From Leptotrichia sp. oral taxon 223 (GTDB lineage: Bacteria > Fusobacteriota > Fusobacteriia > Fusobacteriales > Leptotrichiaceae), in assembly GCF_013394795.1 (NCBI RefSeq), contig NZ_JABXYU010000001.1:248001-312000 (forward strand): DNA of 64,000 nt. Reading direction: 5' to 3'. The notes below the pieces were generated by a model. It worked only from the letters and a program-made list of their open reading frames with translations. It did no database searches and was not told the DNA's origin. Below, in pieces: positions 1-64,000 of this stretch (the stretch's first letter is position 1; the number at the start of each line of letters is the position of its first letter). Both the position numbers and the translations under genes were made by a program.

Positions 1-1
1 A

Positions 2-1057
2 AAGGCTGCACTTGAAGGATTTAAAGATGTTGACGGAATTAACATTGTCGTATTTTATCCTAAAAATGGAGTTAGCCCAATGCAGGAAGAACAAATGCGA
101 AAACAGCTTGGAAACAATGTAGAAATAGTTGCAATAAACGGAAACTTTGACGATGCCCAAAGCGCCATAAAAGTCATTTTTTCAAGCGAAGAATTTAAAA
201 AGTACGCAAATAACTACAATGTAATGTTTTCAAGTGCAAACTCAATTAATATCGGAAGATTATTTCCACAAATCATATATTACGTGTCAACTTACGTAAA
301 CTTGATAAAGGCTGGAACAATTAAGCCTAACGAAGAATTTAATGTGGTAGTTCCAACTGGGAATTTTGGAAATATTTTAGCTGGATTTATTACCAAAAAA
401 CTTGGAATACCGATCAGAAAATTTATTTCAGCTTCAAATAAAAATAAAGTTCTGGCTGACTTCTTCCAAACTGGAATATACAATAAAAATAGAGATTTTT
501 ACGCAACAAACTCACCATCAATGGATATTCTTCTTTCTTCAAATTTTGAAAGATACCTGTATTACGCATTAAATGAAAACTCTGAAAGAGTAAACGAATT
601 AATCACAAACTTGCTTTCAGGCGGAGAATTGTCAGTAACTAAAGAAGAATTGAAAAATATTCAAAATGAATTTTACGGAGAATTTGCAAATGATGATGAA
701 ACTGTAAATGCAATTAAGAGTGTCTATGAAAATTATCATTATTTAATGGATCCGCACACAGCAGTAGCTTATTCTGTTTATGAAAAGCTGAGTGAAAAAA
801 AGTTGGATAAAAATTTTCACACAGTAATAATGTCAACAGCACATCCTTTCAAATTCCCAGCTCCAATTGCAAAAGCATTGGGAATCGATGAAACGAAAGA
901 GCCTTACGCAATTTTGGATGAAGTATCAAAAATTACTGGCGTAAAATTCCCGGAAAAATTGACAGAAGTGAGAAATTCAGAAATAAGATTTTCAAATGTA
1001 ATTGATAAGGCTGAAATTCAGGACTTCGTGAAAAAATATATAAAAAATTTGAAATAA
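2..1057 (+). CDS. thrC: Threonine synthase, 5' end outside window
   Basis: The frame is open from the first complete codon to TAA at 1055-1057, so only the C-terminal ~351 residues are present. Threonine synthase converts O-phosphohomoserine to threonine with PLP in the cytoplasm. The glycine-rich PLP phosphate-binding loop VVPTGNFGN is visible, followed by the family sequence ILAGFITKKLGIP and a C-terminal STAHPFKFP motif typical of ThrC. The catalytic lysine lies in the missing N-terminal part. The in-frame ATG at 80 is internal, because the family sequence continues upstream of it (FYPKNGVSP). lysC and hom, which act earlier in the same pathway, lie about 28 kb away. The family assignment is secure. 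Confidence 0.95.
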   Translation, partial: KAALEGFKDVDGINIVVFYPKNGVSPMQEEQMRKQLGNNVEIVAINGNFDDAQSAIKVIFSSEEFKKYANNYNVMFSSANSINIGRLFPQIIYYVSTYVNLIKAGTIKPNEEFNVVVPTGNFGNILAGFITKKLGIPIRKFISASNKNKVLADFFQTGIYNKNRDFYATNSPSMDILLSSNFERYLYYALNENSERVNELITNLLSGGELSVTKEELKNIQNEFYGEFANDDETVNAIKSVYENYHYLMDPHTAVAYSVYEKLSEKKLDKNFHTVIMSTAHPFKFPAPIAKALGIDETKEPYAILDEVSKITGVKFPEKLTEVRNSEIRFSNVIDKAEIQDFVKKYIKNLK

Positions 1058-1097
1058 AAATTATTGGAGTTTTAAGAATTAAACTAACTGTAATAAA

Positions 1098-1150
1098 AAA
1101 TACTCAGGCAATAGTTATTTTATCAGAAGGCTGCTTGAGTATTTATTTTT
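1098..1150 (+). terminator. Rho-independent terminator after thrC
   Basis: An AAATACTCA arm (1098-1106) pairs with TGAGTATTT (1136-1144), followed by a T-rich run. The long loop has a secondary GGC/GCT pairing. It lies 40 bases after the thrC stop. Confidence 0.7.
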
Positions 1151-1168
1151 TATCTTTTGTATTTTTCT

Positions 1169-1448
1169 TTATCTTTCAAATTTAACTTCCATTTCTTTTC
1201 CTAAAAATGCCACTCCAATTTTTAAAATATTCTCAACTCCTGCATTTTTAAGTGCTGAAATATATTCTTTCTCAGTAATTTGCTTCAATGCAAGTGTACA
1301 TTCCTCTTGCAATTTTTCCTGAACCTTATTTTGACTTATATTTTTCCCATAATTTGATTCCAAATTTGAAAAAGTCATATTCTCATTTATCCTTTTTATT
1401 TTTAACATCAAAAAAATATTTTATCATTGACATATTCAATGTTTTCCC
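1169..1448 (-). pseudogene. Remnant of an AAA-ATPase-like / PD-(D/E)XK nuclease gene
   Basis: Two pieces of one known protein architecture survive in different frames. Reading minus from 1448, 21 codons (GKTLNMSMIKYFF then DVKNKKDK, stop at 1385-1383) match the Walker A region of the AAA-ATPase-like domain (PF09820; typical RRFGKTLNMSMLKYFF). An overlapping frame starting near 1411 and ending at 1169 encodes about 80 residues ending in KEYISALKNAGVENILKIGVAFLGKEMEV. That resembles the C-terminal end of the associated PD-(D/E)XK domain (PF08011, DUF1703). Intact members have roughly 500 residues or more, so nearly all of the middle is deleted. It is not expected to be functional. The family names come from memory of the motifs, not a search. 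Confidence 0.7.
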
Positions 1449-1537
1449 ATTTTTATTCTTTAACCTCTATATTTAAATTATACTGAAATGATAAATAAAA
1501 TGCAAGTAGTTTAAATTCTTATTTTCTAAAATCCAAG

Positions 1538-2134
1538 TTAATCTACATCATCCACATTAACCCTGCCTTCCAGCGATCTCCCCAGCGTCGCCATATCCGT
1601 GTATTCAATATTTCCTCCCATTGGAATTCCACTGGCAATTTTTGAAATTTTTACATTTTTATCTTTTAAAAATTTTGTTAGATAAAGGCTTGTTGTTTCC
1701 CCTTCCAAATCAGGATTTAAAGCCAATATCACTTCCTTAACATCTCCATTTAGACGATCCATTAGTTTTCTCAAATTCAAATCTTCAATAGTAACTCCAT
1801 TTAATGGATCAATTTTCCCGCCAAGAACATGATAAAGCCCATTGTACGTTTCAGACTTTTCAAATGCAATTACATCTCTTACGCCTTCAACAACACAGAT
1901 TACTTCCTTGTCTCTTTTCTCGTTGGCACAAATTTCACAAATGTCATTTTCAGATAAATTTCCACAAATTTCACAATGTTTAATATTAGTATGTGAATCT
2001 TTTATTATTTCAAGCATTCTATCAATATCAGCTTCACTTTTATCTAAAACATCAAACGCAATTCTTGCTGCACTTTTTCTCCCAATTCCTGGTAATTTTG
2101 CAAAAACATCTATCAAATCATCAAGTTTTTTCAC
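1538..2134 (-). CDS. recR: Recombination protein RecR
   Basis: RecR is a 198-residue recombination mediator that acts with RecO (encoded at 19037-19732) to load RecA on gapped DNA. The order is an N-terminal helix-hairpin-helix (KLPGIGRKSAARIAF), a four-cysteine zinc finger (C54, C57, C66, C69), then a Toprim domain with VVEGVRD and ALNPDLEGETT. The length is normal for RecR. The start is a GTG at 2134-2132 with AAAGGA about 8 bases upstream. pyk lies upstream on the same strand, but a terminator-like hairpin separates them. Confidence 0.96.
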   Translation of the reverse strand: MKKLDDLIDVFAKLPGIGRKSAARIAFDVLDKSEADIDRMLEIIKDSHTNIKHCEICGNLSENDICEICANEKRDKEVICVVEGVRDVIAFEKSETYNGLYHVLGGKIDPLNGVTIEDLNLRKLMDRLNGDVKEVILALNPDLEGETTSLYLTKFLKDKNVKISKIASGIPMGGNIEYTDMATLGRSLEGRVNVDDVD

Positions 2135-2171
2135 TTTTTATTCCTTTCTTTTTCTTTTCCAATGTATATAA

Positions 2172-2205
2172 ACAAAGGGAAAAGGCATAAAACCATTTCC
2201 CTCAT
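2172..2205 (-). terminator. Terminator after pyk
   Basis: Read on the minus strand, GGGAAA and TTTCCC arms enclose a loop and are followed by a T-rich run (TTTGTTT). It lies between the pyk stop and the recR start. Confidence 0.65.
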
Positions 2206-2250
2206 CAAAATATTTATAATTAACTATGTGTCAAATAATCAGATTTTTAA

Positions 2251-3678
2251 TTATTCTCCAACTCTTTCTACTCTGAATGTATTAGTTGTTCCTTCTTTAG
2301 AAATTCCAGTTACCATTACTACTAAATCACCTTTGTTAGCTTCTTCATGGTCAGCTGCAATTTCTCTTGCTCTTGCAAAAAAGTCATCTGTTTTATCCAA
2401 TCCTTTTTCTACGTAAGCTCTAACTCCTCTTACTAATGCCAATTGTCTAGCAGTCTGTTCATTGTCTGTCAAAGCGATAATTGGTACAGTTGGCCCGTAT
2501 TTTCTAATCATTCTTGGTGATCTTCCAGTTTTTGTCCAACATACGATTAATTTAGCATCCAATGCATGAGAAGTGCTTACTGCACCACTTGAAATTGCTT
2601 CTGTAACAGTAATATCTGAACCTTCTGGAGTTTCGATTATCTTGAATTTTTTAAATTCATCTGTTCTTTTTGAAATAGTAGCCATCATTTTAACAGCTTC
2701 TACTGGATATTTACCTTTTGCAGATTCTCCTGACAACATAACTGCATCTGTACCATCCAAGATAGCATTAGCAACATCTCCTGCTTCTGCTCTTGTAGGA
2801 CGTGGGTTTCTAATCATTGAATCTAACATTTGTGTTGCTGTAATAACTGGTTTTCCAGCTCTGTTACATTTTCTAATCATCATTTTTTGCATGAATGGAA
2901 CTTCTTCAGCAGGCACTTCTACCCCTAAATCTCCTCTTGCAACCATGATTCCATCACTTAATTCCAAGATTTCATCAAAGTTATCAACACCTTCTTGGCT
3001 TTCAATTTTAGGAATAATTTGAATATTTTTTCCACCGTTGTCATCCAATACTTTTCTCACTTCAGCAACGTCAGAAGCTTTTCTTATAAACGAAGCCGCT
3101 ACAAAGTCAACACCTTGTTCACAACCAAATTTCAAATCAGCAATATCTTTTTCAGCTAATGCTGGCAATCCAACTGAAACATCCGGCAAGTTTACACCTT
3201 TAGTTTCTCCTAATTCTCCAGTATTCGTAACAACACAGTGAACTTCTCCAGCTGCTTTGTCTACGCTTTCAACTTTTAATCCAACTAGACCGTCGTCTAA
3301 TAAAACTGTTGTTCCTTCATATAAGTCATCAACAATTCCAGGATAAGAAACTGCAAATTTTTGAGCATTTCCAACGAAAGAATAATCAGTAGTGATAGTT
3401 ACTTTTTTACCAGTTTCCAATAATACGTCTTTTCCACCTTCTAATTTTCCAGTTCTGATTTCAGGTCCTTTTGTATCTAATAAAATCCCTACTTCTTTAC
3501 CTGTTTTTTTCATTACTTCTCTAATATTTTTAATTCTTGCTCCATGTTCTTCAAAATCTCCATGTGAAAAGTTCAATCTCATTACGTTCATTCCACTTTC
3601 CACTAATTTTGTCAACATTTCAACGCTTTCAGTTTTTGGACCAATGGTACAAACAACTTTAGTCATTTTGATTTTCAT
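2251..3678 (-). CDS. pyk: Pyruvate kinase
   Basis: Pyruvate kinase (475 residues) makes pyruvate and ATP from phosphoenolpyruvate and ADP, the last glycolytic step. The TIM barrel begins [11 protein letters not shown], with substrate and metal sequences RLNFSHG and [12 protein letters not shown]. The catalytic lysine is in [10 protein letters not shown], and the signature [22 protein letters not shown] is followed by [11 protein letters not shown]. The C-terminal allosteric domain is present but there is no extra PEP-utiliser domain, so this is the short form. ATG at 3678 has AGGAGG just upstream. It follows pfkA after a 126-base gap and is probably co-transcribed from the pfkA promoter. Confidence 0.98.
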
Positions 3679-3804
3679 TTTTCCTCCTAAAATTTAATTT
3701 AAAATTTTCATTGTCTTAAATTATCAATGAATTCTTACTTTTATGTAAGAGAGTTCATTTGTTTTTTAAAAATTGCCAAATTTATAAAATTTATCATTTA
3801 ACAA

Positions 3805-4767
3805 TTATAATGATAGCATATTTGCTATTGCATAATCAGCTGCAGAGGTTTTTGAATAATTTTCCCAAGCGTAAGCTAATTTATGAGTTGTTACTTCTTC
3901 ACTTTGAATTCCAACCATTAATCCGCCTTTTCCTTCTTCAATTAATTCAACTGCTTTAACACCCAACCTTGTTGCTAAAATTCTATCAAATGCAGTAGGC
4001 GCTCCACCTCTTTGAATATGTCCCAAAATAGTAACTCTTATGCTTGTATCAACTTTTTTAGCCAATTCGTCTTTAATTTGCACAACATTACCTACACCTT
4101 CAGCAACAACGATTATATCGTATAATTTACCCTCTGAACGTCTTTTTTTAATTACTTCTGCCAAGTCGTCAATTGAACTTTCAGTTTCTGGAATCATAAC
4201 TCCGCTTGCTCCACCTGCTATTGCAGAATAAAGAGCCAAATCTCCACAGTTTCTTCCCATTACTTCCACTAAATATGTTCTTTCGTGAGAAGTAGCAGTA
4301 TCTTTTAATTTTGAAATGGCATCTAATATAATATTTAACGCTGTATCATAACCAACTGTATAGTCAGTTCCAGCTACGTCATTATCAATAGTTCCTGGTA
4401 TTCCAATTGTTTTAATACCATGTTCTTTATGCAAGTAATGCGCCCCATGGAATGAACCATCCCCACCAATTACAACTAGTCCGTCAATTCCGTATTTTTT
4501 CAAATTAGCCGCAGCTTTTGCTCTAACTTCAGGATCTTTAAATTCCGGCAATCTGGCTGATAATAAAATTGTCCCTCCTTTATCAGCAATTCCACTTACA
4601 TCTAGTAATGTCAATGGAAAAATTTGATCTTCAAGCATACCTTTGTATCCTCTTCTTATGCCATAAACTTCCATTCCTTTGTTTATAGCGGCTTTAGTGA
4701 CAGCTCTTATTGCTGTATTCATTCCTTGTGAATCTCCTCCACTTGTTAAAATTGCGATCTTTTTCAT
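3805..4767 (-). CDS. pfkA: ATP-dependent 6-phosphofructokinase
   Basis: Phosphofructokinase commits fructose 6-phosphate to glycolysis. The product of 320 residues matches the usual bacterial PfkA length. Visible motifs are the ATP loop LTSGGDSQGMN (usually GGDAPGMN), GGDGS, the catalytic PGTIDND, and the substrate-binding VEVMGRNCGDLAL. The start is ATG at 4767, because AGAAGGAGA lies 8 bases upstream; a longer frame to 4791 would put that site inside the coding region. It heads a pfkA-pyk unit with a strong promoter at 4844-4872. Confidence 0.98.
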   Translation of the reverse strand: MKKIAILTSGGDSQGMNTAIRAVTKAAINKGMEVYGIRRGYKGMLEDQIFPLTLLDVSGIADKGGTILLSARLPEFKDPEVRAKAAANLKKYGIDGLVVIGGDGSFHGAHYLHKEHGIKTIGIPGTIDNDVAGTDYTVGYDTALNIILDAISKLKDTATSHERTYLVEVMGRNCGDLALYSAIAGGASGVMIPETESSIDDLAEVIKKRRSEGKLYDIIVVAEGVGNVVQIKDELAKKVDTSIRVTILGHIQRGGAPTAFDRILATRLGVKAVELIEEGKGGLMVGIQSEEVTTHKLAYAWENYSKTSAADYAIANMLSL

Positions 4768-4843
4768 CGTATTTTTTCTCCTTCTATACATTATAATTAC
4801 AAATTTATTAACTTTTAAAATTCCTTATAAACCTTACATTTTT

Positions 4844-4872
4844 ATATTAGCATTTTTAATTTCTATTGTCAA
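4844..4872 (-). promoter_or_regulatory. Promoter of pfkA-pyk
   Basis: On the minus strand a consensus TTGACA (4872-4867) is separated by exactly 17 bases from TAATAT (4849-4844), about 75 bases before the pfkA start. This is a near-perfect housekeeping sigma factor promoter. Confidence 0.8.
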
Positions 4873-4940
4873 ATAATTTTTAAAATTATTTTATTTAAGC
4901 CCGTTTTTAAATAGTTTTAAAATCATTTAACAGTGCCTTC

Positions 4941-6170
4941 TTATGTATGAATCACAATATCATCCATGCTTTTTCCATCCTGAACTACCCATTCCAGTGC
5001 CAGTCTGCTAAAATACAAAATGCTCTCATTTACAATTCTTTCATATCCATCCAGCTTTATTTCAACATTTGCCCAGTTTAACCTATATATGTAGTCAAGC
5101 ATATCCATAATTTTATTTTTGGAACGGATTTCGCATTTTCTCGCAAATGACTTTAAATTCTCATTTTTTATTCCGCTTATCAAAACTGAAATATCGCAAA
5201 ACGTGTTAAAATCCTGCAATTCAATGTCTATAATTGACAAAACCCAAAGCAGCATTTTTGCTGACTCAAGCCTAAAATAAAACTCTGCATTCAGTTCCCT
5301 ATCATCAGTTGGATTTTCAATAAAGTTTTTTTCCCTTTCTGATAAAACTTGCTTAAACTGGTATCTTTTTTCAAAAATATCTACTATAATAGCCAGCTCT
5401 TCCTGTCCTTTTTCCTTTTTTTCAAGGTGTGTTTCTGCAGCAAGCCGTGTTATTACTATTGCTACAATTCTTCTTATAATATCCCATTTTTTATATATTT
5501 TCACATCTTTTTCAGATATATTCACTTCCATTTTTTCATCATACGGAAGTCCATTTTCTTTTAATATTTCAATATTTCTTCTTATTCTATCGGTATCATC
5601 ACTTGTCATTTCAATTTCATATTCAGAAAACATTCTTTTAGAAAGAGGCGGGATAAAATCTGAAATTTGCCATTTTTTCTCATCTTGAACCATCCTTTTT
5701 CCATTATAGTGATAGTGGTTCAAGGTTTTTTGTATAATGAATCTATGGAATTCTCCTAAAAAATTCGCAAGCTGTTCTGCTAATTTTGCTCCATCCTTCT
5801 CTTCTTCCTTATTTACTGCCTCTAAAACTATAAACAGGCTATTGTATTCTAAAAACTCCTTTTCATCTACATTCTTAAAAGTTTCTGAATTTAATTTTTC
5901 CAAAAATACTTCCACTGCTATTTGTTGCTTAAGAAGAAAATCCCGGCTTGGATTTACCACTACAGTCACTTTTCTCCCATCCTTCAGTTCAAGAAAAAAT
6001 TTCTTTGTATTTTCAGTTAATTTTTCACCATTTTCTGTCGTAACTATTTTAATTTTATCAGCATTAATTTCCAAAAAGTTTTTTAAAAGCTCTTCTATTG
6101 ATTTTTCCTTTGAAAAGCATATTCCTGATTTTGTTTTCCTCTTCCGTTTAAAAAAATTCCATAGACTCAT
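4941..6170 (-). CDS. DUF4272 domain-containing protein
   Basis: A 409-residue cytoplasmic protein of unknown function. The C-terminal half resembles DUF4272: a segment beginning KKWDIIRRIVAIVITRLAAE, then FEKRYQFKQVLSEREKNFI, then the tryptophan-bearing helix FRLESAKMLLWVLSI. The N-terminal ~200 residues are not recognised. The frame can be opened to a TTG at 6188, but ATG at 6170 has GGGAG correctly spaced, so I place the start there. A small membrane protein lies 27 bases upstream on the same strand and probably shares its transcript. Confidence 0.75.
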   Translation of the reverse strand: MSLWNFFKRKRKTKSGICFSKEKSIEELLKNFLEINADKIKIVTTENGEKLTENTKKFFLELKDGRKVTVVVNPSRDFLLKQQIAVEVFLEKLNSETFKNVDEKEFLEYNSLFIVLEAVNKEEEKDGAKLAEQLANFLGEFHRFIIQKTLNHYHYNGKRMVQDEKKWQISDFIPPLSKRMFSEYEIEMTSDDTDRIRRNIEILKENGLPYDEKMEVNISEKDVKIYKKWDIIRRIVAIVITRLAAETHLEKKEKGQEELAIIVDIFEKRYQFKQVLSEREKNFIENPTDDRELNAEFYFRLESAKMLLWVLSIIDIELQDFNTFCDISVLISGIKNENLKSFARKCEIRSKNKIMDMLDYIYRLNWANVEIKLDGYERIVNESILYFSRLALEWVVQDGKSMDDIVIHT

Positions 6171-6197
6171 TTTTTCTCCCTTTCCCAAGTTTATTTT

Positions 6198-6626
6198 TTA
6201 CCGCTTAAAGTTATCCAGTTCCTTCTCAATAATTGAAACAACAGTAGTTTCTGCAGGTATCATGCTTAAAATTTTCTGATACAGCTCTTTTCTTTTTTCC
6301 CTGCAAACTTGTAAAAATAGCAGGCATTCCCTTTTTTTCCTCAATCTCAGGCTATATCCGTCATTTAAATAAATATTGAAATTTATTGTCCTGAAAGTCC
6401 CTTCCCGAATAAGTATTCTCGTTAAAAGGCACATTTTTACCTCATCAATATTAAAGTAAACTTCTTCCTTTCTTACTCTTCTTATAAAAGTAAATATAAA
6501 TTCCCCATCCAGTTCTTCCAAATTTTCTGCATTAAATCTGATTTTTCTCATAATTATAGCAAAAGTTATGTAAAATATATAAAAAATCAATATTATAACA
6601 GGCAACGGCAAATAAATCTTATTCAT
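6198..6626 (-). CDS. Small membrane protein, unknown function
   Basis: A 142-residue protein with one strong N-terminal membrane segment (about residues 5-25) and a charged cytoplasmic remainder rich in Arg, Lys and Glu. ATG at 6626 has GGGAGG upstream. I recognise no family. Its spacing to the DUF4272 gene suggests a two-gene unit, perhaps with the membrane protein anchoring or sensing for its partner; that is inference only. Confidence 0.65.
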   Translation of the reverse strand: MNKIYLPLPVIILIFYIFYITFAIIMRKIRFNAENLEELDGEFIFTFIRRVRKEEVYFNIDEVKMCLLTRILIREGTFRTINFNIYLNDGYSLRLRKKRECLLFLQVCREKRKELYQKILSMIPAETTVVSIIEKELDNFKR

Positions 6627-6708
6627 GCTCTCCTCCCTTCAGCTGTCTTTTATATTAAAGAATTTCCTTTCAAATATGCTCTTAAAATATAAAATTACAG
6701 ATTATTCT

Positions 6709-7203
6709 TTATCTTGAAAAATACGTTACCGCCAGTATTGTCTTCATATCGCTTGACACCTTTGTAATATCCTTCACATCAACCCATATTACTTCCACTT
6801 CTTCTCCATGATCAAGCGACTGTTCTATTGGCTTTATCTCATCGGATTTTAGTCTTGCGCTGAAAAAATACAATTTTTCGGTAGTATATCCTGGCGACAC
6901 ATACAACCCTTGCGGCAACTGTTCAATATCTGTCACATCTTTTTCCAAATATCCAGTTTCCTCCTTCAATTCCCTAAAAGCCGCTACTCTAGGCTTTTCA
7001 TCTCCATCAATTAATCCCGCACAAGCTTCAATTGAATAATCTTTTGGTCCAGGCCTAAACTGTTTTACCAAAATTACTTTTTCCTTCGTTTCATTAAACA
7101 GCACAAAGCAAACCGCATTGGATTTGTCCAAATACTCCAAAGTTATCCCTGTCGTAGGATGTATCATTTTTGCACCTTTTAAAAATTTAAAACTATTATC
7201 CAT
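6709..7203 (-). CDS. Nudix hydrolase, ADP-ribose pyrophosphatase type
   Basis: A 164-residue Nudix enzyme with a complete Nudix box: G-x5-E-x7-RE-L-x-EE-x-G read in GLIDGDEKPRVAAFRELKEETG. The sequence before the box, VKQFRPGPKDYSIEACAG, is typical of the ADP-ribose/nucleotide-sugar pyrophosphatase branch. It probably hydrolyses a nucleoside diphosphate-X substrate; the exact one cannot be read from sequence. The chosen ATG at 7203 has no clear ribosome binding site, whereas an internal ATG at residue 13 follows AAAGGTG. I keep the longer form because relatives carry the preceding KFLK segment. Confidence 0.88.
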   Translation of the reverse strand: MDNSFKFLKGAKMIHPTTGITLEYLDKSNAVCFVLFNETKEKVILVKQFRPGPKDYSIEACAGLIDGDEKPRVAAFRELKEETGYLEKDVTDIEQLPQGLYVSPGYTTEKLYFFSARLKSDEIKPIEQSLDHGEEVEVIWVDVKDITKVSSDMKTILAVTYFSR

Positions 7204-7260
7204 TTATTTTTTGTATGATAATAAAAAATACTTACCATACACTCCTTTCTTTAAAATTTT

Positions 7261-7707
7261 TTAACATTCAGTAAAATTATTTTCTCTAGCTATTTTTCTG
7301 GCTAAATTTATATTACTATTCCAATGAACAATTAAATTATTATATGTAGAGCCTTCTAAAACATAATAATTATTATTATATTTTTTATACCATTCTTTTT
7401 TAAATGATTTTTTGGCTGTACAAATATTCTCTCTTGTAACACGATAGAGATATATATTTAATTCATAATCACCGTAAACTAGTTTTCCTCTTTCGTTTAT
7501 TTTTGTATTTTTGGGAACTATTAATTCCATACCATTCCACATTATTTTTTGGGTATCTTCATCAAAGAGTTCGTTTCCTATTCTCTCTTGCTTTTTTTCA
7601 TATCTAGTTGCATCTCCATATGCTCGTGCATCTTGAACAGCTTCATCAATGACTTCACACGAACTTATTCCTAATAAAATACAAATAAGTAAAATTATTT
7701 TTTTCAT
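7261..7707 (-). CDS. Small lipoprotein, tandem paralogue A
   Basis: A 148-residue protein with a lipoprotein signal (MKKIILLICILLGISSC, lipidated Cys17) and no recognised family. It is clearly related to the gene directly upstream: both have near-identical signal peptides, a central block WNGMELIVPKNT with GKLVYGDYEL, and a C-terminal LAxxIAxxNxFxEC ending in cysteine. The start is the ATG at 7707, where the signal peptide begins; a longer open frame upstream has no support. Confidence 0.75.
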   Translation of the reverse strand: MKKIILLICILLGISSCEVIDEAVQDARAYGDATRYEKKQERIGNELFDEDTQKIMWNGMELIVPKNTKINERGKLVYGDYELNIYLYRVTRENICTAKKSFKKEWYKKYNNNYYVLEGSTYNNLIVHWNSNINLARKIARENNFTEC

Positions 7708-7756
7708 ATTAATTTTCTCGTATAATAATATTATACATCCTCCTTCCCTAAATTTT

Positions 7757-8245
7757 TTAACATTCGATAAAATCATTTAGTGCAGCTATGTCTTTAGCTA
7801 AATCTAAATTAAAATTTGGATGACCTTTGTAATACTTAAACTCATAAAACTCTAAAATACGATAACTTCCATCATATTTCTTATACCATTGTTTACTGTC
7901 ATTCACATTATTTCTACAAAGCTCTTCTCTATTAGCAGTTTGAGTAAATCCCACTCTTAATTGATAACCTTTATAAACTAATTTACCTTCCTTATCTATT
8001 GTTGTATTTTTAGGAATTATTAGCTTCATACCATTCCATACTGTTTCATATTCCTCGTTATTTCTACTATCCTTTGTTTTTGGAAATTTATATGTTAGTT
8101 TATGATGTTCTAATGCTAACTGTTCTTGTTTATATTCAGTTTTATATCCTCTGGCATTTCGATTTGATATATCAGCAAATCCACGAATAACAGAACATGA
8201 ACTCACTCCTATCAAAATACAAATAAGTAAAATTATTTTTTTCAT
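7757..8245 (-). CDS. Small lipoprotein, tandem paralogue B
   Basis: A 162-residue lipoprotein (MKKIILLICILIGVSSC, lipidated Cys17) paralogous to the next gene downstream. Shared features are WNGMKLIIPKNT, GKLVYKGYQL, a YKKYDGSY/YKKYNNNY segment and a terminal FIEC/FTEC. The first ~60 mature residues differ, so divergence is concentrated just after the lipid anchor. AGGAGGAAC precedes the start at 8245. Function unknown; it is probably anchored in the envelope. Confidence 0.75.
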   Translation of the reverse strand: MKKIILLICILIGVSSCSVIRGFADISNRNARGYKTEYKQEQLALEHHKLTYKFPKTKDSRNNEEYETVWNGMKLIIPKNTTIDKEGKLVYKGYQLRVGFTQTANREELCRNNVNDSKQWYKKYDGSYRILEFYEFKYYKGHPNFNLDLAKDIAALNDFIEC

Positions 8246-8276
8246 ATTATAGTTCCTCCTATTAAATTTTATAATT

Positions 8277-9053
8277 TCAAAAAATACTCTCAATCACAGT
8301 CAGCCCAATTTCCTTCGCAAATTCCCTCGCAATTTCCATTTCCCTATCTTCCATCCTGTTAAAATCATGTGCATCCGAACCAATTATCGCCCTTACATTG
8401 TACTGTTTCACAATTTCCCAGAATTCCTTGTACGGATACATGTACCTGTCCCAGTCTGGATGTCTTTCAAATGTTTTTCTTATTCCGTTTGCATTCACTT
8501 CAAGCGGTACATCCATTTTTTCTGCCGCTTTTGCAATCATATGTGCGGCTTTTTCGCAGCTTTCATCCCAAGTCCGATAATTTATTACATACAAATCTGG
8601 ATGTGCGATGTAGTCGAATTTCCCACTTTCTATGGCTTCCACCATAAATTGGGCATAGGCCAGCACATCTTCTCCTGTTTCTATTTTCCAGGCATTATAG
8701 TTTGTGTCATCTCCATCTTTTCTAAAAGCGTGCAGCCCCAAAACAAGATAATCCAGTTTTTCCCTGTATCTATCATATTTTTCAAGAAATTCTGGAAAAT
8801 ATTCAATTTCTAGCGATTTATAAATCTTAATTTTATTTCCGTATTTTTCCTGCGCTTCTTTAATTTCCTTTAAATACCCATTAAAATCTTCTTCTTTCAT
8901 TCTGTTGTTTTTGTAATATTCAGGCATTGGAGCATGATCTGATATTCCAAGCTCGGCATAGCCTTCCCTAATTGCCACTTTTACATAATCTTCCACGTTT
9001 CCAACGGCATGCTCACATCGGTAATTGTGAGTATGAAAATTTGTCTTGTTCAT
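8277..9053 (-). CDS. PHP-domain phosphatase, histidinol-phosphatase-like
   Basis: A 258-residue PHP-superfamily metal-dependent phosphoesterase. The N-terminal metal motif is FHTHNYRCEH (H7, H9), followed by GISDHAPMP and a C-terminal GSDAHDFNRM, all typical of the HisK/HisJ-type histidinol-phosphatase branch. No other his gene is in the window, so the substrate could be something else. The frame extends to 9224 without homology; ATG at 9053, where the PHP motif begins, is the credible start. It is divergent from the ABC-F gene, leaving a ~160-base shared upstream region. Confidence 0.85.
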   Translation of the reverse strand: MNKTNFHTHNYRCEHAVGNVEDYVKVAIREGYAELGISDHAPMPEYYKNNRMKEEDFNGYLKEIKEAQEKYGNKIKIYKSLEIEYFPEFLEKYDRYREKLDYLVLGLHAFRKDGDDTNYNAWKIETGEDVLAYAQFMVEAIESGKFDYIAHPDLYVINYRTWDESCEKAAHMIAKAAEKMDVPLEVNANGIRKTFERHPDWDRYMYPYKEFWEIVKQYNVRAIIGSDAHDFNRMEDREMEIAREFAKEIGLTVIESIF

Positions 9054-9211
9054 AAGTTTACCCCATTCTGTTTTTTTTTCAAAATTTTTCCTTTCGTATA
9101 TTTTACCAATTATTTTGAAAAAAATAAAGGTTTTAAATAAATTTATTTTGTTTTTAGTGAAAATTTTTGATATAATATAAGTAAATTTTAAATATTTAAG
9201 GAGGAAATTTT

Positions 9212-10831
9212 TTGATTTCAACAAGTAATTTATCTGTTCAGTTTGGTGGACGAAAACTTTTTGATGAAGTAAATATTAAGTTTACAGAAGGGAACTGTTA
9301 CGGTATTATTGGACCGAATGGAGCTGGCAAGTCAACTTTTTTAAAAGTTTTGACTGGGGAACTTGATTCTACTTCTGGAGAAGTTATTATAGAAAAAAAT
9401 AAAAGGCTATCATTTCTAAAACAGGATCACTTTGCCTATGAAGATGAGGAAGTGCTAAATGTAGTAATGATGGGACACGCAAAATTATATGATATTATGC
9501 TGCAAAAAAATGCTTTGTACGCAAAAACTGAATTTACTGAAGAAGATGGAAATTTAGCGGCTGAACTTGAGGGGGAATTTGCAGAGCTAGATGGCTGGGA
9601 AGCTGAAACAAATGCCGAAAAATTTCTAATTGGACTAGGAATTCCTGCTGAACTGCATCACAAGCTGATGAAGGAATTAACAGAGCCTGAAAAGGTAAAA
9701 GTATTGCTTGCACAGGCTATTTTTGGAAATCCTGATATTTTATTGTTAGACGAGCCTACAAATGGACTTGACTTACATGCTGTAAAATGGCTTGAAGATT
9801 TTCTGATGGAGCTGGAAAACACAACTGTCCTTGTCGTTTCGCACGACAGACACTTTTTAAACAAAGTTTGCACCCATATTGCCGACATTGATTATGGAAA
9901 AATTAAAATGTTCGTTGGAAACTATGATTTCTGGTATGAGTCAAATCAATTAATGCAGGAATTAATCAGAAACCAGAATAAGAAGATGGAGCAAAAGAAA
10001 AAAGAGCTGCAAGACTTCATTGCCCGTTTCTCTGCCAACGCCTCAAAATCAAAACAGGCTACAAGCCGTAAAAAACAGCTGGAAAAATTACAATTTGAAG
10101 ATATGCAAGTTTCCAACAGAAAATATCCGTATATTGAATTTAAGCCTGAAAGGGAAGCTGGAAACAATATGTTAAAAGTTGAGAATTTAACAAAAACCAT
10201 TGACGGAGAAAAAATTCTTGACAATATCTCATTTACAGTAAATACTGGGGATAAAGTTGTTATCTTATCCAAAAATGATATAGCCAAGACTACTCTTTTC
10301 CAAATTCTTGCTGGAGAACTGGAGCCTGATTCAGGATCTGTTGAATGGGGAGTTACAACTTCACAAAGCTATTTCCCAAAAGACAACTCAGCATTTTTTG
10401 AAGATGTAGATTTATCACTAATTGACTGGTTAAGACAATTTTCAACTGATCAGCACGAAGAATATGTACGTGGATTTTTAGGAAGAATGTTATTTTCAGG
10501 AGAAGAGGCAAAGAAAAAAGCTAAAGTGCTTTCTGGAGGGGAAAAAGTCCGTTGCATGCTTTCAAAAATGATGCTATCCAGCGCAAATGTCCTATTATTA
10601 GACAACCCGACAGATCACTTGGATCTCGAAGCAATTACATCGTTAAATAAGTCGCTGGAAAGATTTGACGGAACAATTTTATTCACAACACACGATCACG
10701 AATTTATTCAGACAATTGCAAATAAAATCATTGAAATTACTCCAAAAGGAATTTTGGAAAAAGAAATGGAATATGATGATTATTTAAATGACGAAACTGT
10801 TGAAGCAAGATTGAATGAAATGTATAGTTAA
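9212..10831 (+). CDS. ABC-F family ATPase (YbiT/YkpA-like)
   Basis: A 539-residue soluble protein with two ABC domains and no membrane segments, the layout of ribosome-associated ABC-F factors. Domain 1 has Walker A GPNGAGKST and Walker B ILLLDEPTNGLDLHAVKWLEDF, but its signature is degenerate (ELTEPEKVKVLLAQ). A linker contains FSANASKSKQATSRKKQLEKL. Domain 2 has LSGGEKVRCML and LLLDNPTDHLDLEA, but its Walker A reads LSKNDIAKTT, lacking both conserved glycines. As I recall, these departures are usual in the YbiT/YkpA branch. The start is a TTG at 9212 with AAGGAGG 7 bases upstream. A role in translation is inferred from the family. Confidence 0.9.
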   Translation: MISTSNLSVQFGGRKLFDEVNIKFTEGNCYGIIGPNGAGKSTFLKVLTGELDSTSGEVIIEKNKRLSFLKQDHFAYEDEEVLNVVMMGHAKLYDIMLQKNALYAKTEFTEEDGNLAAELEGEFAELDGWEAETNAEKFLIGLGIPAELHHKLMKELTEPEKVKVLLAQAIFGNPDILLLDEPTNGLDLHAVKWLEDFLMELENTTVLVVSHDRHFLNKVCTHIADIDYGKIKMFVGNYDFWYESNQLMQELIRNQNKKMEQKKKELQDFIARFSANASKSKQATSRKKQLEKLQFEDMQVSNRKYPYIEFKPEREAGNNMLKVENLTKTIDGEKILDNISFTVNTGDKVVILSKNDIAKTTLFQILAGELEPDSGSVEWGVTTSQSYFPKDNSAFFEDVDLSLIDWLRQFSTDQHEEYVRGFLGRMLFSGEEAKKKAKVLSGGEKVRCMLSKMMLSSANVLLLDNPTDHLDLEAITSLNKSLERFDGTILFTTHDHEFIQTIANKIIEITPKGILEKEMEYDDYLNDETVEARLNEMYS

Positions 10832-11045
10832 TACTATTTTCCGTTTAAAGAGTAGAAATAAAAAATTATGAAATTAAAGTTATTTTTTTTACAAGATTAT
10901 GCTATTATACAACCTATATAACTATTAAAATACCCTTTAATTAAATTTATCATTAAGTATCCATCTTAAAGACTTTTATAATTTTATTTATAAATATTAT
11001 GATTAATAATGATTTTTTCTATTTTTTTATTCAATTTTTTTTAAC

Positions 11046-11073
11046 GTAAGGGCATCAGACGCCATGCCCTTAC
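11046..11073. repeat. Perfect 10-bp inverted repeat, 8-base loop
   Basis: GTAAGGGCAT (11046-11055) pairs exactly with ATGCCCTTAC (11064-11073) around the loop CAGACGCC. It is GC-richer than its surroundings and lies inside the candidate MITE. There is no T-run, so it is not an obvious terminator. Confidence 0.8.
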
Positions 11074-11086
11074 AACCCCGCTTAAC

Positions 11087-11171
11087 GCAAAACTTTCTTA
11101 TAAAGAAAAAATAAAACTCGCTCCGTAAAAACTACGCTCAGACAGTTATTTTTCCTTTAACGAAATTTTGC
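11087..11171. repeat. Long imperfect palindrome inside the candidate MITE
   Basis: Arms of roughly 38 bases (11087-11125 and 11134-11171) begin GCAAAA and end TTTTGC and are imperfect reverse complements, so the segment can fold into one long hairpin. The hexamer TTAACG occurs at 11041, 11082 and 11157, at the borders of the structured segments. Confidence 0.6.
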
Positions 11172-11402
11172 TTATTTAATATTTTCCAAATGTAAAAGCT
11201 TGAAATTTAAATATAATAATCTTTATAAAAAGAAAAAACATAAAAACTATAGGAAAAATATTTATTATAAGCAGTTTTTTTAAATGAAAGTCCCTTATAT
11301 GGATACTTAAGAATTAAATTTGATTTTTTTTAACAAAGTTATCAAATTAATTTTGATCGAATTTTACTTCTATTTTTTAAATAAATTCTTGGATATAAAA
11401 AT

Positions 11403-11433
11403 AGCAGGATTATATTTATTAATATTTCCTGCC
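11403..11433 (-). terminator. Weak terminator-like hairpin after the SH3 gene
   Basis: GCAGGA (11404-11409) and TCCTGC (11427-11432) form a stem around an A+T-rich loop. On the minus strand it is followed by a T-rich run. Confidence 0.4.
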
Positions 11434-11472
11434 ATTTTTTATAATTTATTCAAAGAAAGATATTTAACTCTT

Positions 11473-11940
11473 TTATTTTTTAGCCACTTGATTACCATAA
11501 ATATAACCATATTCGTTCCCATTGTATCTTATGTAATACCAGTCATCATCTGTCTTGCTTATCGCATAAACTGTTTGTCCTTTTTTTAATCTAGTTTTTA
11601 TTGTAGATTTTGTTGTTGGTTTTTCTCTTATGTTGCTATATCCTTCACTTGAAGTTATAACAAGTTTTCCAACAATTTCTTTTAATTGGCTGTTATGAAT
11701 ATACCCAGTAAATGATTTTTTAATATCACTGTCATAATAAGTTACTTTGTGCCAATCTCCAGATTTTTCATTACTTTCCAGTATATGTCCATTTTTAATA
11801 GTTTCAATAACTTTGGAATCAGTAGTCGCAGATTGTCTTATATTAATCGCATTATCCTTTGAGGAAGTCATAAATGTGGCTCCCATTGAAATTGCACTAA
11901 GAATTAGAGATAAAATTGAAATTAGAAATACTTTTTTCAT
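11473..11940 (-). CDS. Secreted protein with two SH3b domains
   Basis: A 155-residue protein with a signal peptide (about residues 1-21) followed by two bacterial SH3-like repeats. The first contains NIRQSATTDSKVIETIKNG and GDWHKVTYYD. The second contains NIREKPTTKSTIKTRLKKG and DDWYYIRYNGNEYGYI. Such domains commonly bind peptidoglycan or mediate envelope interactions. The start at ATG 11940 is supported by AAGGAG about 7 bases upstream; a longer frame to 11985 places that site inside coding sequence. No catalytic domain is present. Confidence 0.85.
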   Translation of the reverse strand: MKKVFLISILSLILSAISMGATFMTSSKDNAINIRQSATTDSKVIETIKNGHILESNEKSGDWHKVTYYDSDIKKSFTGYIHNSQLKEIVGKLVITSSEGYSNIREKPTTKSTIKTRLKKGQTVYAISKTDDDWYYIRYNGNEYGYIYGNQVAKK

Positions 11941-12115
11941 AAAAATCACTCCTTGGAATTCAAAATTTTTATTTATATATAACACTTGTTATTCTAGTAA
12001 TATTATAACCTGTTTTTCAAATTTTGCAAGTTAAAATTGTAAAAAATTTAATATTTTTCAACTAAATTTCTAAAAATCATATAATCTCTAAAAATAACTG
12101 GCTTTGCATTCTTTT

Positions 12116-12523
12116 TTACAAATCCTCTGGCCCAAATGAATACGGCAGCAATTCCTCCAATGAAGTAATTCTATACTTTCTATTCCTGTTTGTTAAAATT
12201 ATAACCGTGTCTTTATCTGAAAATTCTCTTATTACCTGCCTGCACGCTCCACAAGGGCTAATCGGCTCAGGCGTATTTCCTGTTACAACAAGCAGCTTCA
12301 TTTTTTTCATGCCCTGTGTAACCGCCGTTGTAATCGCATTGCGTTCTGCACAAAGTGTAAGTCCAAAAGAAGCATTTTCGACATTAACTCCCTTATGCTT
12401 GTTTCCATTATCATCAATTAACAGTGCTGCAACAGGAAATTTTGAATAAGGAACATATGCTCTTTCCAATAAAAGATTAATTTCATCAATATAATCCAAT
12501 ATTTCTTTTTCACTTAAAATCAT
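12116..12523 (-). CDS. cdd: Cytidine deaminase
   Basis: A 135-residue zinc enzyme that deaminates cytidine and deoxycytidine in pyrimidine salvage. The zinc and catalytic residues are all visible: C58 and E60 in CAERNAI, and C91 and C94 in PCGACRQ. The substrate-binding segment SKFPVAALL and NVENASFG are also present. The length is that of the short homotetrameric class. It sits just downstream of dinB on the same strand, with a ~50-base gap. Confidence 0.95.
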   Translation of the reverse strand: MILSEKEILDYIDEINLLLERAYVPYSKFPVAALLIDDNGNKHKGVNVENASFGLTLCAERNAITTAVTQGMKKMKLLVVTGNTPEPISPCGACRQVIREFSDKDTVIILTNRNRKYRITSLEELLPYSFGPEDL

Positions 12524-12574
12524 TCTCTTTCACTTCCCATCTTAAATAATTTTTTATTAAAATATTCTAATAAT

Positions 12575-13666
12575 TTATTTTAAATCATCAAATGACAACT
12601 GAACTACATTACTTTTCAAAATCGAGCTTAACTGTACTCCGATAAGCCGAACCTCATCTTTTTTTTCAAAAAACTCCAGATTTTCAAGGGCTGCTTCGTA
12701 TATTCCATTTACATCATTTGTCGCACTTTTTAACGTCTTTGAGCGAGTATGCGTTACAAAGTTGGAATATCGGATTTTTATTGTAACAGTTTTGGCAAAT
12801 TCATTTTTTTCAATAAGTTTGCTGCTCAATTTTTCAGACTGTTTTTTTAATTCAGCATGTAATGCCAAAATATCATTTTCCGCCTGGTGAAAAGTAACTT
12901 CATGCCCATAAGACTGTCTTTTCCTGTCTGTATTTATTTCAGAAGAATGTAAGCCTCGGACAGCATTATACAGATACTCCCCTTTGCTTTCCCCAAATCT
13001 TCTAATCAGTTCATTTTTCTCAATTTCATAAAGCTGAAAGACATTCGTTACATTAAATAGTTTTAATACTTCCCTTGTCTTTCTCCCAATTCCTGGAATT
13101 ATCCCCAGCTCCTTGCTATAAATATAATCCAAGAAATGTTCACGGTTCCTAAATATGAAATAACCATTAGGCTTATCAATATCGCTTGCAATCTTAGCGC
13201 TTATCTTGCTAAAACCTATCCCAACTGAACAAGTAAGCCCAGAATTATCATAAATGTACTTTTTAAATTTTTTTATAAATCTTTCAATTTCTAAAATTTC
13301 ATCCCTTTTATCAAGTTTTGCATTTTTATTCCGAATAAATCCTGTAATATCAATGTAACCTTCATCAACAGAAGTAAATTCGCATTTTTTCAAGACTTTT
13401 TTTATTAATCCCTGTATTCTTCTGCCTTCCTCAAAATAAACACCTTTTCTAAGGCTTACAACAATAAGGTTAGGACATAGCCGTTTAGCCTGAACCGTTG
13501 GCATAGCAGATTTTATACCGTATTTTCTGGCTTCATAGCTTGCCGTTGTAACAACTCCATGCCCTATTGCGATAGGCTTTCCTCGAAGTTCCCTGTTATC
13601 CCTTTGCTCAATTGCCGCAAAAAAAGCGTCCATATCATAATGCAGATAAATTTTTTCTTTTTCCAT
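12575..13666 (-). CDS. dinB: DNA polymerase IV (Y family)
   Basis: A 363-residue translesion polymerase. The first metal motif is YDMDAFFAAIEQRDN near the N-terminus, the second is SVDEGYID, and a helix-hairpin-helix follows (IPGIGRKTREVLKLF). The C-terminal little-finger domain ends in a QLSFDDL segment resembling a beta-clamp binding motif. ATG at 13666 is preferred over an upstream TTG at 13672 because AGGA lies at a usual distance. It begins 12 bases after the ABC ATPase stop, so it is probably translated from the lolD-lolC-like transcript. Confidence 0.95.
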   Translation of the reverse strand: MEKEKIYLHYDMDAFFAAIEQRDNRELRGKPIAIGHGVVTTASYEARKYGIKSAMPTVQAKRLCPNLIVVSLRKGVYFEEGRRIQGLIKKVLKKCEFTSVDEGYIDITGFIRNKNAKLDKRDEILEIERFIKKFKKYIYDNSGLTCSVGIGFSKISAKIASDIDKPNGYFIFRNREHFLDYIYSKELGIIPGIGRKTREVLKLFNVTNVFQLYEIEKNELIRRFGESKGEYLYNAVRGLHSSEINTDRKRQSYGHEVTFHQAENDILALHAELKKQSEKLSSKLIEKNEFAKTVTIKIRYSNFVTHTRSKTLKSATNDVNGIYEAALENLEFFEKKDEVRLIGVQLSSILKSNVVQLSFDDLK

Positions 13667-13678
13667 TGTCAAAATTTC

Positions 13679-14377
13679 CTAAAATTGTATTGTCGGTAAA
13701 ATCATGTTAAATTCGCCATTCTCAATTTTATATTTGTAAGAAGCCAGATTTGCCAGCTCCAGACTGTGAGTAACTATTATTATTGACTGATTTCTTTCCT
13801 GATTTATTTTCATAAACAGTTCGTTTATAAGGTTGCTTGTTTCTGTATCCAGATTTCCAGTCGGCTCATCAGCCAGTATTATGTCAGGATCGTTAATCAT
13901 TGCCCTTGCTATTGCCACACGCTGCTTTTCCCCTCCTGAAAGCTCCATAGGCTTATGTTTCAAACGCTTTGCCAATCCTACCAGTGCCAATAATTCCTTT
14001 GCTTTTCTCTGTGCCTCACTTTTATTCATATTTTTATTCACAAGTGCAGGCATCATAACGTTTTCAAGCGCCGTAAATTCATTTAACAGATAATGAAACT
14101 GGAAAACGAATCCTATTTTTTGATTTCTTATTGCAGTTTTGGCTTTTTCATTTTTATAATGAATTTTTTCCCCGCCAATATAAATCTCTCCATCAGTCGG
14201 CTCATCCAAAAGTCCTAGTATATTTAAAAGTGATGTTTTTCCGCTTCCTGATTTACCTTGAATCGAAATAAAATCTCCCTTGTTGAATGCTAAATTTACA
14301 TTTTTCAGTACATGAATATTTTCAACTTTTGTTTTATAGATTTTATTAACGTTTTTCAATTCTATTATTTTATTCAT
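13679..14377 (-). CDS. ABC transporter ATPase, LolD/MacB-like
   Basis: A 232-residue ABC ATPase with Walker A GKSGSGKT, signature [16 protein letters not shown] and Walker [17 protein letters not shown] followed by the H-loop VTHS. The sequence between Walker A and signature ([23 protein letters not shown]) is typical of LolD. In Gram-negatives LolCDE extracts lipoproteins from the inner membrane, which fits the many lipoproteins here. It overlaps the upstream permease gene by 8 bases, indicating translational coupling. Confidence 0.9.
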
Positions 14378-15533
14378 ATTTCAATGCCTCCACAGGTTTT
14401 AATCTAGCTGCTCTGGCTGCTGGAAAAATTGTTGACACAAATACCACTATAAATGTTACCACATAAATAACAAAAAGTTCTATTTGTGAAATATATAATG
14501 GCAACTCTTCCAAATAATAAGTTCCGCCTTTCATATATTCCTTAAACAGAATTTTTAGTCCAATCAGTACAAGTGGAGACAGCATACTTGCCATAATCAT
14601 TCCAAAAACACCGATTATTAATCCTTCTATTGTAAAAATTCTACGAATATTTTTATTTGTATAGCCAATGGACTTTAAAATTCCAATATCCTTTATTTTT
14701 TCCCGCACAATCATATTTAAAATTACTGACACGGCAAAACTTGCAATAATTAGAAGCAGACTTAAAATAGCAATTAATACAAATTTTTCAAACTGTACCG
14801 CCTTTAACAGATTCTGGTTAATTGTTTTCCAGCTTATAATTCCGTATTCCTTCTGATCAACTGCACTTCTTACTTGATTCAGCACTGTTTCCACTTTTTG
14901 CGGGCTGTCAACTTTGATTCCAATTTCTGTTGCAACTTCACCCTGCTCAGGTAAAATTTGCATAGTTCGCAATGGAACAATTACAAGATTTGAATCATAA
15001 TCTAAAAATCCTGTTTTAAAAATTCCCTTTACAATAAGTTTTACTTCCTTATTTTCAGCTGATACAAGACTTATTTCCTGCCCCACTTTTAACCGCATTT
15101 CATAAGCCAGCTGTTCCCCAACAAGGATTGAATCAAGTGCGGCAATATTGTCATTCCCTTCTACAATTTTTAAATTCAAACCATGCTTTACATTCTCAGG
15201 ACTAATGCCATCAGCAAGAACTCCTTTTGCAAAGCCTTCAAATTTTAATATAGACTGGCTGTTCATCTGTGGAATAACAGCTTTTACACCTTTTATTTTT
15301 TTTACATTATCTGCAATTTGATTATAATTTTCAAAAAATGTCTTATGCTTATTTTTTATCAAAATATGCGGACTCATAGTAAGCAGTGAATTAATCATAT
15401 TTTTTTCCAGTCCATTGGAAACAGTAAGTGAAACAATAAAAACTGTTACCGCAATAGCTACTCCAAGCACAGAAAATATGCTTTGAAATTTTCTTTCAAC
15501 GACATGTCTGAACGCAATAAAAAATTCAATCAT
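14370..15533 (-). CDS. FtsX-like permease, LolC/LolE-like
   Basis: A 387-residue permease with the MacB/LolCE layout: one N-terminal membrane segment (about 20-41), a large periplasmic domain (about 45-255), then three membrane segments (about 255-285, 310-340, 350-378). Family sequences include FRHVVERKFQSIFSVLGVAIAV at the start and LKSIGYTNKNIRRIFTIEG between later segments. With the ATPase encoded just downstream it would form a homodimeric Lol-type exporter. A role in lipoprotein sorting is inferred. Confidence 0.88.
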   Translation of the reverse strand: MIEFFIAFRHVVERKFQSIFSVLGVAIAVTVFIVSLTVSNGLEKNMINSLLTMSPHILIKNKHKTFFENYNQIADNVKKIKGVKAVIPQMNSQSILKFEGFAKGVLADGISPENVKHGLNLKIVEGNDNIAALDSILVGEQLAYEMRLKVGQEISLVSAENKEVKLIVKGIFKTGFLDYDSNLVIVPLRTMQILPEQGEVATEIGIKVDSPQKVETVLNQVRSAVDQKEYGIISWKTINQNLLKAVQFEKFVLIAILSLLLIIASFAVSVILNMIVREKIKDIGILKSIGYTNKNIRRIFTIEGLIIGVFGMIMASMLSPLVLIGLKILFKEYMKGGTYYLEELPLYISQIELFVIYVVTFIVVFVSTIFPAARAARLKPVEALKYE

Positions 15534-15570
15534 ATTTTATTTTTTTCTCCTTTCGTATGAATAATTTGTT

Positions 15571-17016
15571 TTATTTTATATCACTTGACATTTCACGTGA
15601 AATATTATAATTTTCCATCAATTCTGATTTCTGAGCCTTAACTTTTGCCACATCCAGCACTATTTCATTGCTGTCTTCATCCTCGAAAACAATAAATTCA
15701 CTGTTTGTGCTTCTAACTTTCTGCACAAAATCATTAAAATCCTTATATTTTTGCCCATTAACCTTTGTAATTATCTTGTTTTCAAGATCAGAATATCCAA
15801 GATTCACGTCAAATGGAAGAACTCTTACCAAAATTACCAGTCCATCATAATCCTTAAACAGTTCCTCCCTGTCATAAATTGCAGCTAGTGTATTTGTTGG
15901 ACGGGCTTGTGAAAGCGCCGTAATATAATTTGTTGTAAGAGGCTCGAATATCAGCCCTCCATACACATAATATGACGGGGCATCCTGTAATTTTGTACTT
16001 TTTACAACGCTATATTTTATATCTGTTTTCTTTAACGTAACTTGCCCTTTCTGAACTTTTTTATCCCTTATAATTTCATAACTCAAACTTTGTCCATATT
16101 TCTTTTCCTGATTTATAAAATTAAAGTCTGTTTTTTCATTTTTACGAAACTCAATTGTTCCATCCGACTCGATATTTTGCCCATCTAATTTTAATAATAC
16201 ATCATTTCTTTGTAAAATTCCATAAAATGGTGAATTTGTGAAAACTTTCTTTATAATAATACCTTTTGAATCGTTTTTTAACCCTAACATTTGACGTTGC
16301 GATGTACTTTCCAGTTTTGCCCATTGTATTCCTAATTTTGGCGGCCCGTCATAATTTCCATCTTTTATGTCATCAAGAAAGTTTTCAAGTATATTGACAG
16401 GAATAAAATATCCGATGTTATCAGCTTGTGTAAGTCCAGCAAATGCCACACCTACAACTTTGTTATTGCTTAAAACCGGTCCTCCGCTGTTTCCGCTGTT
16501 AATTGCAGCATCAGTTTGCCCAATTAAAAATTTCTGATTTGTCAATGTATACGTATTATGCTCCATTCTCGATACAATACCTCTAGTCGTGCTTAACTTA
16601 TCCCCTCCAAGCGGATATCCATACACTGTCAAATTATCCTGAATTTGTGGCAATCTTCCTAATTTTAGCGAAGTTGTCCCGTTAAAAAAGGATTTATCCT
16701 CCACATCAATCATAGCCAGATCATATTCTTCCGATACAAATTTCACATTTGCCTTGTACTTTCGTGAATCCCCTTCTTTTCTCACTTGCAAAAATTTCTC
16801 ATTCAATACAGCGTGAGCATTTGTAATAATTCTGTTTCCGTCAATTATAAATCCTGTCGCTGTGGAATTGTAGTCCTGCCCATTTTGCCAAGGTGATGCG
16901 TAATTATACATCTGGTGAGCCGCATAAACTTTTACAAGCGCTTTTTTTACTGAGCCGTCATCTGCAAAAATAAAACTGCACAAAAATATATTAACTATTA
17001 AAATTATTTTTTTCAT
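15571..17016 (-). CDS. Periplasmic trypsin-like serine protease with PDZ-like domains
   Basis: A 481-residue Deg-type protease. A signal peptide (residues 1-18, ending SFIFA) is followed by a trypsin-like domain with the full triad: H68 in TNAHAV, D99 in YDLAMIDV and S177 in NSGNSGGPV. Two PDZ-like regions follow (about 225-340 and 365-450). The fold and length suggest HtrA/DegP or plant Deg-like quality control of envelope proteins. The start is the ATG at 17016, since AGAAGGG is too close to an alternative ATG at 17025. It lies directly upstream of the Lol-like permease on the same strand. Confidence 0.88.
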   Translation of the reverse strand: MKKIILIVNIFLCSFIFADDGSVKKALVKVYAAHQMYNYASPWQNGQDYNSTATGFIIDGNRIITNAHAVLNEKFLQVRKEGDSRKYKANVKFVSEEYDLAMIDVEDKSFFNGTTSLKLGRLPQIQDNLTVYGYPLGGDKLSTTRGIVSRMEHNTYTLTNQKFLIGQTDAAINSGNSGGPVLSNNKVVGVAFAGLTQADNIGYFIPVNILENFLDDIKDGNYDGPPKLGIQWAKLESTSQRQMLGLKNDSKGIIIKKVFTNSPFYGILQRNDVLLKLDGQNIESDGTIEFRKNEKTDFNFINQEKKYGQSLSYEIIRDKKVQKGQVTLKKTDIKYSVVKSTKLQDAPSYYVYGGLIFEPLTTNYITALSQARPTNTLAAIYDREELFKDYDGLVILVRVLPFDVNLGYSDLENKIITKVNGQKYKDFNDFVQKVRSTNSEFIVFEDEDSNEIVLDVAKVKAQKSELMENYNISREMSSDIK

Positions 17017-17116
17017 TTTAATCATTCCCTTCTAAAATTTCAAATTATACTTATAACTCCTTAAAATTAAACATACTTATAATTTAAGTAACATTATCCT
17101 AATTTATAAATTATAT

Positions 17117-17611
17117 TTAAATATCCAGTTTCTCTCCAATCTGATTTTGTATTAATTTAAAAAATAATAATTCATTGCTTATATTTAGTCTAATTTGTAT
17201 TCTCTTTTTATCTTTTGTTATTATTTCCAAAAACTTATCAACTTTGCTTGCACTGACTTTAATAATTTTCACAGTTGCACTTTCAATATCTTCCATTTTA
17301 ATTCGCATATTTTTTAAAACTATTTCATTGTTTTCAATTGTAATTTTAAATTTAAACAAAAGAAAAGAAGCGATAACAACATATCCAAATAAAATTACTA
17401 TAAAAGCTATTTTTAATGGCGTAAGTTTTTCTATACCTGCAATTCCTTTATATAGTGAATATCCTGCAATAAATGCAATTACTATAAAAAAAATAGATGA
17501 TGAAAGCATATATTTCCAATTTGCCCTAAAAATATATTTATTTCGGTCATCTTCTATTTTATATTTTTTTAATTTATCTTTTAATTGTTCTGTATTATTA
17601 AAATTGTTCAT
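17117..17611 (-). CDS. Membrane protein with PH-like C-terminal domain
   Basis: A 164-residue protein with two membrane segments (about 33-54 and 66-87) and a C-terminal soluble part whose pattern (ITIENNEIVLKNMRIKMEDIESATVKI) resembles bacterial PH-like domains of the YdbS/YdbT type. No ribosome binding site is evident before the ATG at 17611. Its function is unknown. It lies downstream of the DivIC-like gene in a co-directional run. Confidence 0.65.
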   Translation of the reverse strand: MNNFNNTEQLKDKLKKYKIEDDRNKYIFRANWKYMLSSSIFFIVIAFIAGYSLYKGIAGIEKLTPLKIAFIVILFGYVVIASFLLFKFKITIENNEIVLKNMRIKMEDIESATVKIIKVSASKVDKFLEIITKDKKRIQIRLNISNELLFFKLIQNQIGEKLDI

Positions 17612-17641
17612 TGTTCTACAACTTATAAGGCTAACTAATTT

Positions 17642-17911
17642 CTAGTCAACAATTTTATAAGTATCTTCTCCTTTTTTCTTCAAATTTAAATTATTTCTTG
17701 CAAATTTATCAGTATTATCATCATCATTAAAACTTTTAGCCTGTTCTAATAATTTATTTTTTTTGTCAGTAAGCTCCTTTATTTCTTTATCGGTTTTTTC
17801 CAGCTTAGCTTGCATGTTTCTTTTCCCTGAAAACACTTTTACGCTTTGTCCAACAAAATGTATAACTAGACAGGCAAATATAATATTCCCAATAACAATA
17901 AGTTTTTTCAT
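17642..17911 (-). CDS. Septum formation initiator, DivIC/FtsB-like
   Basis: An 89-residue single-pass protein: one membrane segment (about 3-21), then a coiled coil (KLEKTDKEIKELTDKKNKLLEQ) and a C-terminal FARNNLNLKKKGEDTYKIV. That ending matches the DivIC/FtsB pattern (ARxxLxxxKxGExxY). These proteins assemble with FtsL and FtsQ at the division site. AAGGAG precedes ATG 17911. It sits 26 bases after nrdR. FtsB versus DivIC naming cannot be settled by sequence alone. Confidence 0.8.
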   Translation of the reverse strand: MKKLIVIGNIIFACLVIHFVGQSVKVFSGKRNMQAKLEKTDKEIKELTDKKNKLLEQAKSFNDDDNTDKFARNNLNLKKKGEDTYKIVD

Positions 17912-17937
17912 CGCTTCTCCTTTTTAAAATTTCTGAT

Positions 17938-18399
17938 TTACTTTTTTTTATCATTTCTTATTTTTTCAATTTCCTTTACAAAACTGTCTAAACTCTCAAA
18001 TTTTTTATAAACTGAAGCAAATCTGACATAGGCAATTTCATCCAGGTCAATTAAATATGAAAGCACTTTATCTCCCAGCTCACTGGATTTTATCTCGCCA
18101 GAATATTCAGTCAAAATTTCACGTTCAATCTTATCCAGCATTTCTTCAATTTTTTCCTTATCAATGTGCCGCTTTTCAAACGCCCTGATAATTCCATTAT
18201 AAACTTTTTCACGTAAATACGGCTGTTTTCCTCCATTTTTCTTTATTACAAAAAGCGATAAATCTACCACTTTTTCATGAGTTGTAAATCTCTTTCCACA
18301 TTTTTCACATTCACGTCGCCGTTTTATTGAATTTCCTTCAAAATAAATACGACTGTCAACAACTTTTGTATTTTCATAACCACAAAATGGACATCTCAT
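17938..18399 (-). CDS. nrdR: Transcriptional repressor NrdR
   Basis: A 153-residue repressor of ribonucleotide reductase genes. The N-terminal zinc ribbon has C3, C6, C31 and C34 (MRCPFCGYEN, RECEKCGKRFTTHE), followed by an ATP-cone domain (VIKKNGGKQPYLREKV). The length is standard. GGGAG precedes the ATG. No ribonucleotide reductase gene or NrdR box is apparent in the window, so its targets lie elsewhere. Confidence 0.96.
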   Translation of the reverse strand: MRCPFCGYENTKVVDSRIYFEGNSIKRRRECEKCGKRFTTHEKVVDLSLFVIKKNGGKQPYLREKVYNGIIRAFEKRHIDKEKIEEMLDKIEREILTEYSGEIKSSELGDKVLSYLIDLDEIAYVRFASVYKKFESLDSFVKEIEKIRNDKKK

Positions 18400-18576
18400 A
18401 AATTCTCCCTACCTTTTCCAAATATTAAAATAATTTAGGCTAGTACAGCAAAATTATTCTAAAAATTAAAAATAGTATAGTAATATTTAGAAATTTTAAG
18501 TTTGATTATTTCGTCTAGTTAAAGAAAGTTTTCTGAAAAATGAAGTCTAAAATATTTATTTATTTTGACTTATTAG

Positions 18577-19047
18577 TTATCTTCTTATTTCTTCGCTTCT
18601 AATAATTTCTAGAATTTCTTCATTTGCAGCTGCTTTTAATAAACTGTCAACAAATTTATCCTCTCTTATTAATCTTGAAATTCTTGCCAAAACTTTTAAG
18701 TATTCCTGCGTTTTGTCTTCTGGACATAGGAACATAAAAAATATATTCACATTTTCATCGTCTATTGAATTGTACACAATCCCATTTCTCGAAATTCCAA
18801 ATGTTATCATTAACTCGTCCACAGCTTTTGTTTTTGCATGTGGCAAAGCTATTCTTTTCCCGATTCCAGTTGAACCCATTTCTTCCCTTGCAAAAATATC
18901 ATTTAATCCTTGTTCTTCATCTTTTATCAAGTTTGTTTTTTTTAAATTATTATACAATTCCCTGATTACTGCGTTTTTATTTTTTGATTCCAAGTTTAAA
19001 TTTATAGTATCAACCTTGATATAGTCTGCAATATTTTTAGCTTCCAT
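18577..19047 (-). CDS. PTS EIIA protein, fructose/PtsN type
   Basis: A 156-residue EIIA domain with the phosphorylated histidine H70 in GKRIALPHAKT and the upstream REEMGSTGIG motif. No EIIB or EIIC is adjacent, so a regulatory, PtsN-like role is more likely than sugar transport; this is inference. Its GGAGG ribosome binding site lies within the end of recO and the two genes overlap by 11 bases, so they are translationally coupled. Confidence 0.88.
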   Translation of the reverse strand: MEAKNIADYIKVDTINLNLESKNKNAVIRELYNNLKKTNLIKDEEQGLNDIFAREEMGSTGIGKRIALPHAKTKAVDELMITFGISRNGIVYNSIDDENVNIFFMFLCPEDKTQEYLKVLARISRLIREDKFVDSLLKAAANEEILEIIRSEEIRR

Positions 19048-19732
19048 AAAATTCCTCCATAATAAACTTCTTTATTTTTATCTCAACTTGTAAATTTCTA
19101 TTTATAAAATTTTCAAAAATTATAGCCATTCCTTTTAAAAAACCAGTGTAATTCTCTAATTTTTGCTGAATTTCAAGAATATCCGAACTGTTTTTTACAA
19201 TTTTCAAAATTTCTTTATATTTTTGTAAATTTTCTTTCTTTTCCTTTTTCATCATCAAACTAATTTCCTCAATATCATAAATACCTTGTTCTATCATTAT
19301 TCTCCGTAAAAATGATAACACAACATAATATTTATATCCCCTTTTCATATATGGAAGAATATCAATAAAGCTCAATATCTTCAGCAGCTTATCAAAAAAA
19401 TCTCCATTTTCGTCTGTAATATAATAAATTTTATCTATGCTGTCTAACACATACAGCGAAATTTCCAATTTTTCAATACTTTTCAAAATATTTTTAAAGT
19501 TTTTTATAATTTCAACATCTTTTACCACATAAAAATTATTTTTTTGTAAAAGTGTTATTTCAACTTCATTTAGCGGATTTAAAGAAACAATATTTCTTTT
19601 TTTAGATTTACGGATTCCGTAGGCTGTTGCCATAATTTTTCCGTATTCCTTGCTAAAGAGTGTTACTAATAAATCCGCCTCTTTCATTTCCTTTTTTTTT
19701 AGAACAATACAATTTGTCTTTATTATTTTCAT
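19037..19732 (-). CDS. recO: DNA repair protein RecO
   Basis: A 231-residue RecO, partner of RecR in RecF-pathway gap repair. The N-terminal OB-fold carries the family sequence TNCIVLKKKEMKEADLLVTLFSKEYGKIMATAYGIRKSKKRN, given here only to show the match over residues 6-47. The C-terminal helical region lacks the four-cysteine zinc motif found in some RecO proteins. No clear ribosome binding site precedes the ATG. Confidence 0.88.
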   Translation of the reverse strand: MKIIKTNCIVLKKKEMKEADLLVTLFSKEYGKIMATAYGIRKSKKRNIVSLNPLNEVEITLLQKNNFYVVKDVEIIKNFKNILKSIEKLEISLYVLDSIDKIYYITDENGDFFDKLLKILSFIDILPYMKRGYKYYVVLSFLRRIMIEQGIYDIEEISLMMKKEKKENLQKYKEILKIVKNSSDILEIQQKLENYTGFLKGMAIIFENFINRNLQVEIKIKKFIMEEFYGS

Positions 19733-19791
19733 ATTTTATTTCACATTTACTCGTTTACTTAAATTTATGTTGCAGAACTTATATTTTTAAA

Positions 19792-20331
19792 TTATCTGAA
19801 ATTTGATAATCTGTAAATTATTTGAGAACTTCCGTCTGATACAGAAATTTTTGTTGGATAGCTATATCCGTTTGAAGTCTTATAATCACTAAAGTTTACT
19901 GTATTTCCGCTGCTTTTTATCGCTGTTAGCCAGTTATTTGAAAATGTGAAAGTATTTCCATTTCTAGTTTGTGTTTTCTTAGATGTTATGCCACGCAATT
20001 TATTAAATACTGCCAGTATATTTGCTTCATTTTTGTTAGTTTTCTGTGTTACAGTCTGTTTTAGGCTTGGATAATAAATTGTTTTTTTACTTCCGCTAAA
20101 AGTATAAACTTCTCCTTTATTTGTTTTTGGCGCCGTGATTGTCAGCTTCATTGTTCCCGAATTATATGCCATAACATAGCTCTTACTTCTTCTTGTTCCA
20201 TTGATGTTAGCATCCTCGACAACATTTACCGTAAAACTTCTCTTTTCCCAAAAATCTTTAGAAAAAGAAAATACTGATACCAATAAAAATAATAATATAA
20301 CTTTTTTTGTTAATGTTAATTGTTTTAACAT
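19792..20331 (-). CDS. LolA-like periplasmic protein
   Basis: A 179-residue exported protein with an N-terminal signal (about residues 1-24, ending FSFS). The mature part has the beta-rich pattern of outer-membrane lipoprotein-sorting proteins (SYVMAYNSGTMKLTITAP, then VYTFSGSKKTIYYPSLKQT). A carrier role would complement the Lol-like transporter at 13.7-15.5 kb. The similarity is weak and judged by eye. The start is ATG 20331, with AGGTGA 8 bases upstream; a GTG at 20343 would overlap that site. Confidence 0.6.
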   Translation of the reverse strand: MLKQLTLTKKVILLFLLVSVFSFSKDFWEKRSFTVNVVEDANINGTRRSKSYVMAYNSGTMKLTITAPKTNKGEVYTFSGSKKTIYYPSLKQTVTQKTNKNEANILAVFNKLRGITSKKTQTRNGNTFTFSNNWLTAIKSSGNTVNFSDYKTSNGYSYPTKISVSDGSSQIIYRLSNFR

Positions 20332-20410
20332 AACTAGACTCACCTCTTTTTTTATTTTTTATAGCTCCTTTTTAATATTGCTACTTTGTTATATATTAAT
20401 ATAGATTTCT

Positions 20411-21325
20411 TTAATTTGTTTGTGAATTTCCTTGGTTTTCCTGTTCTGCTTCTGCTTTTACCTGATTTTGTATCTGTGTATTGATAACATCATTGACACT
20501 CCATTTATAGACTAGTACGCTTTGAATATCAAATATATTGAAGCTTGGTTTGAACCTAATTTCCTTCATTTTATTAAAAGCGTTGATTTCTGTCACTTTA
20601 AATGTACCTACTCTTATTCCTTTTGGCAATACATCGCTCACACCTGATGTTTCTATATTAAATACTGTGTTCTTGTCCACTTTGCCTTCATTGTAATTTT
20701 GCACAGAAAAAGTTCCGTTACCATTTCCACGCAATATCTGCTGATCGGTCCCATTTAACACAACACTTAATTTAGAAGTTTTACTTGTCAGCAATGTAAC
20801 TTCTGAATATTCATCACTGACTTTTGAAATTTTACCGATAAGATAGCCATCAAACATTACTGGCAAATTTACTTTTATGCCTTGTGAAGCACCTTTATTT
20901 ATGTACATCTTTTCCGAGGAATTTCCATTTTCCACAAGCGCCACATCTGCGGCTATAAATTCAGCGGGATTTTTTTGCCGCATTTCCAGCATTTGACGCA
21001 ATTTTTCATTTTCCTGCTTTAAATATGCAAGCTCCATATTCTGAACTTTATTCTTTTGCAGTTCAAAATCCCTAGTTTTATTGTTCTCAACATAGTCTTC
21101 AATGTAGCTTATGTCGTTAACTCTTGATTTCAATTTTAAAACTTGTGTATACAGCATACTTTTTACTTTTACTAGTCTAAAATTCACTGCCCGTGTTATT
21201 CCGTCAAGAAATGTAAATGAACTTGTAATCCTATTTTTAAAGGCAAATAAGACTATTATTATGATTACTATTATTAAAAGTGTTCTACCTGTGCTTTTTT
21301 TCTCAGAAAAATTATCCAAACTCAT
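20411..21325 (-). CDS. mreC: Rod shape-determining protein MreC
   Basis: A 304-residue cell-shape protein that scaffolds the elongasome in the periplasm. It has one N-terminal membrane segment (about 14-29), a coiled coil (about 75-115, VQNMELAYLKQENEKLRQML), and the MreC beta domain with INKGASQGIKVNLPVMF and GYLIGKISKVSDEYSEVTLLTS. GAGAGG precedes the ATG. mreB and mreD are not adjacent in the window. Confidence 0.93.
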   Translation of the reverse strand: MSLDNFSEKKSTGRTLLIIVIIIIVLFAFKNRITSSFTFLDGITRAVNFRLVKVKSMLYTQVLKLKSRVNDISYIEDYVENNKTRDFELQKNKVQNMELAYLKQENEKLRQMLEMRQKNPAEFIAADVALVENGNSSEKMYINKGASQGIKVNLPVMFDGYLIGKISKVSDEYSEVTLLTSKTSKLSVVLNGTDQQILRGNGNGTFSVQNYNEGKVDKNTVFNIETSGVSDVLPKGIRVGTFKVTEINAFNKMKEIRFKPSFNIFDIQSVLVYKWSVNDVINTQIQNQVKAEAEQENQGNSQTN

Positions 21326-21511
21326 TATTTATAATCCTCTCGTCTATTATTTTAAAATTATATTCGAACCTCTTCAAAACTTTTTAACATTGATATAATA
21401 GCACATAACCTACATTATATCAAGTTTTTTTATAATTAATTTTTTTATGCAATTTTGAAGTTTTAAAACATGCTGAACACCTTTAAAATTAAATTCCAGC
21501 CAAAGACGAAC

Positions 21512-21539
21512 AAAAAAAGACACTTTTATTTGTGCCTTT
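21512..21539 (-). terminator. Terminator after the 111-residue secreted protein gene
   Basis: On the minus strand AAAGGCAC pairs with GTGTCTTT (one G-T pair) and is followed by a run of Ts, 15 bases after the stop of the gene at 21555. Confidence 0.7.
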
Positions 21540-21554
21540 CTTTTAATTTAAATA

Positions 21555-21890
21555 TTATTCTTGTCCTACAACTGCTCTGTACTGTCTTTGAAGTTTTGCA
21601 TTTTTTTCAGGATTATTTTGCAAATAGAAGTTTACTTTATCAATTACATCTTCAGTAGTATGTGTTCTTCCATCATCCACAACTTCCTCTACTGTTACTT
21701 CTTCAACAACTTCATTAACTGGTTCAAAAGTAATTTTTTTAGGTTTTTCAGGTTTTACTTTTACTTCCTTTACAGTTTTTGATTGCTCCATAAGAGCTTC
21801 CTTTCTATATTGTTCAAGAATTCTTTTTGTGCTGTCAGCAAAAGATACTGCTGAAACAGCTGTCAATGCAACTAAAATAAGTTTTTTCAT
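21555..21890 (-). CDS. Small secreted protein, unknown function
   Basis: A 111-residue protein with a signal peptide (MKKLILVALTAVSAVSFA, cleavage after residue 18) and a charged mature part containing Lys/Pro and a Glu/Val-rich stretch (VNEVVEEVTVEEVVDDG). ATG 21890 is chosen because AAAGG lies 9 bases upstream, against zero for an ATG three codons earlier. No family is recognised. It is probably periplasmic. Confidence 0.65.
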   Translation of the reverse strand: MKKLILVALTAVSAVSFADSTKRILEQYRKEALMEQSKTVKEVKVKPEKPKKITFEPVNEVVEEVTVEEVVDDGRTHTTEDVIDKVNFYLQNNPEKNAKLQRQYRAVVGQE

Positions 21891-22058
21891 GTTTATCATC
21901 CTTTCATAATGTGAATATTAAAATATTAACTTTGAATAGTTAAACAATTTCAACTTTATTATACCAATATCTGCAAAAAACTTCAAGAAAAAAATAAAAA
22001 TTTCAATTCGCAATTATATTTTAATTAAAAAAATTTTACAAAATAACTGCATAATTAT

Positions 22059-22087
22059 TTGATATTTAAATTTTTTTATAGTACAAT
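22059..22087 (+). promoter_or_regulatory. Promoter of the mvaS region
   Basis: TTGATA (22059-22064), a 17-base spacer and TACAAT (22082-22087) lie about 90 bases upstream of mvaS on the same strand. Confidence 0.65.
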
Positions 22088-22179
22088 ATGAATGATTAAA
22101 GAAAATTTAATTCAACACAAAAATAGCATATTTTAAAGATTCTTTCAAAAAATAATTAACTGGAAAGGGCGAAATTTAT

Positions 22180-23381
22180 ATGAAAATAAAAGAAAAAATT
22201 AAAATTGGAATAGATAAAATTGGATTCGCAATGCCAAAATATTTTTTAGATATACGGGATTTGGCGATCGGAAGAAATGAGAATGAAAATAAATTTGTGA
22301 AAGGGCTTATGCAAAGTGAAATGAGTATTGCACCTGTTACAGAGGATATTGTATCACTTGGAGCCAGTGCCGCTGAACAGATTTTAGATGAAGAAGACAA
22401 AAAAAATATTGAAATGGTAATCGCCGGGACAGAATCAGGAATTGATCAAAGCAAGGCGTCTGCTGTTTTTATTCATCATTTATTGGATATTCAGCCTTTT
22501 GCACGTTCTGTTGAAATAAAGGAAGCCTGCTACGGCGCTACTGCTGCCCTTAGCTTTGCAAAAAACTATATTGAAAAAAACGAAAACGCCTCCGTTCTCA
22601 TAATTGCTTCAGACATTGCAAAATATGGGATTAACACTCCTGGAGAATCTACACAAGGGGCAGGAAGCATTGCAATGCTAATAAAAAAAGATCCGAAAAT
22701 CGCTGTAATAAACGATGAAAACCTATGTCAAACACGTAATATTATGGACTTCTGGCGTCCAAACTACTCAGATTTCCCAATGGTAGATGGGCATTTTTCA
22801 ACAAGACAGTACCTTGACTGCCTTACAACGACATTCGATGAATATAAAAAAGATACAGTCAAAATTTATCCGATTTTAACGCCTTCTGCTTCCATCTTCC
22901 ATTCCCAAAACTTGGATTAAAGGCAATTAACTCTCTTTTTGAAAAAAATGTGGAAAAGGAAGTTAAAAATATTTTTCTGGAAAAATTTCATACTTCAATA
23001 GTTTATGGAAAACGTGTCGGAAATATTTATACAGGTTCTCTTTATCTGAGTCTGTTATCACTGCTTGAAAACTGTGATAATCTGAAAGCTGGCGACAAGA
23101 TTGGAATGTACAGTTATGGAAGTGGAGCTGTTTGTGAATTTTTTAATCTAAGTCTTGCAGATGGCTTCAAAAATCATTTAAGAAATGACAGGCTAAACGA
23201 TTTTGACAACAGAAAGCAATTATCGATAGAAGAATACGAAGCTATGTTTTTTGAAAAAATAATTTTAGATGAAGAAGGAAATTGTGATTTTTCAAATAGT
23301 AAATTTATTCAGGAAAGTGATAATGCGTTTGTGCTGGAAAAGGTTGAAAACCATAAAAGGATTTACAAAAAAATAAAATAA
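22180..23381 (+). pseudogene. mvaS: Hydroxymethylglutaryl-CoA synthase, frameshifted
   Basis: HMG-CoA synthase makes HMG-CoA from acetoacetyl-CoA in the mevalonate route. The first 246 codons run from ATG 22180 to a stop at 22918-22920 and include the catalytic cysteine in EIKEACYGATAAL. The protein continues in another frame: from about 22863 that frame reads DFNAFCFHLPFPKLGLKA, with the conserved histidine, on to 23381 (MYSYGSGAVCEFF near the end). Adding one A to the A4 run at 22861-22864 restores a single ~400-residue frame, the normal MvaS length. It is therefore a one-base deletion, a sequencing error, or less likely slippage. mvaA lies 700 bases downstream. Confidence 0.88.
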
Positions 23382-23406
23382 ATTTATCTGAAAGGAGTTA
23401 ATTAAT

Positions 23407-23997
23407 ATGAATTTAGAAGAACAACGGCAGTTTATTTTATCTGGAAAAGTTTACAATGATTTAACTCCGGAACTTGTAAAAGCTAGAGAAAATACTGTTT
23501 TTTTGACAAACAAATATAATGAAAGTTTTGGAAAGCCATCAGAGGAGCGTGAAGCAATCCTAAAGGAACTTTTGAAATCAATTGGGAAAAATGTGCATTT
23601 TGAGCCAACATTCCGATGTGAATTTGGATTTAATATTTCAATAGGAAATAACTTTTATGCAAATTTTGACTGTATAATGCTTGATGGTGGCGGAATTGAG
23701 ATTGGAAACAATGTACTTTTTGGTCCAAGAGTAGGAATTTACACTTCCAACCATAGTATTGATGCCGAAGAGCGAATAAATGGAGGCTGTTACGCCAAAC
23801 CTGTAAAAATCGGTAATAATGTCTGGATTGGTGCAGGAGTCCACATTAATCAAGGAGTTACAATCGGAAACAATACTATTATCGGCTCTGGAAGCGTTGT
23901 CACAAAGAATATTCCAGATAATGTAATTGCAGCAGGTGTCCCTTGCAAAGTTATCAGAAAAATAACGGAAAAAGACAAAACTGGCTACAAACCTTAA
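23407..23997 (+). CDS. Sugar O-acetyltransferase, maltose/galactoside type
   Basis: A 196-residue acetyl-CoA-dependent hexapeptide-repeat enzyme. The N-terminal cap has EERE-type charged helices; the left-handed beta helix contains the repeats ISIGNNF, IEIGNNVLFGP, VKIGNNVWIG and VTIGNNTIIGSGS. The catalytic histidine is in YTSNHSID, and the ending VIAAGVPCKVIRKI is typical of LacA/Maa proteins. AAAGGAG precedes the ATG. It lies between mvaS and mvaA, but its activity has no evident link to isoprenoid synthesis. Confidence 0.92.
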   Translation: MNLEEQRQFILSGKVYNDLTPELVKARENTVFLTNKYNESFGKPSEEREAILKELLKSIGKNVHFEPTFRCEFGFNISIGNNFYANFDCIMLDGGGIEIGNNVLFGPRVGIYTSNHSIDAEERINGGCYAKPVKIGNNVWIGAGVHINQGVTIGNNTIIGSGSVVTKNIPDNVIAAGVPCKVIRKITEKDKTGYKP

Positions 23998-24015
23998 AAT
24001 TTAAGATGTATTTTC

Positions 24016-24055
24016 ACTCAAGCATTATTAATAATTTTTCAAGTGCTTGAGTTTT
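24016..24055 (+). terminator. Terminator between the acetyltransferase gene and mvaA
   Basis: ACTCAAGCA (24016-24024) pairs exactly with TGCTTGAGT (24044-24052), followed by TTTATT. mvaA begins only 40 bases further on, so mvaA is either read through or has its own start site. Confidence 0.75.
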
Positions 24056-24091
24056 ATTATAAACTCAAAATGAAAGGAACTAATTTTAAAT

Positions 24092-25384
24092 ATGAAAAAA
24101 GAAAATCAGAAAAAATTAAACTGGCTCGGATTTCAAAAAAAGGATCGGCTTGAAAGAATCCAAATGTTAAAAGATAACGGCTTTTTAACTGATGAATTTG
24201 AGAAAATTCTGAAAAAAAATGAGAACTTGCCACTGGAAACTGCAAATCAGATGGCTGAAAACGGGATTGGAACCTTTGCCTTGCCATTTAACATTGCTCC
24301 AAACTTTGTTATTGATGGAAAGGATTATGCTGTGCCAATGGTTACCGAAGAGCCGTCTGTTGTGGCGGGGTGCAGCTATGCAGCTAAAATTATTGGAAAA
24401 TCTGGCGGTTTTACAACAAAAATTTTAGACAGGAAAATGATTGGACAAGTTGCATTGTATGATATTTTGGACTTTGATAATGCGACTTCGATGATTTTGG
24501 AAAATAAAAATGAGATTCTAAGAATTGCAAATGATGCTCATCCTTCCATTGTGGCACGTGGTGGAGGGGCGATTAACATTGAAGTAAAAAATATTGATGA
24601 ATTTTTGATTGTTTATCTGATTGCCGATGTGAAGGAGGCTATGGGTGCAAATATTTTAAATACAATGCTTGAAGCCATAAAAATACCGCTTGAAAATATT
24701 ACAAACGGAAAAAGCCTTATGGCAATTTTATCAAATTATGCAACTGAATCCCTTGTAAAAGCCGAATGCGAAGTAAATGTAAGACTTCTTAGCAGCTCAA
24801 TGGAAACCACTATTGAAACTGCCAAAAAAATTGAGCTTGCAAGTAAATTTGCAAAACTTGACATTTACCGTGCCACAACTCATAATAAAGGGATTTTTAA
24901 CGGAATTGACGCTGTGGTAATCGCTACCGGAAACGACTGGCGCGCAATTGAAGCTGGCGGGAATGCCTTTGCTGTGAAAAATGGCAAATATGAAGGGCTT
25001 ACAACTTGGACTTTTGATGAAAGCACAAATAAATTAAAGGGAGAACTTACCCTTCCAATGCCAATCGCAAGTGTAGGCGGCTCAATAGGGCTAAATCCAA
25101 GCGTAAAAGCTGCATTTAATATTTTAGGAAATCCTGACGCAAGAACTCTGGCAAGCATTGTTACATCAGTAGGACTCGCTCAGAATTTTGCCGCAATAAA
25201 AGCACTTGTTACAACTGGAATACAGCATGGACACATGAAATTACAGGCTCGTTCGTTGGCACTTTTTGCTGGTGCAAAAGGAAAGGAAATTGATATTGCT
25301 GTGGAAAGGCTCTTGGAAAATGGGAAAAGTATTAATTTGGAAAATGTGAAGGAAATTTTGGGAGAAATAAAAAATACAAAATAA
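24092..25384 (+). CDS. mvaA: Hydroxymethylglutaryl-CoA reductase, class II
   Basis: A 430-residue HMG-CoA reductase of the bacterial class II type, interconverting HMG-CoA and mevalonate. Motifs: ENGIGTFALPFNIAPNF with the substrate loop VPMVTEEPSVVAG near residues 75-100, TGNDWRAIEAGGNAFA in the middle, LPMPIASVGGSIGLNPS, and a C-terminal GIQHGHMKLQARSLA with the catalytic histidine. The frame is intact, unlike mvaS upstream. It carries out mevalonate formation if MvaS is functional. Later mevalonate genes (kinases, decarboxylase) are not in the window. Confidence 0.95.
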   Translation: MKKENQKKLNWLGFQKKDRLERIQMLKDNGFLTDEFEKILKKNENLPLETANQMAENGIGTFALPFNIAPNFVIDGKDYAVPMVTEEPSVVAGCSYAAKIIGKSGGFTTKILDRKMIGQVALYDILDFDNATSMILENKNEILRIANDAHPSIVARGGGAINIEVKNIDEFLIVYLIADVKEAMGANILNTMLEAIKIPLENITNGKSLMAILSNYATESLVKAECEVNVRLLSSSMETTIETAKKIELASKFAKLDIYRATTHNKGIFNGIDAVVIATGNDWRAIEAGGNAFAVKNGKYEGLTTWTFDESTNKLKGELTLPMPIASVGGSIGLNPSVKAAFNILGNPDARTLASIVTSVGLAQNFAAIKALVTTGIQHGHMKLQARSLALFAGAKGKEIDIAVERLLENGKSINLENVKEILGEIKNTK

Positions 25385-25404
25385 AAGTATAAGAAAAATA
25401 GAAA

Positions 25405-25428
25405 AGAGGTAGTTTAGTCGCTACCTCT
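25405..25428. terminator. Bidirectional terminator between mvaA and groEL
   Basis: AGAGGTAG (25405-25412) and CTACCTCT (25421-25428) form a perfect 8-base stem with an 8-base loop. T-rich runs follow on both strands, serving mvaA (plus) and groEL (minus). Confidence 0.8.
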
Positions 25429-25505
25429 ATTTAATTTATATTTATTCTTTTTCCTGTTTCCAAAAATATTTTTTATTATTTTTATTTTAGAAAATACCTA
25501 AATTA

Positions 25506-27143
<1,638 letters not shown>

Positions 27144-27315
27144 CTAAATTTTGTAAATTTTTTATTGCGAAATTCTTTTTTATATATTTAGATATATTCA
27201 GCAATCTGAATCTTTTTTTGATAAGAAATTAAAGCTTATTGTTTCATAATGTTGTTTTATTTTTAAATATATATATAATTTCCAAACAAATTTATTTTAT
27301 AAAAATTATTTTTTA

Positions 27316-27579
27316 TTATTCAACAATTGCTAAAACATTGTCTTTTTCCAAAATTAAGTAACTTTCTTCCCCGTCCTTAACTTCTGTTCCGGAATATTTC
27401 TCAAAAATTACTTTGTCTCCTACTTTAACTTCCTCAATTTTTGAACCAATCGCCAAAACTTCTCCAATTATCGGTTTTTCCTTTGAAGCTGTCCCAGGCA
27501 ATACAATTCCGCTTTTAGTAACTTCTTCCTGTTCAGTCTGTTTTATTAAAATTCTTTTTCCCAATGGTTTAATTATCAT
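27316..27579 (-). CDS. groS: Co-chaperonin GroES
   Basis: An 87-residue co-chaperonin, slightly shorter than the usual 94-97. It begins IKPLGKRILIKQTEQEE, has the mobile-loop region KSGIVLPGTASKEKP, and contains GEVLAIGSK and KVGDKVIFEKYSGTEV. AGGAGG lies upstream of the ATG. It forms the lid of GroEL, encoded next. Confidence 0.97.
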   Translation of the reverse strand: MIIKPLGKRILIKQTEQEEVTKSGIVLPGTASKEKPIIGEVLAIGSKIEEVKVGDKVIFEKYSGTEVKDGEESYLILEKDNVLAIVE

Positions 27580-27622
27580 TTTTTCCTCCTAAAATATTTT
27601 AATCTTTAATTCAATTTTATTT

Positions 27623-27649
27623 TTAGCACTCTTTAACTTTAAGTGCTAA
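27623..27649 (-). promoter_or_regulatory. CIRCE element (HrcA operator) before groES
   Basis: TTAGCACTC, nine bases, AAGTGCTAA. It differs from the consensus inverted repeat (GAGTGCTAA) at one position. It sits at the expected transcription start, about 45 bases before the groES ATG. Confidence 0.95.
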
Positions 27650-27653
27650 CAAT

Positions 27654-27682
27654 ATAATAATACATTTTTTTAAATTTTGCAA
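27654..27682 (-). promoter_or_regulatory. Promoter of groES-groEL
   Basis: On the minus strand TTGCAA (27682-27677), 17 bases, TATTAT (27659-27654). The predicted start site falls inside the CIRCE element, consistent with repression by HrcA. Confidence 0.75.
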
Positions 27683-27734
27683 GTCTTTTTTCATTTTTTT
27701 TCAAATTTTTTTATGTTTTAATTACAGGAATTAG

Positions 27735-27759
27735 AAAATGACTCATTTCTGAGCCATTT
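27735..27759 (-). terminator. Hairpin after the coiled-coil protein gene
   Basis: AAATGACTCA and TGAGCCATTT form a 10-base stem with one mismatch and a TTTC loop. On the minus strand a short T run follows. It separates the coiled-coil gene from the groES promoter. Confidence 0.5.
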
Positions 27760-27774
27760 ATTTTTGTTTTTTTA

Positions 27775-28398
27775 TTATTTTTTATTTTTATCTTTATAGT
27801 AACTTTCACGTATTTCCTTTAAGATTTTTTGAGCCTTGTCATTTTGCTCTTTTGTATGCCTTACAGCTTCGACATTTCCTTTGCTGTCAGATTTTATTGT
27901 TATTTTATCTGTACTTTTGGGAACTTTTGCCGGCTTGGCAATTTTATTTCCGCTAAAATAGCTTGCTCTTGCGGCTTTTAATGCTTTTTTAGCTCTTTTC
28001 ATTTCTTCTGGTGTTAATTCCCGCTTTACAGTTGGAACTGGTGCTGGCTCATATGTCGAAGAAACATCGGTTATTCTAACTTTTTCCTTTTTATCCTTTG
28101 CTTTCTGTACTTTTCTTTCAATAGCCTGCTGCTGTTTTTCCGCTCTTTCCTCACTTAGCTGCCTTTCTCTCTCAGCTCGTTCCTGCTGTAATAATTTTTC
28201 ACGTTCAGCTTTTTCTTCGGCTATCTTTCTTGCTTTTTCTTCCTTTTCCCTAGCTTTTTCCGCTTCAATCTGCTCCCTTTGATTTTTGTAGTAATCATCC
28301 CTTACTTTCCTTAAGATTGTTTGTGTTCCAATAGCTAGCAGCGGGATCCCTACTGCCAGAATTGAAGTTATAATTATCAATTTCTTTTTATTCTTCAT
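27775..28398 (-). CDS. Membrane-anchored coiled-coil protein, unknown function
   Basis: A 207-residue protein: one N-terminal membrane segment (about 6-27), then a long Glu/Lys/Arg/Gln-rich coiled coil (about 35-105), then a basic region. A motif repeats: ARASYFSGNK near residue 148 and IRESYYKDKNKK at the C-terminus. AGGAGG precedes the ATG. A palindrome (28414-28436) lies in the leader. It could be a TolA/TonB-like tether or structural protein; nothing specific is recognised. Confidence 0.7.
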   Translation of the reverse strand: MKNKKKLIIITSILAVGIPLLAIGTQTILRKVRDDYYKNQREQIEAEKAREKEEKARKIAEEKAEREKLLQQERAERERQLSEERAEKQQQAIERKVQKAKDKKEKVRITDVSSTYEPAPVPTVKRELTPEEMKRAKKALKAARASYFSGNKIAKPAKVPKSTDKITIKSDSKGNVEAVRHTKEQNDKAQKILKEIRESYYKDKNKK

Positions 28399-28717
28399 AA
28401 TATTCCTCCTAATTTTACTTTAAAAAATAAAGTAAATTAAAATACAATTGAATTTCTTTTAAAGCGTTATTTAATATAATTACTAAAAAAAAACATCACC
28501 TATATCTTACCTATTAATAATACCATAATTCTTTTATTTTTTCAATTTATTTTTACTTATATTATTTTTAATAAATTCCAAAATATCTTGTAAAATTTTT
28601 TAAAAACCTTTGGAACCATAATAAATATGTGAAATTGTCTTGCTTTTTTATTTAGAATATGTTATTCTTTGCTTATAAAAATATTGAGAAATATGTTTAA
28701 ACAAAATAGGAGGTAAA
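28399..28717. other. Intergenic region between divergent genes
   Basis: This 319-base, very A+T-rich region contains the perfect 9-base palindrome TTTACTTTA-AAAAA-TAAAGTAAA (28414-28436) in the leader of the minus-strand gene, and a lysC promoter at the other end. I see no riboswitch, such as a lysine element, and no coding sequence. Confidence 0.6.
28640..28668 (+). promoter_or_regulatory. Promoter of lysC-hom
   Basis: TTGCTT (28640-28645), a 17-base spacer and TATTCT (28663-28668), 49 bases before lysC. Confidence 0.6.
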
Positions 28718-29980
28718 ATGGCTTTAATTATACAAAAATATGGCGGGACTTCTGTTGCAAACGCCGAGAGAGTAAAGGAAGTTGCAAAACGGGTTGTAAA
28801 GTATAAAAAGGCTGGAAACGATGTAATTGTTGTTGTTTCTGCACCAGCCGGCAGAACTGATGAACTGATAAAAAGGGCATATGAACTGTCTGATTCGCCA
28901 AATAAGCGTGAGTTTGACATGCTTTTGACATCAGGAGAGCAAATTTCCATTGCTTCCCTTGCGATTGCTGTTGCTGAATTAGGTGAAAAGGCGGTTTCAT
29001 TGAATGCTTTTCAAGTTAATTTTAAAACTACATCTGTGCATACAAAAGCGAAAATTATTGACATTGATACACAAATCATACGGGAAAAGCTGGATGAGGG
29101 GAATGTAGTGGTGTTTGCCGGATTTCAGGGAATTACTGAAAATAATGAGATTACTACGCTTGGACGTGGCGGCTCTGATACAACTGCTGTCGCACTGGGA
29201 GCGGCTCTTAATGCTGACGAGGTGGAAATTTACACTGATGTTGACGGAGTTTATACAGCAGATCCCAGAATTGTAAAAAATGCAAGAAAACTGAAAACTA
29301 TCTCGTATCAGGAAATGCTGGAACTGGCTGCCTCAGGAGCAAAAGTCTTGCATCCGAGATCAGTTGAAATTGCTGCAAAATACGGTATAAAAATACATTT
29401 ACGTTCGTCATTTGACGATTCTGACGGAACTATTGTCCAATATGACAAAAATGCTGACGGAATAGGAAATCAAAACATCGACACAAAAGGAGAAGCTATG
29501 GAAAAAGTAAAAATCGCAGGTATCACATCTTCTAAAAATGAAGGAAAAATCACACTTTTTGGAGTACCTGATAAACCAGGAATCGCTGCAAAAGTATTTT
29601 CCAGACTGGCAAAGGAAAAAATCAATACTGACATAATTTTACAAAGTTCAAGCAGAAATAAGGAATTAAATAATATTTCATTTACTGTAAAAAGTGAAGA
29701 TTTAAAGGAAGCTGTTGCTATTTCGGAGCAAATAAAGGAGAAAATAGGGGCAGAAGGTGTTTCCTACGAGGAAAAAATTGCAAAAGTTTCTGTCATTGGA
29801 ATTGGGTTAAAAACCCATTATGAAACAACATCTGAAATTTTTGACACCCTTGCGGAAAATAATATAAACATTGACATGATTTCTTGCTCTGAAATTAATG
29901 TTTCGTGCATTATTCAAGAAGAAGATGTAAATAAGGCTGTAACTGCACTTCATAAAAGATTCATTGAAATTGATAATTAA
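28718..29980 (+). CDS. lysC: Aspartate kinase
   Basis: A 420-residue monofunctional aspartokinase, the first step to lysine, threonine and methionine. It begins IIQKYGGTSVANAERVK, has FAGFQGITENNEITTLGRGGSDTTA, and DVDGVYTADPRIV. Two C-terminal ACT domains (from about residue 270, with GVPDKPGIAAKVFSRLAKE) imply feedback control by an end product. AGGAGG lies upstream of ATG 28718. hom follows after a 58-base gap, so the two are probably co-transcribed. Confidence 0.97.
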   Translation: MALIIQKYGGTSVANAERVKEVAKRVVKYKKAGNDVIVVVSAPAGRTDELIKRAYELSDSPNKREFDMLLTSGEQISIASLAIAVAELGEKAVSLNAFQVNFKTTSVHTKAKIIDIDTQIIREKLDEGNVVVFAGFQGITENNEITTLGRGGSDTTAVALGAALNADEVEIYTDVDGVYTADPRIVKNARKLKTISYQEMLELAASGAKVLHPRSVEIAAKYGIKIHLRSSFDDSDGTIVQYDKNADGIGNQNIDTKGEAMEKVKIAGITSSKNEGKITLFGVPDKPGIAAKVFSRLAKEKINTDIILQSSSRNKELNNISFTVKSEDLKEAVAISEQIKEKIGAEGVSYEEKIAKVSVIGIGLKTHYETTSEIFDTLAENNINIDMISCSEINVSCIIQEEDVNKAVTALHKRFIEIDN

Positions 29981-30038
29981 AAAAGAATACAAAAGTGAAA
30001 AAAGAAAAAAATAAGCTAAAGGGAGGACTTTAAAAAGC

Positions 30039-31238
30039 ATGAAAATAGGAATTATTGGATTAGGAACTGTCGGAGAGGGAGTTCTTAAAGTATTAACAAA
30101 TGAAAAGGAAAGTATTTTTGAAAAATCAAGAGCCGTTATTGAAGTAAAATATGCCTGTGATTTAAACATTAACCGTGATTTTTCTTTTGATTTTGACAAA
30201 TCAATCCTTATAACTGACTATAAAAAGATATTAAACGATCCTGAAATCAAGATTGTTGTGGAACTAATCGGCGGGGAAACTATCGCAAAACAAATTATTG
30301 TCGAAGCTTTTGAAGCTAAAAAAAGCGTTGTTACAGCAAACAAGGCTCTAATTGCAAAATACGGAGTAGAACTGTTCCAGCGTGCAAAACAAAATGGCGT
30401 GTCATTCCTGTTTGAAGCTGCTGTTGGCGGAGGAATCCCTATTGTTACACCTTTAATGGAAAGCCTGGTTGCAAACACAGTTACTGAAATCCGTGGAATT
30501 ATGAACGGAACTTCAAACTACATTTTGACAAAAATGAAAGAGGACAACTTGTCATTTGATGAAGCATTAAAAATTGCCTCTGAGAAAGGTTATGCAGAAG
30601 CTAATCCTACATTTGACGTGGATGGAATTGATGCAGGACATAAAATCAACATCCTTGCCTCACTTGCCTACGGAGGTTCAATCAAGTTTAAAGATATGCA
30701 ATTATCAGGAATAAGAGAAATCAGCACTGTTGACATCTTCTCAGCAAACCAGTTAAACTCAACAATAAAATTAATAGCAAGCTCAAAATTATTGTCTGAA
30801 ACATCAGCACAAATTTCAGTAGAGCCAACATTAATTCCAAATAGTGAAATTTTAGCAAAGGTTGATGGCGTTTACAATGCAATAGAAACAACAGGTTCTT
30901 ATACAGATAAGACTTTATTTTATGGAAAAGGTGCCGGAATGGATCCGACTGCATCAGCTGTGGTGGCAGACATTGTAAAAATTGTAACAAGAAACCACAT
31001 CGAATCAGACTACTTCTTTAATTCTACAAAAGTATTTGAAATTGTGGATTCAAACACAGTGAAAGATTCTTACTATATAAGGGTTTCAGACGATTTTGAC
31101 ATAGAAAGATCACCATTTAAACTGATAAACGAAATCGAAAATTATTATATTGTTTTAGCGAACAATATTTCAAAAAATGAAATTAATGAGATTTTGAAGG
31201 ATGCAGAGGAAAAGCTTGTATTAAGAATTATGAAATAG
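30039..31238 (+). CDS. hom: Homoserine dehydrogenase
   Basis: A 399-residue NAD(P)-dependent enzyme converting aspartate semialdehyde to homoserine. The N-terminal Rossmann motif is GIIGLGTVGEGV. The catalytic region includes TANKALIAKYG, FEAAVGGGIPIV, IRGIMNGTSNYILTKM, and the Asp/Lys-bearing DVDGIDAGHKINILASLAYG. The C-terminal ACT-like part is shorter than in typical 430-residue enzymes. GGGAGG lies about 11 bases before ATG. It follows lysC; thrC at the window edge would act two steps later. Confidence 0.96.
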   Translation: MKIGIIGLGTVGEGVLKVLTNEKESIFEKSRAVIEVKYACDLNINRDFSFDFDKSILITDYKKILNDPEIKIVVELIGGETIAKQIIVEAFEAKKSVVTANKALIAKYGVELFQRAKQNGVSFLFEAAVGGGIPIVTPLMESLVANTVTEIRGIMNGTSNYILTKMKEDNLSFDEALKIASEKGYAEANPTFDVDGIDAGHKINILASLAYGGSIKFKDMQLSGIREISTVDIFSANQLNSTIKLIASSKLLSETSAQISVEPTLIPNSEILAKVDGVYNAIETTGSYTDKTLFYGKGAGMDPTASAVVADIVKIVTRNHIESDYFFNSTKVFEIVDSNTVKDSYYIRVSDDFDIERSPFKLINEIENYYIVLANNISKNEINEILKDAEEKLVLRIMK

Positions 31239-31260
31239 AATATTTAAGAAAGGAACTTTT

Positions 31261-31587
31261 ATGAGAGTTAGTAATTATGTAAAAGGAGCAGTAAGACAAT
31301 TTTCATATTGGTTTTTTAATGGAACTTTAGGTTATGATATTCTTGAGGGAATTGATTATTTATCAACCGTGAGAGAAGAACCTAGCTGTGGAGAACTCGC
31401 TTTTGCTATCTTTATGAACAATTTAGAGGTAGATTCAGAAGGAAAAGTATTAAACTATAAGTATTGTGAAAATCGTGCTGCAGAATATATTAAAAGATAT
31501 CATAATCCGAACTTCATTATGACTCCTAAACTGGAACAATGGGAAACTGATCTTCATCCAGTTAGTGAAGAGAGTTATACTTATTAA
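31261..31587 (+). CDS. Small conserved-looking protein, unknown function
   Basis: A 108-residue soluble protein starting MRVSNYVKGAVRQFSYWFFNGTLGY, rich in Tyr and Glu, with AAAGGA well placed before the ATG. It begins 22 bases after hom and may be in the same transcript. I recognise no function. The composition and good ribosome binding site argue for a real gene. Confidence 0.65.
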   Translation: MRVSNYVKGAVRQFSYWFFNGTLGYDILEGIDYLSTVREEPSCGELAFAIFMNNLEVDSEGKVLNYKYCENRAAEYIKRYHNPNFIMTPKLEQWETDLHPVSEESYTY

Positions 31588-31594
31588 TAATCAA

Positions 31595-31638
31595 AAAATC
31601 AGGAACGCAATTTAATTTTTAAGTTCATTCCTGATTTT
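31595..31638. terminator. Bidirectional terminator between convergent genes
   Basis: AAAATCAGGAA (31595-31605) and TTCCTGATTTT (31628-31638) form a perfect 11-base stem with a 22-base loop. The run of As and Ts at the base serves the plus-strand gene ending at 31587 and the minus-strand gene ending at 31662. Confidence 0.85.
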
Positions 31639-31661
31639 ATTTTATATAAATTTTCAATTAA

Positions 31662-33411
31662 TTATTTTACAATTTTTAAAATATCTTCCACAATTTGCTC
31701 TTTCGTTAATCTATTACTCTTAAACGCCACATCTGGAGCCACTCTATCGGTAAATTCTTTCTTAATACCATAATTTAACACTTTCATATCAGAAGTCCCG
31801 TAGAATCTCGCAATTTTTTCTCCAAATCCACCGTCAATTACACCATCTTCCAATGTAATAACTAATTTGTGTTCTGCTTTTAATTCGTTTAACAATGTTT
31901 CATCAAGCCCTGAGGCATATCTTGGGTTAATTAATGTTGCATTGATTCCATTTTCTTTTAAAAGCTCTTTTACTTCTTTTCCTAATTTGTAAAAGGTACC
32001 TAACCCTAAAATTGCCACGTCTTTTCCTTTTTCAGTAACAAGATATTTATTTAGGTCGCTAAAATCTTTTTGTACGTTCCCTGTATCTTCTGATAATTGA
32101 GACGGCACTCTTATTGCAACTGGGTGTCCTTTGTATTCGATTGACCAGTCTAGCATTGCGAAATATTCTTCTTTGCTTGTTGGAGCTAAAAATACGATGT
32201 TTGGAATATTTGACACTAATGAGATGTCAAACCAGCAATAAATGAGTTACATCGCTCATTCCGCCTAGTCCTCCGCCGAAAATAAGAATGGTAGCTGGAT
32301 TATTATTTATTGCCAAATCTTGTGAAAGCTGATCATAAGTTCTTTGAATAAATGTACTGAAAACTCCGTATATTGGTTTTCCGCCATTTTTAGCCATTCC
32401 AGAAATCATTGCTACAGCCTGTTCCTCTGCAATTCCAACATCAATAAACTGTTTTTCAAATTTTTCTCTTCTATCCTTTGTAAATCCTAAAACAGTTGGT
32501 GTTCCAGAAGTTACTACGGCTACTTCCGGATCTTTTTTCATTTTATCCATCAAAAATTCAGCAGTATCGTTACTTAACCCGCCAGAATAATTTACTTTGC
32601 TTTCTCCCGTTTTTGGATCAAAAGGCATTCCATAGTGCCAAGTTTCCTTATCCTTTTCAGCGTAAGACAGCCCTTTTCCTTTTTGAGTATGCACGTGAAC
32701 GACTATCGGATGGTTAATGTCTTTTACCCTTTCAAAAACTTCTATCAGAGCGTCCAAATCATTTCCTTTATCCACATAAACATAGTCAAGCCCCAACGAT
32801 TTAAAATAATTATTTTGAGCCTGTCCGTTGCTTTCCCTTAATTCTCTTAAATTTTTATAAAGTCCTCCGTGATTTTCAGCAATCGACATATCATTATCAT
32901 TTGCAACAATAATCATATTTGTATCAAGTTCTGCCGCATTATTTAAACCTTCAAAGGCTTCACCGCCACTAAGAGAACCATCCCCAATAATCGCAATTAT
33001 ATTTTCTTTTACACCACGTAAATCTCTCGCTTTAGCAAGTCCAGTAGCCAAGCTCACAGATGTCGAAGTATGCCCTACTTTAAAGAAATCATGCTCACTT
33101 TCATCTTGATTGGTATACCCCGAAACTTCCGAATATCTATCTAAATTCAAAAATCCAAATTTTCTTCCAGTAATAATTTTATGTGGATAACATTGATGCG
33201 AAACATAAAACACAAATTTATCAACAGGCGAATTAAATACCTTGTGCAACGCAATTATTAACTCAACTGCCCCAAAGTCAGGTCCCACATGTCCACCTTT
33301 ATTACTAACTCTGTGAAGCATTGCATCCCTAATATCCTGAGCCAGTACAGCTAACTCTTCTTTATCCAATTTTTTCAAGTCCTCTGGCGAATTTACCTTT
33401 TCTAATGCCAT
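31662..33411 (-). pseudogene. Dxs-like transketolase-family protein, frameshifted
   Basis: The protein starts at ATG 33411 (AGGAGG upstream) and runs 394 codons to a stop at 32229-32227. The family sequence continues one frame over from about 32240 (FDISLVSNIPNIVFLAPTSKEEY) to 31662. Removing one T near 32243-32248 would join them as HLCWFDIS in a ~582-residue protein. The N-terminal part has SNKGGHVGPDFG, the TPP motif GDGSLSGG, and TQKGKGLSYAEKDKETWH. It is shorter than true DXP synthase (about 620), reads YVSHQCYPHK where DVGHQAYPHK is usual, and lacks an insert. It may be the DXS-like subfamily rather than Dxs. Confidence 0.8.
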
Positions 33412-33456
33412 CTTTTCCCTCCTAAAATTATTATTAATTAAAATATTTTTAGTAAA

Positions 33457-33702
33457 TTACTGTTGTCCAGCTTTAAAATATAAATTAATATTTTTGAGAA
33501 TTTCATCACTTATTTTAATATCTAAACTATTAAAATCCACACTGTTAGCAATGAATCTACGAATTGTCCTTTTTTTTAATTCTCTTTCTTTTAAATTCAA
33601 TATTTTCATCATTAATTTTTTAAATAATCTTTTTAAAATTTTATCTTCGATTAAATCAATGTCTTTGTTTATTTTATATTTTAAATTATCTAAACAATCC
33701 AT
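33457..33702 (-). CDS. Small charged protein, unknown function
   Basis: An 81-residue Lys/Leu/Ile-rich protein, MDCLDNLKYKINKDIDLIEDK onward, with GAGAGG upstream of ATG 33702. It lies just upstream of the Dxs-like gene. No domain is recognised; it looks helical. A real gene is probable but not certain. Confidence 0.45.
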   Translation of the reverse strand: MDCLDNLKYKINKDIDLIEDKILKRLFKKLMMKILNLKERELKKRTIRRFIANSVDFNSLDIKISDEILKNINLYFKAGQQ

Positions 33703-33840
33703 CAAACTGCCTCTCAATAATTTTCACTACATTTGCACCCAAATTTTAACAAATATCCCTTATAATTTCAAATGCTTTTTTCTTATTAGTGACTATGCCT
33801 TTTAGTAATACCTGATATTTGTAAAATGTCCCTTTATAAA

Positions 33841-34116
33841 TTATTCAAATGAAATTACTAACTTTTTACCAAATGCAGCTGCCAGCTTTTTCAATGTTTT
33901 TAATGAAGGATTGGCATTTCCATTTTCAATTTTACTTATATCTCCCTGAGTTATCCCCGTCAAATCCGACAATTCCTTCTGCGTAATATTTTTATCTTTC
34001 CTTGCTGCAATAATTTCTCTTATAATCTGAAATTCAGCCTCAAGGCTCTCATATTCTTTTCTAAATTCTTCATCTTTTAACTGTTCATTTAAAAAATCTT
34101 TAAAATATCTACTCAT
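33841..34116 (-). CDS. higA: XRE-type antitoxin, HigA-like
   Basis: A 91-residue protein with a C-terminal helix-turn-helix (ITQKELSDLTGITQGDISKIENGNANPSLKTLKKLAAAFG), described here for residues ~46-85. It follows a RelE-fold toxin gene and overlaps it by 8 bases, the toxin-first order typical of higBA. ATG 34116 has AAGGAG 8 bases upstream and is preferred over a longer frame to 34125. It should neutralise the toxin and repress the operon. Confidence 0.88.
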   Translation of the reverse strand: MSRYFKDFLNEQLKDEEFRKEYESLEAEFQIIREIIAARKDKNITQKELSDLTGITQGDISKIENGNANPSLKTLKKLAAAFGKKLVISFE

Positions 34117-34468
34117 ATTTTTCACTCCTTTTCAAATATTCAAAACGAAACTTTTTGGCTTTGTATATCTCTAATTTTGGTGTCTTTTGAGATTTCTTTA
34201 TAAACCCATTCGTCAAAATAATCTTTCTGTTTACTACAAAAAAATATAAAACTCTTGCTATATTATTTCCTTGCTGCACTCGCACTTCATAAATGCCATC
34301 TCCCAAAGATTTAGAATAAGGTTCTCTAATATTGTTCCCTTCTAATTCTAATAGTTTTATCATACGAACTATCCGTGTTTTCATTTTTAAATCTTGTGAA
34401 ACAATAAATTCCTTTACTGGACAAGTTCCATTTTCTTTTTCAAAAAATTCTATAATAAATTTACTCAT
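34109..34468 (-). CDS. higB: RelE/HigB-family toxin
   Basis: A 119-residue protein of the phage-derived Gp49-like/HigB group: SKFIIEFFEKENGTCPVKEFI at the start, then a central YSKSLGDGIYEVRVQQGNNIARVLYFF and NGFIKKSQKTPKLEI near the end. These proteins are ribosome-dependent mRNA endonucleases. GGGGGG precedes the ATG. It is the first gene of the pair and is intact. Confidence 0.88.
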   Translation of the reverse strand: MSKFIIEFFEKENGTCPVKEFIVSQDLKMKTRIVRMIKLLELEGNNIREPYSKSLGDGIYEVRVQQGNNIARVLYFFVVNRKIILTNGFIKKSQKTPKLEIYKAKKFRFEYLKRSEKYE

Positions 34469-34705
34469 ATTTTCCCCCCTTTTTGTATTTTATATGATAT
34501 AACATATATTGTCAAGAATTTTTTACTCTTTGTTTTTTAATTTTTTAATAAATTTTATAATATATCCGTTAAATTATAAAAAGTCAATATCAATTTTCAT
34601 AAAAACAAAAAGGACTCCCCTTTTAACGCTAGATTCCCCAATAATCCTCCAATGTTAAAAGATTTGCCCTAAAAATATTATTTTTTATAATACGAAAGTT
34701 TAAAA

Positions 34706-35353
34706 TTAATTAAATTTTTTCCCATTAATATAAATCTCAGCTTCAGGATTTGTTGAATCAAACCATGCAAAGTTTCCATTTTCTGCCTTTCCGTTTTTCA
34801 TTGCCAACGTAGTTACTGTCAGTTGATTATCCCAAATATACATAGCTAACTTGTGATCCAAATATACGTCACCACTAATTTCCTTTTCTTTACCTGATTT
34901 ATCTCTTGAAAAACATCCAAGTACATATCGCTTATCGATAAAATCTATAATTTCATATACTGGAAATTCGACATATCCATAAAATGACCTACGTCCTATT
35001 TCATATAAAAATCCTCCTGGTATTATTCTGCACTCTATATAATTTACTTTAGTTCCTGTTCCTTGCAAATCTCTATGTTTATATATAGCATTTCTTTCTC
35101 TCGAATATATATCCTTTTCATATTGATAATCATTTTTATCAAAAGGATTTACAATGATTTTAGTTCCATATTCATCTGTTATTAAATACCCCCTAGTTCC
35201 ACCACTTTTCCCAGAACTATTTGACGAAGATGATGAATTGCTTGATCCAGTTCCAGTTATTGCATTTTTCAGTTTTTTCCAGAAGTCTGCCTTTGCTGGA
35301 ATTGTTACTGTAAACAACATTATTAATGTTGTTAAAATTAGTCTTTTTTTCAT
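34706..35353 (-). CDS. Secreted protein with serine-rich linker, unknown function
   Basis: A 215-residue protein: signal peptide (about 1-22, ending PAKA), a short helix DFWKKLKNAITG, a Ser/Asn/Gly linker (about 36-54), then a folded domain of about 160 residues with many aromatic residues. No family is recognised. AAAGGG precedes the ATG. It lies in a block of exported proteins running to 41.3 kb. Confidence 0.7.
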   Translation of the reverse strand: MKKRLILTTLIMLFTVTIPAKADFWKKLKNAITGTGSSNSSSSSNSSGKSGGTRGYLITDEYGTKIIVNPFDKNDYQYEKDIYSRERNAIYKHRDLQGTGTKVNYIECRIIPGGFLYEIGRRSFYGYVEFPVYEIIDFIDKRYVLGCFSRDKSGKEKEISGDVYLDHKLAMYIWDNQLTVTTLAMKNGKAENGNFAWFDSTNPEAEIYINGKKFN

Positions 35354-35417
35354 AAAAAATCCCTTTCGTTCTTTGCTTTATAATTATATTTTTTTATTCT
35401 ACTCTAAAAATTTATTT

Positions 35418-36140
35418 TTACTCAAAATTTTTTCTTTTAGCTTCTTGCCTTTCTTTAATTTCTTTTGCTTCTTTTTCAGTAATTATTCTTCTATCAGGAT
35501 GCACACCTCTATTTCTTTGTAGTTCATACGTACTTAGAGTTTCACTATCTTGTTTATCTCGTATATAAAAACTTGTAATTCCTAAAAATTTAAATAAGAA
35601 ATAAAGTGCTACCCCCATCAATGCTAATGGTAATGCAACCACTATTAAAATTGCTGTTCCAATCATTTTTAAAAGTAAAAGTATATATTTTTTTGTAGTT
35701 GTAGCTTCTTCTCTTCCAATATTTTTTTTATCAGTTAAATACTCTTCAGTTTGTACCATAAAAATACTATAACTTCCAAATAGAGATGAAGATAATATTA
35801 CTACGCACCCTATATCTCTAAATGGCCAATTTAATCTGGCAAATTCTCCAAGAATAATATATGCAACTATATATACAGCTCCTGCAACAAAAAATAAAAA
35901 TATCCCAACCGCTATACCAAAAAGTCCATAAAGCATAGCATAAGTTATCCAGACTTTCCCCTTTGTAACGCCTTCAATAGGTTTAAATTTAATTGATTCA
36001 ACTATCCCATAAAAATATAACGCAATAATAGCCAATACAATAATTTTTGTTATTATAGAAAATTCCATTATTGAAAAATAATTTGAAATCAAAAAGTTCA
36101 AATATTTGTTAAAAATATTTAAAATAAAGTTTTCAGGCAC
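35418..36140 (-). CDS. Polytopic membrane protein, unknown function
   Basis: A 240-residue protein with about five hydrophobic segments (near 24-46, 66-97, 108-125, 150-170 and 172-185) and a charged C-terminal tail (KEAKEIKERQEAKRK). It begins with GTG at 36140, supported by AAGGAG 6 bases upstream. No family is recognised. It lies close to the LprI-like gene on the same strand. Confidence 0.65.
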   Translation of the reverse strand: MPENFILNIFNKYLNFLISNYFSIMEFSIITKIIVLAIIALYFYGIVESIKFKPIEGVTKGKVWITYAMLYGLFGIAVGIFLFFVAGAVYIVAYIILGEFARLNWPFRDIGCVVILSSSLFGSYSIFMVQTEEYLTDKKNIGREEATTTKKYILLLLKMIGTAILIVVALPLALMGVALYFLFKFLGITSFYIRDKQDSETLSTYELQRNRGVHPDRRIITEKEAKEIKERQEAKRKNFE

Positions 36141-36161
36141 AACATTCTCCTTTCTGCAATA

Positions 36162-36578
36162 TTATTTTTTATTTAATTTATCATATCTTTTTGCTAACTC
36201 AAGAGTTCTATTTTTATAAATTTCTGTTGTGTCATTAAGAAACTCTATAATTGCACCATTTCCAAAACCTTTTGATTCTATTCTTTCGTTATCAAGATTA
36301 ACAACCTTTTTTTCTACATTTTTTTGTTCTAGTGCAAGTTTTTTTCTTTCCGACTCAGAAACTTTTTTTGAATATAAGTTATAAATTTTATTCATTTCTG
36401 CTTTCCAGGACTTATCCAATTTATCCAGTATATCAACTGCTATTCCCAATGGCTCGCTATCTGCTTCCGCTCTTAATTTTCTTTCTATCGGAGTCATCTT
36501 TTTTAATACATCCTGCTCATATCCTGCAAATGTCACACAACTTAGTATAACTCCTAACAATAAAATCATTTTTTTCAT
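36162..36578 (-). CDS. LprI/DUF1311-like secreted protein
   Basis: A 138-residue exported protein with a signal peptide (1-18, ending VTFA). The mature part follows the DUF1311 pattern: LDKSWKAEMNKIYNLYSKKVSESERKKLALEQ, then a segment with GNGAIIEFLNDTTEIYKNRTLELAKRY. DUF1311 includes the lysozyme inhibitor LprI, but the usual conserved cysteines are absent here, so that activity is uncertain. AGAGGAAAG precedes the ATG. Confidence 0.65.
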   Translation of the reverse strand: MKKMILLLGVILSCVTFAGYEQDVLKKMTPIERKLRAEADSEPLGIAVDILDKLDKSWKAEMNKIYNLYSKKVSESERKKLALEQKNVEKKVVNLDNERIESKGFGNGAIIEFLNDTTEIYKNRTLELAKRYDKLNKK

Positions 36579-36621
36579 AAAAAATCACTTTCCTCTCTTA
36601 TATATTTTTATTTTTATAAAA

Positions 36622-38784
36622 TTAATTTAATATCGTAAACCCTTCCGAAGCCATTGTTGCTTCCACTTCCGCCAAATTATTGTACTGATCTCCGCTATAA
36701 CTGTTTTTAGGCTTTAAATTTTCATAAGAAACGATGTTTTTATTTTTGTCAAGAACAATGTTACCTATTCCGATTGCTTCAAAACTTTCGCCTGCAAAAA
36801 AGCCAGTTGTAGTTTTTTGAATGAAATATTTGATTTCCAAGTTTCCATCTTCGTTTTTCTTATAATATATATTTGATAAATTAAAGTTATTGTATTTGTC
36901 TACTTCCACTTTCTTTTCAAGTTCTTTTTGTGCCACTTTTGTTACATAATTTTTCAAGTCTTTTACTTGATTTACTTCTGTGGCGTATTCTGGAAGCCCT
37001 TCAACTTTTACTTTGAATTTTGTGTTTTTTGTACGGATTTTCATACGTTTTGCTGTTTCCTTGTCGTATTCTACTGTAACGTCTACTACATCCCCATTTT
37101 TTAGCCCTTCTGCCTGAGAAAATACAAAATTGACTTGTCCAGATTCTGCAAATTCATCAGTTTTGCTTGGCTTTTTACCAGTTCCTGCAATTTTTTCCAG
37201 TGGAGAATTAGGATTTACAACAGTTGTCGCCACAGCTTTTCCTGAAACTCCGTCAATTTGGACTGTATAGTATTTGCTTACATCAAAAGTATTTAAGAAT
37301 ATAAAGTTTGCACATATATAATATATTGCAATTAATCCGATAGCTCCCAATCCGATGGCTTTATATTTTTTCTTTTTTTCAGGATCCAATGCGTTTATTT
37401 TTTCTATTCCTGTATTAATCTCAGATTTTATATCGTTAGTTTCTATATTTTTCCCTTTAAAAACAAAGAGATAATTGGTTACCGCTGAACCTAGAGCCGC
37501 TATAAATGTTCCAACTATCGAAATTTTTACCAGCCCAAAATTTGGTGCTGAGCCTGTCAATGCTCCAAATGCACCTGAAATTGAAGTAAGAGCCTTTATA
37601 ACGCCATTTACTGAATACATTTCCAGCAGTCCAAAAATTGTTAGTCCGCCAATAAAGTAATAATTTAGATTTTTTAATTTCTGAATATTATTTTCCTTTT
37701 TTGCTTTTAGGTAAATCAGTACAGAAACAGCAATTATGGCAATCATAATTAAGTTCATTATCCCCTGCATCGTTTTTGCCTGCGACAAAAATCCCATTCC
37801 CTCTCCAAGAGTTTTTACTCCCGAATTAAACATACCTTCCAAACTTCCTGAACTGGCATTATTCGCAAAATCCTTTGCATTGGAATTTAATCCGTTTGCT
37901 TTTATTCCGCCGTAAAGCAGCATAGCCGACACGACAACGCTTAACCAGAATATTATTTTCAAGAAAAGTTTATTTTCAGCATTATCTTTTGCCATAAGAT
38001 TATCCAAAAATCCCTTTTGTGAATTATTATTAAAATTACTTGCAGGATTATTTGCAACCGAAATATTTTCATTTCCTTGAATATCATTTTGAACATTATT
38101 TATATTATTTTCAACATTTTTATTATTAAGTGTATTGGCAAAATTATCGGTGTTGTTTCTAATAGGCACATTGTTAGCCGCACTAGCCGCATTACCAGTC
38201 TTATCAAATACAATGGGATAATTTTTTAACAATGTCATAAAAGAAAAAACAAGACATCCTAAAATTCCAATCAGATATAAAACTATAATCAGATTTCCAA
38301 ATATATCCGCAATTCCCAATTTTCCAAGTATAACCAAAATAATTATTCCAGATTGACAGATTGCCAGCCTAAACGGATTTGCATAATTCGGAAGTTTCAT
38401 TTTTCCTATAATATTTGATTGCAACGCATCACTTCTTATTTTAAATACGGCAACAATATTTATTATATTTGCAACTCCAAAAACAATAAGTACAACCATT
38501 ATCAATCCCAGCGAATTGTACGTTCCTTGTGCTTCACCTAACAACCCTCCAAAATTTCCGCCACTAATATGTCCAAGAATACCAAACAGCTTTACAAGCA
38601 CAAATGCCAGCACTCCAAAAATTACCGCACTTAGCCAGAACAGCAGTTTTATTTCTCCAGCTTGTATCAAATTATTTGTATTTCGGTTATTTATGCCGCT
38701 ATTTAGATTATTATTCACGTTATTATCTGCAGAATTATTTTTATTGTTTTCTGTAGCATCATTTATATTTTTATTGTTTTCCAT
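36622..38784 (-). CDS. Large polytopic membrane protein with duplicated half
   Basis: A 720-residue protein with an Asn-rich N-terminal tail (residues 1-38), a first membrane block (about 47-200), an Asn-rich linker (about 210-265), a second membrane block (about 272-505) and a C-terminal extracytoplasmic domain of about 200 residues (YYTVQIDGVSGKAVATTVV onward). Both blocks begin with a similar LFWLSAVIFG/IFWLSVVVSA helix, suggesting internal duplication. AGGAGG precedes the ATG. It is next to a YARHG-domain lipoprotein, with which it may act in the envelope. Function unknown. Confidence 0.7.
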   Translation of the reverse strand: MENNKNINDATENNKNNSADNNVNNNLNSGINNRNTNNLIQAGEIKLLFWLSAVIFGVLAFVLVKLFGILGHISGGNFGGLLGEAQGTYNSLGLIMVVLIVFGVANIINIVAVFKIRSDALQSNIIGKMKLPNYANPFRLAICQSGIIILVILGKLGIADIFGNLIIVLYLIGILGCLVFSFMTLLKNYPIVFDKTGNAASAANNVPIRNNTDNFANTLNNKNVENNINNVQNDIQGNENISVANNPASNFNNNSQKGFLDNLMAKDNAENKLFLKIIFWLSVVVSAMLLYGGIKANGLNSNAKDFANNASSGSLEGMFNSGVKTLGEGMGFLSQAKTMQGIMNLIMIAIIAVSVLIYLKAKKENNIQKLKNLNYYFIGGLTIFGLLEMYSVNGVIKALTSISGAFGALTGSAPNFGLVKISIVGTFIAALGSAVTNYLFVFKGKNIETNDIKSEINTGIEKINALDPEKKKKYKAIGLGAIGLIAIYYICANFIFLNTFDVSKYYTVQIDGVSGKAVATTVVNPNSPLEKIAGTGKKPSKTDEFAESGQVNFVFSQAEGLKNGDVVDVTVEYDKETAKRMKIRTKNTKFKVKVEGLPEYATEVNQVKDLKNYVTKVAQKELEKKVEVDKYNNFNLSNIYYKKNEDGNLEIKYFIQKTTTGFFAGESFEAIGIGNIVLDKNKNIVSYENLKPKNSYSGDQYNNLAEVEATMASEGFTILN

Positions 38785-38826
38785 TTTTCCTCCTAAATAT
38801 AGTAAAATTTTCTCAAAATTTATTTA

Positions 38827-39978
38827 TTATTCTTTCTCTTTTATTATAAGAACAAATCTTTTTTCTTCTGGGCTTAATATTTCATCACTGTCATATATGC
38901 CCCTATACCAGCTTTTTTGTGAAAAATAACTTGCATATTTCGGATTTTTAAATTTATACCCTTTTTTAGCAAACATTGTATTTCTTATATATCCCAACTT
39001 TTCTTTGGAAAAAGTATTCAATATCGCTGTATTATTTTTGTGCATTACTTCATCGTATACTCTGTCCAAAAGTGCCAAGTCGTCGTCTTGTCCAGTTGGA
39101 GCAGGTTGAGGCTGTGCCGCTGTATTTTCAGGTGTTGCGGCAACTTGTCCTTCCTGTGTGGCTGTAGCGGGATTTTGTGAGGTTTGAGATGTTCCAGCCG
39201 AAGCATCAAGCAGCTCTCCAAACATTCTCATTCCACTGCTAAATTCCATATTAATATCAGCAAGTTCCCTTATTTCAGACAGTACTTCACTTTTATCATT
39301 TTTAGAATCCATTCTATATTTTTTCTCAACAATTTTTCCTTGCGCTATATCATAAATATACGTAACTTTATAATTTCCGCCATTTTCGGAAATTATTGAA
39401 CTTATTGACTGCATATTTTCCTCTTCCACATCCGCATTCAGATTATCAAAAATCTTCCCATTTATTTCCATTTTTCCTGTCGCATTTTCAAGATTTATAA
39501 AATATGAATTTTTTCCATACTTTGTACTAACTGTGGCAGGAGCCTTTTTTGACATATATGAATTTGAATTAGAATCAGCAGTCAAACCAATTTCAGTAGT
39601 TATGCCATTTTCTGTTACAGAAAAACTAACCAGATTTCCTTGCTTATAAACTTCAGTTCTCTTTATTCCACTTAACTTATAGTTTATTTCTGCTTCCCCT
39701 TCAATTTTCCCATTACTTACGTAAATATACCCACTTTTAACGTTATTATCAAATATAACTTTACCATTAAAAATATTCCCCTGATAATAAATAAAATCAT
39801 TCTCTATTTTAAAGTCCGCCTGATTTAACGCAACCGTCGGTCCTTGCGGATTTTGTATTTTTTCCTGTTTAACTGTGCTGGCAGTTGCAGAATTTTTACC
39901 ATTTCCAGTTTCATCTTTCTTATTGCCGCAAGATACTATGAAAGCGAGCATAAGAATTGCTACTCCTAATTTTTTCAT
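38827..39978 (-). CDS. Lipoprotein with C-terminal YARHG domain
   Basis: A 383-residue lipoprotein (MKKLGVAILMLAFIVSC, lipidated Cys17). A central beta-rich region has MORN-like text (FNGKVIFDNNVKSGYIYVSNGK), followed by a Gln/Ala/Pro-rich linker (about 265-300). A YARHG-type domain follows (LGYIRNTMFAKKGYKFKNPKY, then YFSQKSWY). YARHG domains are extracellular and of unknown function. AGGAAG precedes the ATG. A second YARHG protein is encoded at 51811-52986. Confidence 0.75.
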   Translation of the reverse strand: MKKLGVAILMLAFIVSCGNKKDETGNGKNSATASTVKQEKIQNPQGPTVALNQADFKIENDFIYYQGNIFNGKVIFDNNVKSGYIYVSNGKIEGEAEINYKLSGIKRTEVYKQGNLVSFSVTENGITTEIGLTADSNSNSYMSKKAPATVSTKYGKNSYFINLENATGKMEINGKIFDNLNADVEEENMQSISSIISENGGNYKVTYIYDIAQGKIVEKKYRMDSKNDKSEVLSEIRELADINMEFSSGMRMFGELLDASAGTSQTSQNPATATQEGQVAATPENTAAQPQPAPTGQDDDLALLDRVYDEVMHKNNTAILNTFSKEKLGYIRNTMFAKKGYKFKNPKYASYFSQKSWYRGIYDSDEILSPEEKRFVLIIKEKE

Positions 39979-40085
39979 AAAGTTTTACACTTCCTTTCTG
40001 AATATTTGTATTTTAATAATATTGTTCCTAACTATTTATGATATGTCTCTAATTTATAAAAACCATAATTTAAAAATAATTTATC

Positions 40086-41258
40086 TTACTTAATTACAGG
40101 ATTTTTAAAAAATTCCCTTATTTCTTTTGGATTCCTGTTAGATTCAAATTCTTTAGAAACTTCCAAGTTTTCAACAAAACTTAACTTGCTTTCAGAAGGA
40201 ACCTTGCAATTAGTCTTGTAGTATTTCACAAGAAAATCGTTGTCATTTAATTCAGTATATTTCTTTGCAGTTTTCTTGGCATCTCTGGATATTTTTAATA
40301 AATATGAGCCTATAATATCTGTAACAGGATCATCTTTAAATATACGATAGTGAACAAATAACATTCCTATTGAAGAACAGTAAGGCTTGCTCCCGAAAAG
40401 TTCAACAGTTCCCTTATAAAATTCTTCAGTTAATCCTTTCATTTTGAAATCCTTCAATGTCTGGAAAAAGTAGTCTCTATCCTCAACATTCACTTTATAA
40501 GTTCCATCCTGCAAAATAAATCCTGAAAATTTGTCCACTTTATTTGAAGTTACAATCTCATCATTTCTATAAACTCCATCTCGAATCAATCTTCCTTTAT
40601 TGTTATAAACTTGAAATGCCCCATTTTTAGTAAATATAATTGATACAATCAAAGTCCGTTCATTATTTTGTATTTTATACGAAGCCTCAACTTTTTCTAC
40701 AGTTTCAGTATTTCCTTCTCGCTTATGATATGTCATTATTCCATTATATCCAGAAGTTTGAGTATATGTAAAATCTAAACTTCCGTCATGTTTATATTTC
40801 TTTAAAAGTAGTATTATGTCATCTTTATAAATTCTTGCTGATTGTAGTTGCCCATCATCATAGTATGCTTTTCCTTCTCCTTCACTTTTCCCATTTTTAT
40901 TTTCATTTTCTAAATAAACTTGTCCATTATCATAATAAATATAACTTTTTCCATTCCATTTACCATTTTTATAAAAGTAAACTCCTATTATCTTTCCTTT
41001 GTGATTAGCAATTCCAACTCCAGCAAAATTTGTACTAGGATTAATTACTTCTCCATTTTTGCTTATCTGAAGATTTGTTATAGCATTTACATCAACATCT
41101 TTAAGTTTATTATAATTACTCAATCTTGAAAGTCCCTTTACCGTTCCCAATTTTACTCCAAATGAAATCGTGCTTATCATAAGAGCTGCTACTAACATCA
41201 TTACTTTTCCTAGATAATTTTGTACTTTTGAATTTTTTTCAAAAAAATAATATCTCAT
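40086..41258 (-). CDS. MORN-repeat protein
   Basis: A 390-residue protein with a membrane segment or signal at about 15-34 and MORN-type repeats at about 90-150 (GVYFYKNGKWNGKSYIYYDNGQ, EGEGKAYYDDGQL), plus a later copy (VYNNKGRLIRDGVY). The C-terminal ~130 residues are helical and unrecognised. MORN proteins of this kind include the YwqK group annotated near toxins, but no toxin is adjacent. AGGAGG precedes ATG 41258. Confidence 0.72.
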   Translation of the reverse strand: MRYYFFEKNSKVQNYLGKVMMLVAALMISTISFGVKLGTVKGLSRLSNYNKLKDVDVNAITNLQISKNGEVINPSTNFAGVGIANHKGKIIGVYFYKNGKWNGKSYIYYDNGQVYLENENKNGKSEGEGKAYYDDGQLQSARIYKDDIILLLKKYKHDGSLDFTYTQTSGYNGIMTYHKREGNTETVEKVEASYKIQNNERTLIVSIIFTKNGAFQVYNNKGRLIRDGVYRNDEIVTSNKVDKFSGFILQDGTYKVNVEDRDYFFQTLKDFKMKGLTEEFYKGTVELFGSKPYCSSIGMLFVHYRIFKDDPVTDIIGSYLLKISRDAKKTAKKYTELNDNDFLVKYYKTNCKVPSESKLSFVENLEVSKEFESNRNPKEIREFFKNPVIK

Positions 41259-41632
41259 TTCAATACCTCCTATTTTTGTTAAAATTATTTTATTACAAAA
41301 TTTTAAATTATATTAAAGTTTAGTAAAACAAAAGCCGTTTCCAAATTTGATTTTTAGTTTTTTCGCTTAATATCTTCAAACATCAAATTATTTTTTTAGT
41401 TAAAAAACACTCATTTTTCCTTTAATATTTACAGTTTATCATGATAAATCAAATATTTATCAAATCAAACCATAATATAATTTTCATAACAAAATTTAAT
41501 GCATTATATCATGTCATTCTAATATTATCCTTTCGTTTTTTTTTGTTTAGAACATTTAATTTTTATTAAAAATAGTAATAACTTATTGCAATAAATCCAA
41601 TAAAAATAACTATAAAATTAAACAAAAATATG

Positions 41633-41661
41633 TTGACAATAAATATTAAATATAGTAAACT
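41633..41661 (+). promoter_or_regulatory. Promoter of the metal ATPase gene
   Basis: Consensus TTGACA (41633-41638), 17 bases, TAAACT (41656-41661), about 70 bases before the start codon. Confidence 0.7.
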
Positions 41662-41664
41662 ATA

Positions 41665-41682
41665 TATGAATAGATGTTCATA
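41665..41682 (+). promoter_or_regulatory. ArsR/SmtB-type operator
   Basis: TATGAA-N6-TTCATA is a perfect inverted repeat placed at the transcription start, immediately after the -10 box. The ATGAA-N6-TTCAT core matches the operators of metal-sensing ArsR-family repressors such as CadC and CzrA. No such repressor gene is in the window. Confidence 0.7.
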
Positions 41683-41732
41683 CGTTTAAATAATATAAAT
41701 GACAAATAAAAAAACTTTTGGAGGTTAGGCTC

Positions 41733-43931
41733 ATGAAAACTAATGAATGTACGCTGTTTATTGAAGGGATAGACTGCCCTAACTGCGCTGCTAAGATTGA
41801 ACGCAAATTAAATACATTGCAAAGGATTAAGGCGGCTACTGTTGATTTTCTTGGGAAAAGGGTTATTGTGGAGTCTGAGAATTTTTCACGGGATGAACTG
41901 GCAGAATTTATTCAGGCTGAAGTGAATAAAATTGAGAACGGAGTAAAGATTTCTACCAAAAAACTTCATGCTCACAGCCATAGCCATTCACATGCCCATG
42001 CCCACTCCCATGCTCATGGAGAAGAAGATACTGATAAGATTAAGAAAAAATTGTTAATTGGCGGAATTTTATTTGTTTTAGGAATTTTTATTCCAAAACC
42101 TTTGTTTATTCCTAAATTGGCTATCTTTCTAGCAAGCTATTTTATAATCGGTGGTGATGTTCTGCTTTCTGCGTTAAAAAATATTTTAAAAGGACAAGTT
42201 TTTGATGAGAATTTTCTTATGGCGATTGCGACAATTGGAGCATTTGCTATTGGTGAATATCCCGAAGGTGTGGCTGTTATGCTGTTTTATCAGCTTGGAG
42301 AACTGTTTCAAGGCATCGCAGTTAATAATTCAAGAAAATCTATTATAGCGTTAATGGATATTCGTCCTGATTATGCAAATCTTAAAACTGATACTGGAAT
42401 AAAAAAAGTAAATCCTGAAAAAATCAAAGTTGCCGATATTATTGTGGTAAAACCAGGAGAAAAAGTGCCTTTAGATGGAAAAATTATAAATGGAAATTCA
42501 ACTTTTGACACTTCTGCACTAACAGGAGAATCATTGCCACGTGAAGCTAAAACTGGAGATAACGTCCTAAGCGGATTTATAAATAAAACAGGGCTTGTGG
42601 AAATCGAAGTTGCAAAAGTATTTTCAGAATCAACTGTTTCCAAAATACTTAACTTAGTGGAAAATGCGAGCAGCAAAAAATCAAAAACAGAAAACTTTAT
42701 TACAAAATTTGCAAAATATTACACTCCGGCAGTTGTAATCACGGCCTTAATTATAGCGATTTTCCCTCCACTGTTAATTCCAGACGCAGTATTTACAGAT
42801 TGGATTTACCGTGCTTTGATTTTCCTTGTTGTATCTTGCCCATGTGCCTTGATTATCTCTATTCCATTAGGATTTTTTGGTGGAATTGGTGGTGCTTCAA
42901 AACATGGTATTCTGATAAAAGGGGCAAATTATCTGGAAGCGTTGAACGATGTGGAAAGTGTCGTTATGGATAAAACTGGAACTTTGACAAAAGGTGTGTT
43001 CAAAGTTACTGAAATTAATGTTGAAAATAATGTAAAAATAAATGATTTTGAAAATAATAAAACTGATTTGATACAACCCTTACTGTTAAAATATGCAGCA
43101 CACATTGAAAAATTTTCAAATCACCCTATTGCACAGTCAATAGTTTCTGAATACGAAAATTCTGCTACGAAAACTGATGAAAGCATCGTAAAAGATTTTG
43201 AAGAAATTTCAGGATTTGGAATAAAAGCTAACATAAATAACCATCAGATCTTAGCTGGAAATTCTAAATTGATGAACTTAGAAAATATTAAATTTACTGA
43301 AAAAGAAAATTTAGGAACTGTAATCTACATTGCATTTGATGGACAATACATTGGAAATATCCTAATTTCTGATGAAATAAAAGCAGACTCTCCAAAGGCA
43401 ATCAAGGGAATGAAAGTAAACGGAATCAAGGAAATTGTAATGCTTACTGGCGATAACAATGCAATTGGTAAAAATATCGCCCAAAAACTTGGGATTGATA
43501 AAGTTTTTGCTGAACTGCTTCCAAATGAGAAAGTTGAAAAACTGGAAGAAATTTACAAGACTAAAAGGGAAAAAGGAAAAGTTGTATTTGTCGGAGATGG
43601 AATAAATGACGCTCCTGTACTTGCCAGAGCCGATATTGGAATCGCAATGGGAGGTGTCGGAAGTGATGCCGCCATCGAAGCTGCCGATGTTGTAATAATG
43701 AACGATGAACCTTCAAAAATAGTAACTGCTATGAAAATAGCCAAAAAAACTAAAACAATCGTATGGCAAAACATCACTTTAGCATTCGCTGTAAAATTAA
43801 TCGTTCTAATTCTAGGACTTTTTGGGGAGGCAACAATGTGGGAAGCTGTATTTGCCGATGTCGGTGTTGCCCTACTTGCTGTATTAAATGCAACTAGAGT
43901 TTTGAAATATAAAGTAAATGAAAATTATTAA
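41733..43931 (+). CDS. Zn/Cd/Pb-type P1B ATPase (metal exporter)
   Basis: A 732-residue heavy-metal P-type ATPase. The N-terminal HMA domain has C15-P-N-C18, followed by an alternating His run with nine histidines (residues 79-95). The catalytic parts are TGESLPR, the metal motif SCPCALIISIPLG in a membrane segment, DKTGT, the ATP site HP (SNHPIAQSI) and GDGINDAPVLARADIGIAMG. A C-terminal membrane Asp (FADVGVALLAVLNATR) and CPC mark the ZntA/CadA group. The start at 41733 has GGAGG 8 bases upstream. It is expected to export metal under ArsR-type control. Confidence 0.93.
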   Translation: MKTNECTLFIEGIDCPNCAAKIERKLNTLQRIKAATVDFLGKRVIVESENFSRDELAEFIQAEVNKIENGVKISTKKLHAHSHSHSHAHAHSHAHGEEDTDKIKKKLLIGGILFVLGIFIPKPLFIPKLAIFLASYFIIGGDVLLSALKNILKGQVFDENFLMAIATIGAFAIGEYPEGVAVMLFYQLGELFQGIAVNNSRKSIIALMDIRPDYANLKTDTGIKKVNPEKIKVADIIVVKPGEKVPLDGKIINGNSTFDTSALTGESLPREAKTGDNVLSGFINKTGLVEIEVAKVFSESTVSKILNLVENASSKKSKTENFITKFAKYYTPAVVITALIIAIFPPLLIPDAVFTDWIYRALIFLVVSCPCALIISIPLGFFGGIGGASKHGILIKGANYLEALNDVESVVMDKTGTLTKGVFKVTEINVENNVKINDFENNKTDLIQPLLLKYAAHIEKFSNHPIAQSIVSEYENSATKTDESIVKDFEEISGFGIKANINNHQILAGNSKLMNLENIKFTEKENLGTVIYIAFDGQYIGNILISDEIKADSPKAIKGMKVNGIKEIVMLTGDNNAIGKNIAQKLGIDKVFAELLPNEKVEKLEEIYKTKREKGKVVFVGDGINDAPVLARADIGIAMGGVGSDAAIEAADVVIMNDEPSKIVTAMKIAKKTKTIVWQNITLAFAVKLIVLILGLFGEATMWEAVFADVGVALLAVLNATRVLKYKVNENY

Positions 43932-43966
43932 TTGAAAATATTTTTGGAAATAAATAATTTTTAAAC

Positions 43967-44016
43967 AAAAAAGTGCACTTTGAGGATAAATAAATATCTT
44001 TAAGTGTACTTTTTAT
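43967..44016 (+). terminator. Terminator after the metal ATPase gene
   Basis: AAAAAGTGCACTT (ending 43980) pairs, with one mismatch, with AAGTGTACTTTTT (starting 44002), followed by Ts. Confidence 0.7.
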
Positions 44017-44094
44017 TTATTTCATACTATTCCCCATTTACATAGCAAACATTTCTAATTTCTAATGTGATTTAGCATTGACTATGAATTTTTT

Positions 44095-44124
44095 CAAAAA
44101 AAGACTGTCCAAACAACAGCCTTT
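44095..44124 (-). terminator. Terminator after purD
   Basis: On the minus strand GGCTGT and ACAGTC form a 6-base stem with one G-T pair, followed by seven Ts, 40 bases after the purD stop. Confidence 0.7.
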
Positions 44125-44161
44125 TCTATCATATTATTATTTAATATTTTTTCAATTTTTA

Positions 44162-45427
44162 TTAAAGTCTTCCACCAATATCTTTTCTAAAATACATTCC
44201 CTTAAAATTTATACTATTCAAAAGTTTATACGCCTTTTTCTGCGCTTCTTCCAATGTATTTCCCAAAGCTACGGCATTTAGCACTCTTCCGCCATTTGTC
44301 AACAGTTTTCCGTCTTCAACTTTTGCTCCGCAGATAAACACTTTGTTGTCAGCAGTTTCTTTAAAGTCAAGAACTCCTGTAATTTCATCGCCTTTCTTGT
44401 AACTTTCTGGATAGCCTCCAGCAGCGGCTACTACACAGCATGAATGTAATGGTTTCCAGCTAACTTTAACATCCGATAATTTTTTATCAAAAGATTTTTC
44501 TATTAATTCAAGCAAGTCATTTTCTAGAAGTGGTAATACCGCCTGAGTTTCTGGATCTCCCATTCTCATATTGTATTCAAGTAGATAAACACCTTTTTTA
44601 GTAATCATAAGTCCAAAGAAAATTACTCCTGCAAAATCCATCCCTTCAGCCTGTATTCCCTTCAAAGTCGGATCCATTATATCTGATTTGAATTTATCAA
44701 AAATTTCATCCGTAACAAAAGGATTCGGACTGATAACTCCCATTCCTCCTGTATTTAACCCAGTTTCATCTTCTCCAATCTTTTTATGATCCTTTGCTGA
44801 CAATAGCGGTACAATTACTTTACTGTCTGTAAACGATAAAATCGAAGCCTCTACTCCATCCAGAAATTCTTCGATTACAACCTGATTTCCAGCATTTCCA
44901 AATTTCTCATCAACCATTATATCTTCCACAGCCTTAATAGCTTCATTTAGATTTTGAGCAATAATAACTCCCTTTCCTGCTGCAAGCCCGCTAGCCTTTA
45001 TAACCACAGGAAAATCTTTCCAGCTATTCAAAAATTCCTTGGCTTTTTCTGAATCATCAAAAATTTCATAAACTGCTGTCTTTATCCCGTATTTTTTCAT
45101 AAAATCCTTAGAATAAGCCTTACTTCCCTCAAGAATCGCAGCCTTTTTATCAGGCCCAAATATTTTCAGTCCATTTTTATGAAATTCATCCACAATTCCT
45201 TGAACAAGCAATTCCTCACTTCCCACAACTGTCAATTCCACATTATTATCTTTCGCAAATGAAATATACTCATCAATTGAGCCCAAGTTCACACTTTCTG
45301 CATTTGGCAGCATTTCCACACAGGCATTTCCTGGAGCTATAAAAATCTTCTCCACCTTTTCATTTTGAGAAAGTTTCCAAGCAATTGCATGCTCTCTTCC
45401 ACCAGCACCCACAATTAATATTTTCAT
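44162..45427 (-). CDS. purD: Phosphoribosylamine-glycine ligase
   Basis: A 421-residue ATP-grasp enzyme, step 2 of purine synthesis. It begins KILIVGAGGREHAIAWKLS, has GPDKKAAILEGSKAYSKDFMKKYGI, the ATP-grasp VVIKASGLAAGKGVIIA, TGGMGVISPNPFV and EYNMRMGDPETQAVLPLL. Start at the second of two adjacent ATG codons (45427), which has better spacing to AGGAGG. No other purine gene is nearby, so purD stands alone here. Confidence 0.96.
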   Translation of the reverse strand: MKILIVGAGGREHAIAWKLSQNEKVEKIFIAPGNACVEMLPNAESVNLGSIDEYISFAKDNNVELTVVGSEELLVQGIVDEFHKNGLKIFGPDKKAAILEGSKAYSKDFMKKYGIKTAVYEIFDDSEKAKEFLNSWKDFPVVIKASGLAAGKGVIIAQNLNEAIKAVEDIMVDEKFGNAGNQVVIEEFLDGVEASILSFTDSKVIVPLLSAKDHKKIGEDETGLNTGGMGVISPNPFVTDEIFDKFKSDIMDPTLKGIQAEGMDFAGVIFFGLMITKKGVYLLEYNMRMGDPETQAVLPLLENDLLELIEKSFDKKLSDVKVSWKPLHSCCVVAAAGGYPESYKKGDEITGVLDFKETADNKVFICGAKVEDGKLLTNGGRVLNAVALGNTLEEAQKKAYKLLNSINFKGMYFRKDIGGRL

Positions 45428-45618
45428 CATTTCCTCCTTCAGAACTTCTACATTTCTAACTAACCTGTTTCCTTATATCTCCTGAATATATTTTATCACA
45501 TTTTCCTGTAATATTAAATGCAAAAACTTGAAAATTCTTTATGACAAATATTTTTCTTAATTTTCGCAGTCTTTTAGTCTTTTAGATTTATTTTGAAGGA
45601 AATAAAATAAAATTTATA

Positions 45619-46755
45619 TTATTTTAATTTTATAGATTTTAAAGCTGCAAAAATATTTCTTACTGTATTTTCGACGTTTACACTCCCTGAAGCCAAAGCC
45701 GTTTCCAATGTCCTAACTCCAGGCATAATTGAAAATATTGCATCAAATCCATTATCATACAAAATTTCATAACCATTTCCTAGATTTCCTGCTATTCCTA
45801 TTACTGGGATATTATATTTTTTAGCAAGTTCTGCAACTCCAAAAGGTGTTTTTCCATAAATTGTCTGTTTGTCCATTCCACCTTCTCCTGTTATTACTAA
45901 ATCTGCATCCTTTAATTTTTCCTCAAGATCAGCCGCATCAATTACTATCTCTATCCCCTTCTTTAAAATTCCGCCTAAAGTCAGCAGTCCTGCGCCAAGC
46001 CCTCCAGCCGCTCCTGCACCTGGAACATCATTTATTTCCATATTTAAGTCTCTTTTTACAATTTTTGCATAATGTGACAAATTATTATCTAAAACTTCCA
46101 CCATTTGCGGAGTTGCACCTTTTTGAGGCCCAAATACATGTGCAGCTCCATTTTTACCAGTCAATGGATTTGAAACATCACATGCTACCAAAATTTCCAC
46201 CTTTCTTAATCTTTCATCCAAGTTTGAAAAATCTATTTTTGCCAGTTTACCTAGTTCAAATCCTCCAAAGCCGATTTCCCTGCCATTTTCATCTGTTAAT
46301 TTTGCACCTAATGCCTGAAGCATTCCAGCTCCACCATCAGTCGTCGCACTTCCACCTATTCCTAAAATAATTCTTTCCACATCATGATCCAGAGCTTTTA
46401 GCATCAATTGTCCTGTCCCATATGTTGTTGTTATATAAGGGTTCCTTTTTTCACTAGGTATCAGTTCAATTCCACTTGTTGAAGCCATTTCTATAATAGC
46501 GATATTTTTATCCCCCAGTATTCCATATTTCGAAATAATTTTTTCTCCAAGCGGGTTTAAAGTTTCTTCGTTGTATATTTTACCATTTGTTGCATCTATT
46601 AATGATTCTAATGTTCCTTCTCCTCCATCAGCCATAGGAACTTTTTTAATTTCCCATTCTGGAAATATTGACAAAATCCCTCTTTCTACACAGTCACATA
46701 CTTCCTTTGCTGACATACTTTCCTTAAATGAGTCTGGCGATATTACCACTTTCAT
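45619..46755 (-). CDS. garK: Glycerate kinase
   Basis: A 378-residue glycerate kinase of the GarK/GlxK family, phosphorylating glycerate to 2-phosphoglycerate. It begins MKVVISPDSFKESMSAKEVCDCVERG, has KVPMADGGEGT, GIGGSATTDGGAGMLQALGAKL, GAGAAGGLGAGLL and ITGEGGMDKQTIYGKTPFGVA. The start at 46755 has GGAGG 7 bases upstream. The frame stays open another 64 codons upstream into transporter-like sequence (listed separately), so the annotated start could easily be misplaced at 46947. Confidence 0.95.
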   Translation of the reverse strand: MKVVISPDSFKESMSAKEVCDCVERGILSIFPEWEIKKVPMADGGEGTLESLIDATNGKIYNEETLNPLGEKIISKYGILGDKNIAIIEMASTSGIELIPSEKRNPYITTTYGTGQLMLKALDHDVERIILGIGGSATTDGGAGMLQALGAKLTDENGREIGFGGFELGKLAKIDFSNLDERLRKVEILVACDVSNPLTGKNGAAHVFGPQKGATPQMVEVLDNNLSHYAKIVKRDLNMEINDVPGAGAAGGLGAGLLTLGGILKKGIEIVIDAADLEEKLKDADLVITGEGGMDKQTIYGKTPFGVAELAKKYNIPVIGIAGNLGNGYEILYDNGFDAIFSIMPGVRTLETALASGSVNVENTVRNIFAALKSIKLK

Positions 46756-46947
46756 TTTTTTCCCTCCTAATCTATACTCCAAAAATTCCAAATATATTGT
46801 TGAAACTATAGTCAACACAAGCCCTATCAGACTTTCAAACGGTATCAGCAAAAGTCTGTCCTTTATTTCCATATTAACAGCTCCACCAGTTGCATGAAAA
46901 AAGCTTCCATGTGGCAAATGATCTAATACTTCAGATATTCTATACAC
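46756..46947 (-). pseudogene. C-terminal fragment of a permease, in frame with garK
   Basis: From a GTG at 46947 (preceded by an in-frame TAA) the frame encodes ISEVLDHLPHGSFFHATGGAV, a segment with KDRLLLIPFESLIGLVLTIVS, and a hydrophobic stretch typical of a transporter C-terminus, then runs without a stop into garK. The FFHATGGAV-type ending resembles permeases often paired with glycerate kinase, but the exact family is a guess. Only about 60 residues remain, so the transporter is lost. The fragment ends at the garK ribosome binding site in residues RLGGK. Confidence 0.6.
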
Positions 46948-47152
46948 TTAGTATAACCTAAAAATATAAAAAATCAATTTTTTAATTGTGTATTTTTCTC
47001 TTCAAACATTTCCCTAAACGTCTTTTTCCCAATTTCCAATTTCTATAAAATCCTATTAATATAGTATCCTCTAATTTTGATTTTTTTACTTTTCTCCGCT
47101 TTTTGACTCTATTATAAATACTGGCGTTATTCAACTTTTACAACTTTTATTT

Positions 47153-47668
47153 TTACAATTCAATATCAAATTGATACTCTTCATCAATAAGCGTATAATC
47201 AATATTATGAATTTTACATAATTTTAACACTCTTTCATTATCTCTCAAAACACTTTCCAATGTGCAATAACTATCATCTATTCTACTTTCAACAACATTT
47301 GCATATTTTTTTATATCATTAAAATGCTTATTAATGTAATTTTCACTCATAACCAAACAAATACATCTTATATTTTCTAAATATTCTTTTTCAAAATCTT
47401 TTTTCCAGTCAAACGAAATATAACATCCCTCGACAATAAGATTCTGCTTATTTTCAATAGCCGTTTTTATCATTTCCGAAATAATTGGCCATAACAAATC
47501 TGTTAATTCCTCATCACTGCTCATAGCCGTCAATTCAGTATGCCCACTTCGGATAAGTCCCATTTTTAAATGATCAATAGACAAATACGGATACTTATAT
47601 TTTTCAAGTAATTTTTGTGCCAGTTTTGTTTTTCCGGTATGAGAAGCTCCCATTATTAAAATTATCAT
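47153..47668 (-). CDS. P-loop kinase-like protein
   Basis: A 171-residue P-loop protein with Walker A GASHTGKTKLA near the N-terminus (residues 7-17), then SIDHLKMGLIRSGHTELT and NLIVEGCYISFDWKKDF, the layout of small-molecule or nucleotide kinases in the adenylate kinase-like group. The substrate is unknown. ATG 47668 with AGGAGG is chosen; an upstream frame to 47704 only translates the end of the preceding TPR gene's region (ASEVRLGGK). It overlaps no gene, but its ribosome binding site includes the stop codon of the TPR gene upstream, implying translational coupling. Confidence 0.8.
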   Translation of the reverse strand: MIILIMGASHTGKTKLAQKLLEKYKYPYLSIDHLKMGLIRSGHTELTAMSSDEELTDLLWPIISEMIKTAIENKQNLIVEGCYISFDWKKDFEKEYLENIRCICLVMSENYINKHFNDIKKYANVVESRIDDSYCTLESVLRDNERVLKLCKIHNIDYTLIDEEYQFDIEL

Positions 47669-47676
47669 TTTCCCTC

Positions 47677-48798
47677 CTAATCTAACTTCTGATGCCGTGG
47701 ACAATCTATCAAAAAACAGTCATACAAAAATTTAGGATAAATTTTCACTTCTGGTTTATAATCTGTTTTCAATACTTTTTCATATTCTGCCTTCAAATTC
47801 TTTATTTGTCTTTTTATCTCCCTAATTTCTTCTTTTTTATACGATTTCGTACATTCTGTTAAAAATTCTCCATTTTTTATGCTCTCTATTTCTTCATCTT
47901 TAATCTTCAAAACTATTTTAAAATTTTCTTGTAATTTTTCTATTTCATTTAACTGCTTTAGAGAATAAAAATAGAATCTCAGCCACCAAGCTGGAAATTG
48001 ATAATCTTGTATTTTAAACTTTGAATAAATTTTTCGGCTTTTCTCATAACTTCCTGCCAAATAATATAGCTCTGCAAACTCTTCCTCAAAAAAATCATCG
48101 TTATTAACAGTTTCCAACATTAATTCATTAATTTCATCCTCAATATTTTCAAATTCCCTTAATTGAATTTTATTCACAATATAACTATATTTTATCTTAG
48201 CAAAATCCTCTTTTCCAAACTCAAAATCTTTTTTTACTAATTCTTCCAAAATTATTTTCGCCTCTTCGTTTTTTCCATTAACCATCAGCAAATTCGCATA
48301 TTCAAACTTATAAATCGGATTATTTTCCAGCTCACAAGCCCTTTTATACATTTCTTCCGACTTATCATATTTCCCAGCACCATAATAATCCGCTCCAAGC
48401 CCATAATAAGCCTTAGAATTATTTGGATTAAACGCCACAGCCTTTCTCAAAGTTCTAATCGCTCTTTTACTTCCAACTCTCTGATCATCATAATAATACC
48501 CTAAATTAGTATAAATCCGTGATTTTTCCTCATCAGTCAATTCATTTTCATATTTTTTTATAAATTCATTCAATAATTTATAAATATCCTTCCATTGATA
48601 AGTTAATTCATTGTAAACTGCTGCTAATTGACAAATAACTTCCACATTTTTGGGATTTTCTTTCAATTTATTTTCCAAAAATATTTTATACTCTTCATAA
48701 ACAGAATCGTAATCACTATTATTTCTAATTTTTTCTTGAATATATTTTATCCATTCTTTTACCGTTTTTCTTTCTAAATTTTTTTGTTTTTCCAATTT
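47677..48798 (-). CDS. TPR-repeat protein, paralogue 3 (DCPxH C-terminus)
   Basis: A 373-residue helical repeat protein starting at TTG 48798 (AGGAGG, 4-base spacer, the same as the next gene's). The N-terminal segment KEWIKYIQEKIRNNSDYD and ENPKNVEVICQLAAVYNELT are shared with the two paralogues upstream. TPR units are visible at about 85-190 (e.g. AVAFNPNNSKAYYGLGADYY). The conserved FYFYSLKQL and TDYKPE segments precede the C-terminus FLIDCPRHQKLD. The three genes probably arose by tandem duplication. No enzymatic domain; a protein-binding role is likely but unproven. Confidence 0.78.
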   Translation of the reverse strand, partial: KLEKQKNLERKTVKEWIKYIQEKIRNNSDYDSVYEEYKIFLENKLKENPKNVEVICQLAAVYNELTYQWKDIYKLLNEFIKKYENELTDEEKSRIYTNLGYYYDDQRVGSKRAIRTLRKAVAFNPNNSKAYYGLGADYYGAGKYDKSEEMYKRACELENNPIYKFEYANLLMVNGKNEEAKIILEELVKKDFEFGKEDFAKIKYSYIVNKIQLREFENIEDEINELMLETVNNDDFFEEEFAELYYLAGSYEKSRKIYSKFKIQDYQFPAWWLRFYFYSLKQLNEIEKLQENFKIVLKIKDEEIESIKNGEFLTECTKSYKKEEIREIKRQIKNLKAEYEKVLKTDYKPEVKIYPKFLYDCFLIDCPRHQKLD

Positions 48799-48803
48799 TC
48801 CTC

Positions 48804-49940
48804 CTAATCTAATTTCTGATGCATTGGACAATCAACTAAATAGCAAGTTTTATACATTTTTTCTAAATTTATTCTTGTATTTTCAGGCTTATAATTACTA
48901 TTCATTATCTTTTTATATATCCCCAAAACCTTTTTTATTTCATTCTTTTCTTCTTCAATAAATTCATCAATCTCTTCTTCACTCCAGTATTTTTTGTCAT
49001 AAATTTCTCCAACTTCAATCTTTTCAATATACTTATTATGTTTTTGAATCAATTCTGATAATTTGTTTTCTGCTTTCTTAAAGCTTCCTAATTTTTTTAA
49101 ACTGTAAAAATAAAATGAAAAACGCATATTATAATAAAAATGTTCTTCCCAGTCAAGTTCATCTATCTCTTTTTCAAAAACCAAGACACACCTATCGTAT
49201 TCTTCACATAAATAATATAAGTCTATAAGTTCTTCAAATAAAATTTGCTCATCATAATAATATTTCTCTAACGACACTTTCTCTAACATTTTATCCAGAA
49301 TTGGCTCAGCCAATTTTTTATCATCTGTATAATGTAAACACAGTGCCAATGCATATAAAATTCCCGCACTTTCAGGTTCCTTTTCATAACATCTCAATAA
49401 CATTTCTTTCGATTTTTCAAAATAACCACAATAAAACAACGTTATCCCATAATTATAATCATCTTCTATTTCTTTCTCATCTGAAAATTTTTCCATTTCC
49501 TGAAAACATTCAAGTGCCTTTTTGTATTTTTTTCTTTTTAAATAATATTCTCCCAATACTTCCCATACAACCGCCGATTGTTTCCCCATTTCAATTAATT
49601 TTGTCAAATAATACTTACACTTTTTATCATCATAAGCATCTTTTTCATATAAATCAGCCAAATCCTGATAAATAACAGCCTTCTCATCATCATTTAAATC
49701 TTTTGAATATTTTTTCAAAAACTCCTCTAATACATTCACACTCTTTTTTCCATCTTGATATACCGTAAAATAGGCTATCGCTAACTGACATACCTTTTCT
49801 ACATCTCGTGGATTTTTCAAAAGACATTTCTCCAAATAATCCTTATATTCAATAAATGCATGCTTATAATTATCGTAACTATCATTTTTTTGGATTTCAT
49901 CCTGAATATATCTTGCCCATTCTTTTTGTGTTTGTTTCAT
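48804..49940 (-). CDS. TPR-repeat protein, paralogue 2 (DCPxH C-terminus)
   Basis: A 378-residue paralogue: QKEWARYIQDEIQKNDSYDN, NPRDVEKVCQLAIAYF, TPR-like helices (YKKALECFQEMEKFSDEKE, GYFEKSKEMLLRCYEKEPES), FYFYSLKKLGSFKK, SNYKPE, and C-terminus CYLVDCPMHQKLD. AAAGGAA precedes ATG 49940. The stop TAG is part of the ribosome binding site of the next gene (TTAGATTAGGAGG). The overall acidity is high. Confidence 0.78.
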   Translation of the reverse strand: MKQTQKEWARYIQDEIQKNDSYDNYKHAFIEYKDYLEKCLLKNPRDVEKVCQLAIAYFTVYQDGKKSVNVLEEFLKKYSKDLNDDEKAVIYQDLADLYEKDAYDDKKCKYYLTKLIEMGKQSAVVWEVLGEYYLKRKKYKKALECFQEMEKFSDEKEIEDDYNYGITLFYCGYFEKSKEMLLRCYEKEPESAGILYALALCLHYTDDKKLAEPILDKMLEKVSLEKYYYDEQILFEELIDLYYLCEEYDRCVLVFEKEIDELDWEEHFYYNMRFSFYFYSLKKLGSFKKAENKLSELIQKHNKYIEKIEVGEIYDKKYWSEEEIDEFIEEEKNEIKKVLGIYKKIMNSNYKPENTRINLEKMYKTCYLVDCPMHQKLD

Positions 49941-49963
49941 AATTTTATTCCTTTTATATTTCT

Positions 49964-51124
49964 TCAATCCTCATCAATTATCAAATGTTGTGGACAATCC
50001 AGTAACCAACATTCATTTTCAAAAAACATAAATATTTCCAACTTAGGCTTAAAATCCGTATTCAATATTTTTTTCAGCACTAAATTAATGTTTTTCAATT
50101 TTTGTTTTTCATCTTCTATCATTTCCAAAAGTTCTTCTTCCGTTGTATCTTTCTGATATTCTTCGTCAGTCTTTATTTCTTCAATGTTTTGAAAAATCTC
50201 TTTTTCAGCTTCTTTTAATATTTTGTCTATTTTCTCAAATTTATTCAATTGTTTCAAAGAATAAAGATACGGTGCCATATAATTTGCTTCTAAATTAAAA
50301 TTAACATTCTCTGCATATTTACAATATTTTTCATAATTACCACATAAATAATATAAATCTTTTATATTACTATTATCAATGGTGTTAAAACCTTCATACG
50401 TCAACCAATTCAAATATTTTTCATAATCTGTTTTCTCCAGCATTTCAAACTCTTTTATTTTTTCCAAAAGTTTTTCTATATTTTCAGTATCTTTATTTCC
50501 TAAATAAATTTTACAAAGAACTATGTAAAAATGATATTTAATGTTGTCTGAATCCCCTATTAACAAATTATCTAAAATTTTTTCAGCTTTTTTATATTCT
50601 TTACTTTTAATCAAAATCAGTGCATATCCATAACTATATTTCGCTTCATCACTCATTTTGCAGGCAATTTCTATATTTTCAAGAGATTTTTGATATATTT
50701 TAGCATAAAAACAAATACCTACAAGTCTGTAATAAATGTCTGCATTATTTGAATTAATTTTTATTGCTTTTTCAAGATAATCAATAGCCTCTTCTTCCAT
50801 ACATCCCATATCTTCACACAAATAAGCCAAATCAGCATATATTCTAAACTTTTCATCTTCTGTCAAAATATTAAAATTCCTTGTCAAAAATGTTTCTAAA
50901 ATTGCTATACCGTCGCATTTTCTACTCAAATAGCAAACTCCCGCCAACTGACAAACGACCGAAACATCTTCAGGATTTTTTACAGTTTCTTTTAACAAGT
51001 ATTTCCTATAATTTTCAAGTGCAGCATCATATTCTGTTCTATCTTCATTTCCCATTTTTTCCCATATTTCATAAATATATTTTTTCATACCTTCATTCAA
51101 TTTAACTTTAATATCCAATTTCAT
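49964..51124 (-). CDS. TPR-repeat protein, paralogue 1 (DCPxH C-terminus)
   Basis: A 386-residue paralogue, first in the cluster: EGMKKYIYEIWEKMGNEDRTEYD, NPEDVSVVCQLAGVCYL, TPR-like units (AIDYLEKAIKINSNNADIYY, EYKKAEKILDNLLIGDSDN), YLYSLKQLNKFEK, TDFKPK, and C-terminus CWLLDCPQHLIIDED. The start is uncertain: ATG 51124 abuts GGGAG, while a TTG at 51118 would have 6-base spacing. It ends 23 bases before the next paralogue. Confidence 0.76.
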   Translation of the reverse strand: MKLDIKVKLNEGMKKYIYEIWEKMGNEDRTEYDAALENYRKYLLKETVKNPEDVSVVCQLAGVCYLSRKCDGIAILETFLTRNFNILTEDEKFRIYADLAYLCEDMGCMEEEAIDYLEKAIKINSNNADIYYRLVGICFYAKIYQKSLENIEIACKMSDEAKYSYGYALILIKSKEYKKAEKILDNLLIGDSDNIKYHFYIVLCKIYLGNKDTENIEKLLEKIKEFEMLEKTDYEKYLNWLTYEGFNTIDNSNIKDLYYLCGNYEKYCKYAENVNFNLEANYMAPYLYSLKQLNKFEKIDKILKEAEKEIFQNIEEIKTDEEYQKDTTEEELLEMIEDEKQKLKNINLVLKKILNTDFKPKLEIFMFFENECWLLDCPQHLIIDED

Positions 51125-51229
51125 CTCCCAATTTTTATTTTAAACTTATTATAACACTTTTTTAAAAAACAAAAAAGGTTACAATTTTACTTGTAACCTA
51201 TCTTCTTTCACAATTTATTTCTTCTACTT

Positions 51230-51505
51230 TTAAATTTCATAATGTGTCCACATACTAATGATATTTATTCTTTTCTCTTCTTCTATAACTTCATACACTA
51301 GCCTGTGCTGTTTATTAATTCTTCTTGAATAATAACCTTTCAAATCTTTAGTTAAAATCTCATAGGACGGTGGTGTTTGAAAAGGATTTTTCTTTATAAG
51401 ATTTATTAATTTTTCCACATTATTTTTTAATGCTGGAAATTGCTTTATTTTCTCTTTATCCTTATTAGCTTTTTTCAAAATATAAATTTTGTATTCTTCT
51501 ACCAT
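51230..51505 (-). CDS. yoeB: YoeB-family toxin
   Basis: A 91-residue Txe/YoeB mRNA interferase. Family text: LKKANKDKEKIKQFPALKNNVEKLINLI, PSYEILTKDLKGYYSRRINKQHRLVYEV and the C-terminal SMWTHYE with the catalytic-type histidine. It overlaps the upstream antitoxin gene by 7 bases. It cleaves ribosome-bound mRNA when free of YefM, by family knowledge. Confidence 0.93.
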   Translation of the reverse strand: MVEEYKIYILKKANKDKEKIKQFPALKNNVEKLINLIKKNPFQTPPSYEILTKDLKGYYSRRINKQHRLVYEVIEEEKRINIISMWTHYEI

Positions 51506-51738
51506 TCAAAAACCTCGTAATCTTCATCAGAAGCCTTTTTTGCCACTTCAATTTTTTCTTTCATTGTTGGATCTGATAACAGGTATAGAGTTTCTAATAA
51601 ACCATTATATTCAGCTTCGCTAATGATAATAGCATTTCCTTTTTTAGTGTTCACATTGATAACATCATTATAGTCAATTGCCGATTCTAAATAAGAAAAT
51701 AAATTTTTTCTCAAATTAGTTGCATTTGTATTTGTCAT
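51499..51738 (-). CDS. yefM: YefM/Phd-family antitoxin
   Basis: A 79-residue antitoxin: NATNLRKNLFSYLESAIDYNDVINVNTKKGNAIIISEAEYNGLLETLYLL is the Phd/YefM fold (residues ~4-53), followed by a toxin-binding tail (KKASDEDYEVFEW). ATG 51738 is chosen because AAGGAG lies 8 bases upstream, inside a longer frame to 51756. It should bind YoeB and repress the pair. Confidence 0.92.
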   Translation of the reverse strand: MTNTNATNLRKNLFSYLESAIDYNDVINVNTKKGNAIIISEAEYNGLLETLYLLSDPTMKEKIEVAKKASDEDYEVFEW

Positions 51739-51810
51739 AAAAATCACTCCTTCCATCTATGTACATAATACAGTACATCATTATAAAAGTCAAGCAACTT
51801 TTTATAATTT

Positions 51811-52986
51811 CTATTTTCCCCTGCTTTTTATAATCTTATCCGCATTATTAACAACTTCATAGTCATATTCTCCTAATTCCACATTTTTTCCAATTGGAAT
51901 ATACCACAAGAATTTTGAGAAATAATCTTTTAATTTTTTATCAGAAAAATCATATCCTGCTACTGCATAAGGATAGTTTCTCATTATTTTCAAATCATCA
52001 TTAGAAAGTTGCTTTAATTCAGCTGCTGTCAAGGATACTGCATTGTATGCCGCCTGTGTCAAGTCATCTCTAAATTTAAAGCCTTTTTTCGTTTTCTCAG
52101 GAAAGATATGATTTCCATTTAAATGTGATATTTCTACTAAGTTAAATTCATTTTCAGGTTTAAAATTCTTTGTCTTGAAATATAAATAGCCATTTTTTAA
52201 TTTTGCATAAAGAACTTTGTACTGCCCATCCTTGTTATAATAATTTTTGTATCCGTAATCGATATTCCCTTCTCCAACTAATTTCCAGTTTATCTCTTTT
52301 CCATTCTTCATTTTTGTCTCAGGTATTGCAATAAAGGCATTTCCAGGCTCAATAATTACTTCAAAATCATCCACTTTCTGATTTTTCCATTTTGAAATAG
52401 TTGTCCATACGTAATTAAAGTCGCTATATCCAACACCGCCGCTTCCATCATACTGATAACTATGTTCAACTACATTTTCACCTTTTTTAAAATTTACCTT
52501 AAAATAATAAACAAAGCTTCTTTTATAATATTCAGCTTCCTGTTTCGCCTTTTCCTCGTTGTATTCCTTAAAATATTTTTTAACTTCTTCAAGCTGCTTT
52601 ACATCTTTTGGAATCAAATCAGTTAATCTGTACGCAATTGTGCTTACATTTTTTCCATTTACAACCGTTCTAAAATTTTTGAAATGATTCTCATTGTCCC
52701 ATTCCTCATTCCCGCCTTCAGGAGTAATAAACCCAATATACTTTTCCCCTGCGTCAGGGCTGTCAAATACAAATCTTACAGTTACAATCATTTCATTCAT
52801 TGTTCCGTACTTTCTCTTTACTTTTTCCAGCTTAAAGTGAAGTTTTTCACTTTTTATTGCAATATTAGACATGTTCATCGGCACAATATGTCCACCTTTT
52901 GATCCAAATTCATAATCATTTGCTAGTAAATTTGTGCCAAAAATAAACATTAAACAAAATAATAAAAATATTCCCGTTTTTTTCAT
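51811..52986 (-). CDS. Secreted DUF4424-like protein with YARHG domain
   Basis: A 391-residue protein: signal peptide (1-22, ending NLLA); a DUF4424-like region (FGSKGGHIVPMNMSNIAIKSE, then VTVRFVFDSPDAGEKYIGFITP); and a C-terminal YARHG-type domain (LTAAELKQLSNDDLKIMRNYP, then YFSKFLWYIPIG). The YARHG signature is altered to YAVAG. It is exported and of unknown function. It shares the YARHG end with the lipoprotein at 38827-39978, but the N-terminal halves differ. Confidence 0.75.
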   Translation of the reverse strand: MKKTGIFLLFCLMFIFGTNLLANDYEFGSKGGHIVPMNMSNIAIKSEKLHFKLEKVKRKYGTMNEMIVTVRFVFDSPDAGEKYIGFITPEGGNEEWDNENHFKNFRTVVNGKNVSTIAYRLTDLIPKDVKQLEEVKKYFKEYNEEKAKQEAEYYKRSFVYYFKVNFKKGENVVEHSYQYDGSGGVGYSDFNYVWTTISKWKNQKVDDFEVIIEPGNAFIAIPETKMKNGKEINWKLVGEGNIDYGYKNYYNKDGQYKVLYAKLKNGYLYFKTKNFKPENEFNLVEISHLNGNHIFPEKTKKGFKFRDDLTQAAYNAVSLTAAELKQLSNDDLKIMRNYPYAVAGYDFSDKKLKDYFSKFLWYIPIGKNVELGEYDYEVVNNADKIIKSRGK

Positions 52987-53110
52987 GGCTTTCACCTGCT
53001 TTTCCTTAAGGATTTTTTACTTTTCATTATAATTATACCTTATATATTAATATTTTTCCAATATTTTTCTATGAAAAAATTATATTTTTTCAAATCCATC
53101 ATTCTTTTGA

Positions 53111-54118
53111 CTATCTCACAGAATAACAGTTATAATACCCGTGTCTGCTATCCTTCGCTGTTTCCGCATCTGAATCATAAAATACTTTAAAACTCTTGAC
53201 ATCGGCACCTTCCAAAATCTTTCCATTGCAAAAAATATTATTTTTATCCTTTGAATATAAATCGTTTATCAATGCAAAAGTCTTTGAATCTGCCTTTTCT
53301 ACAACACTTAATTCAGACACTTCATTCAAAAAATATACTTTGTTCCTGTCTTTCAGGTAATAACTCACATCATAAACATTTCCCACAACTTCAAATCCAT
53401 TAGATAAAACGTTTTCCAGTTTAATTCCCCCATAATACACACTATTCTTATCCGCAGAAAAGACAAAATCAATAATTTTAAAACTATTTTTATCCAGTCC
53501 TTTCAATTCATCCGCCTTCCCATTTGCAACATAATAAATTCCTGTTTTGTCTTTTACATATCTAAAATATTTTTTATTAACCACTTCAAATGTACTATAA
53601 TCAATATTCCTTAGTAAAATTAATTTCCCGTCAAATTCAGGAAAATTAATATTTCTTTCTAAAAAGTAAACATTTTTTCCATCTTTAATATAATATTCAA
53701 CTCCGTCTTCCTTATTCGCAATTATTTCCATCTTACTGTTTTTCAAATTATCAATTTTCCAATAAAAATAATAAAGGGCATTCCCTGATTTTACCAAATA
53801 ATTATTTATTCTCTCAATCGGTTTGCCTTCTAATTTTCCAACTTTCTCACCTTCAAAATAAACATTATTCTCATCTTTCCCATACCAAGTCCCCTCAATC
53901 CATTCAAACGTACCAGCCTTAGCTCCTTTTACAACTTTTCCATCATAATACACTTTCCTTTTATCTGCCACATATTGATTTTTAGGCTTTTCAGCAATAC
54001 TTTCACTTTCATTTTGCTTTTTATTTTCCATTTTTGTATCTTTATCTCCATTCTTTCCGCAAGCCACCATAATTACCATCATTGACAACATTATCATTTT
54101 TAAAATAAATTTTTTCAT
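53111..54118 (-). CDS. DKNYY-family lipoprotein
   Basis: A 335-residue lipoprotein (lipidated Cys20, VIMVAC). The mature part consists of repeats around (K)DKNxVYYxGxxL: YVADKRKVYYDGKVVKGA, YGKDENNVYFEGEKVG, YVKDKTGIYYVANGKA, SADKNSVYYGGIKLEN, LKDRNKVYFLNE, YSKDKNNIFCNGKILEGA. This is the DKNYY repeat family, envelope-located and of unknown function. A frame upstream to 54154 is excluded because the signal peptide starts at 54118. Confidence 0.85.
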   Translation of the reverse strand: MKKFILKMIMLSMMVIMVACGKNGDKDTKMENKKQNESESIAEKPKNQYVADKRKVYYDGKVVKGAKAGTFEWIEGTWYGKDENNVYFEGEKVGKLEGKPIERINNYLVKSGNALYYFYWKIDNLKNSKMEIIANKEDGVEYYIKDGKNVYFLERNINFPEFDGKLILLRNIDYSTFEVVNKKYFRYVKDKTGIYYVANGKADELKGLDKNSFKIIDFVFSADKNSVYYGGIKLENVLSNGFEVVGNVYDVSYYLKDRNKVYFLNEVSELSVVEKADSKTFALINDLYSKDKNNIFCNGKILEGADVKSFKVFYDSDAETAKDSRHGYYNCYSVR

Positions 54119-54163
54119 AAATATAGCTCCTTTTCTAAAAAACTTTTTTCTCAAAATTTTTCT

Positions 54164-54195
54164 AAAAAAAATAAGAGCCTAAATACACTCTTATT
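54164..54195 (-). terminator. Terminator after tRNA-Lys
   Basis: AATAAGAG and CTCTTATT form a perfect 8-base stem with a 10-base loop, followed on the minus strand by a run of Ts. It lies 32 bases after the tRNA. Confidence 0.85.
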
Positions 54196-54226
54196 ATTCA
54201 TTAATATTATATTTTATAGAAGATGA

Positions 54227-54303
54227 TGGTGGGACTGGTGGGGATCGAACCCACAACCTACCGATTAAGAGTCGGTTGCTCTGACCAGTTGAGCTACAGT
54301 CCC
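54227..54303 (-). tRNA. tRNA-Lys (anticodon CTT)
   Basis: A complete 77-base cloverleaf read on the minus strand: acceptor GGGACTG/CAGTCCC, D arm GTAGCTCAACTGGTCAGAGC, anticodon stem ACCGA/TCGGT with loop CTCTTAA (anticodon CTT, codon AAG), T arm with GTTCGATCC, and encoded CCA. It is transcribed alone between its own promoter and terminator. Confidence 0.97.
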
Positions 54304-54336
54304 AAATTATATGTTAATTTTTCAAACAACATAATT

Positions 54337-54365
54337 AGAATATCATAATTTTATTTATTTGTCAA
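54337..54365 (-). promoter_or_regulatory. Promoter of tRNA-Lys
   Basis: On the minus strand TTGACA (54365-54360), 17 bases, TATTCT (54342-54337), about 34 bases before the tRNA. Confidence 0.75.
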
Positions 54366-54506
54366 GGATTTAATTTCACAAAATAGAATAAAAAAGAGGA
54401 AACCAATTTCAATACAATCACACAATCCTATTTAAACACAGTTTCCCCTATGATTAGAATATCAGGTTTTTGCTTATTTTTAAAGACTTTTTTCAAATAT
54501 TTTCCT

Positions 54507-55256
54507 CTACTTGCTTTTTAGCACAGCCCTAACTGCATAATGCAAAAAATAATAAACTGATTTTAATAGCGATAATTTCTCAACTTTTCGATAAATTTCC
54601 CAACGAACTTTTGCTGTCTTAGCCTTATTGCTCGAACGGGAATTATCAAGCACACGATAGTATGCTAGATTTTCTTTGAGTCCATAAATTGTTTTCACAT
54701 CCTTCACAATTTCCAGCCAAAGCACATAATCCTCATTTTTCTCCAGCTCCTTAAAATAACGTTTCCCAACTTTTTCCACATCGTACATAACTGTAAGGCA
54801 GCCTAAATAGTTATTTTTCAGCATATCTGTATAAGAAATTTCTGACTTTATCACAACTTCATTGATTTTTTCGCCATTTTCCCTAACTCGTGTATATTCC
54901 GTACAGCTAATGCCCGCATTTTTTTCTTCCATAAATTGAACTTGCTTTTCCAATTTTTCACTGTGCCAATAGTCATCAGCATCCAAAAATGCAATGTATT
55001 TTCCACTTGCTAAATCAATCAAATAATTTCTCCCTTTTACAACGCCCATATTTTTTTTAGTATTCACAACCTTTATTCTGTCATCCTTTTTCGCAAATTC
55101 ACTTACAACTGCAAGACTGTTATCCGTTGAAACATCATTCATAATCAGCATTTCCCAATTTTCATAAGTCTGTGAAAGAACTGATTCTATCGTTTTTCCA
55201 ATAAATTTTTCTGCATTATACATTGGTACAATTATTGAAACTTTTTCTTTTTCCAT
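54507..55256 (-). CDS. Family 2 glycosyltransferase
   Basis: A 249-residue GT-A enzyme: VSIIVPMYNAEKFIGKTIESVL at the start, NDVSTDNS, and the metal-binding DADD at residues 92-95 (FLDADDYWHSEKLEKQV). It transfers sugar from a nucleotide donor, probably in surface polysaccharide synthesis; donor and acceptor cannot be told. No other glycan gene adjoins it, so it stands alone. Confidence 0.9.
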   Translation of the reverse strand: MEKEKVSIIVPMYNAEKFIGKTIESVLSQTYENWEMLIMNDVSTDNSLAVVSEFAKKDDRIKVVNTKKNMGVVKGRNYLIDLASGKYIAFLDADDYWHSEKLEKQVQFMEEKNAGISCTEYTRVRENGEKINEVVIKSEISYTDMLKNNYLGCLTVMYDVEKVGKRYFKELEKNEDYVLWLEIVKDVKTIYGLKENLAYYRVLDNSRSSNKAKTAKVRWEIYRKVEKLSLLKSVYYFLHYAVRAVLKSK

Positions 55257-55410
55257 TTTCTCTCCTTATTTTATTTTTAAAATTTTAAGAAATTTTATCC
55301 TCAAACCGCTTTAATAACCAATTAAAAGGCAACTATTCTATTAAAATAAAAAATTTATTCCGATTAATTAGGCATTAGAGACGTTCGAGCATACTTTTAA
55401 AGTATATCCA

Positions 55411-55935
55411 TTATTTTTTTAAATACAATTTATCAAAAAATTCATCAAAGTTATCTCCTAATTTTATCCATTTCCATTTTTCCCTATTTCCTCCTTCAGT
55501 AAAAATTTTATGTATATCATCAGCAAAATAATACATAAAAATCTCCTTTGTTTCTTTAGAAATAAATATGTACTCATCTTCATCCGCACCTATTGCCACA
55601 TAGTTGTTTCTCCAAAAATATGTTCTTTTTAAATCAGGATTTTTTTCATATTCTTTTTCATCAAATTCTGTAAGCATATTTTTTCCTCTCTCTATTGTTT
55701 CATCATCAAAATATAAATACGAAATAAATTTATCATTTATATTTTCATCATCAATGGGTATATATACAGTTTCCTTAAAATAAATTTCAGAATATTTTTT
55801 AACCATATCTCTATATTCTTCTTTTTCAATTCCCAAACTTTCTATAAATTCATCGTCATAATAGTAACTTTCCTCTTCTCTCACTTCACAATCTTCTATC
55901 TCAAGTATTTCTTCCAAATACTTTTGTCTATCCAT
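55411..55935 (-). CDS. SMI1/KNR4-like protein, array copy
   Basis: A 174-residue acidic protein: MDRQKYLEEILEIEDCE, a segment IGADEDEYIFISKETKEIFMYYFADD, and the C-terminal GDNFDEFFDKLYLKK, the pattern of SMI1/KNR4 (SUKH) proteins that often act as immunity proteins to secreted nuclease toxins. ATG 55935 has AGGAG 9 bases upstream. It follows a paralogue after 12 bases. No toxin gene is adjacent, so an immunity role is inference from the family. Confidence 0.7.
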   Translation of the reverse strand: MDRQKYLEEILEIEDCEVREEESYYYDDEFIESLGIEKEEYRDMVKKYSEIYFKETVYIPIDDENINDKFISYLYFDDETIERGKNMLTEFDEKEYEKNPDLKRTYFWRNNYVAIGADEDEYIFISKETKEIFMYYFADDIHKIFTEGGNREKWKWIKLGDNFDEFFDKLYLKK

Positions 55936-55947
55936 TTCTATCATCTC

Positions 55948-56580
55948 CTATCTTTCTTCATCCAATTGTTCCAGCAATCCATCAACAAATTTTGTCAACT
56001 TCTCTTTTTCTTCCTTAGACATCTCTTCATTATCTTTTGGATCTACATATAGTTTCTCAATAAATTCATCAAAATTTTCTGCTAATTTTACCCATTTCCA
56101 ATAAACTCCCTTACTTTCATCTGATAAATCTGAATACGAATAAAATTGTACTATTCTATTTGTTTCTTTTGATATATAAACAAAAGAGCCATAAGAACTA
56201 GCCTCTATAAATGGAATATACGAATCTAATACTTCGTAATTTACTTCCTTCTTTTTGGCATTTTTTCCATATTTTTGCTTATGAATTTTTTCAGAGTACC
56301 ATATTAATTTTTTTCTTCCATATTCATATACATTATCTGAAAAATCTAAGTCAGAAAATAAAGACTCGCCTTCTTCATTCGTTTCTGGGTCAATATTTTT
56401 ACAATGAAGCAGTGGATTAAATGCTATCAATTCATAGTCTAATACTAAATTAATATATTTTTTTACTCCGTATTTCTCCAGTAACTCTTTTGTATAATAT
56501 TTGCTTTTCTCTTTTCTCTTTCCTTCTTTTTCAGTATATTCTATATCCACAGCTTCCCAAAATTTTTTATATTTTTCCAT
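55948..56580 (-). CDS. SMI1/KNR4-like protein, array copy
   Basis: A 210-residue paralogue of the next gene: MEKYKKFWEAVDIEYTEKEG, FVYISKETNRIVQFYSYSD, and LAENFDEFIEKLYVDPKD, with a longer C-terminal charged tail (about 25 residues). ATG 56580 has GGTGA upstream and starts 10 bases after the stop of a 30-codon remnant, so translation may be coupled. Confidence 0.7.
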   Translation of the reverse strand: MEKYKKFWEAVDIEYTEKEGKRKEKSKYYTKELLEKYGVKKYINLVLDYELIAFNPLLHCKNIDPETNEEGESLFSDLDFSDNVYEYGRKKLIWYSEKIHKQKYGKNAKKKEVNYEVLDSYIPFIEASSYGSFVYISKETNRIVQFYSYSDLSDESKGVYWKWVKLAENFDEFIEKLYVDPKDNEEMSKEEKEKLTKFVDGLLEQLDEER

Positions 56581-56590
56581 TTTTTCACCG

Positions 56591-56683
56591 TTATAATTGA
56601 CTTTTACCAATTACTGCCTTTCTTTTTTCTTTTTCTATCAACCCATATTCTATTATCTCTTCTAAATGTTTTTTTCTATCCAT
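56591..56683 (-). pseudogene. 30-codon N-terminal remnant of a third array copy
   Basis: ATG 56683 with GGAG upstream opens a frame MDRKKHLEEIIEYGLIEKEK and ends at TAA 56593-56591. Its start closely matches MDRQKYLEEILEIE of the intact gene at 55935, so it appears to be the 5' end of a deleted copy. It could also serve as a leader peptide for the following gene. Confidence 0.55.
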
Positions 56684-56756
56684 GTTTACTCCATTATTTT
56701 TTTAGATTTGAAGCAGTAATTTTTTGAATTTCCTCATTAAAGACCCCCTCTTTTTA

Positions 56757-57737
56757 TTAATCCTGCGGAAACCTAATCCCCGCCCCAAGTCTAGCTTTTG
56801 TCTGCACTTCACTTACCAGCAGGCTTTTTTCGAGCTGTTTATAGCAAAATTCCAAATCATTTTCATTTACTGCATCAATGAATGCTTTAAATTCAGGCAC
56901 AACTCTGTCTTTTGAAAATCCATCATCAAAACTTTCTGTTGTTCCATCATACATTTTTAATGTGACTTTTCCAACAAGTCCCGGAGCCTCTTCGCTTACG
57001 ATTTTTCCTTCACTTCCTTGAATTACGCCTATTCTTTCTCCTTCGCTATCTTTTGCACATACACACATAGCATTAAAATTTTTGTATTCTATCATAAGAA
57101 CTCCGCTCGTGTCAATATTTCTTTCAATATTTGCATAATACTTCACATTTTCAGGCTTTCCAAAAAGTCCTAAAACATAATGTAAATTATACAGCCCCAA
57201 GTCCATCAATGCTCCTCCAGCTTTTTCAGAATCAAATACAGGCAGAATTTCCCCTCTCTTAAAAGCGTCGTATCTGCTGGAATACTGACTATACTGGCTT
57301 TGAACAAGTTTCACATCTCCAATTTTTCCAATCCAGTCTTTTATTTTTTTATAATTTTCAAAATAAAGTGTCGTTATCGCTTCAAATAAAAACAGTTTTT
57401 TTTCCTTTGCTAAATCCGACAATTCTTTAGCTTGTCTATAATTAGTTGTCATTGGCTTTTCAACAATAACATTCAGACCTTTTTCCAATGCTTTTTTACA
57501 ATATTCAAAATGTAAAAAATTCGGAACAGCAATATAAACAGTGTCAATTCCAAATTCACAAAGTTTGTTAAAATCATCAGTAAATTTTGGAATACTATAT
57601 TTTTCACAAATTTCCTCAACTTTTCCAATACTCTTTTTTGTCCCTTGTATCCCCACGATTTCCAGTCCTTCCAGTTTCACAAGGCTAGGCAAAAATTCAT
57701 GAACGATCATTCCTGAACCTATAATTCCCAATTTCAT
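56757..57737 (-). CDS. Gfo/Idh/MocA-family oxidoreductase
   Basis: A 326-residue NAD(P)-dependent oxidoreductase: Rossmann motif GIIGSGMIV, then DTVYIAVPNFLHFEYCKKAL, the conserved EKP in VIVEKPMTTN, and GGALMDLGLYNLHYVLGLFG in the substrate domain. The substrate is probably a sugar or cyclitol but unknown. ATG 57737 is preferred over TTG 57743 because of AAGGG spacing. Immediately after the stop the same frame is open for 19 more codons, which I cannot explain. Confidence 0.92.
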   Translation of the reverse strand: MKLGIIGSGMIVHEFLPSLVKLEGLEIVGIQGTKKSIGKVEEICEKYSIPKFTDDFNKLCEFGIDTVYIAVPNFLHFEYCKKALEKGLNVIVEKPMTTNYRQAKELSDLAKEKKLFLFEAITTLYFENYKKIKDWIGKIGDVKLVQSQYSQYSSRYDAFKRGEILPVFDSEKAGGALMDLGLYNLHYVLGLFGKPENVKYYANIERNIDTSGVLMIEYKNFNAMCVCAKDSEGERIGVIQGSEGKIVSEEAPGLVGKVTLKMYDGTTESFDDGFSKDRVVPEFKAFIDAVNENDLEFCYKQLEKSLLVSEVQTKARLGAGIRFPQD

Positions 57738-57832
57738 AAACAATCCCTTCTTTCCTATTTTTACGTTTTATAATAATAACTTATTTTAAAAATTTACCTC
57801 TAAATATTCATATAACACATACTATAAATATT

Positions 57833-58393
57833 TTAAAACTCCAAATACTTCACTTCAATATCATCAGTCAGCCAAACGCCATTTTTTGAAATAAAAAATT
57901 CTTTCCCATCCTCATACATCTTCTCAGCCAAAACCTTTATTATAAACGGTTTCCCGTGTCTTTGACCAACAGCATACGCCGTTTCTTCCGTCTCTGACAA
58001 ATGTACAAATTGCCTGCTTTTCTTTTTTAACCCCTCTTTTTTTATCTGCTCCAAAAATCTACCCGCTGTCCCATGATACAAAATTCTAGGAGGTTTGACA
58101 GCTTTTAATTCTAAATCAACATCTATGCTATGCCCTTGACAAGCCCTAATTTTCGTCAAATCTTCATTAAATTCATATCTCTTTTTACTGTTATTCCTTA
58201 CAATCTCCTCCAGAATTTTAAAATTTATCCGTTCCTTTTTTTCGTCTTCAACATCTCCAGAAAGATTTATTCCATTAATAAGCTCATCTACATTAGCCCA
58301 TCCATTCCTATCCAGTTCAATTCCAATCATCTCAGGTTTATGTCTTAAAATCAGACTTATAAATTTTCCTAATTTTGTTAAATTTTTTGCCAT
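57833..58393 (-). CDS. kptA: RNA 2'-phosphotransferase KptA
   Basis: A 186-residue Tpt1/KptA enzyme, which removes an RNA 2'-phosphate with NAD+. It begins NLTKLGKFISLILRHKPEMIG, has IRACQGHSI, LYHGTAGRFLEQIKKEGL, FVHLSETEETAYAVGQRHGKP and FFISKNGVWLTDDI, covering the conserved Arg/His/Arg positions of the family. Bacteria lack the tRNA splicing pathway that uses Tpt1 in yeast, so its physiological substrate here is unknown. AGAGGG precedes the ATG. Confidence 0.95.
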   Translation of the reverse strand: MAKNLTKLGKFISLILRHKPEMIGIELDRNGWANVDELINGINLSGDVEDEKKERINFKILEEIVRNNSKKRYEFNEDLTKIRACQGHSIDVDLELKAVKPPRILYHGTAGRFLEQIKKEGLKKKSRQFVHLSETEETAYAVGQRHGKPFIIKVLAEKMYEDGKEFFISKNGVWLTDDIEVKYLEF

Positions 58394-58405
58394 TTTCCCT
58401 CTTTT

Positions 58406-59395
58406 TTAATTCATCAGATTATTATAGTCATTTACCAGTTTATTATACTTCTTAATCACATCGTTCGGAGTTCCCGCCATATCCTCCGTATAAACCTTCT
58501 TCTCAATCTCGCTCTTGCTCATCAACTTGCTTTTCTCAATTTCCCTAATAAATATTGTAACCGATTTTTCAAATTCTGCAAGCTGTTTGTTAAATATTTC
58601 CAGTTTTTCTTTTGTATAATTTTCTTTTTTTAGCTGTTTCTCATTTGCAATTGCTTTTTGGAAGTTAGCTGAGGCGGTTAAAATATTTTGCTGCGCTTTT
58701 TTTAATTTTCCTAAATCACCTTTTATAAAGGTTGTCATACTAATTTTCTGATTGTCCATTTTATCCACAAAATCTTCACAGCTGTTTATCAGAATTGTCA
58801 AGTTATATTTTATTAGACTGCCTTCATTTTTATATGTTTCCAGTATTTTCTGCATTCTTTCCTTCGATTTATTTGCCACTTCCATTTTGAAAGCGTCTGA
58901 ACTTTCTTTATATCTTTTGTAAATTTTTAAAAAATTCGTATGTAATTGCTGCCCTTTTGCAAAGCCATCTGCCAAATGTTCTTTTTTTCCATAGTAATTT
59001 GTCATAGAATCCGTTACCGCTTTTAATTCTTTTAAGATTGGCAATAATCTTTTGGAAGAATTATCCAGTTTTTCCATCTTAAATTTTGATTTTATATTTT
59101 TTTCAAGTTTTTGGATAACAGCATTGTCAATTTTAATAACAGGAATGCTTTCCAAAGTCCCCATTTCCTGAACATTTATTTCCTTGCCTTCTCCAGCCAC
59201 ATCAATATATTTTGAAATTTCATTTTCAATATTTGTCAAATTATTATGAATTTCAATATAGCTGTTGTATTTTTCCATCTCTTCATTTTTTACTTTTTTT
59301 ATCCTAAGTTTTCTTCCAATTTCCTTAAATGTGTCGTTACAGGAAAACAAAAAAATCGAAAGAAATCCTATTAGTATTATTTTTTTATAATTCAT
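58406..59395 (-). CDS. DUF3829-like lipoprotein
   Basis: A 329-residue lipoprotein (signal MNYKKIILIGFLSIFLFSC, lipidated Cys19) with a long helical mature part (KYNSYIEIHNNLTNIENEIS, then a second helical domain about 190-300) and a C-terminal KYNKLVNDYNNLM. This matches the DUF3829 pattern (YiiG-like) by eye. Envelope-located and of unknown function. It ends 12 bases before kptA and is probably co-transcribed with it. Confidence 0.7.
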   Translation of the reverse strand: MNYKKIILIGFLSIFLFSCNDTFKEIGRKLRIKKVKNEEMEKYNSYIEIHNNLTNIENEISKYIDVAGEGKEINVQEMGTLESIPVIKIDNAVIQKLEKNIKSKFKMEKLDNSSKRLLPILKELKAVTDSMTNYYGKKEHLADGFAKGQQLHTNFLKIYKRYKESSDAFKMEVANKSKERMQKILETYKNEGSLIKYNLTILINSCEDFVDKMDNQKISMTTFIKGDLGKLKKAQQNILTASANFQKAIANEKQLKKENYTKEKLEIFNKQLAEFEKSVTIFIREIEKSKLMSKSEIEKKVYTEDMAGTPNDVIKKYNKLVNDYNNLMN

Positions 59396-59436
59396 TTTTA
59401 CTCCAAAATTTTTTTCTTATTCACTTTGCTTAAAAA

Positions 59437-59495
59437 TTTTACCAATTCCCCTAATTCTGTCACTCAAGATAAAACTAACGAAATTGGTAATTTTT
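59437..59495 (-). terminator. Terminator between carB and the DUF3829 gene
   Basis: TTACCAATT (59439-59447) pairs with AATTGGTAA (59482-59490), with T/A-rich runs at the base on both sides; it ends the carA-carB transcript on the minus strand. Confidence 0.55.
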
Positions 59496-59536
59496 AAAAT
59501 TTATTTTCTATTTTATTTAATAAAATCAATAATTAA

Positions 59537-62500
59537 TTATATCGAACTTACATTAAAGGAAATGGATTCCAAAACTTTCAGTAAAGCGTCCGTTGTATCA
59601 AGTGAAGTCAAACAGGCTATTTCCTGCTCACTTGCAGCACGTCTGATTTTAAATCCGTCGTTTCTTGCAGTTTTTTTCTTACCGGCTGTATTTATTACCA
59701 TATCAACAAGCCCTTTATAAATCAGTCCTAGAACATCATGCTCGTATTTTCCTTCTTCTTCAATTTTTCCAACTGTTTCTACACGCAGCCCTTTTTCCTC
59801 AAAATATCTGGCTGTGCCTTTCGTAGCCATTATATGATAGCCCAAGTCAGAGAATCTCTTAGCCAGTCCATATGCTTCCTCTTTTGCGGCTCCACTGATT
59901 GTAAACAGCACACTTCCCTGATCCTTGACTTTAATTCCAGATGAAATTAGTCCCTTGTAAAGTGATTTTTCAAGGTTTTCGTCACTTCCCATAACTTCAC
60001 CTGTTGACTTCATTTCAGGCCCTAATGTTGTATCCACATCTTTTAATTTCTGGAAACTGAATACAGGAACTTTTGTATACACGTGTTTGCTTTCTTCAAT
60101 TAATCCAGTTTCGTATCCCTTACTTTTCAATGTTTCTCCAAGAATTCCCTTCATAGCGAGATTTGCCATAGGAACACCTGTAATTTTGCTTAAAAATGGA
60201 ACTGTCCTTGAACTTCTAGGATTTACTTCCAGCACATAAACCTTCCCATCACTAATTACATACTGAATATTCAAAAGCCCTATGATATTTAACCCCTTTG
60301 CAAGTCTTGCTGTATAATCAATTAATGTACGTTTTTGCGAATCTGTAATACTTTGTGGAGGGTAGACTGCGATAGAATCTCCAGAGTGGACTCCTGCTCT
60401 TTCAATATGTTCCATAATTCCTGGAATTACAACTGTTTCCCCATCGCAAATTGCATCCACCTCGATTTCCTTTCCAACTAAATATCTGTCAGTAAGCACA
60501 GGATGATCAGGCGACACTTTTACCGCATTTTCCATATATTGACGCAATTCCTCTTCACGATATACGATTTCCATTGCTCTTCCACCTAATACGTAAGATG
60601 GACGCACTAGAACAGGGTACCCGATTTCAGCCGCATTTTTTACAGCAGTTTCCGTATCAAATGCAGTTTTTCCAAGTGGCTGAGGAATATTCAATTTATG
60701 CAGCAATGCCTCGAACTTATCACGGTTTTCCGCATTATCAATTTCTTCAAGTGCTGTTCCCAATATTTTAACACCATGCCTTGCCAATTTTTCAGCCAAG
60801 TTAATTGCCGTCTGTCCACCAAACTGAACAACAACGCCTTCTGGCTGTTCAAGCTCGATTATCGCCATAACATCCTCTTCCGTAAGCGGCTCAAAATAAA
60901 GTTTATCCGAAATTGAAAAGTCCGTTGAAACAGTTTCTGGATTGTTATTTACGATAATTGCCTCATATCCAGACTCTTTTATCGCCTTTACAGCGTGAAC
61001 TGTAGCATAGTCAAATTCAACACCTTGCCCAATTCTAATAGGCCCTGAACCAAGTACAACAATTTTTTTCTTATTTCCTATGACACTTTCATTTTCCTGC
61101 TCATAAGTCGAGTAAAAATAAGGCGTTTCTGACTTAAATTCAGCTGCACAGGTATCAACCATCTTAAACACAGGCTTAATATTGCATTTTTCACGAAGTT
61201 TGTAAACTTCATCTTCTGTCGTATTCCAACGGTGTGCAATAACTTTATCTGAAAATCCGTATCTTTTAGCAAACAGTAGCACATCTGGATTATTTACATT
61301 TGCCTTCAGTTCCACTTCAATATCAATAATATTTTTCATTTTGTCAAGGAAAAACATATCAATCTTTGTAATATCATGTATTTTCTGCGGAGTAACCCCA
61401 CGTCTTAACGCTTCTCCAATGAAGAACAATCTTTCATCTCCAGCTTTCTGGATTCTTCTCAAAATATATTCCAAGGTAAATTCATCCCCATTTGGAAGTC
61501 CCAAGTGATGAACTCCATATTCAAGCGAACGAATAGCCTTTAACAAACTTTCCTCGTAAGTTCTACCAATAGCCATTACTTCCCCAGTCGCCTTCATTTG
61601 CGTTCCCAAATGCCTATCCGCCTTTTCAAATTTATCAAATGGGAATCTCGGTATTTTACTGACAACATAGTCTAGTGCAGGCTCAAAGCAGGCATACGAA
61701 TTTTTTGTAACAGGATTTATAATTTCATCAAGTGTCAATCCAACCGCAATTTTTGCAGCAATTTTTGCAATTGGATAACCTGTCGCCTTTGAAGCAAGTG
61801 CCGATGAACGTGATACCCTCGGATTTACCTCAATAATATAATAATTGAACGAATACGGATCCAATGCCAGCTGAACATTACATCCACCTTCTATTTTCAA
61901 TGCCCTTATTATTTTTAGCGAAACATCTCTCAACATGTGGTATTCCCTGTCTGTCAATGTTTGCGAAGGTGCAACTACAATCGAATCTCCCGTGTGAATC
62001 CCAACTGGATCAATATTTTCCATATTGCAGACAACAATCGCTGTATCATTGCTGTCACGCATTACTTCATACTCAATTTCCTTATATCCTGAAATTGATT
62101 TTTCTAATAAACATTGGGTTACTGGTGAATATCTAAGTCCATTTGTAACAATATCTTCCAGTTCTTCATCATTATGGCAGATTCCTCCACCAGTTCCTCC
62201 CATTGTAAAAGCAGGACGCACAATCACAGGATACCCAATTTTTTCCACAAATCTACGTGCCTCTTCCAAATTATGAATAATATCCGATTCAGGAACAGGC
62301 TCTCCAAGTTCATTCATCAGATCTCTGAATAATTCCCTGTCTTCTGCCTGTTTAATAGATTCAAGTTTAGTTCCAAGCAGTTCCACTCCACATTCTTCCA
62401 GCACTCCCGCATTGTGCAGTTCCACAGCCAGATTCAGCCCAACTTGTCCTCCAAGGGTAGGAAGCAAGGCATCAGGACGCTCTTTTCTTATAATTTTTGA

Positions 62501-62722
62501 CACAAATTCAACAGTTAATGGCTCAATATATACTTTATCCGCAATTTCCTTATCTGTCATAATAGTTGCAGGATTGGAATTTACAAGGATAACCTTGTAC
62601 CCTTCTTCACGCAATGATAAACACGCCTGTGTCCCCGCATAGTCAAATTCAGCAGCCTGTCCTATAATAATCGGCCCCGATCCAATCACTAAAACCGTTT
62701 CTATATCTTTTCGTTTAGGCAT
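59537..62722 (-). CDS. carB: Carbamoyl-phosphate synthase, large subunit
   Basis: A 1061-residue enzyme with two homologous ATP-grasp halves. Each half begins with a nucleotide-fold motif ([21 protein letters not shown] and [19 protein letters not shown]). Later come [17 protein letters not shown] and [16 protein letters not shown], and a C-terminal MGS-like domain (residues ~930-1061) for allosteric control. It makes carbamoyl phosphate from bicarbonate, ATP and ammonia delivered by CarA, feeding pyrimidines and arginine. It follows carA after 80 bases, with AAGGAG before the ATG. The frame is intact. Confidence 0.98.
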
Positions 62723-62802
62723 TTCCCTACATCTCCTTGTTATTAATTTATTTTGCCAACACTTTTATTTCAATATTTTATAATTTAAGTTTTATATACT
62801 TC

Positions 62803-63900
62803 TTATTTGACGTATTCAAAATTCCGATTCTTTTTCATATTTTCAATAAATATATCAAATAAATAATTTGGGTCATGCGGCCCTGGAGAAGCCTCTGGAT
62901 GATACTGTACCGAAAATACTGGATATTTTTTATGTCTTACACCTTCACAAGTCCTGTCATTTACCGCAATATGTGTCAATTCCAGCTCTGTATCCTTCAA
63001 TGAGTCAATATCCACCGCATATCCGTGATTTTGTGCTGTAATATCAACTTTTCCAGTCTGCAAGTTCATTACTGGCTGATTTGCCCCACGATGTCCGAAT
63101 AGCAATTTATATGTTTTTGCTCCGCAGGCAAGTGAAATTAACTGATGTCCCATACAAATTCCAAAAATTGGCACTTTATCTATTAATTCCCTAATTGTTG
63201 CAATTGTTTCTGGAACATCTGTCGGATCTCCCGGTCCATTGCTTAACATTATTCCATCTGGTTTTTGTCTTAAAATTTCTTTAGCAGTTGCATTATGCGG
63301 CATTACGACAATATCACAGTCCCTTGAGTTAAGTTCCCTCATAATTCCTGATTTCATTCCTAAATCAAGAAGAACAACTCTCATCCCTCTTCCAGACGAA
63401 AGAAATGCTTTTTTTGTCGATACCTGTTCGATTTGATTGGTTGGTAACGAATTGATTTTTAAATTTTTTGCAATTTCTTGCGGATCTTTGTCTGCACTTA
63501 CGATAATTCCCTTAATCGTTCCATGCTCTCTTATTTTCTTTGTCAGGCTGCGTGTGTCAATTCCAGAAATTCCTGGAATATTCAAGTCCTTCAAAACTTC
63601 ATCCAATGTAAATTCATTTCTAAAATTAGAAGGCTTTCTACATATTTCACGAGTTACAATTCCCTTGATGCTAGGATTGATAGTTTCATAATCATCCCTA
63701 TTTATCCCATAATTTCCAATTAACGGATAAGTAAATGTAATAATCTGCCCATTATATGACGGATCTGAAATAGTTTCCTGATACCCAGTCATCGCAGTAT
63801 TAAAAACGACTTCCCCAGCCATTTCCACATCTGCGCCAAATCCATACCCTTTATACACACTACCATCTTCCAAAACAAGCTGCTTATCCAATGCGTACAT
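62803..63900 (-). CDS. carA: Carbamoyl-phosphate synthase, small subunit
   Basis: A 365-residue glutamine amidotransferase subunit. The N-terminal domain begins LVLEDGSVYKGYGFGA and contains FNTAMTGYQETISDPSYNGQI. The class I amidotransferase domain has the nucleophile Cys in FGICMGHQLISLACG and the His/Glu of QYHPEASPGPHD. AGGGAGG precedes ATG 63900. It heads carA-carB; the 100 bases upstream show no attenuator or PyrR site that I can identify. Confidence 0.98.
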   Translation of the reverse strand: MYALDKQLVLEDGSVYKGYGFGADVEMAGEVVFNTAMTGYQETISDPSYNGQIITFTYPLIGNYGINRDDYETINPSIKGIVTREICRKPSNFRNEFTLDEVLKDLNIPGISGIDTRSLTKKIREHGTIKGIIVSADKDPQEIAKNLKINSLPTNQIEQVSTKKAFLSSGRGMRVVLLDLGMKSGIMRELNSRDCDIVVMPHNATAKEILRQKPDGIMLSNGPGDPTDVPETIATIRELIDKVPIFGICMGHQLISLACGAKTYKLLFGHRGANQPVMNLQTGKVDITAQNHGYAVDIDSLKDTELELTHIAVNDRTCEGVRHKKYPVFSVQYHPEASPGPHDPNYLFDIFIENMKKNRNFEYVK

Positions 63901-64000
63901 AAATACTACCTCCCTAAATTTTAAATGATACTATTTGTTTTAAAATTTGTTCAATTGTCATTAACGTGTCTGATTTGCGATATAGTAAACTATTTTAATT

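Follow-up and report, generated by a model that had tools for sequence, protein, structure and literature searches.

Homopolymer deletions are described in PMC12007338, as far as the accessible part of that source goes, as typical gene-fragmenting faults of long-read assemblies. In Streptococcus pneumoniae, for which the mevalonate pathway is the sole route, deletion of the mvaS-mvaA operon was reported to require a supply of mevalonic acid (PMC9363119). Among the papers listed on Leptotrichia and mevalonate, the titles and abstract openings contained nothing on the mvaS gene described here.

The source genome of Leptotrichia (G000) was found to contain 2,584,194 bases (2.58 Mb) in 4 contigs with a completeness of 99.26%. 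The window, i.e. the whole stretch of 64,000 nucleotides that was analysed, corresponded to C1:248001-312000 of this genome and had a G+C content of 31%. Among the best 80 of 487 matches, the closest relative was L. hongkongensis JMUB5056, whose best segment showed 93% protein identity; these 80 contained one Leptotrichia chromosome (that of L. hongkongensis), two Leptotrichiaceae MAG contigs, and otherwise Gemella and Streptococcus. At gathering thresholds, the only structured RNA in the whole window was a single tRNA at 54230-54303, with none near mvaS. In the viral collection, 15 matches to the pattern and 0 relatives were found. The features of the window that concern the present analysis were as follows.

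22180-22920, plus strand: N-terminal piece of mvaS, 246 aa, out of frame past residue ~224 (TIGR01835 positions 1-218, E 9.3e-93)
22846-22851, plus strand: run of six As, the position of the break in mvaS by alignment with nine congener copies
22848-23381, plus strand: C-terminal part of mvaS, open frame including the presumed catalytic His codon at 22893 (PDB HMG-CoA synthases match 22854-23378)
23407-23997, plus strand: maltose/galactoside O-acetyltransferase-like gene, intact, between mvaS and mvaA (below the NCBIfam equivalog curated cut-offs)
24092-25384, plus strand: mvaA (HMG-CoA reductase), intact, 430 aa (TIGR00532, 321 bits against a cut-off of 260; PF00368, E 1.9e-105)
31662-32216, minus strand: C-terminal piece of dxs, in the second frame of the same split gene
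32227-33411, minus strand: N-terminal piece of dxs (1-deoxy-D-xylulose-5-phosphate synthase), one-base shift near 32238

The mvaS gene at 22180-23381 was found to be split into an N-terminal open reading frame and a C-terminal part in different frames. A six-frame search with TIGR01835 recovered pieces at positions 1-218 (309 bits) and 215-382 (179 bits), which together align over nearly the entire model of 382 positions. No single frame reached the curated cut-off of 360 bits, the best piece scoring 309-311 bits. The family match of the split gene far exceeds chance. The GTG open reading frame at 22950-23381 matched positions 254-382 with E 1.3e-40.

The PDB HMG-CoA synthases matched the N-terminal piece as far as residue 224. 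In this first piece, Glu85 and Cys117 (codon 22528) were found to align with positions 79 and 111 of 1x9e_A, respectively, whereas the His coded at 22893 in the second piece aligned with position 233. We take these Glu, Cys and His residues to be the catalytic residues of HMG-CoA synthase. All three are encoded, but they are distributed over two frames, and the catalytic Cys and His noted in the initial annotation were thus recovered one per piece. The 246-aa product alone should be inactive because it would lack the His coded at 22893. The acetyltransferase and mvaA genes were also found to be intact, as had been noted, from their open reading frames and family matches. The DNA match took in the acetyltransferase gene (23407-23997) in 9 of the 12 congeners, the exceptions being G016, G012 and G013.

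When the window copy was aligned with those of nine congeners (L002-L009 and L011), the missing base was found to fall in the A-run at 22846-22851. The window contained six As in this run where eight of the nine copies contained seven, the copy L009 containing a C followed by five As, so that the window had one base fewer than each of the nine close congener copies. The C-terminal frame was open from 22848 and read KRYSQNLSDF, the corresponding residues being KRYNQDLSDF in several relatives and KRYSQDLSNF in L003; the two open frames overlapped at 22848-22920. The initial annotation had placed a one-base shift in a run of four As at 22861-22864. The split itself was borne out by the two frames, but the gap aligned to 22846-22851, and the alignment puts the proposed A4 site about 15 bases too far downstream because the C-terminal frame opens at 22848 and reads as in the relatives. 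A shift at the A4 site would also retain the residues D-T-V-K, which were absent from all the relatives' proteins compared. The place given for checking, 22861-22865, is therefore to be replaced by 22846-22851.

The DNA search covered 33 genomes of the family including the source, of which 31 were matched and two (G023 and G025) were without a match. The match in G004 comprised 33 bases only, outside the coding part of mvaS. For the remaining 29 relatives, the loci were designated L002-L030, among which L025 and L028 matched in the acetyltransferase part only. In all 27 family loci having both halves, including those of 12 of 12 congeners, mvaS was found to be in one frame, and the length of the A-run was variable, so neither a need for frameshifting nor a slippery run was conserved. 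The shift at this homopolymer was thus unique to the source genome among the relatives compared, which were congeners and other members of the family, copies of the same species being absent from the set. The compared stretch of L019 contained one stop, whereas its mvaS open reading frame was continuous (390 aa); the stretch presumably extended past the stop codon of mvaS. On the minus strand of L012 (genome G012), a single open frame of 826 codons was found to span mvaS and mvaA without an intervening acetyltransferase gene, possibly a natural MvaS-MvaA fusion.

The substitutions specific to the window, where the nine other copies agreed, were counted in the region 22200-23330. Upstream of the break, five were found at codon position 3, two at position 1 and two at position 2; downstream of the break, all five were at position 3. 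The codon-position bias was retained after the break, which argues against relaxed selection, although a very recent pseudogene would look alike. Since the downstream half has thus remained under coding constraint, the break is either very recent or not real.

The survey of isoprenoid precursor routes in this genome covered mvaS, mvaA, mevalonate kinase, MvaD, dxs and Dxr. Mevalonate kinase and MvaD were found to be intact and above the cut-off. A second mvaS was not found in the TIGR01835 search of the genome. A third match of that profile, at C1:2010705 (35.6 bits, profile positions 1-138 of 382, in an open frame of 326 aa), was not taken as mvaS and is presumably a FabH-like protein. Dxr was not found in the source genome by a search that detected it in 9 of the 14 control genomes. 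The DXS encoded here, with no Dxr detected, presumably serves thiamine or pyridoxal synthesis rather than isoprenoids. The mevalonate route is the only path to isoprenoid precursors detected here, and by analogy with S. pneumoniae, mvaS would be expected to be essential in Leptotrichia.

One-base shifts elsewhere in the genome were surveyed against sister assemblies over 662 kb of 2.58 Mb, in which 264 genes (274 kb) were comparable with stretches of three congeners. The counts were taken from the largest of four survey versions, with gene ends trimmed, the untrimmed version containing many start-choice artefacts. Clean shifts were picked by eye, and rows were dropped where the shift fell on a trimmed start, where the local similarity was low, where the gap exceeded one base or where a contig ended. 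In the source genome, 4 of 264 genes were found to contain clean internal one-base shifts, namely mvaS, dxs, dnaE and cysK. The sister assemblies contained 0/300 (G014), 2/318 (G015) and 1/93 (G011, a two-base gap), or 3/711 combined; each of these totals is the union of the places matched in any of the references, and hence an approximate gene count. For events chosen by eye in this way, the one-sided Fisher test of 4/264 against 3/711 gave p = 0.09, and against G014 and G015 alone (2/618) p = 0.07, so that by count alone an excess over the sisters is suggestive only.

In G000, one row was dropped (C1:172809). All eight rows of G014 were dropped, two of them being gaps of one base located away from the start of the gene, at C2:98 (contig edge) and at C70:74915 (a short toxin-antitoxin-like open reading frame of which the G000 copy is shorter). 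In G015, five rows were dropped (1234303, 123173, 1603347, 1426862 and 1060559) and two were kept (2220333 and 1099380), row 1234303 being a one-base gap within a locally divergent stretch. The sole row of G011 was kept despite its two-base gap. Retaining the doubtful one-base rows would further weaken the contrast with G000. The control events concerned helicase-like, YdcF-like and V-ATPase subunit E-like genes (named by eye), the last being the G011 gene at C1:825254 (L136), where the two-base gap was found at an A-run; a core-like gene is thus hit in a sister assembly too. A one-base difference between G000 and G014 was observed in G000 from C1 231383 (minus strand, L118), where a 141-aa open reading frame appears, by eye, to consist of an antitoxin start followed by a YafQ-like toxin end.

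The dxs, dnaE and cysK genes each consisted of two pieces in two frames with at least 92% protein identity to a congener. The split dxs gene, named by NCBIfam (NF008968 subfamily), occupied 31662-33411 (minus strand) as a whole. It was a single open reading frame of 582 aa in G014, and G011 and G015 had it unbroken with 67% protein identity; the event was a T-to-TT change and not in a long homopolymer. The dnaE gene, also named by NCBIfam, was broken beside an A-run by a one-base shift at C1:662967 (L156:12323-15879, minus strand), which puts ~215 C-terminal DnaE residues out of frame. It was the only DnaE found in the genome, beside a PolC-like open reading frame of 1477 aa (by eye and a weak family match). 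DnaE is essential in the bacteria studied. A gene whose translation looked cysK-like by eye was split by a one-base shift in a short A-run at C1:1456049 (L164, near 6049). The breaks in dnaE and cysK each rest on one reference genome (G015). Three of the four shifts were deletions at or beside A-runs, in line with the error pattern given for long-read assemblies in PMC12007338.

We therefore favour an uncorrected one-base deletion error at the A-run of the assembly as the explanation of the mvaS break, with a probability of about 0.8, because the genes hit belong to replication, isoprenoid and cysteine metabolism, mvaS is undecayed and most of the shifts lie at or beside A-runs. Among the four possibilities listed by the initial annotation, a homopolymer sequencing error fits best, since three further core genes carry shifts, no decay was found and no alternative route was found; a recent loss is less likely, and phase variation and slippage gained no positive support, because the run contains only six As, its length varies among the relatives and these require no frameshift. 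Against an assembly error stand a shift count not clearly above that of the sister assemblies (p = 0.09) and the 99.26% completeness, by which the assembly is not grossly error-ridden. The frameshift is real in the deposited letters and most likely not in the organism; the assembly would have dropped one A from the run at 22846-22851, and the missing base would be present in the organism. The living cell would carry an intact mvaS and produce a full-length HMG-CoA synthase of ~400 aa, working with MvaA, mevalonate kinase and MvaD in the only isoprenoid precursor route detected. Anyone reading the deposited sequence as biology would wrongly infer that this Leptotrichia depends on mevalonate. 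Core genes of the assembly that carry single-base breaks are flagged as needing comparison with the reads; should the mvaS break prove real, the strain would have to import mevalonate or recode the frame.

The reading that survives best after an assembly error, though unlikely, is a genuine and very recent loss of HMG-CoA synthase, in nature or during laboratory passage, with survival on mevalonate from a rich medium or from neighbours. The split is present in the deposited sequence, S. pneumoniae without mvaS-mvaA offers a possible parallel in that it grows when given mevalonic acid (PMC9363119, portion available), and a very recent event would likewise show no decay. However, mvaA is intact although it would be useless under mevalonate feeding, the break in dnaE is left unexplained, and no mevalonate source is known here.

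It is improbable that the frameshift is real but leaky, with slippage of RNA polymerase or the ribosome on the A-run (AAA AAA G) restoring enough enzyme. A frame change within the overlap at 22848-22920 would join the two open frames, and a comparable situation may be seen in chloroplast atpB, broken in an oligo-A stretch, for which partial recoding is documented in the part of PMC8254509 available. In the same source, however, a tract of eight As (A8) did not suffice for effective transcriptional slippage in atpB, and the mvaS run is shorter; the relatives, with runs of varying length, are read in frame without any recoding. More improbable still is that all four breaks (mvaS, dxs, dnaE and cysK) truly exist in the strain, which would survive through slippage at a low level on A-rich runs, as was proposed for AT-rich endosymbionts (cited in PMC8254509); if true, such genome-wide slippage rescue would mean that a bacterium other than a reduced endosymbiont tolerates frame restoration. 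Phase variation, in which the A-run would switch mvaS on and off, is the least credible reading. In its favour, the run differs by one base from that of 8 of 9 congeners; against it, such runs are commonplace in a window of 31% G+C (263 A/T runs of exactly six), 12 of 12 congeners are in the on state, and off-variants of the only detected isoprenoid route would be expected to die.

The split mvaS may finally be compared with known systems. It resembles bacterial MvaS (TIGR01835; solved chains 3leh, 3v4n, 1x9e and 1tvz) in the alignment of the combined halves with the family model and of Glu85, Cys117 and the later His with 1x9e_A, and differs in being encoded in two frames, with each piece below the family cut-off. 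Chloroplast atpB (PMC8254509) resembles mvaS in that an indel in an A-run affects an important gene; the mvaS run is shorter and no rescue was seen here. In the indel-derived false pseudogenes of long-read bacterial assemblies (PMC12007338), a single-base homopolymer deletion likewise breaks a conserved gene and, as here, further such genes are found in one assembly; the density found here, 4 of 264 genes, is far below that of the worst draft there.
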